Assembly (NCBI GenBank): GCA_028866655.1
Contig: JAGWHQ010000003.1
Location: 1-64,000 of the forward strand
Direction: 5' to 3'
From: Nitrososphaerota archaeon
GTDB taxonomy: Archaea; Thermoproteota; Nitrososphaeria; Nitrososphaerales; Nitrosopumilaceae
DNA: 64,000 bases
This document shows positions 1 to 64,000 of the stretch, piece by piece. A program made the position numbers and the translations under genes. Every line of letters begins with the position of its first letter. Position 1 is the first letter of the stretch. The notes under the pieces were generated by a model, which searched no databases, had not been told where the DNA came from, and was given only the letters and a program-made list of their open reading frames with translations.

Positions 1-1
1 T

Positions 2-346
2 ACTGATACTGTAAGTCACTATGTGACGAGCGGTCAACCATCAGATAATACAACTGGAACTGTGTTTGACAGCGGTAATTTGATCAAACCAGGCGGTACA
101 TACCAATTTACTTTTGCAAATGCAGGCACATTCAATTACTTTTGCACCGTCCATCCTTGGATGACAGGTCAGGTAATTGTTGGAGCAGCTAGTACCACAG
201 CCAGTACTCCTACAAACACTACATCAACTGCATCAGGTAATGCAGCTGTACCAGAATTTGGTCCAGTAGCATCAATAGTTCTTGCAATTGCTGTAATGAG
301 CATGGTAGTATTTGCTGCAAAGACTAGAGGAATTCCAAAACTCTAA
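2..346 (+). CDS. blue copper protein (plastocyanin/cupredoxin), 5' end outside window
   Basis: The frame is open from base 2, so the gene enters from the left and only about 114 C-terminal residues are seen. All four type 1 copper ligands are present in order: His (codon 17-19), Cys (143-145), His (152-154) and Met (161-163), in the contexts SHYVTSG and YFCTVHPWM. A Thr/Ser-rich linker follows, then VPEFG, a hydrophobic helix and a basic end (TRG), which is the layout of a PEFG-type sorting and membrane anchor. The protein should therefore sit on the outer face of the membrane and carry electrons. Ammonia-oxidising archaea have many such proteins in place of cytochrome c. Its redox partner cannot be told from the window. 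Confidence 0.9.
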   Translation, partial: TDTVSHYVTSGQPSDNTTGTVFDSGNLIKPGGTYQFTFANAGTFNYFCTVHPWMTGQVIVGAASTTASTPTNTTSTASGNAAVPEFGPVASIVLAIAVMSMVVFAAKTRGIPKL

Positions 347-356
347 ACTTAACTCA

Positions 357-382
357 CTTTCTTTTTTATTATTTTTCTTTTT
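357..382. terminator. T-rich tract between convergent genes
   Basis: Several runs of 3-6 T follow the cupredoxin stop codon and reach the end of the oppositely oriented gene. T-runs without a hairpin are the usual archaeal termination signal, so this is a likely terminator for the + strand transcript. Confidence 0.5.
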
Positions 383-1514
383 AAGAACCCAGTTCTGGCT
401 TAACTGTAGATAATGATATAGCATGATCATCTATCAAGACACCAACTCCAACTGAGACATCCTTTATTCTAATCACAATTTTTGCCAAGTCATCGTCAGA
501 TAGAGTATATTGTTTTGCAAGAGCATCTTTTACTTTCTTTTCAGTATCTGATATTTGATTTAGACCAGATGGCATGGAAATATCAAGGGTTTTTTGTATC
601 ATGTTGGATGGAATCTTTCCACTGCCATCTTGTATTATGTAAAATGAAATTTTATCCACAATTACCTCATGAGGAAGAGTATCCAAAGCATTTGCAGTAT
701 AAAACGCTTGAACATCTAGTATGTTGGCATCATTTGACAAGGAATTTGTCATTGTTATTTCACTACCAAGTGTTGAATCTAATGGAACATTGATAATAGT
801 AAATCCTTCAATAAAATTTTCATTATTATTTCCAAGCGATGTTCTAATGTCTTGACAAGTTATACTCTTTGATGTCTCGGAATCCATCTTCAGCAAAATA
901 GCATTTGAACTTTGACCGTTGTTTGGCACAGAATTCCAAAGAACCTGAATCTGGAATTTTTGCTTGTTAAATAAACTAATGTCTGTATCATAATGACCAG
1001 GCCTCAATGGTCCCTCTCCTGCAAATATTGATCCACACTCAAACTTGGTTGTATAGGTAACACTTCTTGTAGATATTGAAGATGCTGAAGATGTTACAGC
1101 ATTATTCATGAGAAGGTCAGTAAATGTAGCTACACCTGATGAATTATTTACTTGAATTGTTTTTTGAATTTGGTCAACACTATATCCTGAAGTGGTACCT
1201 ATCTGGATTATGTTGTAATCCCCATTTTTTATTCCTGATAAAACAATCACACCATCTTTGTCTTTCTCAGCGTCATCTGGAGAATTATCTTTGATTGTAT
1301 AATTTCCTGTTCCAGTAAATGGATTTGGTGATATAACAAATTGACCTTCGTTGATTAGCTTGTTATCACTTGAGAGTGAAATTATCGTAAGTGATGAACT
1401 TTGTGCAAATACGGTATCTTTTGAATGATAAATTCCTGAGCTTGATACAAAGTATAGACTCAATACTGTAGCCAATATTACAAAAACAGATGATATCTTA
1501 GACCGTCTTTTCAT
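381..1514 (-). CDS. exported protein of unknown function
   Basis: 377 residues. The N-terminus is basic (MKRRSK) followed by a hydrophobic stretch of about 20 residues, a signal peptide or membrane anchor, so the rest should lie outside the cell. Residues 40-130 look like a beta-rich carbohydrate-binding or SpaA/Cna-like fold (SGIKNGDYNI and similar). The remainder is Ser/Thr/Asn-rich with no catalytic motif that I recognise. It runs divergently from the next gene across an 89-bp spacer. I cannot name a family; a thaumarchaeal surface protein is the most that can be said. Confidence 0.7.
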   Translation of the reverse strand: MKRRSKISSVFVILATVLSLYFVSSSGIYHSKDTVFAQSSSLTIISLSSDNKLINEGQFVISPNPFTGTGNYTIKDNSPDDAEKDKDGVIVLSGIKNGDYNIIQIGTTSGYSVDQIQKTIQVNNSSGVATFTDLLMNNAVTSSASSISTRSVTYTTKFECGSIFAGEGPLRPGHYDTDISLFNKQKFQIQVLWNSVPNNGQSSNAILLKMDSETSKSITCQDIRTSLGNNNENFIEGFTIINVPLDSTLGSEITMTNSLSNDANILDVQAFYTANALDTLPHEVIVDKISFYIIQDGSGKIPSNMIQKTLDISMPSGLNQISDTEKKVKDALAKQYTLSDDDLAKIVIRIKDVSVGVGVLIDDHAISLSTVKPELGS

Positions 1515-1571
1515 TTTCTAGTTTTGTTTTATCTCGTTAATAATTTTATGTTAAACACATTGATGCCCAAG

Positions 1572-1580
1572 AATTAAATA
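1572..1580 (+). promoter_or_regulatory. TATA-like box of the 1604 gene
   Basis: AATTAAATA centred about 27 bp before the ATG at 1604 predicts transcription starting at or next to the start codon (leaderless mRNA). Inferred from spacing only. Confidence 0.4.
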
Positions 1581-1603
1581 GGTTGTAGGTCTTTTTTTAA
1601 TTA

Positions 1604-3283
1604 ATGCGATTTTATGTCAAGAGCATACTATCACTTGTTCTTGGCTTGATAGTTTTATCATCTTCAGTTCCATTCATTCCTCAAAAAGCATATGGAGATG
1701 GTTTTACTCAAGAAAATGTACAGGCAAACATCGGAAACAGGGTTATTACACTTTTCATCAAAGTCAATCCTCCAGTTATAACCTCTGATAATTCAGGTGA
1801 CAAGTATATACAGTTTAGATTTTTTGATGCAAATACCAATACTACAATAAACAATGTTTCATTTTTTATCAATGCAACAAAAGGAGATCAATTTTTGATG
1901 AATGATCTGTTTTACACCCACTCTGGATATCTCACACTAAAATTAGAACCTGGTGGTGAGCCGGGTCACTGGACAGTACAAGGCGATCGTGATCCAGTAT
2001 TGGGCGGATGGATGTCACAAGATGATCAAGTAAATGTTATAGGACCAATACTGACAGAAGGTGGACTTTATCACTTTCATATGGAAATTTTAGCTCTTGA
2101 TTATGCCAACACACTTGTTGATCCATCCAATCCTCCAAAGTTTGATTCCTATCTAAGTGTTGGAGACGTATCCACACAAAATGTAACATACCAAAATAAT
2201 TCGTATAATACTACATTGATTTCATACTATGACAAGACATCGAATTTCAATTTTGATCAATCAACAAAACAATTTTCTTGGACCATGCCGTTTGACTGGG
2301 ATGTAAGTAGATTCCAAGATAGACCAATATTCATACACGAAGAATTGAGAGTTCCAAAGTCACTTACTGCCTTCTCTAACACGCCAACATATGCTGCAAG
2401 CGCTGAAGGATTTGGTCTTACTGGTAGTAGAATCATAGTTGATCCATACACACTTGGAGATTACATGATAGTTCATCTCTTCCTTAACAAATTTGATCTG
2501 ATAAACATGTCAAAGACTATTCCAAGCGGAACTAACGATATCGAGTTTAAAGTAGCACCAGAAACTCCAAACGTACAATCATCTGCTTCGTTATTGACAG
2601 ACTTTGGAGGCTGGCACATAAAGCTTGGTTGGAATCCAACAAGTCTGTCAGCAAACTCACAAAATAAATTGAATATTGTCTTCTCTGATTCATTTACGGA
2701 GCAGCAAGTAGCAGGTGATGTAAACTATGACATTCAATTACTTGACAAAGATCAAAACATATTGTGGTCAAATAACAACGCCAATGCTCAAAATGGAGCT
2801 GATACTCAGACAGTAAACTTGCCTGGTAACGGTATATACAGTATAGTCATACATGTAAAATCAATAGTTACCAACGGTGTTCCTGATATGACAAGAATTG
2901 GCATGGCCAGAGGAAATGTTGTGATACCTTCTACAGTAACGTATGATGAGTCATTGACACAATCTAGCACTCAAGCATCTACCAATCAATCTAGCACTCA
3001 AACCGGGCCAGCAATTGTAATTCCTCCGTGGATAAAAAATAATGCAAAATTATGGGCAAGTGGTCAAATTGATGATCCTACTTTTGTATCGGGAATTCAA
3101 TATCTCATAAAACAAGGAATCATTCAACTTCCACCAACTACTGCCAGCCAACCAACTTCTAGTGTTGCTGTACCGCCATGGGTCAAAACCAATGCTGGAT
3201 TATGGGCAAGTGGTCAAATTGATGATCCTACTTTTGTATCAGGAATTCAATACCTAATCCAAATTGGAATAATTGTAGTCTAA
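1604..3283 (+). CDS. exported protein with two C-terminal W-x-K-x-x-A repeats
   Basis: 559 residues with a signal peptide (basic start, hydrophobic residues 8-24, then PQKAYG). The main body (about 35-440) is beta-rich, with no catalytic motif that I recognise. A Gln/Ser/Thr linker leads to two copies of a 35-residue module at about 473-507 and 523-559. Each has the form PPW(I/V)K-N-A-LWASGQIDDPTFVSGIQYLI-GII, split here by dashes at variable positions. Related modules end many exported thaumarchaeal proteins, including the one at 14084 in this window. Their role is unknown; attachment to the S-layer or cell surface is a reasonable guess. The two copies are almost identical in DNA (see repeat entries). 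Confidence 0.8.
   Translation: MRFYVKSILSLVLGLIVLSSSVPFIPQKAYGDGFTQENVQANIGNRVITLFIKVNPPVITSDNSGDKYIQFRFFDANTNTTINNVSFFINATKGDQFLMNDLFYTHSGYLTLKLEPGGEPGHWTVQGDRDPVLGGWMSQDDQVNVIGPILTEGGLYHFHMEILALDYANTLVDPSNPPKFDSYLSVGDVSTQNVTYQNNSYNTTLISYYDKTSNFNFDQSTKQFSWTMPFDWDVSRFQDRPIFIHEELRVPKSLTAFSNTPTYAASAEGFGLTGSRIIVDPYTLGDYMIVHLFLNKFDLINMSKTIPSGTNDIEFKVAPETPNVQSSASLLTDFGGWHIKLGWNPTSLSANSQNKLNIVFSDSFTEQQVAGDVNYDIQLLDKDQNILWSNNNANAQNGADTQTVNLPGNGIYSIVIHVKSIVTNGVPDMTRIGMARGNVVIPSTVTYDESLTQSSTQASTNQSSTQTGPAIVIPPWIKNNAKLWASGQIDDPTFVSGIQYLIKQGIIQLPPTTASQPTSSVAVPPWVKTNAGLWASGQIDDPTFVSGIQYLIQIGIIVV
3049..3102 (+). repeat. direct repeat copy 1 inside the 1604 gene
   Basis: 54 bp matching 3199-3252 with a single difference (G3091 versus A3241). 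It encodes the core of the first surface-protein module. Confidence 0.9.
3199..3252 (+). repeat. direct repeat copy 2 inside the 1604 gene
   Basis: Second copy of the 54-bp repeat, 150 bp downstream of the first. The sequence on either side differs clearly between copies, so the identity is local. Confidence 0.9.
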
Positions 3284-3327
3284 TTCAGAGCATATTATTA
3301 TAGAAATTGAAGTGAATTTATCATCAC

Positions 3328-4074
3328 ATGTTACCTATTAGAGATGAAAATCCAAAACCTGTAGGATATAGGCCTTACATAACTTATTCTTTAATTGCAA
3401 TCAATATTATCGTCTTTTTTTGGGAAATAATTGTAACTCATCAGATTTGGGAATTTACAAACCAACGAGCAGAAAATATGTTACTTAACTACGGTACAAT
3501 TCCTAATAATATTGTAAATGGACTGGCAGATCACAATTACAGTGTATTTGTTTCTATTTTTAGCTCCATGTTTCTACATGCAGGTATAATACACATTGGA
3601 GGCAACATGTTATTTCTCTGGATATTTGGAGATGACGTTGAATACAAATTTGGAAGAGGAAATTTTTTAGCACTTTATCTTTTTTGGGGTGTTGTAGCTG
3701 ATTTTCTTTATATTTTATCAGATCCTTCCAGTCAACTACCTGCACTAGGAGCCTCTGGTGCAATTTCTGGTGTACTTGGAGCTTATCTCATCTTATTTCC
3801 AAATGCAAAAGTGGTTACACTAATGTTTCTAGGATTTTTCACCAGATTCATTAGAATTTCAGCTAAATGGTGGTTGTTATTTTGGTTTCTTTTTCAAAAT
3901 GTCTTACCAGCGTTTATTGGCTCAAGTGGTTCAGGTATAGCCTTTTTTGCTCATATTGGTGGATTCCTAGTGGGATTGTTTGTTGGATATATTTACAAAA
4001 AGACCCATAGCTCGGAATTTACCTATGGTACGAGATATGGATGGAAGGGTGGTGGTACCAAGTGGGGAGTCTAA
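3328..4074 (+). CDS. rhomboid-family intramembrane serine protease
   Basis: 248 residues with six or more hydrophobic segments. The rhomboid hallmarks are present: the nucleophile motif GASGAISG with Ser143, the partner His209 in AHIGGFLVG, and an HIGGNMLFLW segment in an earlier helix. Rhomboids cut single-pass membrane proteins within the bilayer; the substrate cannot be inferred. The tail after about residue 225 is polar and Gly-rich. The gene starts 44 bp after the upstream exported protein on the same strand. Confidence 0.93.
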   Translation: MLPIRDENPKPVGYRPYITYSLIAINIIVFFWEIIVTHQIWEFTNQRAENMLLNYGTIPNNIVNGLADHNYSVFVSIFSSMFLHAGIIHIGGNMLFLWIFGDDVEYKFGRGNFLALYLFWGVVADFLYILSDPSSQLPALGASGAISGVLGAYLILFPNAKVVTLMFLGFFTRFIRISAKWWLLFWFLFQNVLPAFIGSSGSGIAFFAHIGGFLVGLFVGYIYKKTHSSEFTYGTRYGWKGGGTKWGV

Positions 4075-4174
4075 ACCTACAAAATAACTCTGTAGGTGTA
4101 AATCATCATAACACATTTCAAGATAATTCTGAATGATTACCAAAGAATAAATTCCATATATTCCTCGGGGAAAT

Positions 4175-4351
4175 ATGCCTCTCATAACAATTTCAATGTA
4201 TCCAGGCAGAAACGAAAAACAAAAAGAGGAATTTGCTAAAGCCATTACAAAATCGGCAGTTGAGATTCTCAAGACAAAAGAAAGTCATGTAATTGTAGTT
4301 TTCGAGGAGAATCCAAAAGAAAATTGGTATATGGCTGGAAATCCTCTCTAA
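4175..4351 (+). CDS. 4-oxalocrotonate tautomerase-family protein
   Basis: A 58-residue protein starting MPLITISMYPGR. After removal of Met it has the N-terminal Pro that acts as general base in the tautomerase superfamily. The length and pattern (basic residue at about 12, helix, then VIVVFEENPKENW) match 4-OT-like proteins of 58-65 residues. The physiological substrate is unknown. It lies 33 bp before the nitrilase gene on the same strand. Confidence 0.85.
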   Translation: MPLITISMYPGRNEKQKEEFAKAITKSAVEILKTKESHVIVVFEENPKENWYMAGNPL

Positions 4352-4385
4352 ACACATTTTTATTTTATAATAATTCAGAAAACTT

Positions 4386-5195
4386 GTGACAAAAATTGCT
4401 GTAGTTCAAATGCGTGCTGAAACAGACAAACAAAATAATCTAAAAAAAATACTCAAATACATTTCACAAGCAGCACGCAAAGGTTCTGCACTTTGCACTT
4501 TTCCAGAGTTTATGATGTATTATACACCGTCATCTCAATCTCCTGTTGATCTTGCAAAAATTGCTGAAAAAATAAATGGCGAATTTGTTTCATCCATATC
4601 TGAAGAAGCAAAAAAAAATTCAATACAAATTATCGGCACATTGTATGAAAAAAGCCCAAAACCAAACAGAGTATATGATACATCTTTTTTCATAGGAGAA
4701 ACTGGTAAAGTTGTATCAACATACAGGAAAATTCATCTTTATGATGCACTTGGATTCAAAGAATCTGCAAAACTTTATCCTGGTTCATCAATTACAAAAC
4801 CTGTAAAAACTAGTGCAGGAAAAATGGGAATGATGATTTGTTATGATCTTAGATTTCCTGAAATGTCTAGAATGTTGGCCTCATCAGGTTCTGAAATTCT
4901 TGTAGTTCCATCTGCATGGGTCAAAGGAAAAATGAAAGAGGAACACTGGATCACAATAAACAAGACAAGAGCTATTGAGAATGGTTGTTATGTAATTTCT
5001 CCAGATCAAGTTGGTAACATTTATTGTGGAAGAAGTATAGTAGTTGACCCTTATGGGAAAATACTTCTTGATATGAAGAAAAAAGAAGGAATCGGAATTG
5101 TTGATATTTCACTTGATGAAGTAAAGCAAGTAAGACAAAAACTTCCGCTTTTACAAAATAGACGTACGGACATTTACACAAATCTCAAGATTTAG
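4386..5195 (+). CDS. carbon-nitrogen hydrolase (nitrilase superfamily, Nit1/Nit2-like)
   Basis: 269 residues with a GTG start. The Glu-Lys-Cys catalytic triad is visible as E41 (TFPEF), K115 (YRKIHLYD) and C152 (MICYDLRFPE). The length and the FPE / YRK / CYDLRFPE motifs place it with omega-amidase, Nit and deaminated-glutathione amidase-like enzymes rather than with true nitrilases. It would hydrolyse a small amide in the cytoplasm. Its 3' end overlaps the convergent zinc-finger gene by 11 bp. Confidence 0.9.
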   Translation: MTKIAVVQMRAETDKQNNLKKILKYISQAARKGSALCTFPEFMMYYTPSSQSPVDLAKIAEKINGEFVSSISEEAKKNSIQIIGTLYEKSPKPNRVYDTSFFIGETGKVVSTYRKIHLYDALGFKESAKLYPGSSITKPVKTSAGKMGMMICYDLRFPEMSRMLASSGSEILVVPSAWVKGKMKEEHWITINKTRAIENGCYVISPDQVGNIYCGRSIVVDPYGKILLDMKKKEGIGIVDISLDEVKQVRQKLPLLQNRRTDIYTNLKI

Positions 5196-5649
5196 TTCTA
5201 CTTGCACATCGTATGTTAGAACATTGTCGTGCCCACTTTTGTTTTCTAGAATATCTTTGGAAAATAATTGGCCACAAACAAATCTTACAAGAAATCTTCG
5301 TCGCACAAATCATGCCTCTTTGCACTAGTGGAGATGATGCTTTACAGCCATTATAATAATTTGAACATCCTATGAATCGTTTCTTTGTTTGACGAGATCT
5401 TATTATGAGAAGTTTTCCTATATGACAATCAGGACATTCCACAAGACCATTAACAGGTGCATTTGTACCTAATATGACATATTTTCTCTTTTTCTCTGAC
5501 CATGAAAGATATCCATTCTTGTCATAGTATTGTCTTATCTCACTTTGGATCTTGCCAATTTTTTTTTCTGTTATCTTGACAGAATTTCTAGGATCTACTC
5601 GTTTTTTGACTACCGATATCTGAGTTTGGTCTTTCAATGATGATGTCAT
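5185..5649 (-). CDS. stand-alone topoisomerase-type C4 zinc-finger protein
   Basis: 154 residues. A basic N-terminal half (about 1-70) is followed by CPDC-12-IRSR-KKRFIGCSNYYNGC, the pattern of the C4 zinc fingers at the end of bacterial-type topoisomerase I. A second Cys set follows (CKIC ... CSNIRC). No topoisomerase catalytic domain is attached. A nucleic-acid-binding role is likely; the partner is unknown. The gene overlaps the end of the nitrilase gene. Confidence 0.75.
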   Translation of the reverse strand: MTSSLKDQTQISVVKKRVDPRNSVKITEKKIGKIQSEIRQYYDKNGYLSWSEKKRKYVILGTNAPVNGLVECPDCHIGKLLIIRSRQTKKRFIGCSNYYNGCKASSPLVQRGMICATKISCKICLWPIIFQRYSRKQKWARQCSNIRCASRTKS

Positions 5650-5683
5650 GTTATTTATTGGATTAAAGAAACTACTGAAGAAT

Positions 5684-5692
5684 TTTTATATG
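5684..5692 (+). promoter_or_regulatory. TATA-like box of the thiolase operon
   Basis: TTTTATATG centred about 25 bp before the GTG at 5713, implying a leaderless thiolase mRNA. Confidence 0.45.
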
Positions 5693-5712
5693 GAATCTAG
5701 TCAGCGAGATTT

Positions 5713-6867
5713 GTGGAAAAAGTCTGTCTTATTGGTGCTGGCAGTACAAAATATGGTAAATTAGAAGACAGCATTACTGATATCGCTCTTCAGGCATCAG
5801 TTGATGCCATAGAAAGTGCCGGAATAAGTTCAAAAGAAATTCAAGCAGGGTATATTTCTAACGTATTTGGCATTGCTGACAAACAAGTTCATCTAGGTCC
5901 TGTCATAATGAGTAATCTTGGTATTCCGGAAGTTCCTTCACTTTCAATCGAATCTGCATGTGGAAGTGGTTCTGTTTCCTTTAGAGAAGCATATGCAAAC
6001 GTTGCTGCAGGATTTTATGACGTAGTATTAGCAACAGGAGTAGAAAAAGTAACTCATACAGGTACTGAATGGACTACAACTTATTTTTCATATTGTTCTG
6101 ATTTCTTTTATGAAGGAGGAGCTGGTGCTTCGTTTCCAGGATTGTTTGCATCCATGGCAAGAGCGTATCTTGCAGAATACAAAGCTACAGAAGAAGATCT
6201 TGCAATGGTTGCAGTAAAGAATCATGACAATGGTATTCTTAATCCAAAAGCACATCTTAGAAAAAAAATAACAATAGATGATGTAATGAAGTCAGCCGTA
6301 GTTGCAAGTCCATTAAAATTGTATGACTGTTGTCCGTTTTCAGATGGTGCAAGTGCTGTTATAATATGCAGTGAAAAGTTTGCAAAGGCACACACTAAAA
6401 ATTATGTCGAAGTTATTGGATCAGGTAGGGGTGGATCACCTGCTGCACTACAGGGAAGAGATCATATCACTACAATACCAAGTACCAGAATTGCAGCACA
6501 AGCTGCATACAAGATGGCTGGTATAACTGCAAAAGATGTTGACTTTGCAGAAGTTCATGATTGTTTTACAATTGCAGAACTAGTTGACACTGAAGATTTG
6601 GGATTCTTTGAGCAAGGAAGAGCTGTACAAGCAGTTAGAGAAGGACGAACCAAACTTAACGGAGATATATCCATCAATCCATCTGGTGGTCTAAAATCAA
6701 AGGGTCATCCAATAGGTGCAACTGGAATAGGTCAGGTAGCAGAAGTTTTTGATCAATTAACTGGAAAAGCAGGAGAAAGAACAGTAAAAGACGCTAAAAT
6801 CGGATTAACACATAACTTTGGTGCAACAGGTGCAAGTTGTGCCGTACATATATTCAAAAGTGTGTAA
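5713..6867 (+). CDS. thiolase family acetyl-CoA acetyltransferase (SCPx-like)
   Basis: 384 residues with a GTG start. The nucleophilic Cys83 lies in ESACGSGS. The C-terminal GG-KSKGHPIGATG segment supplies the catalytic His, and the second active-site Cys is in GATGASCAVH. The family makes or cleaves acetoacetyl-CoA. In thaumarchaea such enzymes are candidates both for the last step of the 3-hydroxypropionate/4-hydroxybutyrate cycle and for the first step of mevalonate synthesis. The gene overlaps or abuts a DUF35/OB-fold zinc protein; in archaea that pair forms a channelling complex with HMG-CoA synthase, which is not present in this window. Confidence 0.9.
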   Translation: MEKVCLIGAGSTKYGKLEDSITDIALQASVDAIESAGISSKEIQAGYISNVFGIADKQVHLGPVIMSNLGIPEVPSLSIESACGSGSVSFREAYANVAAGFYDVVLATGVEKVTHTGTEWTTTYFSYCSDFFYEGGAGASFPGLFASMARAYLAEYKATEEDLAMVAVKNHDNGILNPKAHLRKKITIDDVMKSAVVASPLKLYDCCPFSDGASAVIICSEKFAKAHTKNYVEVIGSGRGGSPAALQGRDHITTIPSTRIAAQAAYKMAGITAKDVDFAEVHDCFTIAELVDTEDLGFFEQGRAVQAVREGRTKLNGDISINPSGGLKSKGHPIGATGIGQVAEVFDQLTGKAGERTVKDAKIGLTHNFGATGASCAVHIFKSV

Positions 6868-6868
6868 A

Positions 6869-7234
6869 TTGCTCACAAAAGAAGAATTCGTTAACAATGC
6901 CAAATTAGGTAAGGTTCTGACTAGAAAATGTACAAAATGTGGACATCATCATCTTGTCACTACATATTTCTGTCAAAATTGTGGAAATAAAGGATTTGAA
7001 AATACAATAATTGATGGTAAAGGTACTATTGTTACTTATACCATAATCACTGTACCGCCAGATGGGTATGAAGAATACGTTCCATATGCATGGGTAGTTA
7101 TGAAGTTAGACGATTCTGAGTTAAGAATCTCTGGTTTTATGGCAAACATCAAATCTCCGGCAGATCTTCCTCTTGGAACGAGAGTAAGAATTACAGGTTA
7201 TGATCAACGTGGAATCATAATCGAAAAACAGTAA
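6869..7234 (+). CDS. DUF35 OB-fold / zinc-ribbon thiolase partner
   Basis: 121 residues from the TTG at 6869; a GTG at 6860, overlapping the thiolase, is also possible. An N-terminal rubredoxin-like zinc ribbon (CTKCGHHH ... CQNCG) is followed by an OB-fold that ends in a typical strand (GTRVRITGYD). This is the DUF35 family, which bridges thiolase and HMG-CoA synthase in archaea. The position directly behind the thiolase supports that role. Confidence 0.88.
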   Translation: MLTKEEFVNNAKLGKVLTRKCTKCGHHHLVTTYFCQNCGNKGFENTIIDGKGTIVTYTIITVPPDGYEEYVPYAWVVMKLDDSELRISGFMANIKSPADLPLGTRVRITGYDQRGIIIEKQ

Positions 7235-7307
7235 ATCAAATTTATTGAACAGATTAAAAAAATTCGAAAAATCTCTTTTATAATATTCGCGTTGACATTA
7301 ACTTGAA

Positions 7308-7469
7308 ATGTCTGTTGATGTTGTTTGTGGAAAATGTGGAGCTAAAATTGCAAATATGCGTATGTTAAAATCAATAAAAGATGTGATGCGACCATATAAC
7401 AGTAAATGTCCGTCCTGTGGACAAACACTATCTCCATCAGAATTCAGCGTGGATGTGCAGAAGAACTGA
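7308..7469 (+). CDS. small CxxC-CxxC zinc-ribbon protein
   Basis: 53 residues. CGKCG near the start and CPSCG at 34-38 form one four-Cys zinc site. A stretch between them is basic (KSIKDVMRPY). Function unknown; the size and pattern are those of small archaeal zinc ribbons. It lies between the thiolase pair and the NrdD-like regulator. Confidence 0.7.
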   Translation: MSVDVVCGKCGAKIANMRMLKSIKDVMRPYNSKCPSCGQTLSPSEFSVDVQKN

Positions 7470-7537
7470 TCTAAAAAGCTTTACTTGAGATCAATTTAGT
7501 CAAAAATCTTAATTACCGATACACTCTAGACAATTCC

Positions 7538-9634
7538 ATGGAATTAAGTGAAGACTTTGGCGATCCTAAACGTGGTGGAATATTACAATCAGCATCAAAA
7601 CGTGTAAGAATGATCTTCTCTGTTATGGCAAGTCCAAACAGAATTGATATTTTACGTATACTAAACTCAAAAGGACCGCTTACTTATTCTGAATTAAAAT
7701 CTCTTGCAGGCTTTAAATCCAAAAAGGAAAGTGGCAAGTTTGCATATCATTTGAGAAAATTATTACGACAGTCTCTTGTAGCCTTAAACAAGTCTGAAAG
7801 ACGATATACTATCACTAACTTGGGAAAACTTGTTCTAAGTCTTGCAAGACAGATCGAAGAACGATCTATCATTGAAAGTGGAAAGATGTATGTTAGAACC
7901 TCACATGAATCAATTGAAGAATTCAATTCTCATAAGATTATTCAATCATTGGTTAGAGAGGGTAGTCTTCCACTTGAACTTGCTCAAAAAATAACTGAGG
8001 AAGTGGAAAACAGAATATACAAATTCCAAACATCGTATCTTACATCTTCACTCATACGTGAAATGGTCAACTCTGTACTCTTAGAACAGGGCCATGAGGA
8101 TTATAGGCACAAACTAGCAAGATTTGGTTTGCCTGGTTATGATATTCATGAGATGCTAACTAACGTAGATGGTATTCATAATGGAGTCGAAGGTTTACTA
8201 TTTAAAACAGGACAAAATGTATTTGGTGAATATCTTGTTTTAAATACTCTGCCTAAAGATGTAGCTGATTCTCATCTCTCAGGAGATCTTCATATTACAA
8301 ATGCTGGATTGTGGTCATTACTTCCAGATACAATATTTGTGAACATTAAGGAACTTATTGAAGAGGGAGTTGACTTGAGAGGAAAATTCTTAGGAGTAAC
8401 AAGAACGTCATCACCAAGTTCATTAGACGATCTTTTCACTTCGTTATCTCTACTTACTTGTCTTCTCATAAAAGAAGCATCACAAGAAGTAGTAATGGAT
8501 GGATTAGTTGCACTGTTACAAAAATATTCAAAGAATTTGCCTGAAGTTGAAGAAAAACTTGCAAGCTGTTTTGCAAAAATATCTACCGGACCAAAATATG
8601 GAAAGAATGGAACACTTGCTTCATTTAGAATTTCCATTGGAACAGAACCAAAGGTGATTGGAACTATTCTCCAAGCCTACAAAAAATATGTCAAATCAAC
8701 ACCACTTCCTTCTATAGGATTAGTTATTGATTATGAAAAGGCCAAGATAAGTGACTATTCAGAAACTTTGTCAGACATAATTGCACTAGGAGGACATGTT
8801 ATGTTTGCTAAAGGATTAGTATCTAACAAAGGATTAGCACGAGAAGATACAAAGAATGTTGGAACAACTTCTATCAATCTAGAGTCTTTATCAATTAATA
8901 TGCCAAGACTTGCCTTTGAATCTAACAAAGATGAAACCTATTTCAGAGCACGTCTTGCATTGTTGATGAAACCCGCACTAGCAGCCATGTCTCTGAGAAA
9001 GAAGGAGATATCTGATCTAACAAGACGCGGCCTTAATCCAATCCTTGCAAACAATACGCAATATATGCAAAAGGGATCAGTGACTTTAGTTGTTAATTTG
9101 ATCGGGCTCAAGGAAGCAGTTTATGGTATTTTAGGATATGAAAATAACAAGGCTGGACACGAAATATTGGCCAAAGTGATAAACACTGCTATGGAAGTAG
9201 CCACAAAGAAAGGAAAAGAGATGGGTGATAATGTTATTGTAACCATGACTGAAAGTGACGCAGCAAGCCGCTTCTCATCACTTGATGGTGAAAAATATGG
9301 TAAAATGTCAATTAATCATCATGTTATGGGAGAATCATACTCGGAAGGGATTGTTCTTGATGCCTCTGAAATGGCAGAGATGAATCCAAAGAATGAAAAG
9401 ATCGTAGAATCAAATTACTTTTCAAAAATACTTAATGGCGGCCTCTTAGTCCAATTAAAGATCCCAGATACAATGGATTCTTCAGGAATAAAGAAGGCAA
9501 TAGAAAAGGCAGGTGATCTATTGGGATCTTTTAGACCTATCAAAAAAGTGCCTATATGTAGCAATTGTGGACTCAAAGAGGAAAAGATCGCTGAAAAGTG
9601 TTCAGTGTGCAAGTCTCCTTACATATTAGCATAA
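7538..9634 (+). CDS. winged-helix DNA-binding protein fused to ATP-cone and degenerate NrdD (anaerobic RNR) body
   Basis: 698 residues. An ArsR-like winged helix (about 20-110; MASPNRIDILRIL and a KFAYHLRKLL helix) is followed by an ATP-cone (about 115-205), the dNTP/ATP sensor of ribonucleotide reductases. The rest resembles NrdD, with VADSHLSGDLHI around 246-250 (NrdD has HLSGDIHIHD) and GLKEAVYGILGY. A C-terminal four-Cys zinc site (C674, C677, C688, C691) matches the NrdD zinc site. The protein ends only seven residues after C691 in SPYILA, without the RV-GY glycyl-radical motif, and the TTSINL region (442-448) lacks a Cys where active NrdD would be expected to have one. It is therefore probably a nucleotide-sensing regulator, not an enzyme. 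It lies directly upstream of the cobalamin-dependent RNR. Confidence 0.85.
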   Translation: MELSEDFGDPKRGGILQSASKRVRMIFSVMASPNRIDILRILNSKGPLTYSELKSLAGFKSKKESGKFAYHLRKLLRQSLVALNKSERRYTITNLGKLVLSLARQIEERSIIESGKMYVRTSHESIEEFNSHKIIQSLVREGSLPLELAQKITEEVENRIYKFQTSYLTSSLIREMVNSVLLEQGHEDYRHKLARFGLPGYDIHEMLTNVDGIHNGVEGLLFKTGQNVFGEYLVLNTLPKDVADSHLSGDLHITNAGLWSLLPDTIFVNIKELIEEGVDLRGKFLGVTRTSSPSSLDDLFTSLSLLTCLLIKEASQEVVMDGLVALLQKYSKNLPEVEEKLASCFAKISTGPKYGKNGTLASFRISIGTEPKVIGTILQAYKKYVKSTPLPSIGLVIDYEKAKISDYSETLSDIIALGGHVMFAKGLVSNKGLAREDTKNVGTTSINLESLSINMPRLAFESNKDETYFRARLALLMKPALAAMSLRKKEISDLTRRGLNPILANNTQYMQKGSVTLVVNLIGLKEAVYGILGYENNKAGHEILAKVINTAMEVATKKGKEMGDNVIVTMTESDAASRFSSLDGEKYGKMSINHHVMGESYSEGIVLDASEMAEMNPKNEKIVESNYFSKILNGGLLVQLKIPDTMDSSGIKKAIEKAGDLLGSFRPIKKVPICSNCGLKEEKIAEKCSVCKSPYILA

Positions 9635-9680
9635 TTTCACCAATGAAGAAGACTAGTAGTTTTGTGAACAAAAAATTTGA

Positions 9681-9698
9681 ATTAATCTTAGGATTAAT
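9681..9698. promoter_or_regulatory. 18-bp inverted repeat after the NrdD-like gene
   Basis: ATTAATC-TTAG-GATTAAT: 7-bp perfect arms with a 4-nt centre, 46 bp after the stop codon. It could be a weak terminator hairpin or a protein site; no T-run follows directly. Confidence 0.4.
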
Positions 9699-9734
9699 GT
9701 TAAAATTTATTTTGTCTTGAGATGATCTAATACT

Positions 9735-9835
9735 ATGGAAATTATAACGGTGTCAATAACACTGATCCAAATCTTAGCTTTAGAAAATTATTTTTTGCCG
9801 TAGTGTTTAATTAACTACCATTTGTTAGGGTTGAG
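9735..9835 (+). repeat. promoter-like repeat R1 (101 bp)
   Basis: First copy of a block repeated at 10116-10216, with no gaps; I count 91 of 101 bases identical. Weaker similarity extends left to about 9705. It holds a TATA-like TTTAATTA (9806-9813) framed by inverted arms GTAGT (9800-9804) and ACTAC (9814-9818). Archaeal spacing puts the transcription start near 9836, exactly where the repeat ends. Confidence 0.85.
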
Positions 9836-9836
9836 T

Positions 9837-9924
9837 GAGATATATCTCTCCAGAGGAGTAAAATTCTAATGTTACTCACAAGGGGCGTGAGAACAAGAAG
9901 ACTTTAGCCAGTCACTCCTCTGGA
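9837..9924 (+). ncRNA. structured leader or small RNA with 11-bp stem and possible 12-codon ORF
   Basis: A perfect 12-bp palindrome (GAGATATATCTC, 9837-9848) is followed by an 11-bp perfect stem, TCCAGAGGAGT (9849-9859) with ACTCCTCTGGA (9914-9924). Inside is a second stem, CTCAC/GTGAG, with a GGGGC-containing loop. A 12-codon frame (ATG 9869-9871 to TAG 9905-9907, MLLTRGVRTRRL) starts 9 nt after the purine-rich GAGGAG, which the stem would hide. It is not a tRNA, 5S or RNase P RNA that I recognise. Transcription from R1 would make this the start of a roughly 390-nt leader for the RNR gene. Confidence 0.5.
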
Positions 9925-10115
9925 ATTATTAATTTGATCTAAATTCTAGTACTAATTAAGTTTAATCCAGTCTAGGCGGTTTTGATCTAAGATCGATCAC
10001 AAGATGGAGAAAGAAATTTCATCCTTTTAAATATGCTAGATAGTCACTTCGGAATTTACGTTCAAATCTCAATGAATTCATCAAGATTTATTTTTGGCTA
10101 AAGAGATCCATTGTC
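9925..10115. other. gene-free remainder of the 590-bp intergenic region
   Basis: No open frame with a plausible start, no tRNA and no known riboswitch seen between the hairpin and R2. The stretch contains GATC-rich sequence (around 9980-10000) without clear symmetry. Confidence 0.6.
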
Positions 10116-10216
10116 ATGAAAATCGTAACGGTGTCAACAAAATTGATCCAAATTTCAGCTTTAGAAAATTATTTTTTGCCGCAGTGTTTAATTAACTGCC
10201 ATTTGTTAGGGTTGAG
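10116..10216 (+). repeat. promoter-like repeat R2 (101 bp), immediately upstream of RNR
   Basis: Second copy, 381 bp after R1. From 10157 to 10216 it differs from R1 only at C10182 (T in R1) and G10198 (A in R1). These two positions pair in the inverted arms GCAGT (10181-10185) and ACTGC (10195-10199). TATA-like TTTAATTA lies at 10187-10194, and the RNR start is 10 bp after the repeat. This is the likely proximal promoter of the RNR gene. Confidence 0.85.
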
Positions 10217-10225
10217 GGGAGTAAT

Positions 10226-12883
10226 TTGACAGATTTTTCACAAATAGAAAATTCGATCATTCAAGTAAAGAAACGCGATGGTCGAGTATCAGATTTCCAG
10301 AGAGATAAAATTTCAAACGCAATATACAAAGCACTTGTTGCTTGCGGAAGATCAGATCATGGACTAGCAGATAAACTAGCAAATCATGTTCTTGCAAAAC
10401 TTGTGACTAGAGGATTTTCTGGTTCAGAAGCACCAAGTGTAGAGGATGTTCAAGATATGGTGGAATCTACTCTAATTGAGGAGGGACTTGGAGAGATCGC
10501 AAAGGCGTACATCCTATACCGACACGAACGACGAAGAGTTAGAGAAGAAAAGATGAAAGTTCTTGAATCAAAGTCTCTTGATGGAGTTGCAAAGAGATTT
10601 GATCTTAATTGTTTACGAGTATTAGCATCTAGATATCTACTCAGAAATAACAAGGGTCAGATAACTGAAAGTCCAGGTGAGATGTTTGAAAGAGTCGCTA
10701 TTTTGGTAGGTATTGCTGATATCATCAGAGATCCATCAGTATTTCAAATTGAAGGTGGAAATACTCAAAACACTGAAGAAGCAGCACGATATCTGGACAA
10801 ACTTGATGATTTTAATTATAAATTCAAGATAGGAAAATACTATCTTAACAAATATCATTTTAGATCCCTGATAAATCACTATATCGACTTGGCAAAACAT
10901 GGTCAGATGAAAGTCAGCTTTAGAGAATTATTGACCATGTTGGCTGCAAACAAGTTTGAACAATATACTGAACGAATCAAAGAATCTGCTGATTTGATGA
11001 TTGCACAAGACTTTCTGCCTAATTCACCAACCATGATGAACGCTGGTGCAAGATTGGGTCAACTTTCTGCATGTTTTGTTCTTGCAATGGAAGATGACAT
11101 GGAAAAGATAATGAAATCATCATCTGATGCCGCATTGATATTCAAATCTGGAGGTGGAGTTGGTATCAACTATTCAGATTTGAGACAAGAAGGAGATATG
11201 GTAGCATCAACATCTGGAGTAGCCTCAGGTCCTGTCTCATTCATGAATATCATTAACACTGTTACCGAAGTAGTCAAACAAGGTGGTAAACGAAGAGGCG
11301 CAAACATGGGAATCATAGAAGCATGGCATCCAGATATTGAGAAGTTCATCACTGCAAAAACAAAACCAGGTGTTCTTGAAAACTTCAATGTAAGTGTAGG
11401 AGTTTGGGAAGACTTTTGGGAAGCACTTGTTAATTCATCTGATGGAAAATTCACTCTTCGAAGTCCACGTGAGAGAGATCCCATACGAGAAATAAATGCA
11501 CATCATTTGATTGACTTGATTGCACTCTCTGCATGGAAGAGTGGTGAACCTGGTCTGATCTTTTTTGATATCATAAACAAATACAATGTTTTTGCAAAAG
11601 CAAGAGGTCAACCAATACGAGCAACAAATCCATGTGGAGAACAAAGCCTTTATCCATACGAATCATGCAATCTCGGTTCAATCAATCTCTCTAACTATGT
11701 CAAAAGAAAAGCTGATGGTCAATACGAATTTGACTGGCAGAGATATGAAGAAACCATAAGAAAGACAACAAGATTCCTTGATAACGTCATCGATGTTAAC
11801 ACATACCCAATTCCTGAAATTGACAAGGCATCAAAAGATTCTCGAAGAATCGGACTTGGAGTAATGGGCGTTGCAGATCTCTTATTCAAATTACGAATTC
11901 CATACAACTCACAAGAAGGATATGAATTCCAAGAAAAACTTGCTGAAGCATTAACATACTATTCCATGGAAGAAAGTATTGCACTAGCAAAGACACGAGG
12001 ACCATTCCCACTATGCTCAAAAACTGAATATCCAGAGGGTAAAATTCCTGTTGCTGGGTACTATGAAAAGCCAAAGAGTGCTCGTACCTATGATTGGGAT
12101 GCTTTGATTGCCAAAATTCAGAAACATGGCATTAGAAATGTTCTAACAACAACTGTTGCTCCTACTGGTACATTGTCAATGATATCTGACTGTTCAAACG
12201 GAATGGAACCAATGTTTGCCCTAGTCTTTGAAAAGAGAGTAACAGTGGGCAGATTCTTCTATACCAACAAAATCTTTGAAGCAGTACTAAAAGAACATGG
12301 GCTGTACAATGATCAAATTCTAGAAAAGATTGCAAATAATTATGGCTCTGTAAAGGGAATAGCTGAAATTCCTGAATGGATGCAGAAAATATTTGTCACC
12401 GCAATGGATATTCACTGGGCAGATCATCTCATGGCCCAAGGAGTATGGCAGCGTTGGATAGGTAACGCTATTGCAAAGACAATCAATATGCCAAATGATG
12501 TATCATCTGATGATGTAAAAGCTGCATATCTACTAGCACATGATCTTGGTCTAAAAGGAATCACAGTATTTCGAGATGGTTCAAGACATGAACAAGTGTT
12601 ACACATGACCGGAAATAATGTTCAAAAGAATTTCCAAGTAACTCCAAGTACTTATGTCACAGACTATATTTCAAAGAATGTCACAAATGCATATCTAAAA
12701 ACTGAGATAGAAAGAGCGCTTCAAATAAAAATTCCAGAGAATGTACAATCTACTCCAGCACCAGCACTTACTCAAGAACAAATGGAAGAAAGACTATGTC
12801 CTACATGTAAAAACAACTTGGTATTTGCAGAAGGATGTAGTGTATGTATAGAATGCGGATATAGCGGCTGTACCTCTGGCTAG
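10226..12883 (+). CDS. nrdJ: ribonucleotide reductase, adenosylcobalamin-dependent (class II)
   Basis: 885 residues with a TTG start preceded by a purine-rich GAGGGGAG. The N-terminal ATP-cone (about 10-105) is the allosteric activity site. Catalytic residues are clear: redox pair C283 (LSACFVL) and C481 (ESCNLGSIN), thiyl-radical C470 and E472 in NPCGE. The 11-residue C470-C481 spacing matches the Lactobacillus class II enzyme. TVAPTGTLS and CSNGMEP follow. The C-terminus has a zinc-ribbon-like cluster (CPTC ... CSVC-ECGYSGC), which probably re-reduces the active site. No small subunit gene accompanies it, consistent with B12-radical chemistry, and the cob operon of this window can supply the cofactor. 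It makes deoxynucleotides. Confidence 0.96.
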   Translation: MTDFSQIENSIIQVKKRDGRVSDFQRDKISNAIYKALVACGRSDHGLADKLANHVLAKLVTRGFSGSEAPSVEDVQDMVESTLIEEGLGEIAKAYILYRHERRRVREEKMKVLESKSLDGVAKRFDLNCLRVLASRYLLRNNKGQITESPGEMFERVAILVGIADIIRDPSVFQIEGGNTQNTEEAARYLDKLDDFNYKFKIGKYYLNKYHFRSLINHYIDLAKHGQMKVSFRELLTMLAANKFEQYTERIKESADLMIAQDFLPNSPTMMNAGARLGQLSACFVLAMEDDMEKIMKSSSDAALIFKSGGGVGINYSDLRQEGDMVASTSGVASGPVSFMNIINTVTEVVKQGGKRRGANMGIIEAWHPDIEKFITAKTKPGVLENFNVSVGVWEDFWEALVNSSDGKFTLRSPRERDPIREINAHHLIDLIALSAWKSGEPGLIFFDIINKYNVFAKARGQPIRATNPCGEQSLYPYESCNLGSINLSNYVKRKADGQYEFDWQRYEETIRKTTRFLDNVIDVNTYPIPEIDKASKDSRRIGLGVMGVADLLFKLRIPYNSQEGYEFQEKLAEALTYYSMEESIALAKTRGPFPLCSKTEYPEGKIPVAGYYEKPKSARTYDWDALIAKIQKHGIRNVLTTTVAPTGTLSMISDCSNGMEPMFALVFEKRVTVGRFFYTNKIFEAVLKEHGLYNDQILEKIANNYGSVKGIAEIPEWMQKIFVTAMDIHWADHLMAQGVWQRWIGNAIAKTINMPNDVSSDDVKAAYLLAHDLGLKGITVFRDGSRHEQVLHMTGNNVQKNFQVTPSTYVTDYISKNVTNAYLKTEIERALQIKIPENVQSTPAPALTQEQMEERLCPTCKNNLVFAEGCSVCIECGYSGCTSG

Positions 12884-12920
12884 ATTTTTCAAATCAAAAC
12901 TCTTTTAGTATCTTTAATTC

Positions 12921-14057
12921 TTGAAAGTATTATTGAATAAGAAAATCATTGGTGTTGCTATTGGAGCAGGAGCTGCAATAGCCATTGCAGTGACTTTCTT
13001 TGTACTATTACCTCAATTACAAACTGGATCTTCATCTACAATTCAATCAGTAAATCCTGCACATAATCCAAAACTTGGTCTTGTTATCATGCCCCCTACT
13101 CAAAAACCAACTCTTGAAGAAATTAGAAATGCATATGCTCAAGCAGCATCAACAGGAATAGGGAGAAGCAATGTCTATCTCTCTTGGCCTATAATGGAAC
13201 CAAGTCAGGGGACCTACAATTGGGGTTATTCGGATATTCTGATGGGATTAAACCGTGAACAAGGCCTTAATGTCACACTTTACTTTTCAGTAATAAATAA
13301 TCAACTTTTAGGACCATTTCCAAGTTGGATGGGAAAACCACAACTTGATCAAAAACTTCAAGATCAAACAGTAACAACTCTTGATGCTATACTTTCAAGA
13401 TATTACATAGTAGATTACGTGATAATTGGAGGGAATGTAGACAGCTACTTTAGAGATCATCCAAGCGAAATTCCACAATATGTTGATTTCTTCAATGGTG
13501 TGTACGAAAAATTAAAACTAAAACATCCAACTGTCAAATTCGGAAATTGGTTTTCACTAAATGATGTAGTAAATCATGCTCAAGGTGATATTGTAGGAAA
13601 ATTAAGCCAAGGCGATTTTGTGGCATATTCATATGCCCCAGTAGACTTGCTATATGATCAAAGTAATAGTACAGACAATGAAGGTGCTAATTTGCAAAAG
13701 ATGATTGATTTTGCACAGGGTAAGAAAATAGCGTTAATGGAGATTGGCTGGAGTACTGACAAGTCAATTAATGGAACAGAAGAGGATCAACAAAAATTTG
13801 TAAAAATTGTGTATGACTTTTACAAGAAGAATCAATCTGATTTTGAGTTTCTCACTTGGTATAGACAATATGATAGACCTGTTGATACTTGTTACAATTC
13901 ATTAAACCAAGCTGATAATTCCATATTTGCTAATAATGAGGTCTTGAATAACACTGCTGCATACTTGTGCGGCAGCGGTCTGTTTGATGTAAATAAAAAT
14001 CCAAAACCTGCCTGGGATGAACTCAAACAACAAATTCAATCTATTCCCAACTCTTAA
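12921..14057 (+). CDS. membrane-anchored glycoside-hydrolase-like TIM-barrel protein
   Basis: 378 residues with a TTG start. A hydrophobic N-terminal segment (about 8-28) anchors or exports it. The body shows the features of retaining (beta/alpha)8 hydrolases: W-MEPSQGTYNW near residue 90, and a nucleophile-like Glu274 in ALMEIGWS. A clear acid/base Asn-Glu pair is not obvious; the matching region reads GGNVDSYF. Activity and substrate are therefore uncertain. It sits 37 bp after the RNR gene, on the same strand, in front of another exported protein. Confidence 0.7.
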   Translation: MKVLLNKKIIGVAIGAGAAIAIAVTFFVLLPQLQTGSSSTIQSVNPAHNPKLGLVIMPPTQKPTLEEIRNAYAQAASTGIGRSNVYLSWPIMEPSQGTYNWGYSDILMGLNREQGLNVTLYFSVINNQLLGPFPSWMGKPQLDQKLQDQTVTTLDAILSRYYIVDYVIIGGNVDSYFRDHPSEIPQYVDFFNGVYEKLKLKHPTVKFGNWFSLNDVVNHAQGDIVGKLSQGDFVAYSYAPVDLLYDQSNSTDNEGANLQKMIDFAQGKKIALMEIGWSTDKSINGTEEDQQKFVKIVYDFYKKNQSDFEFLTWYRQYDRPVDTCYNSLNQADNSIFANNEVLNNTAAYLCGSGLFDVNKNPKPAWDELKQQIQSIPNS

Positions 14058-14083
14058 TTACAGAATTACGATTTTCTTTCTTA

Positions 14084-15223
14084 TTGAAATATGTTCAAGT
14101 TTTTAGTATATTATTAATTGTAAATATTATTCCCGCATATGCATTGTATGAATCTCCTACGAATGAAGAGAAGATCAATTTTGATCAATTACTTGCTCAA
14201 TTTCAGACAGTTGATGCACCAAAAAAAGATGTATCTGATGTAATTGGAACATTTCAAAAACCTATGATCAATACTTTTTTCTGTAATTTACATGATACTG
14301 ATAATCAAATTATAACAATTGTCAACACTAAATTAGCAAAATTTGATGAAAACACAACTAATCAAGATCTAATTACAGGTGGTTCGTATACATGGCACTG
14401 TTCTGAAACTATGCAAAATGGAAAAATTTCTTTAAACTGTAATAATGAACTCCGAATCAATCCAGAGGTAATATCCAATGATACTCAAATAGACCCACAA
14501 TTACACAATATTGAAAATTTAGTCATTTTGTATCATGAATTACTACATGGCCAACTTATGATTGATGCAATAAAGAGCTCACCAGTATGGCAACAAGAAA
14601 CTTGTAACCTACAGCCTGGGCAAAATATAGATTATTCCTTTGCTGATCCTGATCATAAAATAATAAATTATCTACAAACACAATTTGCGTCCGCTCTTGT
14701 TGATAAAGCTGGAGGAAAAATGATAACAAAAGAAATTTCTTCTGATGAAACAAATAATGGAACATTTACTATCAAGGTCTTTAGTTTCGACGATTATCCT
14801 ATATTTGAAAATAGCTCAAAAATTACTTTTAGAACAAATAATATATCTGAAAATTCATTCTTTCAAGTAAAAAATGATGTATTTCTTAGTGGACACTTGA
14901 AAGATCATGCTAAACTTGGGATTGCATGGTTCTATCTCTTTAACAATGAAAAAACACAGAATGTGACCGAATCCATACCTCTTTGGATAAAGCAGGTTGC
15001 AGGTCAGTGGTCAAATGGTAATGTACAAGATGGGTATTTTTATTCTGCAATTGATTATCTAATGGAACACAACATGATCAGTTCAAATAATGAAAAAATA
15101 ACTATTTCCACAATGCCTCATTGGCTACAAAAAAGTGCTCATTTGTGGTTCACAGGTGAAATTGACGATAGTACATTTGTTAGTTCTATTCAATATATGA
15201 TCTCGTCCGGAATAATTCATTGA
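14084..15223 (+). CDS. exported HExxH-containing protein with W-x-K-x-x-A repeats
   Basis: 379 residues with a TTG start and a signal peptide (hydrophobic 5-20, cleavage likely after AYA). H151-E152-L-L-H155 is an HExxH zinc-protease signature within a hydrophobic helix (LVILYHELLHGQ). Two surface modules follow at about 298-332 and 345-379, of the same family as those ending the 1604 gene product. A third zinc ligand is not certain. A cell-surface metallopeptidase is a reasonable working hypothesis. Confidence 0.7.
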   Translation: MKYVQVFSILLIVNIIPAYALYESPTNEEKINFDQLLAQFQTVDAPKKDVSDVIGTFQKPMINTFFCNLHDTDNQIITIVNTKLAKFDENTTNQDLITGGSYTWHCSETMQNGKISLNCNNELRINPEVISNDTQIDPQLHNIENLVILYHELLHGQLMIDAIKSSPVWQQETCNLQPGQNIDYSFADPDHKIINYLQTQFASALVDKAGGKMITKEISSDETNNGTFTIKVFSFDDYPIFENSSKITFRTNNISENSFFQVKNDVFLSGHLKDHAKLGIAWFYLFNNEKTQNVTESIPLWIKQVAGQWSNGNVQDGYFYSAIDYLMEHNMISSNNEKITISTMPHWLQKSAHLWFTGEIDDSTFVSSIQYMISSGIIH

Positions 15224-15236
15224 TTAAATATTGAAA

Positions 15237-15310
15237 TGCGGTCGCCGGGATTTGAACCCGGGTAACGGGCTTGGAAGGCCAGTGTACTAACCAAACTATA
15301 CTACGACCGC
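15237..15310 (-). tRNA. tRNA-Gly (anticodon TCC)
   Basis: 74 nt without intron. Acceptor GCGGTCG/CGACCGC with discriminator A, D-stem GTAT/GTAC, T-arm CCGGG-TTCAAAT-CCCGG, and anticodon loop CTTCCAA, giving TCC (reads GGA). The anticodon stem CTGGC/GCCCG has one T-C mismatch. CCA is not encoded. Confidence 0.95.
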
Positions 15311-15330
15311 TCACTGTGCCAATCTTAGAC

Positions 15331-15999
15331 CTACATAATAATTCTTTTTTCGTATTCATAGAGTACACGTGAAATTATGATATGAGCTTCAAGTGGATTT
15401 TTATCTACAGATACCATCTTGTCAAAATACTCTCTGGTATTATCAGCAAATTGACCTTTTGAAAATCCTCCTACTACAAGACAAGTATTGTCTTTTATCT
15501 CCTCAGCTAATTTTTGATAAGAACTTTTGATCCCTTTGCTTGAAAGCGCAATTGTCTGTTCTGGATTGATTTTTTTAATTAGGGTACTAAAATCCATATT
15601 CTTTAACGCAAGAAGTATGTTGTTATCCTCTTTGATTTCTTTAGTTGCATACAGTTTCTCAACAAGTCCTATGAATCTGTGATATGATTTTGGCAGTCTT
15701 ACATTTTGGCCTAAGGAAATAACTTTATCGTCAATGGTGTGAACAAACACATTCATTTTATTTTCATAATAAAGAGGAATACTACAAGCCTCAAGAAGCG
15801 AAAAATGTACCAGATCTGGCCTTCCTCTTTTTATCTCGTTTTTAATTCCTTTCATTGCAGCAAAGTGCCATGATATGTCCAGCAAAATTTCAGATGGCTT
15901 TTTGTTAAATTTCCTGGCAGATGCTGTAACAGAATTATGTCTCTGTAATTCTACAGGTACTAATTCTAATGCAGATTCTGCTATTACGAGCGAGAGCAA
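15331..15999 (-). CDS. nep1: 16S rRNA pseudouridine N1-methyltransferase Nep1/Emg1
   Basis: 222 residues with a TTG start. The motif RGRPDLVHFSLLEA and the following NVFVHTIDDKVI and LPKSYHRF segments are diagnostic of Nep1 (SPOUT fold). The enzyme methylates a pseudouridine in small-subunit rRNA and assists 30S assembly. It is divergent from the RNase P subunit/S19e genes across a short spacer, so ribosome-biogenesis genes are grouped here. Confidence 0.93.
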   Translation of the reverse strand: MLSLVIAESALELVPVELQRHNSVTASARKFNKKPSEILLDISWHFAAMKGIKNEIKRGRPDLVHFSLLEACSIPLYYENKMNVFVHTIDDKVISLGQNVRLPKSYHRFIGLVEKLYATKEIKEDNNILLALKNMDFSTLIKKINPEQTIALSSKGIKSSYQKLAEEIKDNTCLVVGGFSKGQFADNTREYFDKMVSVDKNPLEAHIIISRVLYEYEKRIIM

Positions 16000-16033
16000 G
16001 ATTGTATTTTAAGGGTAGGAACTATTAAACAGC

Positions 16034-16354
16034 ATGAAACCCGCAATCAGGGATCTTCTGATAGAAAGAATGAAAATTCTAATTAAAAATGCTATGTTAA
16101 ATGTACGATCTAATCCCGAATTGGCAGAAAGACAGGCAATACTTGCCAAGAGACTATGTACAAAATATCGTATTAGAATGCCGTATGAATTGAAGATGAA
16201 CTATTGCAAAAAGTGTAAAAAATTCATTGTACCAGGATTTACAGCAAGAATAAGGATGGGAAGAAGTGACATCAAATCAATACGTATTACCTGTAGTTTT
16301 TGTAATCATACATATAGAAAGATAATCAAAAAACAAATTCCAATAGGTCAATGA
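16034..16354 (+). CDS. rnp4: RNase P protein component 4 (Rpp21/Rpr2 family)
   Basis: 106 residues. An N-terminal helical region (ERMKILIKNA, ELAERQAILAKRLCTKYRIRMP) precedes a zinc ribbon with CKKCKKFIVPG and CSFCNHTYRK. This is the layout of archaeal Rnp4, which pairs with Rpp29 in tRNA 5' processing. It is followed by S19e after a 31-bp gap. Confidence 0.93.
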   Translation: MKPAIRDLLIERMKILIKNAMLNVRSNPELAERQAILAKRLCTKYRIRMPYELKMNYCKKCKKFIVPGFTARIRMGRSDIKSIRITCSFCNHTYRKIIKKQIPIGQ

Positions 16355-16385
16355 TTTATAAGACGAACTTTGAATTTTGGTTTTT

Positions 16386-16838
16386 ATGGCAAAGGCATAC
16401 GATGTACCAGCGGATTTATTGATCGGTAAATTATCCGAGACTCTAAAGAATGAAGATATCGTACAACCAAGCTGGATTCCATTTGTTAAAACTGGCGCTC
16501 ATGCAGTAAAACCTCCTCAACAGAGTGATTGGTATTATACAAGATGTGCATCTCTTCTAAGGAAGATTTACTTGCACGGACCTATCGGCATAAATGATTT
16601 GAGATCAATGTATGGCGGTACAAAACCTGTTGGTTATGGAGGAGCTCATCACAGAGATGCTGGTGGTGCAATCATAAGAACAGCAGTGCATAGTTTAGAA
16701 AAATTAGGTTATTTGGATAAAGTTGAAGGAAAAGGTAGAACAATATCTCATGAAGGCATGAAGAAACTTGACAGACTATCAACTGAGATCTTAAATGAAT
16801 TAATTGTAAAGAATCCAAATCTGAAGAAATACTCCTGA
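16386..16838 (+). CDS. rps19e: 30S ribosomal protein S19e
   Basis: 150 residues from the ATG at 16386; an in-frame ATG at 16377 would add three residues not usual for the family. The sequence AKAYDVPADLLI, the W-P--KTGAHA-KPP segment and GGAHHRDAGGAI are family signatures. An archaeal/eukaryotic small-subunit protein in a ribosome/RNase P cluster. Confidence 0.95.
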   Translation: MAKAYDVPADLLIGKLSETLKNEDIVQPSWIPFVKTGAHAVKPPQQSDWYYTRCASLLRKIYLHGPIGINDLRSMYGGTKPVGYGGAHHRDAGGAIIRTAVHSLEKLGYLDKVEGKGRTISHEGMKKLDRLSTEILNELIVKNPNLKKYS

Positions 16839-16845
16839 TAATATC

Positions 16846-17124
16846 ATGAGCTCTCATAATCCAAATGATGATAGAAATCCAAGCGATGCAGAAGTTTCTG
16901 CTTTAAAGGACAATGCGCTAAAAACTCTTCTAACAGCTGAGGCAAGACTTAGACTAAACAATGTTAGATTGGTTAAACCTGATCTTGCAGCAATGGTTGA
17001 AAACTACCTTCTAGGATTGGCATCACAAGGAAGGCTGAATTCACAAATCTCAGATGACCAACTAAAGCAAATTTTGTTATCTACACAACAACCTAAGCGA
17101 GATTTCAAGATTAGCCGAAAATAG
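16846..17124 (+). CDS. PDCD5/TFAR19-family DNA-binding protein
   Basis: 92 residues, seven bases after S19e, so cotranscription is likely. AEARLRLNNVRLVKPDLA and the C-terminal LLSTQQPKRDFKI match the conserved core of archaeal PDCD5, a small three-helix nucleic-acid-binding protein often encoded beside S19e. The exact cellular role is unknown. Confidence 0.93.
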   Translation: MSSHNPNDDRNPSDAEVSALKDNALKTLLTAEARLRLNNVRLVKPDLAAMVENYLLGLASQGRLNSQISDDQLKQILLSTQQPKRDFKISRK

Positions 17125-17167
17125 TTCTAGGGAAAATATATTAGGGGTAAATTGGACGATTACAAAT

Positions 17168-18217
17168 ATGAAAGCAGTTGTTTATGACAAATATGCTCCA
17201 AACGATGATTACAAATCAATCCTAAGTGTAAAAGAAATACCTGATCCAAAACCAAAGTCAAATGAAGTTGTTTTTAGAGTCAAGGCAGCAGCATTAAACT
17301 ATAATGATATCTGGGGAATGAGAGGACAACCAGTTGCAGTGCCATTGCCACATGTTTCTGGTTCTGATGCTGCAGGTGAAGTTATTGCAGTAGGTGAAGA
17401 TGTTGTAAACTTCAAAGTTGGTGATAGAGTTGTTTCACATTCAAACATGGCTTGCAGAGTATGTGAAGCATGTACTGACGGACGTGAATATGATTGTCTA
17501 AAGAGAACTATATGGGGATTCCAAACTGGACCTACATGGGGTGCATTCTCTGAAATTACACATTTACCTGAAGTTAACGTTGCAAAAATTCCAGAAGGTG
17601 TAAGCTTTGATGAAGCTGCAGCAGCTTCTATGACATTACTTACTTCATGGCATATGCTTGTAGGAAGAGCAAAAATTCGTCCTGGTCAAACAGTCCTTAT
17701 CATGGGTGGAGGTTCAGGTGTTGGAAGTTTTGGAATTCAAATCGCAAAATTATACAATTGTAATGTTATTGCTACCGGAAGTCCAGACAAACTAGACAAA
17801 CTAAAAGAACTCGGAGCAGATTTTGCAGTTGATCATAGAAAACCAGATTGGAGTAAAGAAGTAAGACAAATTGCAAAACCATTTGGTGGAATTGATATAT
17901 CATTTGATCACATCGGTCAAACACACTGGAATGATCAACTCACTTTGCTAAAATATGGTGGAACACTAGTAACATGTGGAGCAACTACAGGATATGATGC
18001 AAAGACAGACTTGAGACATATCTTCTTCAAAGGAACTAACATCCTGGGTTCTACACAAGGAACAAAGGCAGAATTAGAACAAGGATTGTACTGGATGGGT
18101 AAAAAGAAGATTAAAGCCATTATAGATTCAGTGTATAGCTTTGAAAATGCTGCAGAAGCACATACCAAGATGCTTACTGGTAAAGGACTAGTCGGCAAAA
18201 TCTTACTCAAACCATAA
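17168..18217 (+). CDS. zinc-dependent alcohol dehydrogenase / enoyl-CoA reductase family (MDR)
   Basis: 349 residues. A GroES-like N-terminal domain contains HVSGSDAAGEV and the structural zinc site C-VCEACTDGREYDC, and a Rossmann domain contains GGGSGVGSFG. Proteins of this type include the acryloyl-CoA reductase of the archaeal 3-hydroxypropionate/4-hydroxybutyrate cycle, so this is a candidate for that step. It could equally be another NAD(P)H-dependent reductase. The next gene 12 bp downstream is a CoA-ester lyase homologue, which suggests CoA-linked metabolism. Confidence 0.85.
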   Translation: MKAVVYDKYAPNDDYKSILSVKEIPDPKPKSNEVVFRVKAAALNYNDIWGMRGQPVAVPLPHVSGSDAAGEVIAVGEDVVNFKVGDRVVSHSNMACRVCEACTDGREYDCLKRTIWGFQTGPTWGAFSEITHLPEVNVAKIPEGVSFDEAAAASMTLLTSWHMLVGRAKIRPGQTVLIMGGGSGVGSFGIQIAKLYNCNVIATGSPDKLDKLKELGADFAVDHRKPDWSKEVRQIAKPFGGIDISFDHIGQTHWNDQLTLLKYGGTLVTCGATTGYDAKTDLRHIFFKGTNILGSTQGTKAELEQGLYWMGKKKIKAIIDSVYSFENAAEAHTKMLTGKGLVGKILLKP

Positions 18218-18229
18218 TTCTTTCTATTT

Positions 18230-19084
18230 ATGGCAAGACTCTTGCGTAGTCTTTTGTTTGTTCCAGGAAACAATAGCCGTTTTCTAGAAAAAGCAAAATC
18301 TCTTAATGCCGATATCGTATGTTTTGATTTAGAAGATTCTGTTCCTTTGGGAGAGAAAAAATCTGCAAGAAATTTAATAAAAAATGCATTAAAGCATAGA
18401 TCTGAATACAATTCAGAAATTTATGTACGAACTAATTCTCTTGCATCTGGGATGATATCTGATGATCTGTTGGAAATTATTCAGAAAGGCGTTGACGGTA
18501 TAGTAATTCCGAAAGTAAATACGATAAATGAGATAAAACAGATTGAAAAAATGATGATGGGCTTGGAAAAAAAGCGTAAACTAAAGCCTATAGAATGTAT
18601 GGCATCAATAGAGTCTACCGAAGGTGTAGTGAATGCATATTCTATTGCATCATGTAGCAAAAGAATATCAGCCTTGATTTTTGGCGTATTTGATCTACTA
18701 AATGATCTGGGTGTAGAATATAGCAAAAGACCAGAAGGAGCTATGTATTCACGGGCCAAAATTCCTATAGATGCAAGAGCCGCAGGAAAATATGCAATTG
18801 ATGCAATCTGGCAAGACCTTGATGATGTTGCAGGATTAGAACAAGATTCGATTGCTGCCAAAAATCTTGGATATGCAGGCAAAAGTATTATTCATCCCAA
18901 TCAAGTTGATGTTGTTCACAAAGTATTCTATCCCACTATTGCCGAAATTGAATGGGCAAAAAAGGTCATGAATACCTATGACATAGCCAAGAAAAACAAG
19001 AAAGGAGCTACAATAGTTGATGGCAAAATGATTGATGAAGTACATTACAAACAAGCTGTAGCGTTATTGAATTCTATAAAATAA
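18230..19084 (+). CDS. HpcH/HpaI aldolase, CitE-like CoA-ester lyase
   Basis: 284 residues. RSLLFVPGNN at the start, CFDLEDSVP (metal-binding Glu/Asp), IPKVNT, the acidic segment ESTEGV and a final GKSIIHPNQVD are characteristic of the CitE/malyl-CoA lyase superfamily. It probably cleaves or hydrolyses a malyl- or citramalyl-type CoA ester with Mg2+. No other citrate lyase subunits are present, so it is a stand-alone CitE-like enzyme of unknown substrate. Confidence 0.88.
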   Translation: MARLLRSLLFVPGNNSRFLEKAKSLNADIVCFDLEDSVPLGEKKSARNLIKNALKHRSEYNSEIYVRTNSLASGMISDDLLEIIQKGVDGIVIPKVNTINEIKQIEKMMMGLEKKRKLKPIECMASIESTEGVVNAYSIASCSKRISALIFGVFDLLNDLGVEYSKRPEGAMYSRAKIPIDARAAGKYAIDAIWQDLDDVAGLEQDSIAAKNLGYAGKSIIHPNQVDVVHKVFYPTIAEIEWAKKVMNTYDIAKKNKKGATIVDGKMIDEVHYKQAVALLNSIK

Positions 19085-19105
19085 TTAGGCATAGTTAGAC
19101 TAGTC

Positions 19106-19125
19106 TCAGATCTTCTATTATCTGA
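19106..19125. promoter_or_regulatory. inverted repeat upstream of ribE
   Basis: TCAGAT-8-ATCTGA, 22 bp after the lyase gene and 41 bp before ribE. It may be a terminator-like hairpin or a binding site; weak on its own. Confidence 0.3.
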
Positions 19126-19165
19126 TAAACATAAATCATCTTACTATGAATAAAAATCCGTAATT

Positions 19166-19756
19166 ATGTTCACTGGAATAATTGAAGGCTTGGGTAATAT
19201 CGTCATGTTTGATAAAAAAACAAGCAATCGAAGTGCGGCAAAAATGAAAATCAAACTTGGTAAAATTGCAAAAAACCTCAAAGTAGGAGATAGTGTAGCA
19301 GTTAATGGTGTATGTCTTACAGCAGTAAATATTTTCAAAGGAATAACTGAGTTTGAAATGATTGGTGAAACATTAAAGAAAACTAGTTTAGGATTATTGG
19401 AACATGGAGATAAAGTCAATATTGAAAGAAGTCTACAAGTTGGCGAACGATTAGAAGGACACTTTGTACTGGGACATGTTGATGGTGTTGGTACTATTCT
19501 AAAAATTGAAAAACAAACTAATCAAGTACAAATCTGGATACAAATTCCAAAGGAATTATCAAAATATGTCATCAAGAAAGGTTCGATAACTATTGATGGT
19601 ATAAGCTTAACAGTTGTTGATACATTGAAAAACCATTTCTCTGTTACAATAATACCACATACTATACAAATAACTAATCTACGTTACAAAAAAATTGGAG
19701 ATAAAGTTAATATTGAAACCGATATACTCGGAAAATATATTTTATCTGAAGATTAA
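19166..19756 (+). CDS. ribE: riboflavin synthase alpha chain
   Basis: 196 residues starting MFTGIIEGLG, the invariant opening of trimeric riboflavin synthase. Two lumazine-binding repeats are visible, each with a G(D/S)-V-VNGVCLT / G-ITIDGISLT strand (about 47 and 135) and a GHFVLGHVDG between them. The enzyme dismutates 6,7-dimethyl-8-ribityllumazine to riboflavin. This is the bacterial-type enzyme rather than the RibC-type of methanogens. First gene of the riboflavin cluster. Confidence 0.95.
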   Translation: MFTGIIEGLGNIVMFDKKTSNRSAAKMKIKLGKIAKNLKVGDSVAVNGVCLTAVNIFKGITEFEMIGETLKKTSLGLLEHGDKVNIERSLQVGERLEGHFVLGHVDGVGTILKIEKQTNQVQIWIQIPKELSKYVIKKGSITIDGISLTVVDTLKNHFSVTIIPHTIQITNLRYKKIGDKVNIETDILGKYILSED

Positions 19757-19771
19757 TTTATTACCACTATT

Positions 19772-19785
19772 TTGGTAATTACCAA
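19772..19785. promoter_or_regulatory. perfect palindrome upstream of ribB (candidate operator)
   Basis: TTGGTAATTACCAA is a perfect 14-bp palindrome ending 12 bp before the TATA-like box of ribB, with an extra TTACC half-site at 19761-19765. The position suits a transcription factor. A riboflavin regulator such as RbkR is an inference. Confidence 0.45.
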
Positions 19786-19797
19786 TTTTCTAGTAAG

Positions 19798-19806
19798 GTT
19801 TATAAC
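19798..19806 (+). promoter_or_regulatory. TATA-like box of ribB
   Basis: GTTTATAAC centred about 23 bp before the ATG at 19825. Confidence 0.45.
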
Positions 19807-19824
19807 AATAATGAAAAGCTGATC

Positions 19825-20511
19825 ATGTATATGTCCTTAGATGAAGCACTCTCATCACTCAGGAGAGGTGACTTCATTTTACTTCATGATGGTAGTAAAC
19901 GTGAAAATGAGGTAGATATGGTAGTTGCAGCAGAATTTGTAACTCCGGAACATATAGCACGCATGCGTACGGATGCTGGAGGACTAATTTGTATGTCAAT
20001 TAACCATGCACTTGCATTGAATTTGGGATTAGACTATATGCATGAAATTCTTTTTCACTCACAAAATTTTAATGAAGGCTTAAAGAAGATGATAATTGGT
20101 ACTGCACCTTATGGAGATCGACCTTCATTTTCAATTTCAATTAATCATAAAAATACATTCACTGGAATAACAGATAAAGAAAGAGCATTTACAATTTCTC
20201 AGATGGCCGAATTATACAAAAATGAAAGCATTAACAAAAAAGATATTTTTAATTCTAACTTTAAGACCCCTGGACATGTTCCGTTGCTTATTGCTTCCGA
20301 AGGATTATTATCAAATAGATTAGGGCATACTGAAATGTCTATTTACTTGATGAAACTTGCAGGACTCTCACCAGTTACCGCTATTTGTGAAATGTTAGAC
20401 TCTCAAACATATGCTGCATTGTCTACAGAAAAGGCAAAAAAATATGCTAAAGATAATGCTATACCATATTTTGATGGTACTGAGCTTGTTAAACTTGCTA
20501 AGGAGCATTAA
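19825..20511 (+). CDS. ribB: 3,4-dihydroxy-2-butanone 4-phosphate synthase
   Basis: 228 residues; an internal ATG two codons in is an alternative start. DGSKRENEVDMV is the acidic active-site loop, followed by MRTDAGGLIC and a later GHVPLLIASEGLLSNRLGHTE, all typical of RibB. It converts ribulose 5-phosphate to the four-carbon unit of riboflavin. It is monofunctional, with no fused GTP cyclohydrolase II, as expected since archaeal GCH III is encoded downstream. Confidence 0.95.
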   Translation: MYMSLDEALSSLRRGDFILLHDGSKRENEVDMVVAAEFVTPEHIARMRTDAGGLICMSINHALALNLGLDYMHEILFHSQNFNEGLKKMIIGTAPYGDRPSFSISINHKNTFTGITDKERAFTISQMAELYKNESINKKDIFNSNFKTPGHVPLLIASEGLLSNRLGHTEMSIYLMKLAGLSPVTAICEMLDSQTYAALSTEKAKKYAKDNAIPYFDGTELVKLAKEH

Positions 20512-20513
20512 TT

Positions 20514-20930
20514 TTGAATATAGCAATTGTTGTTGCAGAGTTTAATAGTGAAATTACCTATAAAATGCTTGATCTCGCTGTAGAAAAAGCAAATGCACTG
20601 AAAATGATTGTGAAATATACTAGTAAAGTACCAGGAGTGTTTGATATGCCTCTCTTAATTGATACCTTATTACAAAAAAAAGATGTTGATGCCGTAGTTA
20701 CTCTTGGAGCTGTAATCAAAGGACAAACAAAACATGATGAACTCATTTCACATGTAACTGCAAAAGCATTAGTAGATCTTTCAATAAAATATCAAAAACC
20801 AGTTACATTGGGAATAACAGGACCTGGAATGAGTGATAGACAAGCACACCAAAGAATACGACCTGTAGCTGAGAGAGCTGTTGAGGCTGCAAAGAAATTA
20901 TCTGAAGAACTGGAAAAAATTAGAAAATGA
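20514..20930 (+). CDS. ribH: 6,7-dimethyl-8-ribityllumazine synthase
   Basis: 138 residues with a TTG start, two bases after ribB. AEFNSEIT at the N-terminus, VPGVFDMPL, and GAVIKGQTKHDELI carry the substrate and catalytic His residues. The length matches archaeal RibH. It condenses the pyrimidine intermediate with dihydroxybutanone phosphate. Its 3' end overlaps the arfA start (ATGA), so translation is probably coupled. Confidence 0.95.
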   Translation: MNIAIVVAEFNSEITYKMLDLAVEKANALKMIVKYTSKVPGVFDMPLLIDTLLQKKDVDAVVTLGAVIKGQTKHDELISHVTAKALVDLSIKYQKPVTLGITGPGMSDRQAHQRIRPVAERAVEAAKKLSEELEKIRK

Positions 20931-21679
20931 TCCAATTAACAATAATAAAAATTACTGGCTATGGGCCATGGACTCTGACTTTGGGTAGTGATCGAGAGCA
21001 TCGACTTCAAATGCTTCAGGCATCTTTGTACAAAGAAATACAAAATTTATTTTCAGAAAAAAACTGTCTTGCATTTCCTAACAGATTCGATGAAATCTTT
21101 GTAATAACTAATGGTATCTCAATTGATGATCATATCGAAATTCAAAAACAATTGGTAAAATCCTTTGAACTAGGCTTGTCCATGTCTATTGGACAAGGAA
21201 ATACTCCATTTGAAGCAAGTTCAAATGCTGACAAGGCACGACGTTCTAACACGAGTCTAAGTAAAGATCATAATGTCTATGGATTGTCATTGAGCAACAA
21301 CGTAGGGTTAGTTCAGATTATACACATGGATGTAGATGGTTCTACCTCTGTTTCTGAAAAAAAATCGCCTTATGAAGTATCTTCACTTATTATCCAATTA
21401 TATTCAGAAATGTCAACATTTTTCCTTCAAAGAAACTCTCTTACATTTTTCATGGGTGGCGACAATTTTATGATAATTAGTTCTGGTATCAATAAAGATG
21501 AAATAAACAAATTTCTTGAAATCGTGAAACAAAAATATGATATTTCATTTAACTGTGGAATTGGAACTGCAAAAACTGGAAGAGATGCAGCAAAATTAGC
21601 TACTCACTCACTAGATAAGATTCGTGAGCTTAGAGACTCTGGAAAAAAAGATACTCGAATTTTTGAGACAACATGCTGA
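20927..21679 (+). CDS. arfA: GTP cyclohydrolase III (FAPy-forming)
   Basis: 250 residues. KITGYGPWTLTLG-DREHRLQ begins the first cyclase-like half, and MDVDGST / MGGDNFMI mark the metal-binding second half. This is the archaeal GTP cyclohydrolase III, related to nucleotidyl cyclases, which gives the formylated pyrimidine FAPy and leaves the deformylation step to another enzyme (ArfB in methanogens). The start overlaps ribH and the end overlaps the amidohydrolase gene. Confidence 0.93.
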   Translation: MIQLTIIKITGYGPWTLTLGSDREHRLQMLQASLYKEIQNLFSEKNCLAFPNRFDEIFVITNGISIDDHIEIQKQLVKSFELGLSMSIGQGNTPFEASSNADKARRSNTSLSKDHNVYGLSLSNNVGLVQIIHMDVDGSTSVSEKKSPYEVSSLIIQLYSEMSTFFLQRNSLTFFMGGDNFMIISSGINKDEINKFLEIVKQKYDISFNCGIGTAKTGRDAAKLATHSLDKIRELRDSGKKDTRIFETTC

Positions 21680-22863
21680 TAAAAAATATCAGTCTGCTTT
21701 ATGGTCCAGAACTAGATTATATTCAAAATACTAGCGTAAGAATTTCTGGAAAATACATTGAGAAAATAGGTACAAAGCTCTTACCTGGTAAAAATGAAGC
21801 AGTGTTTGACTGTGAAGGCTTATTGATGATGCCTGGATTAATCAATTCTCATACACATGTTGGAGATTCCATAGCAAAAGACATAGGAATAGATTCCAAC
21901 GTTGAGGAAAAGATACATCCTGTTAGTGGGTTTAAACAAAAAATCCTCAAAAATTCAGACACATCACATCTTACAAGCTTTGTAAAAAATTCGTGTATCT
22001 CAATGGTTAGAAAAGGAATAACATCATTTGTTGATTTTCGGGAAGGGGGTATTGAAGGAATTAATCTATTAAAAAATGCTACACTAGGCATTTCAATAAG
22101 ACCAATAATTTTAGGAAGAATTGAGTATTATCAGGACTCGAAATCTATCAAGAATAATACTCCTATTCCACAATACCATGAATCATCTCTTCAAAACCTT
22201 CTGATGAATTGTGATGGGCTTGGTATTAGTGGACCAAATGAATTTAGTGATTCTGTATTACGATATTTTGCAAAAACAAAAAAAATTCGTGCAATTCATT
22301 CAGCAGAGACTGAAGAAAGTAACAATACATCAAGAAAAATCTATGAAAAAACTGAGACTCGAAGAGCTTTACTTGCAAAACCAAATTTCTTGGTACATAT
22401 GACGTATGCTTCAAAAAAAGATCTTATGATGTCAATTAAAAATGGAGCAAGCATTATAGTATGTCCACGAGCAAATGGATCTCTTGCAGAGGGTATTCCA
22501 GATGTATCTCTAATGCTTGATACTGGTTGTAACGTAGCCATTGGAACTGATAATATAATGATAAATTCGCCTGATATGTTCAGAGAAATGGATTATCTCT
22601 GGAAAGTTTCAATGGGTATTACAAAAAAAAGACTCTTACCAAAAGATATACTTAAAATGGCTACTACAAACGCTTCAAAATTTTTAGGTGGGAAAGTTGG
22701 AATCATTCAAAATGACAAAATAGCAGATTGTATCTTTATTGAGAAACATTCCGTTGATCTTGAACCAATGCATAATCCTCATGCCTCAATAGTGCAGAGA
22801 GCCTCTGAAAATACGATAAAAGCGGTAATGTATGAAGGAGACCTAGTACATGGAAAAATCTAG
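21673..22863 (+). CDS. metal-dependent amidohydrolase, candidate FAPy deformylase
   Basis: 396 residues of the cytosine-deaminase/TRZ-ATZ type amidohydrolase superfamily. Metal and catalytic ligands are H60 and H62 (NSHTH), H209 (AIHSAE), H242 (LVHMT) and D293 (IGTDN). The gene overlaps arfA upstream by 7 bp and arfC downstream by 14 bp. The missing riboflavin step between those two enzymes is removal of formate from FAPy, a C-N amide hydrolysis carried out in methanogens by the unrelated creatininase-like ArfB. I infer that this protein may replace ArfB; a deaminase role is the alternative. Confidence 0.8.
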   Translation: MLIKNISLLYGPELDYIQNTSVRISGKYIEKIGTKLLPGKNEAVFDCEGLLMMPGLINSHTHVGDSIAKDIGIDSNVEEKIHPVSGFKQKILKNSDTSHLTSFVKNSCISMVRKGITSFVDFREGGIEGINLLKNATLGISIRPIILGRIEYYQDSKSIKNNTPIPQYHESSLQNLLMNCDGLGISGPNEFSDSVLRYFAKTKKIRAIHSAETEESNNTSRKIYEKTETRRALLAKPNFLVHMTYASKKDLMMSIKNGASIIVCPRANGSLAEGIPDVSLMLDTGCNVAIGTDNIMINSPDMFREMDYLWKVSMGITKKRLLPKDILKMATTNASKFLGGKVGIIQNDKIADCIFIEKHSVDLEPMHNPHASIVQRASENTIKAVMYEGDLVHGKI

Positions 22864-23494
22864 ACCTCATGTGATACTTAGTGCTGCTATTAGCATAGAT
22901 GGAAAGATAGCCACTCGTACTGGAAGATCAAATCTTTCATCTAGAAAAGATCTGATAAGAATGCACAATCTTCGGAAAAATGTTGACGCAATACTGGTAG
23001 GAAAGAATACTGTCAACATAGACAATCCACTACTTACTGTTAGATATGTGAAAGGAAGAAATCCAATTCGCATAATTCTTGATTCAAAAGGTAGTTTATC
23101 TCCAAAATCAAAAGTAATCAGTACTGCAAAAAAAATTCCTACAATACTTGTTGTATCTGAAAATGCTCCAAGAAATGTAGAACGATTTATCACAAAAGGA
23201 GTTGAAATAATCCGATGTGGGAAGAATAAAATAAATATAAAAAAATTATTGATGATACTTGGAAAAAAAGGAATCAAAAGAATTGTTGTCGAAGGTGGTG
23301 GTACCACTAACTGGTATTTTTTCAAAGAGAAATTAATAGATGAAATTGTAATTACTATTGCACCCTATGTTGTAGGAGGTATTAATGCAATTTCTCTAGT
23401 AGAGGGTATTGGATTTAGTGATGTATCCAATTCTTTTAAATTAAAAAAGATCAAAAAATTACAAAATGAAATAATTTTACACTATGTATCTTAA
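22850..23494 (+). CDS. arfC: 2,5-diamino-6-ribosylaminopyrimidinone 5'-phosphate reductase
   Basis: 214 residues of the RibD reductase (DHFR-like) family: SAAISIDGKIATRTG at the start, VGKNTV-IDNPLLTVR for NADPH binding, and VVEGGGTTNWYF. It lacks the deaminase half of bacterial RibD, as in archaeal ArfC. It reduces the ribose of the pyrimidine to ribityl. Last gene of the riboflavin cluster; its end touches the convergent TFE gene. Confidence 0.93.
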   Translation: MEKSRPHVILSAAISIDGKIATRTGRSNLSSRKDLIRMHNLRKNVDAILVGKNTVNIDNPLLTVRYVKGRNPIRIILDSKGSLSPKSKVISTAKKIPTILVVSENAPRNVERFITKGVEIIRCGKNKINIKKLLMILGKKGIKRIVVEGGGTTNWYFFKEKLIDEIVITIAPYVVGGINAISLVEGIGFSDVSNSFKLKKIKKLQNEIILHYVS

Positions 23495-24000
23495 TGTTTT
23501 AGATCATCACGTAGCTGATCTATCTTTCCTTGTAAAGCCTTTTTCAGCTTTTCATTTTTTGAAAGATTGACTAACTTTCCACAAGTAGGACATTTGAAGG
23601 ACAAGTCAAGAGCTTTTTCAAAGGTCAATTTTTGGCAATCTTCATTTCCACAATGGTAGAAATCTGCAGAATTTTCATAATCCACTCTTTGTTGTAATCT
23701 TTCTACAATCTTCTTTTTCTGGTTCTCGATAAAGTTGTCTACTTCGTCTTTTCTTGCTCTCCATCTGTAAACAAACCATCCTTTCTTCTCATCCTTTACT
23801 CTTATTCCTGTTATCAGAGCCTTTCCAAAAAGATCATACAATACTTTTCTAACTATGTTAATTCTAAGTCCTGTAGAACTTGCTATTTCTTCATCTGTAG
23901 CATCCTCTGTGTTGAGAAGAGAGCGGGCAACTTTTAGATACTCATCTCCTCCAATCAGGGCTGCAATTTTTACAAAAGGATCTTCATGTTCAACTGACAT
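23491..24000 (-). CDS. tfe: transcription initiation factor TFE, alpha subunit
   Basis: 169 residues. An N-terminal winged helix (DEEIASSTGLRINIVRKVLYDL) and a C-terminal zinc ribbon (CGNEDCQK ... CPTCGK) are joined by a basic helix. TFE assists promoter opening by archaeal RNA polymerase. It is the first of several housekeeping genes on the minus strand. Confidence 0.95.
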   Translation of the reverse strand: MSVEHEDPFVKIAALIGGDEYLKVARSLLNTEDATDEEIASSTGLRINIVRKVLYDLFGKALITGIRVKDEKKGWFVYRWRARKDEVDNFIENQKKKIVERLQQRVDYENSADFYHCGNEDCQKLTFEKALDLSFKCPTCGKLVNLSKNEKLKKALQGKIDQLRDDLKH

Positions 24001-24023
24001 TGTACATCTTCTTTCCTAATCTC

Positions 24024-24032
24024 TATATTTAA
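24024..24032 (-). promoter_or_regulatory. TATA-like box of tfe
   Basis: Read on the minus strand, TTAAATATA is centred 28 bp before the tfe start codon, so the mRNA is likely leaderless. Confidence 0.45.
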
Positions 24033-24067
24033 TCAAATGGTTTTAAACCTGTTTTTACTTGATTATT

Positions 24068-24598
24068 TCAGTTAGCAGTTTTATCTATTACATTTTTTCC
24101 CTTTTTTGTTGGGACTATTTCTCGTTCTGCATCAGAGTATTTTCTCTGCAGATATTCTCCTTGTGAAATTCTATCAAGTAGTATAGCAAGTGCTGAGATC
24201 TCTGAATGTGGCTGATTTCCAATTGCAATGTTATAATCAGCCATATCGTATACTTCTCTTGGAACTTTTTCTGCTCCTACCACAATCAAAATTTTTTCTT
24301 CTTTTTTTACTTGATCCTGTATGGTGTTGATGTTTTCACCATACATTGTTAAATGAACTATCTTGAACAAATCTTTCTTTTTTAATTTTATAATCTCCTT
24401 CCAATTCTCAATTATCTCTACTTTGAAATCACTGCCCCACATTTTGTTTACCTTGTAAACAGTTTCTATGATCTCTGGATTTGCATCGTACATGTATATT
24501 TTTGATGCTCCAAATGCTCTAGATACGAGAGTGACATGTGTAGTTACTCTGTCATCTCTAACAAGTCGCGTACCTATGCGTAAAACTTCAATCTTCAT
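24068..24598 (-). CDS. trm56: tRNA (cytidine-56 2'-O)-methyltransferase
   Basis: 176 residues. An N-terminal [27 protein letters not shown] segment and the SPOUT knot region [28 protein letters not shown] are diagnostic of archaeal aTrm56, which modifies C56 in the T-loop of tRNA. The start overlaps the end of hflX by 11 bp, indicating cotranscription. Confidence 0.93.
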
Positions 24599-25715
24599 AA
24601 TTTATTCTAATTTCTGGCTTGGGTATTTCATTTTTCTTCTCTGTACTTGGTACATTATCTAGTGCTTGATATATCAAAGTCCTTAACTGTGCAATATTAA
24701 ACCCAGTTACAGATGATATTGCTAACCATTTTCTATTATTTATTAGATCTAATTGACTTGCCTTCTCAGATATCTCTTCTTTTGAAACCAAATCTGATTT
24801 ATTTAGAACAAAAATCATCTTGTCTTTATTTACACCAATCTCATCTAAAGTGGAAATGCAGCTTTTGAATTTTTTTCTTAATTCAAGTGCTGTATCACTG
24901 ATATCAATGACAACTATTACGACATCTGTATAGATGAGCTCTTCAAGAGTTGACTTGAACGCTTGTACCATGTATGCTGGAAGTCTACTTATGAAACCAA
25001 CAGTATCTGAAATCAAAACCTCTGAATTTTTGAGAATAATTTTTCGTGTAGTTGTAGAAAGAGTAGTGAAAAGTTTTGGACTTTCTTCTTTTTCTTCTCC
25101 TGTTAATGTGTTGAAAAGTGTGGTCTTTCCTGCTGATGTATATCCTGCAAGAGAGATTGTCTTAAACCCAAATCTTTTTCTTGCTTGTCTGTGAAGTGCT
25201 CGTTGCGTTGATGATTTTGCTAACTTTAATTTTATACCGTTCATTCTATTTTTAATGTCATTAAAATAAACATCCACTTCGAATTTTCCTATTCCCATGA
25301 ATCCAGGTTGCTCTCCCATCTTGGCTAACCTAACTTTTTCTTTAGCCCTTGACATCTCATATCTTAATTGAGCCATCTTGACTTGCAATGTGGATTCTGA
25401 ACTCTTTGCTCTTCGTTCAAAGATCTCAAGAATTAGAGCTTCTCTATCAAGTATGTTCATTTTAAGAGTAGAGGCTAAATTATAATTCTGACTCGGTTTG
25501 AGTATTTCGTCAAAGATTATGACATCAGGTTTGATGGTGCCTAGCATTTCCTTTAGTTCATCTACCTTACCTTCCCCAAGACCATATTTTGATTTGTTCA
25601 GAATTCTATGTTGTATGATTTTCCGAACCTCGTATCCTGCAGCATCGCATAAGCCTAATGCTTCTTTTAGAGAATCTTTATTATCATATGTTATGAGGAT
25701 TGCAGAATCTTTCAA
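24588..25715 (-). CDS. hflX: ribosome-associated GTPase HflX
   Basis: 375 residues. An N-terminal HflX domain ([28 protein letters not shown]), a coiled-coil linker and a G domain with P-loop [18 protein letters not shown] (G3) and NKSD (G4). The family binds the 50S subunit and rescues or disassembles ribosomes. It sits directly before trm56 in the same transcript. Confidence 0.94.
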
Positions 25716-25740
25716 TATTTTACTATCATTCTTCGATATC

Positions 25741-26784
25741 TTATTGCTTTCGCAGGGTTTTTTCTATTGTAACATCTAGCACTATCTCTGCTATATCGCT
25801 TGCATATTCTGATATTCTTCGTATATTTTCGCTCATTCTTCTTACTCTGTAGATCTCTTCTGTGTCCTTCAATGTTTTTAGGCTATCTTGAACCTTTTTT
25901 TCGTATTTCACAATTTCTGCCGTTTTTTGTACTGTTCGTTCTGCTTGATTGGAATCCTTTTTGAATAAGGATAAACAAGCTTCGTCTAATACTGACAAGG
26001 TAAACAGATTCATTTCATTTATCGGCTCGAGTACGTTTTTCTTAATTGCCTTTTTGTATTCAAGCAAGTCTTTTGCAATGTCTGTTGCATGATCTCCAAC
26101 ACGTTCAATATTTTTTACTATTAATCTATAGCCTAAACAATGGTAGGGACTTTCTATTCCCATTTCATTTAACATATGTTCATTTTGTATTGCTATCTTG
26201 AGTTGTCTCATTATGTAAAAACTAAATCTATCCACTTCATCGTCGCTATTTACTACCTCTTTTGCTAGCTCAAAATTTCCTTCTTCCTGAGCAAGTAAAG
26301 CATCGTTTTGCATTGATTTTGCTATAATCAACATTCTTTTTAGCGCTCCATCAACTGAAAGTTCAAACAGGTTGATTAGTACTTGAATAGTTATGCCTTC
26401 TATGGAATCTGCAGTAATTTCAGTTCCCATCAGGATACTTTTTACTGCATCTTTGATAGAATTTCTCTGAGATGGTTTTAGTCTACCAACTTTTGATTTT
26501 ACGTTAATGATGGTGAATCCAAGAAGATAAAGTGAAATCAGTTTTCTTACAATTGTAGAGTCTTCATCTTCTGGCTTGATTTCAATTGTAGCTTCTTCTG
26601 TACCAACTGATTTGTTGTGATGCTTTAACGGTACAATTTGTAAATTAGAAACTCCTTGTCTTACTACTGCTACTTGGTCTCCTTGCTTAAGACCCATGTC
26701 TGTAATCCATTGTTTTGGTAATGATACAATGTATGAAGACTTGCCTGTAAACTGTATCTTTCGCATCTCTTCATTTGTTCCCAT
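25741..26784 (-). CDS. AbrB-PhoU fusion, phosphate-uptake regulator family
   Basis: 347 residues. An N-terminal AbrB/SpoVT-like swapped-hairpin DNA-binding domain (about 7-50; [18 protein letters not shown]) is followed by two PhoU-type helical repeats (around 110-340), each with the E-R-D-H-metal pattern ([13 protein letters not shown] and [15 protein letters not shown]). This archaeal architecture is usually called PhoU-like and may couple phosphate or metal state to transcription. An internal Met7 is an alternative start. No phosphate transporter is adjacent. Confidence 0.88.
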
Positions 26785-26806
26785 GTTACATGAGTGATGA
26801 ATTATT

Positions 26807-26835
26807 CTATATAGTTGTTAGGGCTTACTATATAG
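26807..26835. promoter_or_regulatory. symmetric divergent promoter with 9-bp inverted arms
   Basis: CTATATAGT (26807-26815), 11 nt, ACTATATAG (26827-26835): perfect arms. The left TATATA lies about 26 bp before the PhoU-like start on the minus strand, and the right one would start + strand transcription near 26858. The arms are probably two back-to-back TATA boxes and may also bind a regulator. Confidence 0.5.
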
Positions 26836-26884
26836 GTCACTTTCATTGCAAAAATAATTAACATGGATAAATTAACATAATTTC

Positions 26885-27352
26885 ATGGACTCGATTCTTA
26901 AAATCAAGTATACTTTGGATGCACTTTTTGGTCAAGGTGTATCAAAATATCTTCCAAAGGGCGTAACAATTACCTACTCAAAGAAAACTGGGCGAATAAA
27001 ACATGTATATCAAAATGATAGTTTACTTTGTACGCTACGAACAGATGGCGGTCTTGCAATAACTCCTTTTTTTGCCCAAATTCTTTTGAAAAGTAAAAAA
27101 TTCAAGGAAAACTGCCTTGAAATAGATAATGATTCCAAAGCATTTGTTCAAGAAGGTAGCTCAGTATTTTGTAAGCATGTAACTTGGTGTGGAAAGAACA
27201 TAATGATAGGAGGAGATGTGTCAGTATTACATGATGGTAAGGTAATAGCAGTTGGTAAGGCTGTGTTATCTACAAGAATGATCAAGTCATTCAAAAAAGG
27301 AGTAGCTGTAAAGATCAGAGATAGTTTAAAAAGTACAAACAGTGGAGTATGA
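26885..27352 (+). CDS. PUA-domain RNA-binding protein
   Basis: 155 residues. The C-terminal 80 form a PUA domain (SKAFVQEGSSVFCKHVT, then DVSVLHDGKVIAVGKAVLS), as in archaeosine transglycosylase and pseudouridine synthases. The N-terminal part (KIKYTLDALFGQGVSKYLP) resembles the pre-PUA region found in such proteins. No catalytic domain is present. It probably binds tRNA or rRNA, and is followed by NAC. Confidence 0.82.
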   Translation: MDSILKIKYTLDALFGQGVSKYLPKGVTITYSKKTGRIKHVYQNDSLLCTLRTDGGLAITPFFAQILLKSKKFKENCLEIDNDSKAFVQEGSSVFCKHVTWCGKNIMIGGDVSVLHDGKVIAVGKAVLSTRMIKSFKKGVAVKIRDSLKSTNSGV

Positions 27353-27359
27353 ATATATC

Positions 27360-27701
27360 ATGATGCGTGGCGGAAACCGGGAAATGCGGAGAATGCTGGA
27401 CAAGATGGGTCTTGAGATGAAAGATGTCCAAAATGTTCAAGAGGTCATAATTAAGACAGATACAAAAGAGATCATAATTGCAAAGCCGTCTGTTACAGAA
27501 ATGAAGGCAAAAGATAATTCTATTTTCCAAATAATAGCCGAGAGTTACGAAGAAAGGGAGCTAGAAGTGCCTATTTTTAGTCAAGAGGATATAATGCTTG
27601 TAGCACAACAAGCTAATGTGTCTCCTGAAGAGGCAACACAGGCGTTAATTGAAGCAAAGGGAGATCTTGCAAGGGCAATATTGTTACTGACAACTAAATG
27701 A
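27360..27701 (+). CDS. nac: nascent polypeptide-associated complex protein
   Basis: 113 residues from the ATG at 27360 (the ATG at 27363 is equivalent); an upstream in-frame ATG at 27342 overlaps the previous gene. The NAC domain starts RGGNREMRRMLDKMG, with VIIKTDTKEIII, and the C-terminal UBA domain (SPEEATQALIEAKGDLARAI) is typical. It binds ribosomes and shields nascent chains. Confidence 0.95.
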   Translation: MMRGGNREMRRMLDKMGLEMKDVQNVQEVIIKTDTKEIIIAKPSVTEMKAKDNSIFQIIAESYEERELEVPIFSQEDIMLVAQQANVSPEEATQALIEAKGDLARAILLLTTK

Positions 27702-27754
27702 AATTTGTTGATTAACAATAACACATGAACAATCTTTAAATTTTCTAAAAAGTA

Positions 27755-28417
27755 TTGCTAATCATATCATACCCACCACAAAACAATATTGCAGTGGCAA
27801 CGATATCTGGTAGATCATATTTTAAATTCATCAATGTCTTAAGGAGACTTCAACTAAATTATGATTCAATATTGCCTGAAGAAATAACAAGTTCAGATAG
27901 GAGATTAATCCTTACTACCGCACACGAGTCTTCTAAGATACCGACTAATCTGGTCCTTTTGGATGATGAATTTAATTATCATCCTACTATTATACGCGCA
28001 AAAATAGTTGAGAAATTACAATCGGGAATCAACAATAACTCGTTAGTAATTGGAATTGATCCTGGTAACAGAATAGGATTATCAATTTTTTACTATGAAA
28101 AAGAAATTGAGAGCTCAATTTACACGTCAACTGATGACTTGGTATCACATATTGTCAAAATCTTGGTAGGGATAAATGCTCAAAGAAAAATTGTCAAAGT
28201 AGGCAATGGTAACATGAAAATTGCTTCACATATTGTGAACTCTCTAAATCTCAGATTCTGTTCCCACTTTGAACTAGAATTTGTAGATGAACGCAAAACA
28301 TCACTGAAAATAAAAAATTTTAACAAAAGAGGGGAACGTGATAAGATATCTGCTAGATATATCACACAAAGGGAAGGTTACAGACATCTTGTTCTACCTC
28401 TTTCAAGAATTGGGTAA
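27755..28417 (+). CDS. RNase H/RuvC-fold-like protein, function unknown
   Basis: 220 residues with a TTG start. The segment VIGIDPGNRIGLSIFYY places D102 in the strand-1 pattern of the RuvC/YqgF/RNase H-like superfamily. A later VGNGNMKIASHI and an acidic E-FVDERKTS fit the following strands and a second acidic site. The first 95 residues are less clear. It may be a nuclease or a catalytically inactive relative. It follows NAC on the same strand after 53 bp. Confidence 0.65.
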   Translation: MLIISYPPQNNIAVATISGRSYFKFINVLRRLQLNYDSILPEEITSSDRRLILTTAHESSKIPTNLVLLDDEFNYHPTIIRAKIVEKLQSGINNNSLVIGIDPGNRIGLSIFYYEKEIESSIYTSTDDLVSHIVKILVGINAQRKIVKVGNGNMKIASHIVNSLNLRFCSHFELEFVDERKTSLKIKNFNKRGERDKISARYITQREGYRHLVLPLSRIG

Positions 28418-28444
28418 AAAGGTCGAAATCGATCAAAAACCTTT
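28418..28444 (+). terminator. weak stem after the RuvC-like gene
   Basis: AAAGGT and ACCTTT arms directly after the stop codon, loop of 15 nt. The following 200 bp to 28650 contain no gene that I can see, only AT-rich sequence with several T-runs. Confidence 0.3.
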
Positions 28445-28607
28445 GGAAGTTTCATTTAAAGTTGATCTTTTGGGCTAGATGTGAAAGGACGATAGATATT
28501 TATAGTGTTTTTCATTTTTTTCTTGAAAACTGTTCACTTGGTAATATGGATCTAAAATAATAATTTCATAAAAAACGCTTTAAAATTATAGAATTTCTTG
28601 ATCCATG

Positions 28608-28619
28608 CTTAAATATTTA
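28608..28619 (+). promoter_or_regulatory. TATA-like box of the zinc-ribbon gene at 28651
   Basis: CTTAAATATTTA centred about 37 bp before the ATG, implying a leader of roughly 10 nt. Confidence 0.45.
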
Positions 28620-28650
28620 CTATTACTATATGATAAACAGGTAACTACAT

Positions 28651-29028
28651 ATGACATGTAAAGGAATATGCACAAGATACAAAGCACAGAAGCCAGTAGG
28701 AACTGGTCGTTACGCATCAGGACAGAAAAGATGCCAAATTTGTGAAATTTTCATAAAATGGGAGGGTCTTTGGTGTCCTTGTTGTGGATATAGACTAAGA
28801 ACTAAACCACGAAACCTCAAGTACAAAGCAAAACTAAGAGCTAGAGTCGAAGCTGATCAATTAGAAGCTGTTGCTGTAAAGGCTGCAGAAGTCGAAGAGA
28901 TTGAGCTAGTAGAGCCAATAGCAGTGAAAAAAACCGCAAAAAAGGCTAAAACTGCAAAGGCAAAAACGACAAAAGCTAAAACGGTAAAGGCTATGAAAAA
29001 AGTAGCAGTTACGCCGGTAGCAATATAG
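28651..29028 (+). CDS. zinc-ribbon protein with lysine/alanine-rich tail
   Basis: 125 residues in two parts. The first 55 hold Cys at 3, 7, 28, 31, 42, 44 and 45 (TCKGIC, RCQIC, WCPCCGYRLR), enough for one or two zinc sites, and basic residues. After an acidic middle (VEEIELVEP) the last 35 residues are Lys/Ala/Thr repeats (KKAKTAKAK and similar) resembling histone H1 tails. It probably binds nucleic acid. Whether it acts on DNA or the ribosome is unknown. Confidence 0.75.
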   Translation: MTCKGICTRYKAQKPVGTGRYASGQKRCQICEIFIKWEGLWCPCCGYRLRTKPRNLKYKAKLRARVEADQLEAVAVKAAEVEEIELVEPIAVKKTAKKAKTAKAKTTKAKTVKAMKKVAVTPVAI

Positions 29029-29051
29029 GCCTAGTAAGCTGAAATAGACTG

Positions 29052-29390
29052 TTGATATCCCAAGTCGGTTATACGAGAAAAACCGTAAAGGTGAATCATC
29101 GAGACTTCTTGGTACAGATCGTTCCATACGATAATGGAAATTTTATTTCTATTTCTGAGGGAAAAGAGAGAATAGGAACACTTGTTGTTTCTATTAGTTC
29201 TGGTGGTCGTGTAAGTACAGCTGCTGTAATACCATCAAAATCTGATACACTTTTTCTCAAGATGGTTTCAGAGCGTGTAGCGTCAACAATAAATGGAATT
29301 TGTATTTTTTCATTAAATATTGAAAAAGATTTAGATCTTGATACTATGAAAGTTCTAATGAATGAATTGATGGAGATTATCAAACAATGA
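29052..29390 (+). CDS. conserved small protein of unknown function
   Basis: 112 residues with a TTG start. Alternating hydrophobic strands (DFLVQIVPY, RIGTLVVSISS) and a closing amphipathic helix suggest a small alpha/beta fold, possibly similar to proteasome-assembly chaperones, but I see no decisive motif. The end overlaps the ubiD start by 4 bp, so the two are cotranslated. Confidence 0.65.
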   Translation: MISQVGYTRKTVKVNHRDFLVQIVPYDNGNFISISEGKERIGTLVVSISSGGRVSTAAVIPSKSDTLFLKMVSERVASTINGICIFSLNIEKDLDLDTMKVLMNELMEIIKQ

Positions 29391-30721
29391 CTTGTGATAT
29401 GAGAAGCTATCTGGAACTTATCGCTAAAAAAGGGGAATTGGCTGTAGTAAAAAAGAAGGTTTCTACAAAATTTGAAATTGCAGCAGTAACTGCCAAAATG
29501 GACGGCTCAAAAGCACTGTTATTTGAAAATGTAAAAGATAGCAAATTTCGTGTAGTTTCAAATTTGGTTGGAACACGAAAAAGATTTGCTCATGCAGTAG
29601 GTACCACTGATGCCAAGATACATGACAAAGTAATTTCTGCCATAAAACACGCGTCAAAACCAAAAATAACTACAAAAGCAAAATTCCTAGAAAATCAATC
29701 ACGAGATCTTTTTACTTTGCCTATAGTTACTCATTTTGATAAGGAGCCAGGACCTTTTATCACATCGTCAATCATATATACTAAAAATCAGGAAATGAGT
29801 ACACAAAATTCATCATTTAACAGATTATTGAGAATAGATGAGAAACATTTCTCAATTAGAATGGTTGAGGGAAGACATCTTCATCGAACTTTTGTTTATG
29901 CAAAAGAACATGGTGAAGACCTTAAGGTTGCTATCTCTATAGGTGTACATCCAGCTGTTTCAATTGCAGGTGCATATCAAGCTGATTGGGGAAAAGATGA
30001 ATTAGAGATCGCAAATGAACTGCTAGGAAAAAAACTCACTCTTTCAAAATCACCTTATTCACAAATGTTGGTTCCATCTGAATCAGAAATAATCATAGAA
30101 GGAAGAATTCTCAAGGATAAGACACACAAAGAATGGATGGTAGAAATGCTTCGAACATATGATTTTAAAAGAGAACAACCTGTTTTTGAGCTTGATAGAA
30201 TACACTTTAGGAACAATCCTATCTTTCATGATGTACTAGCTGGCTTTGGTGAACATCAATTACTAATGGGTATGCCTATTGAAGCTAAGATAAACAAGGA
30301 ACTAAAACAAGCTCTCCCACAAACCAGGAATGTCGTATTGACTGAGGGCGGTTGTAAATGGTTGCACGCCGTAGTTCAGATTTCTAAAAAACGAGAATCT
30401 GATCCAAAAAAAGCAATTGATGCTGCCTTTTCTGCTCATCGTTCTCTTAAGAATGTGGTAATAGTTGATGATGACATTGATCCATCGGATCCTGTTGCAG
30501 TAGAATATGCAATGGCAACCAGATTTCAAGCAGACAAAGACCTAGTGATAGTACCAAATGTACGAGGTTCTAGTCTTGATCCTTCTAGTGATCAGAAAAA
30601 TCTTCGTACCACTAAGATGGGAGTGGATGCAACTAAATCCTTCTCAAAAAGGGCCGAAGGATTTGAGATTGCTAAAATTCCAGGTGCAGAAAATATATCG
30701 CTAAAAAAATATCTAAAATAA
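29387..30721 (+). CDS. UbiD-family decarboxylase
   Basis: 444 residues. The family signature VVIVDDDIDPSDPVAVEYAMATRFQADKDLV, broken here for length (VVDDDIDPSD ... AMATRFQADKD), and a C-terminal K-GVDAT are present, as is the EGGRH-like MVEGRHLHR. UbiD enzymes use prenylated FMN, made by UbiX, to (de)carboxylate aromatic or alpha,beta-unsaturated acids. In archaea a member acts in the modified mevalonate pathway (anhydromevalonate phosphate decarboxylase); that is a plausible role here. No ubiX is in the window. Confidence 0.88.
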   Translation: MTCDMRSYLELIAKKGELAVVKKKVSTKFEIAAVTAKMDGSKALLFENVKDSKFRVVSNLVGTRKRFAHAVGTTDAKIHDKVISAIKHASKPKITTKAKFLENQSRDLFTLPIVTHFDKEPGPFITSSIIYTKNQEMSTQNSSFNRLLRIDEKHFSIRMVEGRHLHRTFVYAKEHGEDLKVAISIGVHPAVSIAGAYQADWGKDELEIANELLGKKLTLSKSPYSQMLVPSESEIIIEGRILKDKTHKEWMVEMLRTYDFKREQPVFELDRIHFRNNPIFHDVLAGFGEHQLLMGMPIEAKINKELKQALPQTRNVVLTEGGCKWLHAVVQISKKRESDPKKAIDAAFSAHRSLKNVVIVDDDIDPSDPVAVEYAMATRFQADKDLVIVPNVRGSSLDPSSDQKNLRTTKMGVDATKSFSKRAEGFEIAKIPGAENISLKKYLK

Positions 30722-30724
30722 ATT

Positions 30725-31630
30725 TTAAAGTGCAGAATCAATCATTAATGCAATAAATAATATCGCAAGATATGGACTTGAAAACTTGAATAGGGTCCAC
30801 GATGCTTTCTCAGATGGTTTTACAAGTAACCATACACTTAATGCAATCATTATTGCACCTGAGACAACTGCTGTATACAGATATACTTCATGAAATAGAT
30901 GTTTTCCAGATGTTCCTGTCATAAAAAAAGGAATCACACTAAAAAGAACCATCATGAGGGTGGTTCCAGCAATTACTCGTACTGATGTCTTTTCAGACTC
31001 TACTGCAGTCAACATTGGGACATTGACTTTGTTGTAATCTTCTTTGACATGTAATGTAAGGCTCCATATGTGCATTGGAATCCAAACAAAGACTAGTCCA
31101 GCCATTACTAATCCTAGATCCCATAAACCTGTAGTTGTAACTGCAACATAACCGATCATTGCAGGTGCACCTCCGGAAAAACCTCCTAAAACAATATTTG
31201 TTCTACTTCTCCTTTTTAGTAATTTACTGTATACCAAAATATTATCGGCAAGTCCAAAGGCCATGAAAATACCTGCCCACATGTTTATGGCAAAAGCACT
31301 GACTAGAGATATTGCAGCAAGAATTAATCCAAAATACAATGCCTTTTCAGCAGGAAAAATTCTCCTGCTTGGGATGGGTCTGTCCTTCGTTCTCTCCATT
31401 ATTGCATCAATGTCTCTGTCATTATAGTTTGTCAGTGTATTTGCAGAGGCAGAACCAGCTATTACACCTCCTATGACAAGACACCATGTTAATGGAGATA
31501 CTGGAATATGATACAAATTCGATGCCGTGAAGGCTGCTCCTATCGCAGTAAAAACAAGGAGATACCATATCTTTGGCTTGGTAACCTCATAGTATACCTT
31601 AATTCTTGAACTGGCTTTTGTTGTTAGCAC
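30725..31630 (-). CDS. ctaB: protohaem IX farnesyltransferase (haem O synthase)
   Basis: 301 residues with seven or more membrane helices. The UbiA-superfamily site reads NYNDRDIDAIMERTKDRP (Asp-rich), and a second acidic region follows in the cytoplasmic loop (KEDYNKVNVPML). It attaches a farnesyl or related chain to haem B, leading to haem O/A for a terminal oxidase. No oxidase genes are next to it. Its stop lies 4 bp from the convergent ubiD stop. Confidence 0.94.
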   Translation of the reverse strand: MLTTKASSRIKVYYEVTKPKIWYLLVFTAIGAAFTASNLYHIPVSPLTWCLVIGGVIAGSASANTLTNYNDRDIDAIMERTKDRPIPSRRIFPAEKALYFGLILAAISLVSAFAINMWAGIFMAFGLADNILVYSKLLKRRSRTNIVLGGFSGGAPAMIGYVAVTTTGLWDLGLVMAGLVFVWIPMHIWSLTLHVKEDYNKVNVPMLTAVESEKTSVRVIAGTTLMMVLFSVIPFFMTGTSGKHLFHEVYLYTAVVSGAIMIALSVWLLVKPSEKASWTLFKFSSPYLAILFIALMIDSAL

Positions 31631-31683
31631 ACTCTTACTTCCATTTGGATCTTATTACTTATTTATAGGTTGAATAGACTCGA

Positions 31684-32145
31684 TCATTTTGCTGGCTTGT
31701 AAGGCATAGGTTTTGTAGTTCTTTTCATTTCAATGAAACTCTCAGAACGCTGAACTCCTTGAATTCTTCCAAGTCTTTCAGATATTAATCGATGCATCTC
31801 ATCAAGGTTTTTGGCATACATAGTTACAATGATGTCAAATCTTCCAGTTACCTCTGAAATCTCTCGTACTTCTGGAATCTTCATTAATTCTTCAATTACA
31901 TTATCTCTCATCTTGGAATCCATGTTTATTCCAGTTAGTGCCTTTACTGTGTAGCCTAATTCCCTATCATTTACTACTATTGTAAAACGTTCAATGAGTT
32001 TTCTCTTGATTAGTCTCTTAATTCGACTGTATACTACAGATGAATTTACGTTAATCTTCTTTGAAATCCGTGGAACTGATATGTTTGCATCTTGTGATAA
32101 TTCTGATAAAATTATCATATCTAAATCATCAACTTTTGTCATCAA
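31684..32145 (-). CDS. Lrp/AsnC family transcriptional regulator
   Basis: 153 residues. An N-terminal helix-turn-helix (LDMIILSELSQDANISVPRIS ... SVVYSRIKRLI) is followed by a RAM ligand-binding domain (VREISEVTGRFDIIVTMYAKNLDEM). The two consecutive Met codons make the start ambiguous by one residue. It sits between haem O synthase and the ASADH-family gene on the same strand; the target is unknown. Confidence 0.93.
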   Translation of the reverse strand: MMTKVDDLDMIILSELSQDANISVPRISKKINVNSSVVYSRIKRLIKRKLIERFTIVVNDRELGYTVKALTGINMDSKMRDNVIEELMKIPEVREISEVTGRFDIIVTMYAKNLDEMHRLISERLGRIQGVQRSESFIEMKRTTKPMPYKPAK

Positions 32146-32217
32146 AATACAGATTATTGTGAATAAATGGATCTTATTAAAGTTGTTAGTATAAAATTTC
32201 TATAATTCCATGATTTG

Positions 32218-33309
32218 TTAAATGTAGCCTTTCTTGTATAGCATTTCTGCCAACAAGACTGCACCTTTTGCAGAACCCATTTTTTCATTATGTGAGAATA
32301 ATACATACTTGATGCCATTGTCAAATACTGTGTCTTCTCTTAATCTTCCAACTACTGTAGTCATTCCCTCGTTAATCTCTCTGTCTAGTCTTGGTTGTGG
32401 TCTTGTGGGATCATCATTCACCATTAGGTATTCTTTTGGAGCGGAAGGTAATCCTGTAACACTTACATTATTTGAGAAATCCTGCATGGCTTTCTTTACA
32501 GTTTCAGGATCTACATGGCTAGCAGTCTCAACAAAAACAGTTTCTGTATGACCATCTAATACTGGAACTCTTGTACATGTACAACTGACTTTCATCTTTG
32601 CTGGATCAATTTTTCCATCTATGAACTTTCCAAGTATTTTACCTGTCTCTAGCCTTACCTTGTCTTCTTCTTTTGGTATGAATGGAATTATGTTGTCAGT
32701 AATATCTAGTGCAGAAACACCAGGTGATCTACCTGCACCTGACATTGCTTGCATGGATGTCATGATTATTTTTTGAGCGCCAAACTTGTCTAAAAGCGGT
32801 CTCATTGTTATTGCAAGTCCTGTTGTTGTACAATTTGGTAATGGTGCTACAAATCCTTTCCAACCACGATTCTTCCTTTGAATATCTAATAATCCGATGT
32901 GGTCATCATTTATTCCAGGAATCAAAATGGGGACATCTGCTTCGTATCTATATGCCGCAGAAGTACTAATGACTGGAACATACTTCGCAAATTTTGTTTC
33001 TATGTCTCTTGCTGCTTCGCTTTCTACTGAACTAAAAATTAAATCGAAATTTTCGGGATTGATATCATCTACAGAGTCTATTACCATATTTTTCACGTAT
33101 TCTGGAATAGGATCTCGTAAGTGCCATCTCAAAATACCACTGTTTGGATCTCTGATTGCCTCTACAAACTTTTTTGTCGCTGATCGCTCAGATGCAGCTA
33201 TTTGTTTTACCTCAAACCATGGATGTTTATTCAAAGCTAATACAAATTCTTGTCCTACTGCACCAGTAACTCCAATGATGGCTACCCGTTTCATAGAGAA
33301 AATAGTCAT
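32218..33309 (-). CDS. aspartate-semialdehyde dehydrogenase family; candidate malonyl-CoA/succinyl-CoA reductase
   Basis: 363 residues (Met6 is an alternative start). NADP site GVTGAVGQEF at the N-terminus, catalytic Cys in PLPNCTTTGLA, and a conserved VSCTCTRVPVLDGHTE. Archaeal-type ASADH and the malonyl-CoA reductase of Sulfolobales are close relatives, and in thaumarchaea an ASADH homologue has been proposed to reduce malonyl-CoA and succinyl-CoA in carbon fixation. The sequence alone does not decide between lysine/threonine synthesis and carbon fixation. No amino-acid pathway genes surround it. Confidence 0.88.
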   Translation of the reverse strand: MTIFSMKRVAIIGVTGAVGQEFVLALNKHPWFEVKQIAASERSATKKFVEAIRDPNSGILRWHLRDPIPEYVKNMVIDSVDDINPENFDLIFSSVESEAARDIETKFAKYVPVISTSAAYRYEADVPILIPGINDDHIGLLDIQRKNRGWKGFVAPLPNCTTTGLAITMRPLLDKFGAQKIIMTSMQAMSGAGRSPGVSALDITDNIIPFIPKEEDKVRLETGKILGKFIDGKIDPAKMKVSCTCTRVPVLDGHTETVFVETASHVDPETVKKAMQDFSNNVSVTGLPSAPKEYLMVNDDPTRPQPRLDREINEGMTTVVGRLREDTVFDNGIKYVLFSHNEKMGSAKGAVLLAEMLYKKGYI

Positions 33310-33351
33310 TATACAATTAATATTCTTTTAGAAGCGCAAGCAATACACAAC

Positions 33352-33357
33352 TAAATA
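33352..33357 (+). promoter_or_regulatory. TATA-like box of the cob operon
   Basis: TAAATA centred about 25 bp before the ATG at 33380, which supports that ATG over the upstream TTG at 33371 and implies a leaderless mRNA. Confidence 0.45.
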
Positions 33358-33372
33358 CCGTTATTGGTATTT
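33353..33372. promoter_or_regulatory. inverted repeat overlapping the cob promoter
   Basis: AAATACC-GTTATT-GGTATTT: perfect 7-bp arms with a 6-nt centre, covering the TATA box and the region between it and the start. A repressor site is likely from position. Confidence 0.5.
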
Positions 33373-33379
33373 GAAAAAT

Positions 33380-34456
33380 ATGCGGATTAGAGTAGAAAAA
33401 GCCATAGTAAATCACAAAGTGGCTTCTCATGGAGGTATATTTGCAACTGGTCCAGAACATAATTTGAAATTATTGGATTTTAGCTCAAATGTTAATCCTC
33501 TTGGGTTTCCATCAAAAGTTAAAGATGTTTTCAAAAATGTATCAAATGTTTCTACCTATCCAGATCCTAACTCAAATGAACTACGAACTAATCTTCAAAA
33601 ATACATTGGAGTTTCAAAAAACCAGATTATAGTAGGAAATGGGGCTACGGAAATAATTTATAATTTTTGTGCTGCATTTTTACGAAAACAAAAAGTATTG
33701 ATTCCAATTCCTACATTTAGTGAATATGAATCTGCTGCAAAATTAAATGGATCTATACCATCTTTTTTCAAAACAATGGATCTAAATCAAAACTTGTCAG
33801 AGTTTCAAGATGCAATTTCTACAAACAATTGTATTTTTCTATGCAATCCCAATAATCCTACAGGTGTACTTGTGAAGAAAAGAAACATGTTAAAGATTAT
33901 AGAATCAGCATGTGATAAATCCGCAATGGTTTTTCTTGATGAATGTTTTATTGAATTAGTTCCTATCGGTGATGAAAGTGTTGTATCATTTATGAAAGAA
34001 TTTGATAATCTCTTCATCCTTCGATCTTTGACAAAGTCATTTGGATTAGCAGGATTAAGAATTGGGTATGGACTTGGCAGTAAAAAAATGATTGAAATCT
34101 TACAAAAAATAAAGATTCCGTGGAATGTCAGCGGAATTGCTCAACAATCATCAATCAAGGCATTATCTGACAAATCACATTTGCCAAAAACACTGAATAT
34201 TATCAGAAAAGAATTAAAATTTCTTATAGATTCTATATCAAAAATAAAGGGCTTTACTTGTTATAATTCTGATACAAACTTTATTCTAATTAAATCAAAA
34301 ATAAAATCAAACCAAATTCAAAATAGGTTACTAAAAAGAAATATTCTCATAAGAGATTGTAGTACATTTCGAGGATTGAATGATAACTTCATAAGAATTG
34401 CGGTTAGAACTCACAAAGAAAATCTTCATCTAATTGAGGCGTTACGGGAATTATGA
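33380..34456 (+). CDS. cobD: threonine-phosphate decarboxylase-like aminotransferase
   Basis: 358 residues from the ATG at 33380. Fold-type I PLP enzyme: HGGIFATGPEH and LDFSSNVNPLGFP near the start are typical of CobD/CobC rather than HisC, with the PLP Lys in SLTKSFGLAGLR. A separate hisC exists at 58794. CobD makes (R)-1-aminopropan-2-ol phosphate, the linker of the cobalamin nucleotide loop. First gene of a five-gene operon; it overlaps cobQ by ATGA. Confidence 0.9.
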   Translation: MRIRVEKAIVNHKVASHGGIFATGPEHNLKLLDFSSNVNPLGFPSKVKDVFKNVSNVSTYPDPNSNELRTNLQKYIGVSKNQIIVGNGATEIIYNFCAAFLRKQKVLIPIPTFSEYESAAKLNGSIPSFFKTMDLNQNLSEFQDAISTNNCIFLCNPNNPTGVLVKKRNMLKIIESACDKSAMVFLDECFIELVPIGDESVVSFMKEFDNLFILRSLTKSFGLAGLRIGYGLGSKKMIEILQKIKIPWNVSGIAQQSSIKALSDKSHLPKTLNIIRKELKFLIDSISKIKGFTCYNSDTNFILIKSKIKSNQIQNRLLKRNILIRDCSTFRGLNDNFIRIAVRTHKENLHLIEALREL

Positions 34457-35298
34457 CCGCAAAAACTTTGATGATACAAGGTACTGCCTCAGGTGCTGGA
34501 AAAACAACTCTGGTAACAGCTCTTTGCAGAATTTTCTCTGATGAGGGATACAAAGTAGCTCCATTCAAGTCACAAAACATGTCTGTTTATTCTTATGTTG
34601 GTAAAGGATTTGAAATTTCAAGGGCACAAGCCATTCAGGCAATGGCAGCAAGAACCGAAATAATGCCAATAATGAATCCCATTTTATTAAAACCCCTTGG
34701 AAATTACAAGAGTGAAATTTTTGTAAATGGTATATCGTATGGCAAAATGCATGCTCGAGATTATTACAAAAAGTTTGTACTCTCTACAGGACTTGAAAAA
34801 TCACAGAATGCACTTGATCAATTGATAAAAACAAATGATATTGTAATACTGGAAGGAGCAGGATCTCCCTCGGAGATAAACTTGCAACGATATGACATTG
34901 CTAATATGAGGATGGCAGAGTATTGCAAATCGCCAGTAATTTTGGTAACTGATATTGATAAAGGCGGAAGTTTTGCTAGCATTATAGGCACCTTATCTCT
35001 TCTTGATAGAAAACATCAAAAACTTGTCAAAGGATTTGTTATAAACAAGTTTAGAGGCGATGTTACTCTATTACATCCTGGTTATTCCATATTGAAAAAG
35101 AAAACCATGAAACCTATAATTGGCACAATTCCTTTAATTGAATTTCATATTCCAGATGAGGATTCTTTACATGCAAATCCAAAACATGTAACTTGGACAA
35201 GAAAATATCTCAAAACACTGGATAAAGAAATTAATCATTTGTCTCTAATTGTGAAAAAAAATCTAGACATGAAAAAAATACGAGGTATGTTGAATTGA
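34453..35298 (+). CDS. cobQ: cobyric acid synthase, ATPase half only
   Basis: 281 residues; the family is usually about 480-500. The P-loop GTASGAGKTTLV, FKSQNMSVYS, EGAGSPSEINL and DIDKGGSFASI give a complete synthetase domain. It ends soon after IPDEDSLHA, where the glutamine amidotransferase half should follow. That half is absent: the stop overlaps the start of cbiB (TTGA) and no frame continues it. The enzyme amidates adenosylcobyrinic acid diamide. Without a glutaminase it might use free ammonia or a separate partner (inference). Confidence 0.9.
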   Translation: MTAKTLMIQGTASGAGKTTLVTALCRIFSDEGYKVAPFKSQNMSVYSYVGKGFEISRAQAIQAMAARTEIMPIMNPILLKPLGNYKSEIFVNGISYGKMHARDYYKKFVLSTGLEKSQNALDQLIKTNDIVILEGAGSPSEINLQRYDIANMRMAEYCKSPVILVTDIDKGGSFASIIGTLSLLDRKHQKLVKGFVINKFRGDVTLLHPGYSILKKKTMKPIIGTIPLIEFHIPDEDSLHANPKHVTWTRKYLKTLDKEINHLSLIVKKNLDMKKIRGMLN

Positions 35299-36287
35299 TT
35301 CTAATACCAATCATTGCAGTTGTGTTTGCGCTTGCACTCGATTTTCTTTTTGGAGATCCAAAAAACAGATATCATCCAACTGTTTGGATGGGACAATTAA
35401 TTGGTAAATCTGTACCATATGCAAAATCCAAAAATCCAACAACTGATAAAATTAATGGAATAATTCTTCTTGTTTTGATAATAACAATCATATCTATTTT
35501 AATTGCCTTGTTTTCATATTCTTTGAAGTATCTAGAAAATCTAGGTTCAAATGGACTTTACAAAATTCTAATCATGGGTGCAAGCATAATTCTAGTTGGT
35601 ATTCTACTAAAGACCACTATTGCAATAAAGGGAATGGAAAAGCACGCCTCAAAAATTATGGATTCCCTATCAAAAAATGACTTAGGTGGTGCTCGAGTCC
35701 GACTTTCTATGATAGTAAAGCGAGATACTAAGAATTTAGATAAACAACATGTAATTTCTGCAACGCTAGAAAGCATTAGCGAAAATATTGTTGACGGAAT
35801 AACTGGTCCACTTTTCTATTTTTCAATTTTTGGTCTGATTGGTGCATTTGTCTATAGATCTGTAAACACTGCAGACTCTATGATAGGATACAAAACAGAA
35901 ATATTCAAAAACATAGGCTGGTTTGCTGCAAACTGTGATAAAATACTTAACTTCCTTCCCTCTAGACTCACAAGTCTTGTAATGGTATTTTCTTGTATTA
36001 TGCTAAAAGAAGATTGGAGACATTCAATCCATATAATGAAAAGAGATGGTCCGAAGACTGAAAGCCCGAATGCTGGTTATCCAATGGCAACTCTTGCCGG
36101 TGCACTTGGAATAAAATTTGAAAAGATGGAACACTATGTGTTAGGAGATGGTAATTCTGAAATAACTGAACGACACTTCAAATCTGCAATTTCTATAATG
36201 AAGGTAACTACAATATTGTTTGTTTTACTTTTTACAGTTCCTATGATTCTGATGTTATCATATCTTGGTTGGTGGTTTGATGTTTAA
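35295..36287 (+). CDS. cbiB: adenosylcobinamide-phosphate synthase
   Basis: 330 residues with a TTG start overlapping cobQ. DFLFGDPKNRYHPTVWMGQ is the family opening, followed by several membrane helices and the conserved GPKTESPNAGYPMATLAGAL, shown in two parts (GPKTESPNAG, PMATLAGALG). The membrane protein joins the aminopropanol (phosphate) linker from CobD to cobyric acid. Confidence 0.95.
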   Translation: MILIPIIAVVFALALDFLFGDPKNRYHPTVWMGQLIGKSVPYAKSKNPTTDKINGIILLVLIITIISILIALFSYSLKYLENLGSNGLYKILIMGASIILVGILLKTTIAIKGMEKHASKIMDSLSKNDLGGARVRLSMIVKRDTKNLDKQHVISATLESISENIVDGITGPLFYFSIFGLIGAFVYRSVNTADSMIGYKTEIFKNIGWFAANCDKILNFLPSRLTSLVMVFSCIMLKEDWRHSIHIMKRDGPKTESPNAGYPMATLAGALGIKFEKMEHYVLGDGNSEITERHFKSAISIMKVTTILFVLLFTVPMILMLSYLGWWFDV

Positions 36288-37005
36288 GGGAATATCGTCG
36301 GTAGTATCATTTCTAACTATCATTCCTTCTAAGAATAGTGAATTAGAAACTGTAGCAAAGAACATGTATCTTTTTCCAGTTGCAGGAGCTTTGATTGGTC
36401 TGATCATTGGTGCATCCGGTTATGGACTATCGTTGTTTCTCCAGCCATTGATTACTGGCCTGATCTTAACTGGAGCCCTTGCGATAATCACTGGAATGCA
36501 TCATACTGATGCACTTTGTGATTTTGCAGATGGAATTATGGCAAAGGGTACAAAAGAAAAAAAACTCCAAGCAATGAGAGACCCAGCAGTAGGCTCTGCA
36601 GGAGTAATGACAGTTATTCTGTATGTTGCAGGTATGATAATGGCAATTTCCATGGTCAAAGGTTTTGCGTTATTTGAGGCAATACTACTAAGTGAACTCA
36701 TGGCTAAGCTATCCATGGTAATACAGGCAAATCGCGGTCTTTCAGCTTGGCAAGGACTCAGTTCTCCATTTACTCAATCTATGAAGGATCCACGAAAACT
36801 TGCCATAGCTGCACTGTTAGCAATAGCACCCACTGTAATTTTAGCAGGAATTACAGGTGTGTTTGTAATAATATCTTGTATAGGATTATCTTTTCTATTG
36901 CTTGCCATTTCAAACAGAATCTTTGGAGGAATTTCAGGTGATGTATTTGGTGCAAGCAATGAGTTGGTAAGATTGACATCACTATTGATCTTTGTATCGA
37001 TATGA
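36280..37005 (+). CDS. cobS: adenosylcobinamide-GDP ribazoletransferase (cobalamin synthase)
   Basis: 241 residues from the ATG at 36280, overlapping cbiB by 8 bp; a TTG at 36265 is possible. Mostly membrane helices. The acidic metal site HHTDALCDFADGIMA and the following MRDPAVGSAGVM are signatures of CobS, which attaches the lower-ligand nucleoside. The end overlaps cobY by ATGA. Confidence 0.95.
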   Translation: MFKGISSVVSFLTIIPSKNSELETVAKNMYLFPVAGALIGLIIGASGYGLSLFLQPLITGLILTGALAIITGMHHTDALCDFADGIMAKGTKEKKLQAMRDPAVGSAGVMTVILYVAGMIMAISMVKGFALFEAILLSELMAKLSMVIQANRGLSAWQGLSSPFTQSMKDPRKLAIAALLAIAPTVILAGITGVFVIISCIGLSFLLLAISNRIFGGISGDVFGASNELVRLTSLLIFVSI

Positions 37006-37586
37006 TTGGACTAGTTATGTGCGGGGGAAAAGGTACTAGAATGAAGTCCTCTGAAGAAAAACTACTTTTACTATATAAAAAACCATTAATAGAACATGTT
37101 CTAAATGCTTTGAAAAATTCAGAAATATTTTCAAATATAGTGTGTGCTACAAGTAACAATGCTCCAAAGACCCGTGAGTTTGTTTCTAGTCTGGGTTTTG
37201 ATACATTGGAAACAAACGGAAATGGATATGCCGATGACCTGGGAAAATCTCTGTCAAAGTTTCAAGAATCAATTTTTGTAACTTCTGGAGATCTGCCACT
37301 TTTAGATCCTGATATAATTAAAAAAATTGTAAAACTAGTAAATGAAGAAAATGTATGGACAAGTATATTGATACGAAAAAATTTTCTTCAATCTTTTGGA
37401 TTAGAAGCAGAATTTTTTGTTAATTACTGTGATGAAGAATGTGCTTATACTGGAATTTCTATAGTTGATCCTATACAAATAAACAATACGCAAACTGTGA
37501 AGGAGTCTTACATTGTTCTTGATGATAAAAGAATAGCTGTCAACCTGAATACAAAGAAAGATTATGACTTAATCTGTACTGCCTAA
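37002..37586 (+). CDS. cobY: adenosylcobinamide-phosphate guanylyltransferase (archaeal CobY type)
   Basis: 194 residues of the nucleotidyltransferase fold: MCGGKGTRMKSSEEKLLL is the GTP loop, with SGDLPLLDPD as the metal-binding site. In archaea CobY replaces the bacterial CobU. It makes AdoCbi-GDP for CobS. Last gene of the cob operon; its end overlaps the convergent S27e gene by 18 bp. Confidence 0.92.
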   Translation: MIGLVMCGGKGTRMKSSEEKLLLLYKKPLIEHVLNALKNSEIFSNIVCATSNNAPKTREFVSSLGFDTLETNGNGYADDLGKSLSKFQESIFVTSGDLPLLDPDIIKKIVKLVNEENVWTSILIRKNFLQSFGLEAEFFVNYCDEECAYTGISIVDPIQINNTQTVKESYIVLDDKRIAVNLNTKKDYDLICTA

Positions 37587-37766
37587 AATTTTTCCATTTA
37601 CTTTTGCAATGGAACCAGTTGGTTCTGCTAAAGTATTACCACATGCCTTGCATGTGACTATTGATGAAACATGCGAGTAAACAACACTCTCTTCTCCACA
37701 TTCTTTACACTGTACTCTTTGGAATTTACTTCCTGGTTTTGGTATCCAGATATGGGCTCTTTTCAT
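37569..37766 (-). CDS. rps27e: 30S ribosomal protein S27e
   Basis: 65 residues with four zinc-binding Cys (CKECG ... CKACG) and the motif VQCKECGEESVVYSH. Its start overlaps the end of the L44e gene by one base, a usual archaeal pair. Confidence 0.96.
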   Translation of the reverse strand: MKRAHIWIPKPGSKFQRVQCKECGEESVVYSHVSSIVTCKACGNTLAEPTGSIAKVNGKILGSTD

Positions 37767-38044
37767 TATGCAACTAACTCCAATTTTCTAAGTCTTATTC
37801 CGGATACATTCCACTTTTTCTTACACTCTGGACATGTCATGATAGGAGTAATCTTCTTAGTAGTCTTTGCTGGCTTTGCTAACTTTGGGAATTTCTGACC
37901 ACCATAACCTTTCTTATCCTCTGCGTGTCTTCTTTCACCAATAGCAGAACCTCTTCTCTTTCCTGCCTTGTATATGGAGACCTTGTGTAATGTATGCTTT
38001 TTACACTTGGGACAATACCTATTGATCTCCTTTGGCATGTTCAT
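37766..38044 (-). CDS. rpl44e: 50S ribosomal protein L44e
   Basis: 92 residues: MPKEINRYCPKCKKHTLHKV and a later CPECKKKW give the zinc site, with the basic KAGKRRGSAIGERRHAE loop between. It is divergent from adenine deaminase; a shared ATTTAAAC at about 38069-38076 may serve as TATA for both directions. Confidence 0.96.
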   Translation of the reverse strand: MNMPKEINRYCPKCKKHTLHKVSIYKAGKRRGSAIGERRHAEDKKGYGGQKFPKLAKPAKTTKKITPIMTCPECKKKWNVSGIRLRKLELVA

Positions 38045-38083
38045 AAAAAATGAGCTGCGTTGACCGTAATTTAAACATCGCTT

Positions 38084-38100
38084 TAATAGATCATCTATTA
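38084..38100. promoter_or_regulatory. 17-bp palindrome at the ade start region (candidate operator)
   Basis: TAATAGATCATCTATTA: 8-bp perfect arms around one base. It lies between the TATA-like ATTTAAAC and the ATG at 38111, about where transcription should begin, the usual place of a repressor site. Confidence 0.5.
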
Positions 38101-38110
38101 CATCATCCTT

Positions 38111-39883
38111 ATGAAGGCCAGCTCACTTGCCTCCATGATTTTATCACTCAATGCAGTTGCAATGGGTGATAGCAAGGCAGATGTTGTCTTGAAAAACTGT
38201 AGGCTGATTAATGTTTACTCGAGAGAAATTATACCTCAAATTCAGGTAGCAATCAAAAAAGATCGAATTGCATATGTGGGAAAAGATGCATCTCATACAG
38301 TTGGAGAGAATACTGGTGTCATTGATCTACAGGATAGGTACATCGCTCCAGGATTTGTAGATCCTCATATACACATAGATCAATATGTTCTTCCATCAGA
38401 GCTTGCAAAAAAATCACTTTTGTCAGGTACTACTACTTTGTTTGCAGATCCAATTGACATTGTAAGCGTTTGCGGTTACAGGGGATTCAAAGAATTTGTT
38501 AAAATGACACAGCACCTTCCAATTAGAGCCTACCACGTAATTCCTGGAGGGTTGCCTGTTGATAGAAAATTCAGCCATGCAAGAACACTGACAAAAAAAG
38601 AAGAGATCAAGGGATTAGATATTGAAAATGTGGTTGGATTAGGTGAAGTATTTTCTTGGACCAAAGTTACAACACGAGATCCTAATACTATGAAAAGCAT
38701 ATCAAATGTTTTAGAAAATAATGGTATCATAAATGGTCATACTGCAGGTGCAAGTGATAAAAAACTAAATGCATACATTGCTTCTGGAATTTTCTCATGT
38801 CATGAACCGATTGATTATGATCAAGTCCTAGAACGACTCAGACTTGGAATGTGGGTCATGATGAGAGAAGGATCTATCCGACGAGATCTCGACAAAATTC
38901 TGCCTAATGTATTGTCTCATAAAACATATCTTGATAGATTGATGTTTTGTACGGATGGGGTTAACCCAAAAGATATTGTAGATTACGGCATGATTGATCA
39001 TTGCATACGAAAATCTATCTCTATTGGAATGGATCCAATAGATGCTATAACTATTGCATCAAAGAATTCCTTTGAGTATTACGGGATGAGTAAGGATCTT
39101 GGAGCAATAGCACCTGGCAAGTTAGCTGATATTCTAGTCTTTGATGACCTTGAAAAGATCAAACCAAACAAGGTCTTTGTAGGAGGAAAACTGGTGGTCG
39201 CCCACAACAGCCTTGTGGTAGACACACCCAAGACCATAATCCCAAACTGGATGAGAAAAACTGTAAAGACGGGAACAAAGTTTGGAGAAAAAGACTTTGT
39301 TATACAAAGCAAGGGGAGCACTGCACAGGCATTAGTTATCCGGCTTGATACTGAAATAATAACAAAAATGGATCAGGAGGATCTTCAGGTTAGAGATGGT
39401 AATGTGGTTGTATCCTACGATAAAGACGTGTGGAAGGTGGCAGCCATTGATAGAACATATGGTACTGGAAGAAAATCTGTGGCATTTTTAAGAAATTTTG
39501 GTGCTGACGTAGGAGCATTTGGATGCACACAGAGCTTTCATGAAAATGATATGATAATTATCGGTTCAAATGAAAAAGACATGGCCTTTGTTGCAAATAA
39601 TCTGACTAAGATGCAAGGTGGCATGTTGGTTGCTAAAGATGGTAACATACTAAGTAAATTCTCATTACCTCTTGCAGGCTTGATCTCTTCATTATCTTTT
39701 GAGAAAACATTGGATGAATACTCTAGCATAGATTCTAAACTAGTTGAGACTGGATGCAAATTCAAAAATCCTCACCTAATACCTCTTTTCTTACCGTTTC
39801 TTGCATTGCCTGAGATCAGAATCTTGCACACCGGTGTTGTAGACGTTAAAAATAGAAGATACCTGAAGATCTTGAATCGATAA
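38111..39883 (+). CDS. ade: adenine deaminase
   Basis: 590 residues of the amidohydrolase superfamily. Metal ligands in PGFVDPHIHID, the HTAGA segment, FSCHEPIDYDQ and FCTDGVNP are typical of Ade, as are the C-terminal GGMLVAKDG and LPLAGLISS. It converts adenine to hypoxanthine, feeding guaB and guaA, which are also in this window. Full length for the family (about 570-600). Confidence 0.95.
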   Translation: MKASSLASMILSLNAVAMGDSKADVVLKNCRLINVYSREIIPQIQVAIKKDRIAYVGKDASHTVGENTGVIDLQDRYIAPGFVDPHIHIDQYVLPSELAKKSLLSGTTTLFADPIDIVSVCGYRGFKEFVKMTQHLPIRAYHVIPGGLPVDRKFSHARTLTKKEEIKGLDIENVVGLGEVFSWTKVTTRDPNTMKSISNVLENNGIINGHTAGASDKKLNAYIASGIFSCHEPIDYDQVLERLRLGMWVMMREGSIRRDLDKILPNVLSHKTYLDRLMFCTDGVNPKDIVDYGMIDHCIRKSISIGMDPIDAITIASKNSFEYYGMSKDLGAIAPGKLADILVFDDLEKIKPNKVFVGGKLVVAHNSLVVDTPKTIIPNWMRKTVKTGTKFGEKDFVIQSKGSTAQALVIRLDTEIITKMDQEDLQVRDGNVVVSYDKDVWKVAAIDRTYGTGRKSVAFLRNFGADVGAFGCTQSFHENDMIIIGSNEKDMAFVANNLTKMQGGMLVAKDGNILSKFSLPLAGLISSLSFEKTLDEYSSIDSKLVETGCKFKNPHLIPLFLPFLALPEIRILHTGVVDVKNRRYLKILNR

Positions 39884-39927
39884 GGTATTAAAAGGGGCAA
39901 TTAGTTACACGAATTAAGGGATTAATT

Positions 39928-41550
39928 TTGGCATCTATTCAACAAACACCACAAGGGCCTGTATTGGTATTAAAAGAAAGTGCATTACAACAAAAGGGAA
40001 GAGATGCACAAAAAAATAACATTGCTGCAGCAAAGTTAGTTGCAGAACTTGTAAGAACAAGTCTTGGTCCACGTGGAATGGACAAAATGCTTGTTGATTC
40101 ACTAGGTGATGTTACAATTACAAATGATGGCGCTACAATTCTAAAAGAAATTGATGTTCAACATCCAGCTGCAAAAATGATGGTTGAAATTTCAAAAACT
40201 GTTGATAATGAAGTAGGTGATGGTACAACATCTTCTGTAGTATTTGGTGGTGCTTTGTTAGCAAAAGCTGAAGAACTTTTAGAAAAAGATGTTCATGCTA
40301 CAGTAATTATTGAAGGATATCAAGCAGCTGCAGAAAAAGCACTTGAACTTCTCACAGAAATGGCAAAACAAGTAGGTCCAAATGATAAAGAAATTCTATT
40401 AAAAATTGCAAAAACAAGCATGCAGTCAAAACTTATCTCAGAAGATAGTGATATGTTATCCAAACTTGTAGTTGATTCTATACTGCAAATTGTAGAAAAA
40501 GAAGCAGAAGGACACAAAGTAGATCTTGATAATATCAAGGTAGAAAAGAAAGCAGGCGGTTCTATTAGAAATACTCAGTTTATCAAAGGTATAGTGCTAG
40601 ACAAGGAAGTTGTCCATAGTGGCATGCCTACTAAAATAGAAAAAGCAAAGATTGCATTACTAAACTCAGCTCTGGAGATTGAAAAAACAGAGATGAGTGC
40701 AGAAATTAGAATTAGTGACCCAACTCAGATGCAGATGTTCCTTGAAGAAGAAAATAGAATGCTCAAATCAATGGTAGACAAGATTCATCAAATTGGCGCA
40801 AATGTATTGATTTGTCAAAAGGGAATTGATGATATTGCACAGCATTATCTAGCTAAACAAGGTATACTTTCAGTTAGAAGAGTAAAAGAAAGTGATATGA
40901 CAAAACTTGCCAAGGCAACCGGAGGCAGAATCAGTAGTAATATTGATGACATGATCTCAAAGGACCTGGGCTTGGCAGATCTTGTAGAGCAAAGAAAAGT
41001 AGAGACAGACAAATGGGTCTTCATTGAAGGCTGTAAGAATCCAAAAGCCATTACATTGTTGCTCAGAGGAGGATCTCAAAGAGTTGTAGATGAAGTTGAT
41101 AGATCTATGCATGATTCATTGATGGTTGTAAAAGATGTAATAGAAAAGCCAGCAGTTGTGGCTGGAGGCGGTGCACCAGAAGAATTCTTGGCCTCAAATC
41201 TAAAGGAATGGGCAGACAAATTTGAAGGAAGAGAACAACTTGCAATTAAAAAATATGCTGAAGCTTTAGAGGTAATTCCATTGACAATTGCAGAAAATGC
41301 AGGAATGGATCCAATCAATACAATGGTTACACTTCGTGCAAAACATAGTCAAGGAAGAAAATGGACAGGTATTGATGCAAGAAACACTAGAGTTGCAGAC
41401 ATGTTCACAATTGATATCATAGAACCAGTTGCAGTAAAAGAGCAAATAATAAAATCTGCAACTGAAGCAGCATGTATGATACTTAGAATTGATGATGTAA
41501 TTGCTTCGTCCGGCGGTAGAGGTGGTGGACGAGGTCCTCCAATGGGCTAA
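39928..41550 (+). CDS. thermosome subunit (group II chaperonin)
   Basis: 540 residues with a TTG start. ATP site motifs NDGATILKE and [10 protein letters not shown] are near the N-terminus, VAGGGAPE in the equatorial domain, and the tail is Gly/Arg-rich ([14 protein letters not shown]). It forms the double-ring folding machine of the archaeal cytosol. A sugar kinase follows after 8 bp and may be cotranscribed. Confidence 0.97.
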
Positions 41551-41558
41551 GCCTTTGC

Positions 41559-42572
41559 ATGTTAGAAAAGCTACAAAATCTAAAACTAGTTAATTCAGTT
41601 GTTGTTCTCAATGATTTTTTCATAGATCGTATAATTAAGATTGAAGATCTAGATAATCTCTACAAACAAATTTTAGAAAAAAGCAAACTAGGTGGAAGCA
41701 TTCGTGGAATTCCACAAACAGATCTAAAGGGTGGAAATGCAACCAATGTTGCATATGCTCTTGCAAGACTTGGTTGTCCCGTATCATTGATCACAATTGC
41801 AGACAAGACTAGCTCTCAAATAATAAAAGAAACTTTTTCGGAATTTGACAAAGTATCCTTGTCTATAATAAATGGAAAACCGGGACGAACAACATCTCTT
41901 GAATTTAACAATGCTGGAAGCATTGTGAACGTTATGATTTCTGATTTAGGAGATAATGAAAACTTTGGACCAGAAAAACTTGGAACAGAGGAACAGAATA
42001 TGCTTGCAAATGCTAACGCAGTAATTGTAACAAATTGGGCAAGCAATAAAAAAGGAACAGAATTATCACAATTTGCATTTTCCAAGTCAGCATCGGCGTT
42101 TCATTTCTTGGATCCAGCTGATATCCAGTCAAGATCAGAAGAATTCCAGCAAGCGTTATTCCAACTTGCGGATAAACTAAATTCTTTATGTGTAAATGAG
42201 AATGAGTGTAATATTCTTCTAAAACAGTCAGGACTAGACACAATTTCTGGAGAAAAAGAAACCAGAAAACTCGTACTAGAATTAGCCAAGAAATATTTGA
42301 TACCTATTGACCTTCATACCTCTACAGGATCATACTGGTCAAATGGACAAGAGGTAGAATATGCTAAATCTTTTCAAGTTCAACCCAAATTTGTAACAGG
42401 AGCTGGGGATGTTTGGGATGCTGCAAATCTGCTTGGATATCTTACAAATCTAGGTAACCTTGAAAGACTACTATTTGCTAATGGCACAGCTTCTCTATAT
42501 GTTGACAATCCACTTGGAATCCCCCCTACAATGGACGAAGTTTTGTCATTTGTTAGGACTAATAGTCCTTAG
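41559..42572 (+). CDS. PfkB-family sugar kinase
   Basis: 337 residues. GGNATNVAYALARLG near residue 60 binds substrate, and the C-terminal VTGAGDVWDAANLLGYL holds the catalytic Asp of the PfkB/ribokinase family. The substrate is not evident; the unusual W and extended N-terminus distinguish it from classical ribokinases. It follows the thermosome gene closely. Confidence 0.88.
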   Translation: MLEKLQNLKLVNSVVVLNDFFIDRIIKIEDLDNLYKQILEKSKLGGSIRGIPQTDLKGGNATNVAYALARLGCPVSLITIADKTSSQIIKETFSEFDKVSLSIINGKPGRTTSLEFNNAGSIVNVMISDLGDNENFGPEKLGTEEQNMLANANAVIVTNWASNKKGTELSQFAFSKSASAFHFLDPADIQSRSEEFQQALFQLADKLNSLCVNENECNILLKQSGLDTISGEKETRKLVLELAKKYLIPIDLHTSTGSYWSNGQEVEYAKSFQVQPKFVTGAGDVWDAANLLGYLTNLGNLERLLFANGTASLYVDNPLGIPPTMDEVLSFVRTNSP

Positions 42573-42661
42573 AGTCTTCAATTATCTGGTGTAAAATTGA
42601 TGAAATTACCACATCAAACAGTGTTTTTCGATCAAAAAACTGATCTTGGCGGTGCTACAAA

Positions 42662-44110
42662 TTGAGAGAAAGGTTTTTTAATAATCTAAAATTTAGAACT
42701 GACAAGTTGAATTACAAATTTTTTGTTGCAATACTAGCTGCGATGATTTTCTCTGTAGCATTGCCAACAATATCTGCAAATGCTCAAACCAGTGCAACAA
42801 GCAGTGATGCTGCATCACAATCACTTCAACAATGTATTCAACAATTTCAAGGTACAGATCACGGTTATTGTGCCAATTTCTATACATCTGAAGTTGCAAG
42901 ATCAGGTACCTTAACTCAATATTTCCTGCAAGGTTCACTTGCAAATAGCATTGTAGTATATGAAAACACAAAAGTTACACTTTCTGGTCTCAAATCAACA
43001 ACACCTGATTCTGGCAAGACATTGACTTATCAATGGACTCAAGTTTCTGGTGATACTGTAACATTTACTCCAAGTTCTACTGCTCCAGTGATATCTTTCA
43101 TCGCTCCTGCAGTGCCTACAAATGAAGTCAAGTCATTAAAATTATCATTAACCGTAAATGATGGATATGGACTAAATGATACTACAACATTCAATGTCGT
43201 AGTTTTACACGTTAATCATCCTCCGGTTGTTACAATAAATCCTGATCAAGTCGTAGACGAGGGATCTACAGTGTCTCTATCTGCTACCGCAACAGATCAA
43301 GACAATGATCCATTAACACTAGCATGGGGTCAATATTCTGGCTCTGCCGTACAATTATCATCACTTAGCACTACTGGAACATCATTTGTAGCTCCAGCAG
43401 TGGCACCTGGTCAAACTGCAACTTTACTATTCGTATTTACCGCAGATGATGGAAATGGCGGAAAGGCAGCAGCCATGACCAAAGTTACTGTTAAAAGTAC
43501 TCACCAAGATCCAACCGTATCATGCCAAGATGCTTCTGTTAATTCTAATTCTCTAGTTAGATTGCCAGTATCAGTTGCAAACCCAAGTGGTGACACAATC
43601 TCATACTATTGGAGACAAATCTCTGGAGAGCCAGTACAATTATCTTCTAGTACTGACATGAGTCCAACATTTGTAGCACCAACTCCAAGTGGTACTAGTA
43701 GCACACTTCAATTCACATTAGATGTATCTGACAACATGGTTGATATCCCATCATGTTCTGTCACTGTAAAAGTCAATAATCTCCCAGCAGCAGGACAACC
43801 ACCAGTTGCTAATGCAGGTCCAGATCAAACAGTCTCACCAAATAGCAGAGTTGTATTAGATGGAAGTGCTAGCACAGGTGACAATATCACATACAAGTGG
43901 GAACAAATCAGCGGCGACCCAGTCACTCTAATATTGGGCAGCACTGCTAATCCAGCATTCTACTCACCATCTGCTGACTATGGCCAACAGAAAGTAGTAG
44001 AGTTTAAACTCACAGTAAGCAACGCATATGGTGTAGATACCAGTACAGTGAAGATTACGATAGTTCAGGACAACAATCCACCAACTGCCAGAATAAACGT
44101 AGTCCCATAG
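42662..44110 (+). CDS. exported protein with PKD/Ig-like repeats
   Basis: 482 residues with a TTG start. A signal peptide (hydrophobic about 18-38, then ANAQ) precedes four beta-sandwich repeats of about 90-100 residues. Each shows T-Y-WTQVSGD or an equivalent (YYWRQISGE, YKWEQISGD) and FVAP / FIAP, typical of PKD or REJ-like adhesion domains. There is no C-terminal membrane helix, so it may be secreted or held in the S-layer. Probable role in surface structure or adhesion. Confidence 0.8.
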   Translation: MRERFFNNLKFRTDKLNYKFFVAILAAMIFSVALPTISANAQTSATSSDAASQSLQQCIQQFQGTDHGYCANFYTSEVARSGTLTQYFLQGSLANSIVVYENTKVTLSGLKSTTPDSGKTLTYQWTQVSGDTVTFTPSSTAPVISFIAPAVPTNEVKSLKLSLTVNDGYGLNDTTTFNVVVLHVNHPPVVTINPDQVVDEGSTVSLSATATDQDNDPLTLAWGQYSGSAVQLSSLSTTGTSFVAPAVAPGQTATLLFVFTADDGNGGKAAAMTKVTVKSTHQDPTVSCQDASVNSNSLVRLPVSVANPSGDTISYYWRQISGEPVQLSSSTDMSPTFVAPTPSGTSSTLQFTLDVSDNMVDIPSCSVTVKVNNLPAAGQPPVANAGPDQTVSPNSRVVLDGSASTGDNITYKWEQISGDPVTLILGSTANPAFYSPSADYGQQKVVEFKLTVSNAYGVDTSTVKITIVQDNNPPTARINVVP

Positions 44111-44175
44111 ATCTCTCATTTTAAAAAATATCTTTTAAAATAAAATTACTTGAATTTTAAATAAATTTTTTATTT
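44111..44175. terminator. AT-rich bidirectional termination region
   Basis: Runs of 4-6 T or A occur on both strands between the convergent surface-protein gene and guaA. Likely to end both transcripts. Confidence 0.4.
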
Positions 44176-45699
44176 TTATTGAGGCTCTATTGTAGCAGGT
44201 GGTTTGCTTGAAATTACATAGCTGACCCAAGCTACATCTTCTACTTCGTTTGTAATTCTGTTACTAATTCTCTCAAGTATCTCAGATGGTAGTCTTGTCC
44301 AGTCTGCAGTCATGGCATCAATAGAATCAACTATTCTGACAAGAACCACATGACCATATTTTCTCTCATCACCAACTACTCCTACAGCTCTATCATCTCC
44401 AACTGCTGCATATGCTTGCCAAACCTTTCCATGCCATCCTGATGATACAAGCTCATCTTCTACAATTTTGCTTGCATGTTTGGAAATCTGTAACTTCTCT
44501 GGAGTAACCTCCCCCATTATTCTCACTGCAAGACCAGGTCCAGGAAACGGATGACGATAAAGAAGTTTATCTGGAACACCTAGAATTTTACCAACTTTTC
44601 TTACCTCATCCTTGTACAAAAATCTGAGTGGTTCCAAGACTTGTAAGTTCAACCATGCAGGTAATCCTCCTACATTGTGGTGAGTTTTGATTACTGCTGC
44701 AGGGCCTTTTGAAACTCCACTTTCTATGACATCTGGATAAAGTGTACCCTGCGCTAACCATTTGAAAGGACCATTTTTTTCAGCAAACTCTGTGAACACT
44801 TTAACGAATTCTTCTCCTACAATCTTTCGTTTTTGTTCGGGATCAGTTATTCCCTTGAGTTTTGTAAGAAATCTTTCCTTGGCATTTATTACTGTGAAAT
44901 TCATTCCGAAATTATTTTCAAACATATTTTCTACTTCTACTTCTTCATCCATTCGTAAAAGACCATTATCTACAAAAACACACTTGAGTCTGCTTCCTAT
45001 TGCTTTTTGAATCAGCAATGCAGCCACTGTGGAATCAACACCTCCACTTATCCCACATAATACATTACCATCAATCTTTGAAATTTCTGATACTGTTGAT
45101 TCTATAAAGTTCTCCAAGGTCCAATCTTGTTTTGTTTTACATATGTTCAAGACAAAATTCTTGAGAACCTGAGTTCCATTCTCAGTGTGAATTACTTCTG
45201 GATGAAACTGGATTCCATATACCATCTTTTGTTTATTTGCTATTGCTGCTGCAAAAGAATTCTCAGTATGACCTATTACGGTAAACCCTTCCGGTAAGCT
45301 TTCAGCAGCATCACCGTGGCTCATCCAAGCTCTTGTTGATTGGCCCATGTCTGCTAACAGATCAGAATTGTTGTCTATGCTAAGCAAAGAAGATCCATAT
45401 TCCTTGTGAGAACTTTTTACTTTGCCTCCAAATTTATTGACAATTAATTGGTGGCCATAACATATTCCAAGTACTGGAAGTCCTATCTCAAATATTCCAT
45501 TTGTTGGTTGTGGCGAATCTTTATTGTATACGCTTGCCGGTCCTCCACTGAATACTATGCCTTTGGGATTCATTTTTCGTAGTTCTTCTAGTGATATGTC
45601 ATATGGAACAAGTTCCGAATAAACTGAAAATTCTCTAATTCTTCTACAAATGAGGTGACTATATTGCGAACCAAAATCTAATACAATTATCTTGTCCAT
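44176..45699 (-). CDS. guaA: GMP synthase (glutamine-hydrolysing)
   Basis: 507 residues from the internal ATG (MDKIIVLDFG); a start eight codons further upstream overlaps the preceding gene. N-terminal class I amidotransferase with GICYGHQ, HPEV and C-terminal PP-loop synthetase with CGISGGVDSTVAA, plus the dimerisation domain ending WVSYVISSKPPATIE. It is the single-chain form, whereas many archaea split the two halves. It converts XMP to GMP, completing the pathway with guaB at 47981. Confidence 0.96.
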   Translation of the reverse strand: MDKIIVLDFGSQYSHLICRRIREFSVYSELVPYDISLEELRKMNPKGIVFSGGPASVYNKDSPQPTNGIFEIGLPVLGICYGHQLIVNKFGGKVKSSHKEYGSSLLSIDNNSDLLADMGQSTRAWMSHGDAAESLPEGFTVIGHTENSFAAAIANKQKMVYGIQFHPEVIHTENGTQVLKNFVLNICKTKQDWTLENFIESTVSEISKIDGNVLCGISGGVDSTVAALLIQKAIGSRLKCVFVDNGLLRMDEEVEVENMFENNFGMNFTVINAKERFLTKLKGITDPEQKRKIVGEEFVKVFTEFAEKNGPFKWLAQGTLYPDVIESGVSKGPAAVIKTHHNVGGLPAWLNLQVLEPLRFLYKDEVRKVGKILGVPDKLLYRHPFPGPGLAVRIMGEVTPEKLQISKHASKIVEDELVSSGWHGKVWQAYAAVGDDRAVGVVGDERKYGHVVLVRIVDSIDAMTADWTRLPSEILERISNRITNEVEDVAWVSYVISSKPPATIEPQ

Positions 45700-45703
45700 G
45701 ATA

Positions 45704-46264
45704 TCACTTTTGAGAATTTTCAATCATTCTTGAAAATGACCAAGTTATTGTATTTATTATCTCGTTTACCCTTTCCTTTTGACGATAATTCTTGATAAGA
45801 ATTTCTCTGATTCTGTTACCATCTTTATTTACTAAACATGATATTGCAGCATTTTGTGGAATTGTACCGTTCTGAACATCTAGTCTATCTTGAGTTTCCA
45901 TTCCTCCAATTATGCGTCCTATGAAAAATGACTTGAATGGATGAGTCTCCATGTCTAATATTGTACCTTCTGATGGAATAATCACTAGCTCATCAGAAGT
46001 CACATGTACATTTGCTAAAATTTTATTGTCAGGTGTCTTGATTGGTATGATGGAAGATGCTGATGTTGGTTGATTTTGCGGTGTACTCTGTTTGTTGGGT
46101 ACAAGTGAAGATGCTTTACTAAAACTTGACTGCTTTACAAGAGAATCAATAATGCGTAGATTGTGCTTAAACTTGTTTACTTCTCTTTCTTTTTTTTCAA
46201 TCTCTTCAGAGATCCATTCTCTTAATTCTAAAATATCGCGAAGATTCTCCTCTGAATAATCCAT
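45704..46264 (-). CDS. conserved protein of unknown function with coiled-coil start
   Basis: 186 residues. The first 50 are a charged amphipathic helix (LRDILELREWISEEIEKKEREVNKF), then a Ser/Pro/Gln linker, then a compact domain of about 100 residues (VTSDELVIIPSE ... IREILIKNYRQKERVNEII). I recognise no family. Located between mptE and guaA on the same strand; cotranscription with guaA is likely. Confidence 0.7.
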   Translation of the reverse strand: MDYSEENLRDILELREWISEEIEKKEREVNKFKHNLRIIDSLVKQSSFSKASSLVPNKQSTPQNQPTSASSIIPIKTPDNKILANVHVTSDELVIIPSEGTILDMETHPFKSFFIGRIIGGMETQDRLDVQNGTIPQNAAISCLVNKDGNRIREILIKNYRQKERVNEIINTITWSFSRMIENSQK

Positions 46265-46306
46265 GTTTTTTCTATTGTTGAGTGGATATAAATATTAAAA
46301 CAAATT

Positions 46307-47047
46307 CTATCGTCTGACCAACCTTTGAAGATCTGTCAATTTTACATTTTTGAATCCTGTTATTGACTGAGATGTTGTATAGAGATCTGTATTACTCTTT
46401 GAGGCTAGCCACTCTAAGAGTGATTTTGCTTTTTTCATCTTTTTTATCTTTACAAATCTATTATACACTCTATCTTTAGAATACTTTCCTATCTCTGTAC
46501 CAAAATCCATTCCAATCAGAATAATCTTGGATGCTCCAAAATGATTGGCAAGAAACACACATCTATCACCATCAGTGAATCCGCCAAAGTTTTTGATTTT
46601 CCCAAATGGTTTATCCTCTGTAGTTCCTATGCAGTACTTGAATAAAGTTGCATATGGTAGTTTCTTAATATTGTCTCCATGTGAATGTACAATCATTATT
46701 GACTTTGATTCCGCTGATTTTCTAAGGAACTCTATATTTCCATCAAGATCTGTAACTATAATATCTGGTATCATATTATTCTCAAGCATTGCTTGTGTGG
46801 CTCCATCTGCAACAATCTTTGTAAAACTTTTGAATTTTTTAAGATGTGTCAAGGAATAATTCAAAGATGGACCTGCTCCAATGATAAAAACAGTTTTATT
46901 TCTAATTTTTCTCTCCAAATCATTCATTTGAAATTTATTTTTTAATAATGCACTAAGGATCTTGGCTGATCTTATCTCTCTTGATCTATCATAATTGAAT
47001 TCCTTTAGAATCTCAAGATATTTTTGTTGCCAACCATCTAAAGTCAT
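46307..47047 (-). CDS. mptE: 6-hydroxymethyl-7,8-dihydropterin pyrophosphokinase (MptE, DUF115)
   Basis: 246 residues. VFIIGAGPSLNYSL, KIVADGAT and PDIIVTDLDGN form the nucleotide and metal site of the DUF115 family, shown in methanogens to make hydroxymethyldihydropterin diphosphate. It is non-homologous to bacterial FolK. It is divergent from dihydropteroate synthase (next step) with only 36 bp between start codons, which strongly supports the assignment. Confidence 0.9.
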   Translation of the reverse strand: MTLDGWQQKYLEILKEFNYDRSREIRSAKILSALLKNKFQMNDLERKIRNKTVFIIGAGPSLNYSLTHLKKFKSFTKIVADGATQAMLENNMIPDIIVTDLDGNIEFLRKSAESKSIMIVHSHGDNIKKLPYATLFKYCIGTTEDKPFGKIKNFGGFTDGDRCVFLANHFGASKIILIGMDFGTEIGKYSKDRVYNRFVKIKKMKKAKSLLEWLASKSNTDLYTTSQSITGFKNVKLTDLQRLVRR

Positions 47048-47083
47048 GTAAGTCTAAATGTATCTGGGTTAATCATAAACCAT

Positions 47084-47950
47084 ATGCATCATCTAGCACG
47101 AGTAAGTGTTGGTAATTCTAATCCAATACGAATAATGGGAATAATTAATACAAGTCCAGAATCATTTTATAAAAAATCAATATTTACTGATAAAAAAATT
47201 ATAGAAAAAACTGCCAAATTGATGGAAGAAGAAGGTGCCAATTTTATTGATGTTGGAGGAATGTCTACTGCTCCATATCTCAAAACCCTTGTGTCAGAAA
47301 ATCAAGAGATAAAAAGAATTACAGACGCTATAAACGCCATAAACAAAGTCTCAAAATTGCCCATCTCAATTGATACGTGTAGGGCAAAGGTGGCAGAGGT
47401 TGCTCTCCAGTTAGGTGCAGAAATAGTCAATGATGTCTCGGGATTAAAGTATGACAAAAACATGGTTAGTATACTTGAAAAATACTGCCCGTCTGTTATT
47501 CTGTGCGCATTTAGTAGCAATCTAGTTAAAGGAAACCAAGTCTCACAGGCAAAAAAATTGATTGATCAGAGTGTTCGACTGGCATTAAAATCTGGAATAC
47601 CTGCAAATAAAATTGTAGTAGATCCAGCTATTGGTTTTTTTAGAAAAAAGGCACAAGGTACAATATTTACAAAAATAAATTCTGATTGGCTACAACGAGA
47701 TATGTTAGTATTAAAAAATCTAAATTACATAAAACAAGAATACCCAATTCTTATTTCGGTTTCACGTAAATCATTCATAGGCGAACTGTTAGGGGAACCT
47801 GATCCTGCAAATAGACTCTATGGATCTCTTGCAGCCGAAACTTTTGCTGCTCTAAATGGTGCTGACCTGATAAGAACTCATAATGTCAAGGCTACTAGTC
47901 ATGTTGTACAGATCATAAAAAACTTGCAAAATTTCAAGAAAGGCTTATAA
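47084..47950 (+). CDS. folP: dihydropteroate synthase
   Basis: 288 residues. GIINTSPESFY (canonical GILNVTPDSF), a FIDVGGMSTAP loop (family: DVGGESTRPG), ISIDTCRAKVA, VNDVSG and the final VSRKSFIGELLGE / IRTHNV match DHPS. It couples hydroxymethyldihydropterin diphosphate with a p-aminobenzoate-like substrate for folate or tetrahydromethanopterin-type cofactors. The altered MSTAP loop suggests an unusual substrate. It is paired with mptE. Confidence 0.9.
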   Translation: MHHLARVSVGNSNPIRIMGIINTSPESFYKKSIFTDKKIIEKTAKLMEEEGANFIDVGGMSTAPYLKTLVSENQEIKRITDAINAINKVSKLPISIDTCRAKVAEVALQLGAEIVNDVSGLKYDKNMVSILEKYCPSVILCAFSSNLVKGNQVSQAKKLIDQSVRLALKSGIPANKIVVDPAIGFFRKKAQGTIFTKINSDWLQRDMLVLKNLNYIKQEYPILISVSRKSFIGELLGEPDPANRLYGSLAAETFAALNGADLIRTHNVKATSHVVQIIKNLQNFKKGL

Positions 47951-47980
47951 CAGATTTTCATTCTAATCAAGAAGGTTTAG

Positions 47981-49420
47981 TTGGAAATACGGGAAGGACT
48001 AACATTTGACGATGTACTCCTTGTTCCCAAACGATCTGGCATAGTTACTCGATCTCAAACAAATTTACAAACAAAACTTTCCAAAAATATCTCTCTTAAC
48101 ATTCCAATCATTAGTGCAAATATGGATACTGTTACTGAATCTGCTATGGCAGTGGCAATAGCAAGAGAGGGAGGCATTGGAATCATACACAGATTTCTTA
48201 CTATCTCAGAACAGGTAAATGAAGTACTCAAGACTAAACGTTCGGGTAGCATTATAATCGAAAATCCATATACCATAGATCCAGATAAGACTGTACGCGA
48301 AGCTATCGAATCTATGCGAGAAAAAGGAGCTTCGGGTTTACTTGTTACTGATAATCAAGGCCAGTTAGTTGGGATACTGACAAGAAGAGATATTGTGATG
48401 TTAGAACCTAAAGATGAAAGTAAAAAGGTCACAGAAGTTATGACAAATGATGTTATCACTGCGCAATTTGGAGTAGATATAATTCAAGCCAAGGACATAT
48501 TGAGGAAAAATTGTATTGAAAAACTACCCCTTTTAGATGAACGTGGATATGTCAAGGGTTTGATCACTAGTAAAGATATCATAAATTCTGGTAATTATCC
48601 GCAGGCATCAAAGGACAAAAAAGGAAGGCCGCTAGTTGGTGCAGCAGTTGGTGTAAAAGGTGATTTTATGGAACGAACTGAAGCATTACTAGATGCGGGT
48701 GCAGATGTTATCGTAGTAGATATTGCACATGGTCATAGTGAAAATGCACTCAATACAGTTCGGTTGATAAAAAAAGCATTTCCAAGTTGTGAATTGATTG
48801 CAGGAAATGTAGCTACTGCTCAAGGAACAGAAGATCTAATCAAAGCTGGAGTGGATGCAGTAAAAGTAGGAGTTGGTTCTGGTTCAATATGTATCACTAG
48901 AGTAATCACTGGCTCTGGAGTGCCACAACTTACTGCTGTAATGGATTGCGCACAAGTTGGTAAAAAATATGATATTCCAATAATATCTGACGGCGGTGTG
49001 AGAACATCAGGTGATGCTACCAAAGCACTTGCAGCAGGAGCATCTACTTTAATGGTTGGCAGCTTGTTAGGGGGAACTGATGAAAGTCCAGGTTCATTTA
49101 TGATGAAAAACGGCAAGCGATACAAAATTTATCGAGGAATGGCATCATTTTATGCAGCTCTTGGAAGGAAAAATAAAGAAACTAGCAATGCTTCAATGGT
49201 GGAAGATCTCAATGATTATGTTGCAGAGGGTGTTGAGGCAATGGTTCCATACAAGGGAAGTGTAACTGATATCATAAAACAACTAACGGGAGGAATTCGG
49301 TCTGGTTTGAGTTATTGTGGTGCAAATAACATCCCACAAATGCAGCAGAATGCAGAATTTATAAAAATGTCAACTGCGGGATATGCAGAAAGTCAACCAC
49401 ACGATGTTGAATTGATGTGA
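47981..49420 (+). CDS. guaB: IMP dehydrogenase
   Basis: 479 residues with a TTG start. Catalytic barrel with GSGSICITRVITGSGVP (nucleophile Cys), DGGVRTSGDATKAL for IMP phosphate, and two CBS domains inserted at about 95-215 (VREAIESMREKGASGLLV and following). It oxidises IMP to XMP, the step before GMP synthase. Confidence 0.97.
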   Translation: MEIREGLTFDDVLLVPKRSGIVTRSQTNLQTKLSKNISLNIPIISANMDTVTESAMAVAIAREGGIGIIHRFLTISEQVNEVLKTKRSGSIIIENPYTIDPDKTVREAIESMREKGASGLLVTDNQGQLVGILTRRDIVMLEPKDESKKVTEVMTNDVITAQFGVDIIQAKDILRKNCIEKLPLLDERGYVKGLITSKDIINSGNYPQASKDKKGRPLVGAAVGVKGDFMERTEALLDAGADVIVVDIAHGHSENALNTVRLIKKAFPSCELIAGNVATAQGTEDLIKAGVDAVKVGVGSGSICITRVITGSGVPQLTAVMDCAQVGKKYDIPIISDGGVRTSGDATKALAAGASTLMVGSLLGGTDESPGSFMMKNGKRYKIYRGMASFYAALGRKNKETSNASMVEDLNDYVAEGVEAMVPYKGSVTDIIKQLTGGIRSGLSYCGANNIPQMQQNAEFIKMSTAGYAESQPHDVELM

Positions 49421-49455
49421 TTTACTTTAAATATAATCGGGAATAATTTTTCATA

Positions 49456-49920
49456 ATGCTTACCAAAAAATCTGCAGCTGGAATTGGAATAGGTCTGGTT
49501 GCTGTTGTATTAGGTACTTTTTTCCTGTTGCAGACAATTATGACTAATGTACATGATGTCAATGATACCGTAGATGTTGGAAAAAACGATGTCTTTCAAT
49601 TTGATGCAGAGAAACATTACCATGAACTTCTTAATGTCACTGGAAGTTCATTTCATGTGCATATGAAGACACCTAGTACAGGCCTGCAAATTGACAAAGA
49701 TTTTCAAAAGCAAGTAAGTTTTGACTGGTACAGTCTTGAGAATGGACAGCATTTCATAAACATAACAAACACTGGAGGTTCATTGCTTCATGTGACAGGA
49801 AAATTAGAGGCAGTTACAAATCCGTTGATATTCACATCACATATCATAGTCATATCCTCTGGAGTCTTGATAATTGGAATGAGCGCAGCATTTTCAATTA
49901 GAAGACCAAAAGGGTTCTAG
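49456..49920 (+). CDS. small membrane protein of unknown function
   Basis: 154 residues. A hydrophobic helix at about 8-30 and a second at about 125-145 enclose an external beta-rich domain of about 95 residues with several His and Asp (KHYHELLNVTGSSFHVHM). A short basic tail (RRPKGF) would be inside the cell. Its end overlaps the convergent pheA stop by 4 bp. No family recognised. Confidence 0.7.
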   Translation: MLTKKSAAGIGIGLVAVVLGTFFLLQTIMTNVHDVNDTVDVGKNDVFQFDAEKHYHELLNVTGSSFHVHMKTPSTGLQIDKDFQKQVSFDWYSLENGQHFINITNTGGSLLHVTGKLEAVTNPLIFTSHIIVISSGVLIIGMSAAFSIRRPKGF

Positions 49921-50732
49921 ACTAGTTCAGCTCGTGGATAGGAACCTAATATCTTGAGAAATGTTGTGTTTGTCTTTATCTTCTCAAGAGTGTCTTGAAT
50001 ATTTCTATCATCTTGGTGGCCTTCAAAATCCACGTAAAAATTGTATTCCCATGGAGTATTTTTTGTAGGACGAGATTCAATCTTTGTTAAATTGATGTTA
50101 TTTGTATTGAATTTTTCAAGGATATTGTACAATGCTCCTGGGATATGTTTTATTGCAAAAATTATTGATGTCTTGTCTTTAGATGTTCTCTCTTTTTTCT
50201 TGTTTGCTAAGATAAGAAATCTAGTATAGTTGTTTGAGTTATCCTCTATCCCTTCTCTTATTATTGGAACATTGTATATCTCAGCTGCCTTTCTGCTTGC
50301 AATACAAGCGATATTGTTTTTGTTGAGTTCTAGAAGAATCTTGACACTTCCAGCAGTATCATAAGTCGGTACGGGCTTCAAGTGATTCTCTTGAATAAAT
50401 TTTCTGCACTGACCAAGTGCCTGTGGATGAGAGTACACCGTATCAATTTCTTTCAAACTCTGCAAACCAATAAGACAATGCGATATTCTGTAGTATGTCT
50501 CGTTTACGACACTTAGTTTGGTAGTAAATAATAAATCATAACTCTCGCCCACACTTCCTTCAAGTGAATTTTCTACAGGAAGTATAGTGTAATCTGATCT
50601 TCCATTTTCTGTAGAATCCAATGCCTCGTAAAATGTAGGATTTGGCAGTGTCTCTATTGATTCTTTGAAAAAACTAACTGCAGCAGCTTGGCTGTATGCT
50701 CCTGGTTCTCCTTGGAATGCTACTTTTAACAT
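49917..50732 (-). CDS. pheA: prephenate dehydratase
   Basis: 271 residues. FQGEPGAYSQAA at the start, LPVENSLEGSV, and the catalytic TRF motif in NNYTRFLIL, followed by an ACT domain with HIPGALYNIL and the phenylalanine-binding ESRP. It makes phenylpyruvate and is likely feedback-controlled by phenylalanine. No chorismate mutase is fused. It is followed on the minus strand by no aromatic genes. Confidence 0.95.
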   Translation of the reverse strand: MLKVAFQGEPGAYSQAAAVSFFKESIETLPNPTFYEALDSTENGRSDYTILPVENSLEGSVGESYDLLFTTKLSVVNETYYRISHCLIGLQSLKEIDTVYSHPQALGQCRKFIQENHLKPVPTYDTAGSVKILLELNKNNIACIASRKAAEIYNVPIIREGIEDNSNNYTRFLILANKKKERTSKDKTSIIFAIKHIPGALYNILEKFNTNNINLTKIESRPTKNTPWEYNFYVDFEGHQDDRNIQDTLEKIKTNTTFLKILGSYPRAELV

Positions 50733-50736
50733 ATTC

Positions 50737-51306
50737 TTAGTTGGAGTTGAATTTTATAAAATCGCTGTTTCCAAATCTGGTTGATAACTTTCTCTCTTCT
50801 ATGTACCCACAATCTATGCATTTTATGTTACTGCCCATTGCAACAACTTTTGCTCCGCACTTGTTACACTGGGTAAATAAGACTCCAAGTTCGGGTTCAC
50901 TAATTGTTGCATGTACAACACCATTGAGAAGATTGATTATTTTTGCAGATACTACGTCACCTACTCGTACAAGAATTCTTTTCTTTGCTCCCTTTGCTTG
51001 ACAAATGCATTCTAGACCTGAATGTGTAGGTTTTCCATTTATGTACAAAATGTTTATGGCAAACATGTTATTCATCAATGCTGAAATATTTCCTGTTATC
51101 ACATCATTTGTTTTGGCAACTGCAGGTTTTCGCATCTCATTGATTTTTGCTATGCGGTTTGTTTTATCAAATTCTGGGATACCTATGACTAGTGATCTTA
51201 TTGACTGACCGTCATCGAAGGTATTATTACCCATCTCAAATTCTTCAATTATTGCAATTTTATCCCCTGGAAGGGCTGGTTTCTGAGACAATGCCTTGAT
51301 TTGCAA
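50737..51306 (-). CDS. csl4: exosome RNA-binding subunit Csl4
   Basis: 189 residues with a TTG start. An N-terminal domain (LPGDKIAIIEEFEMGNNTF), a central S1 domain (VRVGDVVSAKIINLLNGVVHATI) and a C-terminal zinc ribbon (CNKCGAKVV ... CIDCGYIEERKL) are the three parts of archaeal Csl4, a cap subunit of the RNA exosome. Encoded between dph2 and pheA. Confidence 0.95.
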   Translation of the reverse strand: MQIKALSQKPALPGDKIAIIEEFEMGNNTFDDGQSIRSLVIGIPEFDKTNRIAKINEMRKPAVAKTNDVITGNISALMNNMFAINILYINGKPTHSGLECICQAKGAKKRILVRVGDVVSAKIINLLNGVVHATISEPELGVLFTQCNKCGAKVVAMGSNIKCIDCGYIEERKLSTRFGNSDFIKFNSN

Positions 51307-51324
51307 TTTGATGATTATAATTGT

Positions 51325-52320
51325 TTATAGCCAGTGCGGAATTTCCAAGAATCCTTCCATACTCTCTTTTCTTAATATTTTTAATAATGCATTTGCTTGA
51401 GGAGTAGACAAGACTGGTTTATGAAAATGATTGTCAGTTGATATTCTTGGACATGCAACCTGAATAAATGCATCAATTCCCTTGAGGTTGCGCAATTTAT
51501 CATCTGTAATATCCGTTATAGCAAAGAGTTGAACTTTCTTTCCAATATTTTCCAATTCTTTTTTGAACTTGAGTGCAGTAACTTTTGAAAACTGGCCTTC
51601 TTTTAATCCAATAATTATGCCAAATGTTTCTGCTTCTGCAGCCTTGTAAACTGTCAATATTGCTTTTTTCTGCAGTTTTTTTGCAAATTCGGTAACTTCT
51701 CTGACTTCATTAAAATATGGATCAAGTACATATGTTGGTAGGTTAGTAGACAAGGCAATTCCTGCTGCGTGAAAATTACTCTGTCCTAGAAACACATTTG
51801 CCTCAACTATATTCTTGGTCTCAGAAACTGGATAAAATTCACATCCAAACACCTGTCCATCGTTTAGCTGACCTTTTCCTTTTCCGATTTTTACTATAAT
51901 CCCATTTTCTTCAAATATTTTCTTTACCTTGTCAATTTCGTGTAAGTGTTGACTATCTGTAACAAGCGAGATTGTTTTTTCCTTCATCTCTGCTGCACAT
52001 TTTCTTGCAATGTTTTCAAATGGCATGTCATCAAAGGCATTTATGAGAATTATGTTATCACCAAAACTTGTTGAATTGATGGTATGTCCTATGTGAAACA
52101 GAATCTCTGCTCCGAGTACTTTGGCACCATTTGAATTAAGATCACAGGTTCCAAAACAGCTGTCTGCGAGTACGTATGCAGGGATTCCAGCTCTTGCCAT
52201 TATTCTTGAGGCTGTCTCTTGGATCTTTGGTATTATTCCATCTGGACCGTTTAATGCCACTGAAACCGGTTTTCTTTTTTCTATCTCTTCGAAAATCTTT
52301 TTCTCGTCTATTACTATCAA
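51325..52320 (-). CDS. dph2: diphthamide biosynthesis enzyme Dph2
   Basis: 331 residues with a TTG start. DSCFGTCD contains the first cluster Cys, LFHIGHT the family motif, VFGCEFYPV the second Cys and QVACPRISTDN the third. The three Cys bind the 4Fe-4S cluster that generates a 3-amino-3-carboxypropyl radical from SAM to modify the translocation-factor aEF2 histidine. Its stop is 18 bp from the csl4 start. Confidence 0.95.
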   Translation of the reverse strand: MIVIDEKKIFEEIEKRKPVSVALNGPDGIIPKIQETASRIMARAGIPAYVLADSCFGTCDLNSNGAKVLGAEILFHIGHTINSTSFGDNIILINAFDDMPFENIARKCAAEMKEKTISLVTDSQHLHEIDKVKKIFEENGIIVKIGKGKGQLNDGQVFGCEFYPVSETKNIVEANVFLGQSNFHAAGIALSTNLPTYVLDPYFNEVREVTEFAKKLQKKAILTVYKAAEAETFGIIIGLKEGQFSKVTALKFKKELENIGKKVQLFAITDITDDKLRNLKGIDAFIQVACPRISTDNHFHKPVLSTPQANALLKILRKESMEGFLEIPHWL

Positions 52321-52403
52321 TCGCTATCGACAATTGTTTTTTTAATTTAAATCAAACGAACTGGCCACAATATTTAATATCGTACATTTCAAAGACCAAA
52401 CTA

Positions 52404-52634
52404 ATGCCTATTGCTTTTGTGTTGATAAATGCAGAATTAGGAGCAGAAACTGAACTGCTAAACCAGTTAAAGAATATGCCAAGCGTGAAATACACCTATG
52501 TCTTGTATGGTGCATACGATCTGGTAGTAAAAGTAGAGGCGCCAGATAATGAGACCCTGAAGAAAACTATCTCAAACAACATAAGGCAACTCAAAAATGT
52601 ACGTGCAACTCTTACCATGACTGTAATCGAATGA
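52404..52634 (+). CDS. stand-alone RAM (Lrp/AsnC ligand-binding) domain protein
   Basis: 76 residues from the ATG at 52404. The frame extends upstream without homology, through the divergent dph2 gene. INAELGAETELLNQLKNMP, YVLYGAYDLVVKVEA and the final TLTMTVIE are the RAM fold without a DNA-binding domain. Such proteins can bind amino acids and form mixed assemblies with full Lrp factors (family knowledge). It overlaps tiaS by 4 bp. Confidence 0.88.
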   Translation: MPIAFVLINAELGAETELLNQLKNMPSVKYTYVLYGAYDLVVKVEAPDNETLKKTISNNIRQLKNVRATLTMTVIE

Positions 52635-53956
52635 AAGAAACATCCATTCTTCATATTGGATTTGATGATACTGATTCCAGAAAAGGAATGTGTACTACTT
52701 TTCTTGCTTACAAGGTGGTAGAATATCTAAAAAAAGAAAAAGTCAAGTTTCTTGATTATCCGTATTTAATTCGATTTAATCCAAACGTACCATGGAAAAC
52801 TAGGGGAAATGGGGCTGTTGCATTAAAACTCCAGACTGCAAAGCCTGAGTTGATTAAGAAAAATATCGTCAAGTATATTCAAAAGTATTCTGCTGTACAA
52901 GATGGTGCAAACCCGGGGTTAGTTTTTTATGAACATAAAGACATTCCAGAAAATTTTGCTAAATTCGGAAAGATGGCACTATATCGTCTAGTGAGTAGAA
53001 AAGAAGTAAAAAAATTCATACAAGACAATGGACTTGAAACATATCATCTTGGAAATGGTCAGGGACTGATAGGCGCAATAGGAGCAATAGGGTATGATTT
53101 CAGGGATCATACTTTTGAATTGATCTCATATCGAGATAAAACAAATCTGGGAAAAAAAAGAGAAATTCTTAAAGATAGTGTACAAAAAATGCAACAAATA
53201 ACATTTCCTAAAACATTCAACAGTTTTGATGAATCAAAGAATAGGATCTTAATTGCACCACATGGTCCTGATCCAGTACTCTTTGGTGTACGTGGTGAAG
53301 ATCCTGATGCTGTAATAAGGGGTGCATCTCTTATAAAATCAAAAGAAAAATTCTGTGGTTATATGGTATTTCGCTCAAACCAAGGCACAGGTGATCATCT
53401 ACAAAATGAACTTGATGTAAAAAAACTAAAACCATTTTCTTCTGGTTATGTAATTGGAAAAGTATCTGAAAAACCTAAAACAGTTCTTGGCGGGCATGTA
53501 TTTTTTTCCATATCTAAGAACGAAATTACAATAAAATGTGCTGTGTACAAACCAACTAGACTTGCTACTGTTGCAGAAAAATTAATGGAAGGAGACTTGA
53601 TAAAAATTGGTGGTGGCATAAGGAAATCATCAAAAAAACATGAACAAGTTCTAAATGTAGAATTTCTTGAGGTACTTGACCTTCAAAAACATATGATTAT
53701 GACAAATCCGACTTGTATGAAATGTAACAAACGCATGAAATCAAAAGGCAAAAACCAAGGATATCAATGCTCAAAATGTCGAAATACTGGTTTGACTAAA
53801 GTAAAACAAGAAATTCCACGGCAAATTGGAAAACAATTCTATCTACCTGTAGTCTCTGCACATAGACATCTTACACGTCCCATGCAAAGAATTGGTAAAA
53901 TTAACACCAATATGGAATTTCATAATTCTAAAAGATGGTTCTCTAAAGCAAATTGA
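52631..53956 (+). CDS. tiaS: tRNA(Ile2) 2-agmatinylcytidine synthetase TiaS
   Basis: 441 residues. HIGFDDTDSRKGMCTTFLA at the start, then FRSNQGTGDHL, an OB-fold and a C-terminal zinc ribbon (CMKCNKRMKSKG ... CSKCRNTG) are the domains of TiaS. It adds agmatine to C34 of tRNA-Ile(CAT) so that AUA is read. Overlaps the RAM gene; an intron-containing initiator tRNA-Met (also CAT) follows on the other strand. Confidence 0.95.
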   Translation: MKETSILHIGFDDTDSRKGMCTTFLAYKVVEYLKKEKVKFLDYPYLIRFNPNVPWKTRGNGAVALKLQTAKPELIKKNIVKYIQKYSAVQDGANPGLVFYEHKDIPENFAKFGKMALYRLVSRKEVKKFIQDNGLETYHLGNGQGLIGAIGAIGYDFRDHTFELISYRDKTNLGKKREILKDSVQKMQQITFPKTFNSFDESKNRILIAPHGPDPVLFGVRGEDPDAVIRGASLIKSKEKFCGYMVFRSNQGTGDHLQNELDVKKLKPFSSGYVIGKVSEKPKTVLGGHVFFSISKNEITIKCAVYKPTRLATVAEKLMEGDLIKIGGGIRKSSKKHEQVLNVEFLEVLDLQKHMIMTNPTCMKCNKRMKSKGKNQGYQCSKCRNTGLTKVKQEIPRQIGKQFYLPVVSAHRHLTRPMQRIGKINTNMEFHNSKRWFSKAN

Positions 53957-53970
53957 AATTGTCTTGAAGA

Positions 53971-54075
53971 TAGCGGGGAGTAGATTTGAACTACTGACTT
54001 GCGGGTATCTCATCGGTATTGATTATGAGCCCGCCGGGATGACTTAGCCCTATAGTCTGACTTCCCCACCCCGCT
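53971..54075 (-). tRNA. initiator tRNA-Met (CAT) with intron and enlarged D-loop
   Basis: 105 nt before processing. Acceptor AGCGGGG/CCCCGCT with the A1-U72 pair of archaeal initiators, T-arm GTAGT-TCAAATC type, and anticodon stem GCGGG/CCCGC around CTCATA-A. A 17-nt intron between positions 37 and 38 is supported by CTCA/TGAG pairing and two 3-nt bulges (relaxed bulge-helix-bulge). The D-stem GGGA/TCCC closes a 23-nt loop, about 14 nt more than normal, bounded by AAGTCA direct repeats, so a second intron is possible. Confidence 0.88.
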
Positions 54076-54158
54076 AAGTGGAGAAAAGTCTCAAGGGTGA
54101 TATATACTCTTTAAACGAATTTAGAAATAATTAATAGGATTTCTAAAGACTCTGTATC

Positions 54159-55253
54159 GTGGATAAAAAAACTAGAATATTTGCAATAGCTGCCGCAGTT
54201 GCAGCTTCCATCTTGATTATCACATCACCATCAGGTTCCATTGTAATTCCAAAACCAAATACTAACTCTTCAGGAACTGATGCAGTAAAAGTTATTGCAA
54301 CAAATCTGCAAAAACCATGGGCATTAACATTTGGTGATGGAAAAATCTTTTTTACTGAAAAAGTTGGAAGATTAAGAGTTGTAGACAATGGTACACTTGT
54401 AAACGATTCTGTAGCTGATTTTCGAGTTGCTGATATTTCAGATGCAGGTCTTCTTGGAGTAACAACACACCCAGATTTTGTACAAAATCATTTCATGTAT
54501 GTTTACTATACTTACAAAGAGGGAGACAAGCTATGGAACAAAGTCCTCAGAATTACAGAATCTAATGACAAAATAGTTGATGCAAAGGTGATACTTGATA
54601 AAATTCCTGGTGCAGAATTTGATGATGGTGGCGTAATCAAATTTGGTCCTGATAAAAAACTCTACATAGGCACAGGTGATGCAACTGATCAAAATGCTGC
54701 TCAAGACTTGACTTCACTTGCTGGAAAAATATTGCGATTAAATGATGATGGCTCTATTCCAAGCGATAATCCTATTCCAAATTCACCCATTTACTCACTT
54801 GGTCACAGAAATCCACAGGGACTGACGTGGGATGACCAAGGAAATCTTTACGAAACTGAAGAAGGACCAACAAAAAATGATGAAATAAACCTTATAGAAA
54901 AAGACAAAAACTATGGCTGGCCAAACCAAGAATGCTCTGGTTCAGCGCAATATCAATCTGCTCTAAACTGCTATAATGTCAGTATACAGCCTTCAGGAAT
55001 TGCATACTATGGCTCTGGAAAGCTTGATTTCAAAAACAGTCTAATACTTGCTACTCTTCGCGGCAATATCTTGTACCAACTTCCTATTTCTAACGGCAAT
55101 ATAACATCACAGAAGATCATATTGGATGGACTGGGAAGAATTCGTGAGGTTGGAGTAGGACCTGATGGTTATCTGTACATACTTACAGGAAATACCGATG
55201 GACAAGGATTTCCGGACAGCAAAGACGATAAACTATTGAGGATTGTTCAGTAA
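54159..55253 (+). CDS. PQQ-type aldose sugar dehydrogenase (sorbosone dehydrogenase family)
   Basis: 364 residues with a GTG start. An N-terminal hydrophobic segment (about 5-28) exports or anchors it. NLQKPWALTFG, GLLGVTTHPDF, YIGTGDATDQNAAQ, LGHRNPQGLTWD and GVGPDGYLYILTG are beta-propeller motifs of the GDH/Asd family. It would oxidise sugars outside the membrane, feeding electrons to copper proteins (inference). No PQQ synthesis genes are seen here. Confidence 0.88.
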   Translation: MDKKTRIFAIAAAVAASILIITSPSGSIVIPKPNTNSSGTDAVKVIATNLQKPWALTFGDGKIFFTEKVGRLRVVDNGTLVNDSVADFRVADISDAGLLGVTTHPDFVQNHFMYVYYTYKEGDKLWNKVLRITESNDKIVDAKVILDKIPGAEFDDGGVIKFGPDKKLYIGTGDATDQNAAQDLTSLAGKILRLNDDGSIPSDNPIPNSPIYSLGHRNPQGLTWDDQGNLYETEEGPTKNDEINLIEKDKNYGWPNQECSGSAQYQSALNCYNVSIQPSGIAYYGSGKLDFKNSLILATLRGNILYQLPISNGNITSQKIILDGLGRIREVGVGPDGYLYILTGNTDGQGFPDSKDDKLLRIVQ

Positions 55254-55254
55254 A

Positions 55255-56508
55255 TTGACTAATTCGCCAATTTCAAAATTTCATGAAAAGACAAGAGACG
55301 AAAAACTAAAAGTGTTAGAATCCTTCTCTAATCTTTCAAAAGAGGACATCCAGATTTTAAAAGGCGAAGGAGGAATTAACTTTGATCAGGCTAATAACAT
55401 GGTTGAAAATGCAATTGGAATCATGTCATATCCACTTGGAATAGCAACAAATTTCAAAATAAATGGACAAGACTATCTTATTCCAATGGTAATAGAAGAA
55501 CCATCAGTAATTGCAGCAGCATCAAAAGCCGCTAAAATTGCAAGAAAACATGGGGGATTTACAATGGAATCTGATGACTCGTACAGTATTGGTCAGATTC
55601 AAGTTGTTAATGTTGATGTAAAATCTGGCGCCTCTAAAATAATGGAAAATTCTGATGAAATTATCGTTCTTGCAAATTCTAAAAGTAAAACTCTCTCAAA
55701 AATGGGGAAAGGGGCAAAAACAATTTCATGTAAAGAGGTCATAACAGAATTAGGTTCTATGCTTGTAGTTGAGATTTTAATAGATGTAGGTGATGCAATG
55801 GGAGCTAATGTAACCAATACGATGTGTGAAGCAGTTGCACCACTAATTGAGAAAATAACTGGAGGAAGAGTAATTTTGAAAATATTATCTAATTATTCAA
55901 CAAAAAGATTGGTGAAAGGTAGTGCAATATTTGACAAAGAAGACTTGGGAGGAGAAGAAATTGTAAATAACATAATCTGGGCTTATGAGTTTGCTGCAAA
56001 TGATCCTTACAGAGCTGTTACACATAATAAAGGAATAATGAATGGAATCATAGCTGTTGCAAATTCTACTGGACAAGACACAAGAGCAATTGAAGCTGCA
56101 GCGCATGCATATGCATCAAGACACGGTAAATACACATCACTTACAAAATGGAAAAAGAACAAAGATGGAAATCTAGTTGGGGAGATTGAAGTACCAATGT
56201 CAGTAGGAATAGTTGGTGGAATCATAAACATCCATCCTATGATAAAGACATGTGTAAAAATTCTCGGTGTAAAATCAGCCCGGGAATTGTCTTGTATTAT
56301 TGGAGCTGCAGGCCTTGCACAAAACCTTAGCGCCATAAGGGCATTGTCTTCAGAAGGAATTCAAAAAGGACATATGAAATTGCATGCACAAAACATAGCC
56401 ACAAGTGCTGGTGTTCCACAGGAGAAGATGGCTTATGTAATAGCGCAAATGACTAGGGAAGGAAATATCTCGGTAACTAGGGCAAAAGAGATTCTGGAGA
56501 ATCTCTAG
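55255..56508 (+). CDS. HMG-CoA reductase, class II type
   Basis: 417 residues from the TTG at 55255, directly after the previous stop; a TTG at 55243 overlaps it and lacks space for a ribosome site. VENAIGIMSYPLGIA, VIEEPSVIAAAS (Glu), DAMGANVTNTMCE, THNKGIMNG (Lys), GQDTRAIEAAAHAY (Asp) and the late HAQN His are the catalytic set. The overall pattern, including the N-terminal region, follows the bacterial-type class II enzyme (Pseudomonas mevalonii) rather than the class I of most archaea. It makes mevalonate for isoprenoid lipids. Confidence 0.93.
   Translation: MTNSPISKFHEKTRDEKLKVLESFSNLSKEDIQILKGEGGINFDQANNMVENAIGIMSYPLGIATNFKINGQDYLIPMVIEEPSVIAAASKAAKIARKHGGFTMESDDSYSIGQIQVVNVDVKSGASKIMENSDEIIVLANSKSKTLSKMGKGAKTISCKEVITELGSMLVVEILIDVGDAMGANVTNTMCEAVAPLIEKITGGRVILKILSNYSTKRLVKGSAIFDKEDLGGEEIVNNIIWAYEFAANDPYRAVTHNKGIMNGIIAVANSTGQDTRAIEAAAHAYASRHGKYTSLTKWKKNKDGNLVGEIEVPMSVGIVGGIINIHPMIKTCVKILGVKSARELSCIIGAAGLAQNLSAIRALSSEGIQKGHMKLHAQNIATSAGVPQEKMAYVIAQMTREGNISVTRAKEILENL
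56487..56506. promoter_or_regulatory. 20-bp inverted repeat at the end of the HMG-CoA reductase gene
   Basis: AGAGATTC-TGGA-GAATCTCT: 8-bp perfect arms. It covers the last codons of the reductase gene and stops 7 bp before the hisG TATA-like box, so it may be a terminator hairpin, a his operator or both. Confidence 0.4.
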
Positions 56509-56513
56509 GCGAC

Positions 56514-56524
56514 TAAATATATAT
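56514..56524 (+). promoter_or_regulatory. TATA box of the his operon
   Basis: TAAATATATAT centred 30 bp before the hisG TTG at 56549. Confidence 0.5.
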
Positions 56525-56548
56525 CCAAAGAAGTTTGTTAGGACTACA

Positions 56549-57526
56549 TTGACTATAGTAAAATTTGCTGTTCCAAAAGGCAGTATAGAAGAAGCGACTT
56601 TTAAGATACTTGAAAGATCATGGACGCGCGTAGTTAGAAGAGATAGGACCTATCGTGTGATGTTAGATGATCCACAAATTGCAGTCAAAATGTTACGACC
56701 TCAAGAAATCCCGAATTTAGTATTTGCGGGTCTGTATGATGTAGGTATAACAGGAAGAGACTGGGTCAAGGAAACAAATTCTGATGTAGAAATACTTCTT
56801 GATTTAGAGTATGGCAAGATAAAACTTGTAATTGCGATACCTGATTCTTATAATTTCAAATCACTAGATGATATGATTTTATCTTATGCAAAGAAGAAGA
56901 AAATATTACGAATTTCTTCAGAGTATCTGAATACAACAGCCAAATTTATCATGCAATGTAAAAATTACAAGAAACTTTATGGTTCAAAACAACCAATCAT
57001 TGTAACTCCATGGTTAAGCCAGGGTTCTAACAAGAATGTCCAGATCTTCTTGTCTTTTGGTGCTACAGAAGCAAAACCTCCGGAAGATGTTGATGCTATA
57101 ATCGATGTAACAGAGACCGGTACAACACTGACGCAAAACCAACTAAAGATAATTGAAACTGTGATGGAGTCATCTGCAGTATTAATTGCAAATAAAACAT
57201 CACTCAAAGACAAATCAAAACGAGAGAAAATCTATGATATAGTAACTATGCTAAGAGGCGCAGTAGAAGGAAAAAAACATCTACACATATTCTTAAACGT
57301 AAAAGAAGAACACCTTGACAAATTACTACATGACCTTCCTTCTCTCAAACGTCCCACCGTAAGTCCTCTGAGTGAAAAAGGATGGTATGGTATCAATACA
57401 GTAATTCCAAAGTCTGAATTCCATAAAATGATTCCAAAATTACGAAAAATCGCTCAAGGTCTAGTAGTACATGAACCAAAACAAATACTGGCACTTGAGG
57501 AGATAAAACGCGATGAGGAAAGTTGA
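56549..57526 (+). CDS. hisG: ATP phosphoribosyltransferase, long form
   Basis: 325 residues with a TTG start. AVPKGSIEEAT at the N-terminus, GITGRDWV and the PRPP-binding DVTETGTTLTQN are HisG motifs. The extra C-terminal domain (about 230-310; KHLHIFLNVKEEHLDKL ... GWYGINTVIPKSEF) is the ACT-like histidine-sensing domain of the long form, so no HisZ is needed. First step of histidine synthesis, and it should be feedback-inhibited by histidine. First gene of the operon. Confidence 0.96.
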   Translation: MTIVKFAVPKGSIEEATFKILERSWTRVVRRDRTYRVMLDDPQIAVKMLRPQEIPNLVFAGLYDVGITGRDWVKETNSDVEILLDLEYGKIKLVIAIPDSYNFKSLDDMILSYAKKKKILRISSEYLNTTAKFIMQCKNYKKLYGSKQPIIVTPWLSQGSNKNVQIFLSFGATEAKPPEDVDAIIDVTETGTTLTQNQLKIIETVMESSAVLIANKTSLKDKSKREKIYDIVTMLRGAVEGKKHLHIFLNVKEEHLDKLLHDLPSLKRPTVSPLSEKGWYGINTVIPKSEFHKMIPKLRKIAQGLVVHEPKQILALEEIKRDEES

Positions 57527-58797
57527 TGAGAATCATAGATGTCAAAGAAATCGGTTCTATTATAGAATCTGCAAGACCTACAACAAGTAATACAACAAGA
57601 CAACAAGTTTTATCCATAATCTCTGATGTACAAAAGAGAAAAGACAAAGCTCTCAAGGAATACGAAGCAAAGTTCACTGGGGTAAAAATTCACTCTTTAA
57701 AAATTACACAGCAAGAGATCAAGTCTGCATATTCGAAGGTAAAAAAAGAACAAATTGCTGGAATAAAACTTGCCAAGACACGATTAGAAAAATCTGAAAA
57801 TGCACTACGAAAAAAACTGCAAGATGTATCTGTAACAATTGATGGAATTATAATCAAAAAAACATTTTTGCCAATTGATATTGTAGGATGTTACATTCCT
57901 GGAGGAAAGGCAAGATATCCTAGCACTGTTATCATGTCTGTTGTTCCAGCAAAGGTTGCAGGTGTCAAGAAAATAATAGCCGTATCTCCCTCTAATGAGA
58001 AAGGGGAGATAGATCCATTGACGCTTGTAGCTGGGAATATCTGTGGTGTAAACGAGTTCTATAGAATAGGTGGTGCACAGGCCATTGCAGCCTTGGCATA
58101 TGGTACAGAATCAATACCACAAGTAGACAAGATAGTGGGTCCAGGGGGTGTATTTGTTACCCTTGCAAAATCGCTACTAAGTGAAGTGGTTTCAATTGAC
58201 ATGGTTGCAGGTCCTACCGAGCTTGCCATACTTGCAGATCTTACTGCAGATGCAGAACTTGTTGCACTTGATTTGATATCTCAGGCGGAACACAGCCCAG
58301 ATACAATGTGTTGTCTAATTACAAATTCATCAAAATTAAAAGATTTGGTACTTGAATCATTGCAGAAAAAAATTAGAACAATCAAGAGATCCTCTATTGT
58401 AAAAGAGAGTCTACAAAAAAATGGATTTATTGTTATGTGTAATACCGAACAACAAATGATAGATTTTGCAAATAGACTTGCACCTGAGCACCTTGAAATA
58501 ATCACAAAAAAACCACAGCAAATAGCAAAGAAGATAAAATCTGCAGGACTTACATTGGTGGGAAAGAATACTCCCTCATCGGCAAGTGATTATCTATTAG
58601 GCTCAAATCACATACTTCCAACCAACAGATTTGGAAGAACTAGAGGTTCATTGAGCGTGTTGGATTACATGAAGATACAAACCCAAGTGGAATCATCTAA
58701 ACCTGCCTTGAAGAAAATTTCACAATATATGCAAGCTCTAACTGAAGCAGAAGGCTTGCCAAATCACTATGAAGCAGTAAAGGGAAGATTGTCATGA
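57526..58797 (+). CDS. hisD: histidinol dehydrogenase
   Basis: 423 residues from the ATG at 57526, sharing one base with the hisG stop. CYIPGGKARYPST, GPGGVFVTLAK, DMVAGPTELAI, LISQAEHSPD and APEHLEI carry the substrate and zinc sites. It oxidises histidinol to histidine in two steps (last step of the pathway). Overlaps hisC by ATGA. Confidence 0.96.
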   Translation: MRIIDVKEIGSIIESARPTTSNTTRQQVLSIISDVQKRKDKALKEYEAKFTGVKIHSLKITQQEIKSAYSKVKKEQIAGIKLAKTRLEKSENALRKKLQDVSVTIDGIIIKKTFLPIDIVGCYIPGGKARYPSTVIMSVVPAKVAGVKKIIAVSPSNEKGEIDPLTLVAGNICGVNEFYRIGGAQAIAALAYGTESIPQVDKIVGPGGVFVTLAKSLLSEVVSIDMVAGPTELAILADLTADAELVALDLISQAEHSPDTMCCLITNSSKLKDLVLESLQKKIRTIKRSSIVKESLQKNGFIVMCNTEQQMIDFANRLAPEHLEIITKKPQQIAKKIKSAGLTLVGKNTPSSASDYLLGSNHILPTNRFGRTRGSLSVLDYMKIQTQVESSKPALKKISQYMQALTEAEGLPNHYEAVKGRLS

Positions 58798-59864
58798 AAC
58801 AAGATTGGTTTGAGAAGGAATTGGAAAAATATTCCAAGCTTACAGGTTACAAAAAGCCTGAAAAACATTCTAACGTGATAAAACTTGACTCTAATGAAAA
58901 TTATGCCGTGTCTCAAGAATTCCTTGAAAAAATGATAAACGAAGTAAAAGAAAACATGGATGTACGAGAATATCCTCTAGGGGGAACAGAAAGACTAGCT
59001 CAAAATATTTCAAAATATATCGAGACACCAAAAGAGATGATTGGTGTTGGAAATGGCTCTGATCAAATAATTGATCTTTTTCTGAATAATTTTGCTTCTA
59101 AGAATACCAAAATTTTAACATCGAATCCAACTTTTGGATTCTTTGAAGAAAGATGCAAGTTATACTCAATTCCAACAATAAAAATTCCATTTAACAAAAA
59201 TATGACCCTTGATCTGGAAAAATTCTTATCACACTCCAAAAAAGCTAGCATTCTTTATCTTGACACTCCAAACAATCCAACTGGATTCCAGTTTGAAAAA
59301 CGAGATCTTGAAAGATTGATTCGTGAATTCAAAGGTCTTGTAATCATAGATGAAGCATATGCAGAATTTTCTGACTATTCTGTGATGGATATGACAAAGA
59401 AATTCAAAAATCTTGTTGTACTCAGGACCTTGTCCAAATCATTTGGATTGGCAGGACTCAGGGTGGGCTATTTTGTGGCCAATGCGAAGATAATTGAAAC
59501 ATTCACAAGAGTAATTCAATATCCATACCCATTGAATGCCATAGCAATAGAGGTTGGTATAATGGCCTTACAACAGTCAAAATATTTTGAAGACATCGCA
59601 AACCTTGTCAAGAAGGAGCGTTCACGAATTATTTCCAATCTACGACAGATGAAGATATTTGAGGTGTTTGACTCGAAAGCAAATTTTGTTCTCTTTGCAG
59701 CTGGTGGTTCTAGTCAACGAATCTACAAAGCATTGATTGAACAAGGAATATCGATTAAGAATATTGGTAAGATTGGTACACATGAAGGTTGTTTGAGGGT
59801 TACAGTGGGTTCACAAGATATGAATTCTAAATTTCTTACTGCCATACGGGATTTGCTGAATTGA
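58794..59864 (+). CDS. hisC: histidinol-phosphate aminotransferase
   Basis: 356 residues. KLDSNENYAVS near the start, GNGSDQIIDLF, LDTPNNPTGFQF, IDEAYAEFS and the PLP Lys in LRTLSKSFGLAGLR. It transfers nitrogen from glutamate to imidazole acetol phosphate. Overlaps the HAD gene by TTGA. Confidence 0.95.
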   Translation: MKQDWFEKELEKYSKLTGYKKPEKHSNVIKLDSNENYAVSQEFLEKMINEVKENMDVREYPLGGTERLAQNISKYIETPKEMIGVGNGSDQIIDLFLNNFASKNTKILTSNPTFGFFEERCKLYSIPTIKIPFNKNMTLDLEKFLSHSKKASILYLDTPNNPTGFQFEKRDLERLIREFKGLVIIDEAYAEFSDYSVMDMTKKFKNLVVLRTLSKSFGLAGLRVGYFVANAKIIETFTRVIQYPYPLNAIAIEVGIMALQQSKYFEDIANLVKKERSRIISNLRQMKIFEVFDSKANFVLFAAGGSSQRIYKALIEQGISIKNIGKIGTHEGCLRVTVGSQDMNSKFLTAIRDLLN

Positions 59865-60841
59865 TTCTGAACAAAGTAGAAGAGGGAATTATAATAGATC
59901 CTACAAAGATTGAGAAGATGAAAAATCTTGACTCTATAATATTTGATTGTGATGGGGTTCTCATAGATGTATCCAATTCATATGATTTGGCCATAAAAAA
60001 AACTGTGGATTTTGTTACCAAAGAAATGGCGCAAATAAACAACTCTGGATTGATAACAACAGAAATGATAGAAGGACTAAAGACCAGTGGAGGTTTTAAT
60101 GACGAAATTGATGTGGCATATGCATTAATACTTGGTGTTGTTGCAGCAAAAAAAAGAAACACTCTCTTCTCTGATTTTATTCTACAAGTAATTGAAAATG
60201 CAGATCAAACTGGAATAAAATCTGTTGAAAGATATCTGGATGTCGTTAATGCTGATGTTTCTGATATTCGACAAAAACTAGCATACCCAGGTAAAAAATT
60301 TCAAAATCCGCTCTCTTCAATATTTGATGAGATGTTTTATGGCTCTGAATTATACGAACAATTGTACAAGAGAAAACCACAATTTTTTCATGGTCTTGGA
60401 TTGATTGAAAATGACATTGTGCTTTTGAATAAAGATCTTATTGCAAAGCTACATCAAAGGTTTGACAAGAAAATTGCCATTGTAACAGGTAGAGGTAATT
60501 TGTCTACAAAACACTCTCTCAAAGATTTGTTCAAAGAATTTGATCTAAACAATTCAAAATTTCTTGAGGATGAACCACGTGAAATGGCAAAACCAAATCC
60601 TCAATCCCTCATATCTACAATACAGGGCATGAATGCTAATGTTTCACTATATGTTGGTGACTCTATGGAAGACTATATCATGGCACGCAAGGCTGACGAG
60701 TCTGGAATGCCTACAATTTTTTGTGGTGTATATGGTACTAGTACAGACCCTGAGGCAAAAAAATCTCTATTTGAGAACAATCATGCTGATATTATAGTCA
60801 AATCCATAGATCTAATTCCGAAGACATTAAATCTAGTCTAG
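59861..60841 (+). CDS. HAD-family phosphatase, candidate histidinol-phosphatase
   Basis: 326 residues with a TTG start. HAD motif [12 protein letters not shown] (two Asp, about residues 28-32), motif II IVTGR, motif III Lys in a [12 protein letters not shown] context, motif [15 protein letters not shown] large helical cap (about 40-200) sits between I and II. Related HAD proteins are found next to hisB in some other genomes. No other histidinol-phosphatase is in this otherwise near-complete operon, so that role is a well-supported inference but not proven. Confidence 0.85.
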
Positions 60842-60872
60842 GCATAAACCACTTCTCTACTCGGGGATTTTA

Positions 60873-61460
60873 ATGAAATCTAGAAAAGCACACATCAATA
60901 GGAAAACTAAGGAAACCGAGGTACTAGTTGAGGTAAATCTGGATGGAACCGGGATGATTTCTATTAAAACGGGTTTGCCATTTCTTGATCACCTAATTAC
61001 ATCATTATCAAAACATGCCATGCTTGATTTGAAACTTAATGCCAAATCCATGGATGGAATAGATCATCACCTAATCGAGGATACTGCAATAGCCCTTGGA
61101 AATGCAATGGACAAATCTCTGGGTGACAGAGCAGGAATTGTGAGATTTGGTCATGCTTCAGTGCCGATGGACGAGTCTCTTGCAGAGGCATCTTTAGATC
61201 TTATCAAAAGACAATACCAAAGGATTGACTTGTCTATCAAGAGAAATCAAATAGAAGAAATCTCAAAAGAGGATCTGGAACACTTTTTCAGATCACTGGC
61301 TCAAAATCTAAACATCTGTATGCATGTATCAGTAAAATATGGAGACAATGATCACCACAAGATTGAAGCTGCGATAAAGGCATTTGCAATAGCTTGGAGA
61401 TCAGCTGCAGGTTATGATGGTAAACAAAAGGGAATACCAAGTACAAAAGGTGCTATGTAG
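60873..61460 (+). CDS. hisB: imidazoleglycerol-phosphate dehydratase
   Basis: 195 residues. [41 protein letters not shown] and [15 protein letters not shown] provide the manganese-binding His pairs of HisB. It is monofunctional, with no phosphatase domain, which fits a separate HAD phosphatase upstream. Stop and hisH start share one base. Confidence 0.96.
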
Positions 61461-62065
61461 TGGTCAAAGTAGCAATATTTGATTATGGGGCAGGAAACAT
61501 ATTCAGTCTCAAATCATCCTTAGAAAAAAACGAAGCACAAGTAGACATTATAACTAATCTTGAAAAAATAAAAAATTATTCTGGGTTATTTTTGCCTGGT
61601 GTGGGAAACTTTGATCCTGCAATAAAGAGTCTTCATACTTCGAAAGTTGCGTTTCAGGATTTGGTAAAGAATCAGATTCCTGTATTGGGTATTTGTTTGG
61701 GCATGGAGATGTTCTTTGAGAAAAGTGAGGAAGGAAAACTTGGAGGATTGGGAGTTTTAGATGGTGAAGTAATACTTCTACCAAACAAATTCAAAATTCC
61801 ACATATGGGTTGGAATAATCTTCAGATAAAAAAACCAAGTGTACTATTAGATGGAGTAAAGGAAGGTTCATGGGTTTACTTTGTTCATTCCTATAGGGTA
61901 AAACCAAAAAATGAAGAAATTATCATGGCAGATTCTGATTATGGGATAAATGTACCGGCTGTAATTGAAAGCCAAACATTGTTTGGAACACAATTTCATC
62001 CTGAAAAATCTAGCAAAGTAGGTTCTATTATGATAAAGAACTTTTTACGAGTGTGTAAAAAGTGA
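61460..62065 (+). CDS. hisH: imidazole glycerol-phosphate synthase, glutaminase subunit
   Basis: 201 residues with a GTG start. The class I amidotransferase triad: Cys in GICLGMEMF, and His/Glu in QFHPEKSS. DYGAGNIFSLKSSL opens the protein. It supplies ammonia to HisF. Overlaps hisA (GTGA). Confidence 0.96.
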   Translation: MVKVAIFDYGAGNIFSLKSSLEKNEAQVDIITNLEKIKNYSGLFLPGVGNFDPAIKSLHTSKVAFQDLVKNQIPVLGICLGMEMFFEKSEEGKLGGLGVLDGEVILLPNKFKIPHMGWNNLQIKKPSVLLDGVKEGSWVYFVHSYRVKPKNEEIIMADSDYGINVPAVIESQTLFGTQFHPEKSSKVGSIMIKNFLRVCKK

Positions 62066-62769
62066 AGGTAATTCCTGCCATTGATATTATGGATAATAAA
62101 GTAGTGCGTCTAGTAAAGGGAGACCCAAAAAACAAGACTGTGTATAGTTCTGATCCTGTTGGAATGGCAAAAAAATGGGAAAAAGCTGGTGCAGATATGC
62201 TTCATGTGGTAGATTTGGATGCTACTCTTGGAACAGGTTCAAATCTACAAATAATTCAAAAAATTACCAAATCAGTTTCTATACCTGTTGAGGCTGCTGG
62301 AGGTCTACGCACAAAAGAAATGATAGAAAATGCATTACAATTTTCTTCCAAAGTAGTTCTTGGAACTATTGCTTTTAAAAATAAAGAGATCTTAGAGGAG
62401 GTTTCAAAAAAATTTGGGAAAGAAAGAATTGTGATATCTGCAGATCAAATGGGGGGTAAAATAGTGATTAGTGGATGGAAAGAAAGTACTGGTGTAGAAC
62501 TTATCCAAGGAATTGAAAGTTTTGTACGACTTGGATATTCTCAATTTCTTATAACTACTGTGGAAAGAGATGGAACATTACATGGACCTGATCTTGACTC
62601 TTTACAAAAAGCATGCAACATACAAAATACAAGTGTTATTGCAAGTGGAGGAATATCTAACTTGCAAGATATTGTAAATGTAAAAAAATGCGGTGCTGGT
62701 GCAGTAATTCTTGGTAAGGCATTATATGATGGAAAGATATCTGTAGAAGAGGTTAAGACGCTAGCATGA
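62062..62769 (+). CDS. hisA: ProFAR isomerase
   Basis: 235 residues with a GTG start. A (beta/alpha)8 barrel: [18 protein letters not shown] with the first catalytic Asp, [29 protein letters not shown] with the second, and ASGGISN. It isomerises the aminoaldose intermediate before HisF. Overlaps hisF by ATGA. Confidence 0.96.
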
Positions 62770-63569
62770 CTTTAACCAAAAGAGTAATTCCTTGTCTTGA
62801 TGTTGATAATGGTAGAGTAGTAAAGGGAATGCATTTTAAATCGATAAAAGATGCAGGTGATCCTGTTTTACTTGCAGAAAAATATAGTCAAGAAGGAGCA
62901 GACGAACTAGTCTTTCTTGATATAACAGCTTCTGAACAACAACGCGAGACAATCAAAAGTCTTGTACAAAAAGTAGCTCAAGTAATTGATATTCCATTTA
63001 CTGTAGGTGGTGGAGTAAAGAACTTGCAGGATGCAAGGGATATTCTTCTTAGTGGAGCTGACAAAGTTGCCATTAACACCGGTGCCGTGAAAAACCCTGA
63101 AATAATAACAAAATTGATGGAAATTTTTGGTAAACAATGTGTGGTAATAGCTATGGATGTAAAACGTAATTATGAGATAAAAGAAGATAGACACATCTTT
63201 ACGTCTGATTCCAAAAAGTTTTGGTTCGAAGTTTACATTTATGGCGGAAAAACTCCTACCAACCTTGATGCAATAGAGTGGGCAAAAGAAGTAGAAAAAC
63301 GCGGTGCAGGTGAGATTCTGCTAACAAGCATAGACATGGATGGTACAAAGGAGGGCTATGATGTACAACTCATTAAAGAAATAGTCAACGCTGTAAACAT
63401 ACCCGTTGTGGCATCAGGAGGATGTGGCAAACCAAAACATATGCTTGATGTCTTTCTACAAACCAACGTGGATGCTGCTTTGGCTGCATCGATATTTCAT
63501 TACAAGACCCACTCTGTAGATAGGGTAAAAGAATATCTCAAGGAAAATGGAGTTCCTGTTAGACTATAA
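62766..63569 (+). CDS. hisF: imidazole glycerol-phosphate synthase, cyclase subunit
   Basis: 267 residues. [14 protein letters not shown] with the first catalytic Asp, [30 protein letters not shown] with the second and VVASGGCGK. With HisH it forms imidazole glycerol phosphate and AICAR. Confidence 0.97.
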
Positions 63570-63599
63570 CAGAAAAATAGGGCTCAAACAAATGGTGTT

Positions 63600-63932
63600 A
63601 TGATGAATAAGAAGATAAATGATATTGATTTTGCAAAAAGTGATGGTCTTGTGCCAGTAATTGTTCAAGATGTACACTCTAAGGAAGTATTGACACTTGC
63701 ATATACAAATAAAGAATCTCTTGAACTCACCCAAAAAACTGGCAACTCATGGTTTTGGAGTAGATCAAGAAACAAGTTATGGATGAAAGGGGAGGAATCA
63801 GGAAATGTGCAAAAAGTCAAAGAAATTTTGCTTGATTGTGATTTGGATGCAATTGTATACCTAGTGGAACCAAGTGGTCCTGCATGTCACACTGGAGACA
63901 GGGTATGTTTCCACAATGTTTTAGAAAAATAA
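63600..63932 (+). CDS. hisI: phosphoribosyl-AMP cyclohydrolase
   Basis: 110 residues (a second ATG follows at once). [34 protein letters not shown], the metal-binding DCDLDA and CHTGDRVCF are the HisI set. The pyrophosphohydrolase HisE is not fused and not in this window. Last gene of the operon here. Confidence 0.95.
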
Positions 63933-63934
63933 AT

Positions 63935-64000
63935 CTAGCACGGATCTAATCCCTTTGGTACTGGTGCCATGCCCGAACCGCTTTCTTCTCCTGGAATATA
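63935..64000 (-). CDS. C-terminal end of a gene entering from the right
   Basis: On the minus strand the last 21 codons (ending MAPVPKGLDPC, then TAG at 63937-63935) are open to the window edge, convergent with hisI after a 2-bp gap. The gene cannot be identified from this tail. Confidence 0.4.
   Translation of the reverse strand, partial: YIPGEESGSGMAPVPKGLDPC

Follow-up and report, generated by a model that had tools for sequence, protein, structure and literature searches.

A catalytically dead anaerobic ribonucleotide reductase as the probable regulator of the adjoining reductase gene in Nitrososphaerales

Based on sequence comparison, we propose that a pseudo-NrdD protein of Nitrososphaerota is very probably the switch for the gene of the adjoining, working ribonucleotide reductase (RNR), and probably a repressor with predicted abilities to bind DNA and to sense ATP and dATP. 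The window, i.e. the whole 64,000-nucleotide stretch of DNA analyzed, contains its gene at 7538..9634 (+) as an open reading frame without internal stop encoding 698 amino acids; proteins of this genome are 97-98% identical to Ca. Nitrosotalea (Nitrosopumilaceae) proteins in named records. The reading that we consider likely is an RNR-specific, autoregulated transcription factor built from a dead RNR, and a functional parallel of NrdR. The protein itself would count neither as a member of NrdR, whose DNA-binding domain differs, nor as an NrdD enzyme. Few archaea have NrdR according to the literature (PMC9110341), so that their control of DNA-precursor synthesis is largely open. This work names a candidate RNR regulator for much of one archaeal phylum, the globally abundant ammonia oxidisers included, together with a predicted operator that makes the candidate testable at once. 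It would clearly exemplify how a metabolic enzyme can turn into the transcription factor of its own pathway. No description of the pseudo-NrdD regulator was found in the open-access literature, to which the search was confined (subscription papers lay outside it).

The combination of a winged helix, an ATP-cone, an NrdD body and the NrdD zinc site, read from the bare sequence in the initial annotation, is borne out by Pfam, AlphaFold and Foldseek. The winged-helix DNA-binding head comprises residues 26-105 (7613..7852, +), with Pfam matches to DUF7347 (residues 26-100, 2.4e-10) and HTH_20 (residues 30-82) and a pLDDT of 89.1 for the AF2 model of this fragment. When submitted alone to Foldseek, the N-terminal 115 residues mainly match ArsR/SmtB and MarR regulators (3cuo, CadC, NolR, CzrA). 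ArsR/SmtB-type winged-helix regulators are a dimeric, palindrome-binding class. Within the head, GFKSKKESGKFAYHLRKL is near-invariant across the order Nitrososphaerales. The ATP-cone follows at residues 117-205 (7886..8152, +; PF03477, 9.2e-10, Pfam match 117-189) and precedes an NrdD barrel without catalytic residues (206-670; 8153..9547, +), delineated by PF13597, Foldseek and a residue tally. A four-Cys zinc site of the NrdD type (Cys674/677/688/691; 9557..9610, +) completes the protein. The full-length AlphaFold model is confident (mean pLDDT 85.4), and its top Foldseek PDB matches are class III RNRs only, over the full length (9d3x, E 9.5e-21; T4 1h79/1h7a, TMt 0.66). The regulator has the class III-type RNR barrel fold and the four-Cys zinc site, and scores 76.8 bits on TIGR02487, for which the cut-off is 326.

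Catalysis has been lost, as far as sequence can show. The protein ends seven residues past the last zinc Cys (Cys691), without a glycyl-radical segment, as had been pointed out before; similarly, the NRDD Pfam match (441-693, 8.7e-24) stops at profile position 529/562, ahead of the radical Gly. Alignment with true archaeal NrdDs of the same phylum, in which the radical Gly and Cys were also looked for at shifted positions and not found, allowed a tally over 190 family members. The radical-Gly motif R[VIT]xGY (RVxGY-like) is present in 0/190 members versus 35/35 true NrdDs, and the beta1 active-site Cys (PFC) in 0/190 versus 5/5 NrdDs, its position being taken by Thr265 (8330..8332, +) in the window protein. 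The radical Cys had been reported missing at TTSINL (442-448). It is indeed missing, but its site is the finger loop SNKGLAR (429-435; 8822..8842, +), beyond which TTSINL (443-448) lies; the Cys pair of true NrdD (QCCRL/MCCRL) reads Gly432-Leu433 here, with Leu433 where the radical Cys belongs. Four of the 190 members retain the finger-loop Cys, and ten have the NAN flap motif, an upper bound as it was counted anywhere in the sequence. The family shows stages of decay. L079 matches NRDD through the final position (562/562) and retains the finger-loop Cys and the C-terminal segment, yet has lost the Gly, whereas in the window protein all three are gone. In more distant members a decayed C-terminal tail remains, such as the end of L100, GRLTTRYETISSWDYGKRIEYMERFRH, versus SRITGYYQQLRGWNAGKVQEFKDRHRY in the true NrdD L099, and the zinc segment has gone in some members.

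Neither NrdG, whose presence in related genomes would have spoken for a live enzyme, nor NrdR (TIGR00244) has a match above the cut-off in 31 relatives or in the window genome. Weaker matches to both were discounted as below the cut-off; those to NrdG are partial, fall in ORFs of mostly about 240-270 amino acids and are likely other radical-SAM proteins. The regulator is the sole NRDD match in the window genome, which has no other NrdD. That the protein is a working but unusual anaerobic RNR with another radical site is hardly credible: crystals of the T. maritima class III RNR without a suitably placed Cys (PMC4390871) speak in its favor, but the protein has neither the radical Gly segment nor either active-site Cys, NrdG is missing too, the barrel is the fastest-evolving part and a working nrdJ adjoins.

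The regulator gene is present in 58/61 relatives, and pseudo-NrdD proteins occur in 218/300 genomes of the phylum, the more distant matches spanning mainly the HTH, the cone and the first part of the barrel. The initial annotation, which considered thaumarchaea and a class II RNR, was too narrow in scope, as the family is not specific to them and may have a true nrdD as neighbor outside the order. Phylogenetically, the members form one clade separate from NrdD (SH-aLRT 99), which holds without the HTH columns; on this tree the family is of single origin. Between congeners, dN is 0.03-0.09 against a dS of about 0.8-3, i.e. strong purifying selection. Because of this selection and the presence in 58 of the 61 relatives, the gene is neither a chance reading frame nor an assembly artefact. 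The HTH (dN 0-0.03) and the ATP-cone (0.01-0.03) evolve slowest and the barrel faster (0.04-0.12). Across 56 diverse members the mean consensus is highest for the ATP-cone (0.68), followed by the HTH (0.57) and, at about 0.33, most of the barrel; within the order, the strongest constraint falls on the HTH (0.84). Five genomes lack the regulator. Four of them also lack a detected PF02867 RNR, and therefore the locus is probably missing from those assemblies. The fifth, G042 (L316, L317), alone among the genomes seen, has its nrdJ elsewhere, with neither regulator nor operator nearby.

The conservation of the cone bears on what the protein would sense. Lys and Arg of the KRDG motif, equivalent to Lys7/Arg8 of P. 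copri NrdD, are replaced by Thr-Ser in the window protein and in most family members. Together with the loss of the zinc segment in some members, by which the body would still be degenerating, this replacement could mean that the cone of an RNR-specific DNA-binding regulator no longer senses ATP/dATP, and that the regulator is constitutive or answers to another signal (redox via the zinc site, or a partner protein). We regard this as rather unlikely, since no part of the protein is better conserved across the phylum than the ATP-cone, which is under strong purifying selection, and the true archaeal NrdD L099 likewise reads VRTS. Moreover, Tyr189, Arg190 and Arg195 are near-invariant and close to the region of Arg87/Arg91 in P. 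copri NrdD, which contacts phosphate (PMC11226230).

The link with RNR is visible in the gene order. Downstream of the regulator in the window lies nrdJ (10226..12883, +; TIGR02504, 6.4e-221). Its product is a class II RNR that carries an ATP-cone of its own; as the single PF02867 match, it is the one catalytic RNR detected in the genome. In Nitrososphaerales, an RNR gene follows directly downstream on the same strand in all 22 loci with flanking sequence. The same holds for 78/80 loci of Nitrosopumilaceae, without a counterexample among those having room, and a recheck by tblastn found nrdJ absent from none. The expectation that the same fusion would recur next to the RNR gene in other genomes thus proved right throughout the order. 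The downstream RNRs belong to four NrdJ lineages with roughly 30-50% mutual identity, of which C and D have no KRDG-type ATP-cone start. Judging by these loci, the RNR next to the regulator has been swapped among four divergent lineages while the regulator stayed. The downstream class II reading frames of L037, L039 and L041 are unusually long (1046-1149 amino acids), and that of L041 is of the PRK07562 kind. Beyond the order, a true nrdD lies directly downstream on the same strand, at a distance of 219-569 nt, in L079, L082, L084, L090, L099 and L110 (in L110 nrdD is apparently frame-shifted near its end), and likewise downstream in G147, G183, G323 and G165. Constant adjacency would equally suit an allosteric or assembly subunit, in which the winged helix serves dimerisation or protein contact. 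Such a protein partner of RNR is nevertheless improbable: a dedicated interface would hardly survive four divergent NrdJ lineages plus a class III enzyme outside the order, and a conserved palindrome occurs in both promoters.

This palindrome reads GTYAA-N6-TTRAC (GTCAA-N6-TTGAC in the order's other families) and recurs in the promoter of the regulator gene itself as well as in that of the RNR gene. The discovery set comprised 40 regions, namely the own promoter and the gap between regulator and RNR gene for each of 20 loci. At spacer 6, 15 of these regions matched at least 9/10 arm bases, compared with 0-3 at other spacers (2-11) and 0.45 in dinucleotide shuffles of the 40 regions (maximum 3 of 60 runs). 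As the starting points for the dyad were the nrdJ promoter of the window's genus and loci found with TCAA-N4-6-TTGA, it was submitted to a held-out test. In 12 held-out genera, 14/23 regions passed, with at most 3 at other spacers. In a further held-out set, made up of 23 relatives of G045, 33/43 regions passed, with conserved arms and a drifting spacer; here the own-promoter region was mis-cut in L271 and L272, and certain other spacers or the everted control score as well because the genomes are closely related. The P values are about 1e-14 for discovery, about 1e-16 for the held-out genera and about 1e-20 for genome-wide enrichment. The latter is based on 79 exact sites in about 25.6 Mb from 16 genomes (3.1 per Mb), nine of which fall in RNR-locus promoters of eight genomes where 0.025 are expected. 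G045 has two exact sites in its entire genome, one of them just before the regulator gene. In an nrdD-linked genus outside the order, two dyads in tandem precede the regulator and are conserved in four genomes. Several of the copies in own promoters (GTTAAATACAATTGAC) coincide in part with a TATA-like sequence, a position that would fit autorepression. The control of the adjacent class II RNR that the initial annotation had suggested is supported by the palindrome in both promoters, which the held-out genera confirm, but is not tied to class II.

The palindrome might belong to another transcription factor, with pseudo-NrdD merely carried along at the RNR locus. In line with this, no GTYAA-type dyad was found beside most members outside the order. 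We nonetheless judge it very improbable: the dyad is also in the regulator's own promoter, the single genome with nrdJ but without regulator (G042) has no operator near nrdJ, and the HTH is the domain under the strongest constraint within the order. In addition, the remaining genome-wide operator matches, compared in five genomes for a wider regulon, share no common or DNA-related target.

The window itself carries a variant arrangement. The full 16-bp dyad is absent from both promoters and replaced by a form with a 5-bp spacer before nrdJ (10130-10147) and a half-site with a TATA-like sequence before the regulator. The predicted operator in the nrdJ promoter, GGTGTCAACAAAATTGATCC (10130..10149, +), is a GTCAA-N5-TTGAT dyad conserved through Nitrosotalea; at least 8/10 arm bases are matched in the nrdJ promoter of 30/30 Nitrosotalea and 23/27 other Nitrosopumilaceae loci. 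The exact form, GGTGTCAA-N5-TTGAT, has a single occurrence in the 1.42-Mb genome, at the nrdJ promoter. Downstream lies the TATA-like TTTAATTAA of nrdJ (10187..10195, +), conserved in the Nitrosotalea footprint. The stretch 9735-10216, formerly treated as one promoter, contains the nrdJ promoter twice, at 9735-9835 and 10116-10216, in a tandem duplication of about 90% identity. The upstream duplicate (9735..9835, +), identified by alignment, contains a degenerate dyad at 9749-9768 (a one-mismatch pattern match at 9749) and was not seen among the other Nitrosotalea intergenic regions aligned. In the regulator's own promoter, the box GTCAAAAATCTTAATTAC (7499..7516, +) overlaps the TATA-like CTTAATTA. 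Its conservation extends over 30 Nitrosotalea genomes and throughout Nitrosopumilaceae; it contains the GTCA half-site only, without the full dyad. Just upstream, at 7308-7469 (+), a previously unlisted 53-amino-acid ORF with two CxxC pairs (zinc-ribbon-like) is conserved through Nitrosopumilaceae. A GTCCA-N5-TGGAC dyad upstream of the regulator was rejected as operator, since it falls inside this small coding ORF.

In the likely reading of a dedicated, autoregulated RNR regulator, an ancient NrdD would have acquired an N-terminal winged helix, lost its catalytic residues and been retained as an ATP-cone-bearing DNA-binding protein, probably dimeric as the NrdD and ArsR-type folds suggest. It would bind the conserved GTYAA-N6-TTRAC sites of its own and the downstream RNR promoter, and in Nitrosopumilaceae the 5-bp-spacer variant. 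The ATP-cone would read ATP versus dATP and set the affinity for DNA, such that high dATP most likely represses both RNR and the regulator's own gene, and the protein would play in these archaea the role of NrdR in bacteria. As a tentative extension, the whole RNR body may act as sensor, the cone for ATP/dATP and the dimer-interface specificity site of NrdD for other dNTPs, with both setting the DNA affinity. If so, one transcription factor would read the dNTP balance directly and would have outlived several enzyme replacements.

Several known systems share elements with the regulator. With NrdD (PF13597, TIGR02487) it has in common the full-length fold, including ATP-cone and zinc site, and its ancestry, but it lacks the radical Gly, the finger-loop Cys, the beta1 Cys and NrdG and has an extra N-terminal winged helix. 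Similar to NrdR, the bacterial RNR repressor, it is RNR-linked, carries an ATP-cone, has palindromic sites in RNR promoters (here with predicted binding) and is probably autoregulated. NrdR is, however, a small, unrelated protein of a Zn-ribbon and an ATP-cone (TIGR00244), whereas the regulator has a winged helix instead of the Zn-ribbon, a whole RNR body and an operator sequence different from NrdR boxes. With ArsR/SmtB-type regulators (HTH_20, HTH_5, DUF7347) it shares the fold of its N-terminal 115 residues, yet its putative sensor is a pseudo-RNR and not a metal site. To our knowledge, no DNA-binding domain is known in UL45 of HCMV. This inactive RNR large subunit of a betaherpesvirus (PMC5469499) is likewise a dead RNR homologue retained for signalling, but is a viral class I R1 that targets host NF-kappaB signalling.

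Most loci outside the order have no adjacent RNR, which together with the missing dyad counts against the regulatory reading. Other neighbors were observed there; their product names are our reading of the sequences. In L079 and L082, a small CxxC glutaredoxin/NrdH-like ORF lies between regulator and nrdD on the same strand. Seventeen regulator loci (including L076, L080, L086, L089, L091, L102 and L109) have an aspartate carbamoyltransferase-like (pyrB) gene close by on the opposite strand, mostly no more than about 35 nt away. A further ten loci adjoin a nascent-polypeptide-associated-complex-like gene, and two precede a dCTP-deaminase-like gene.
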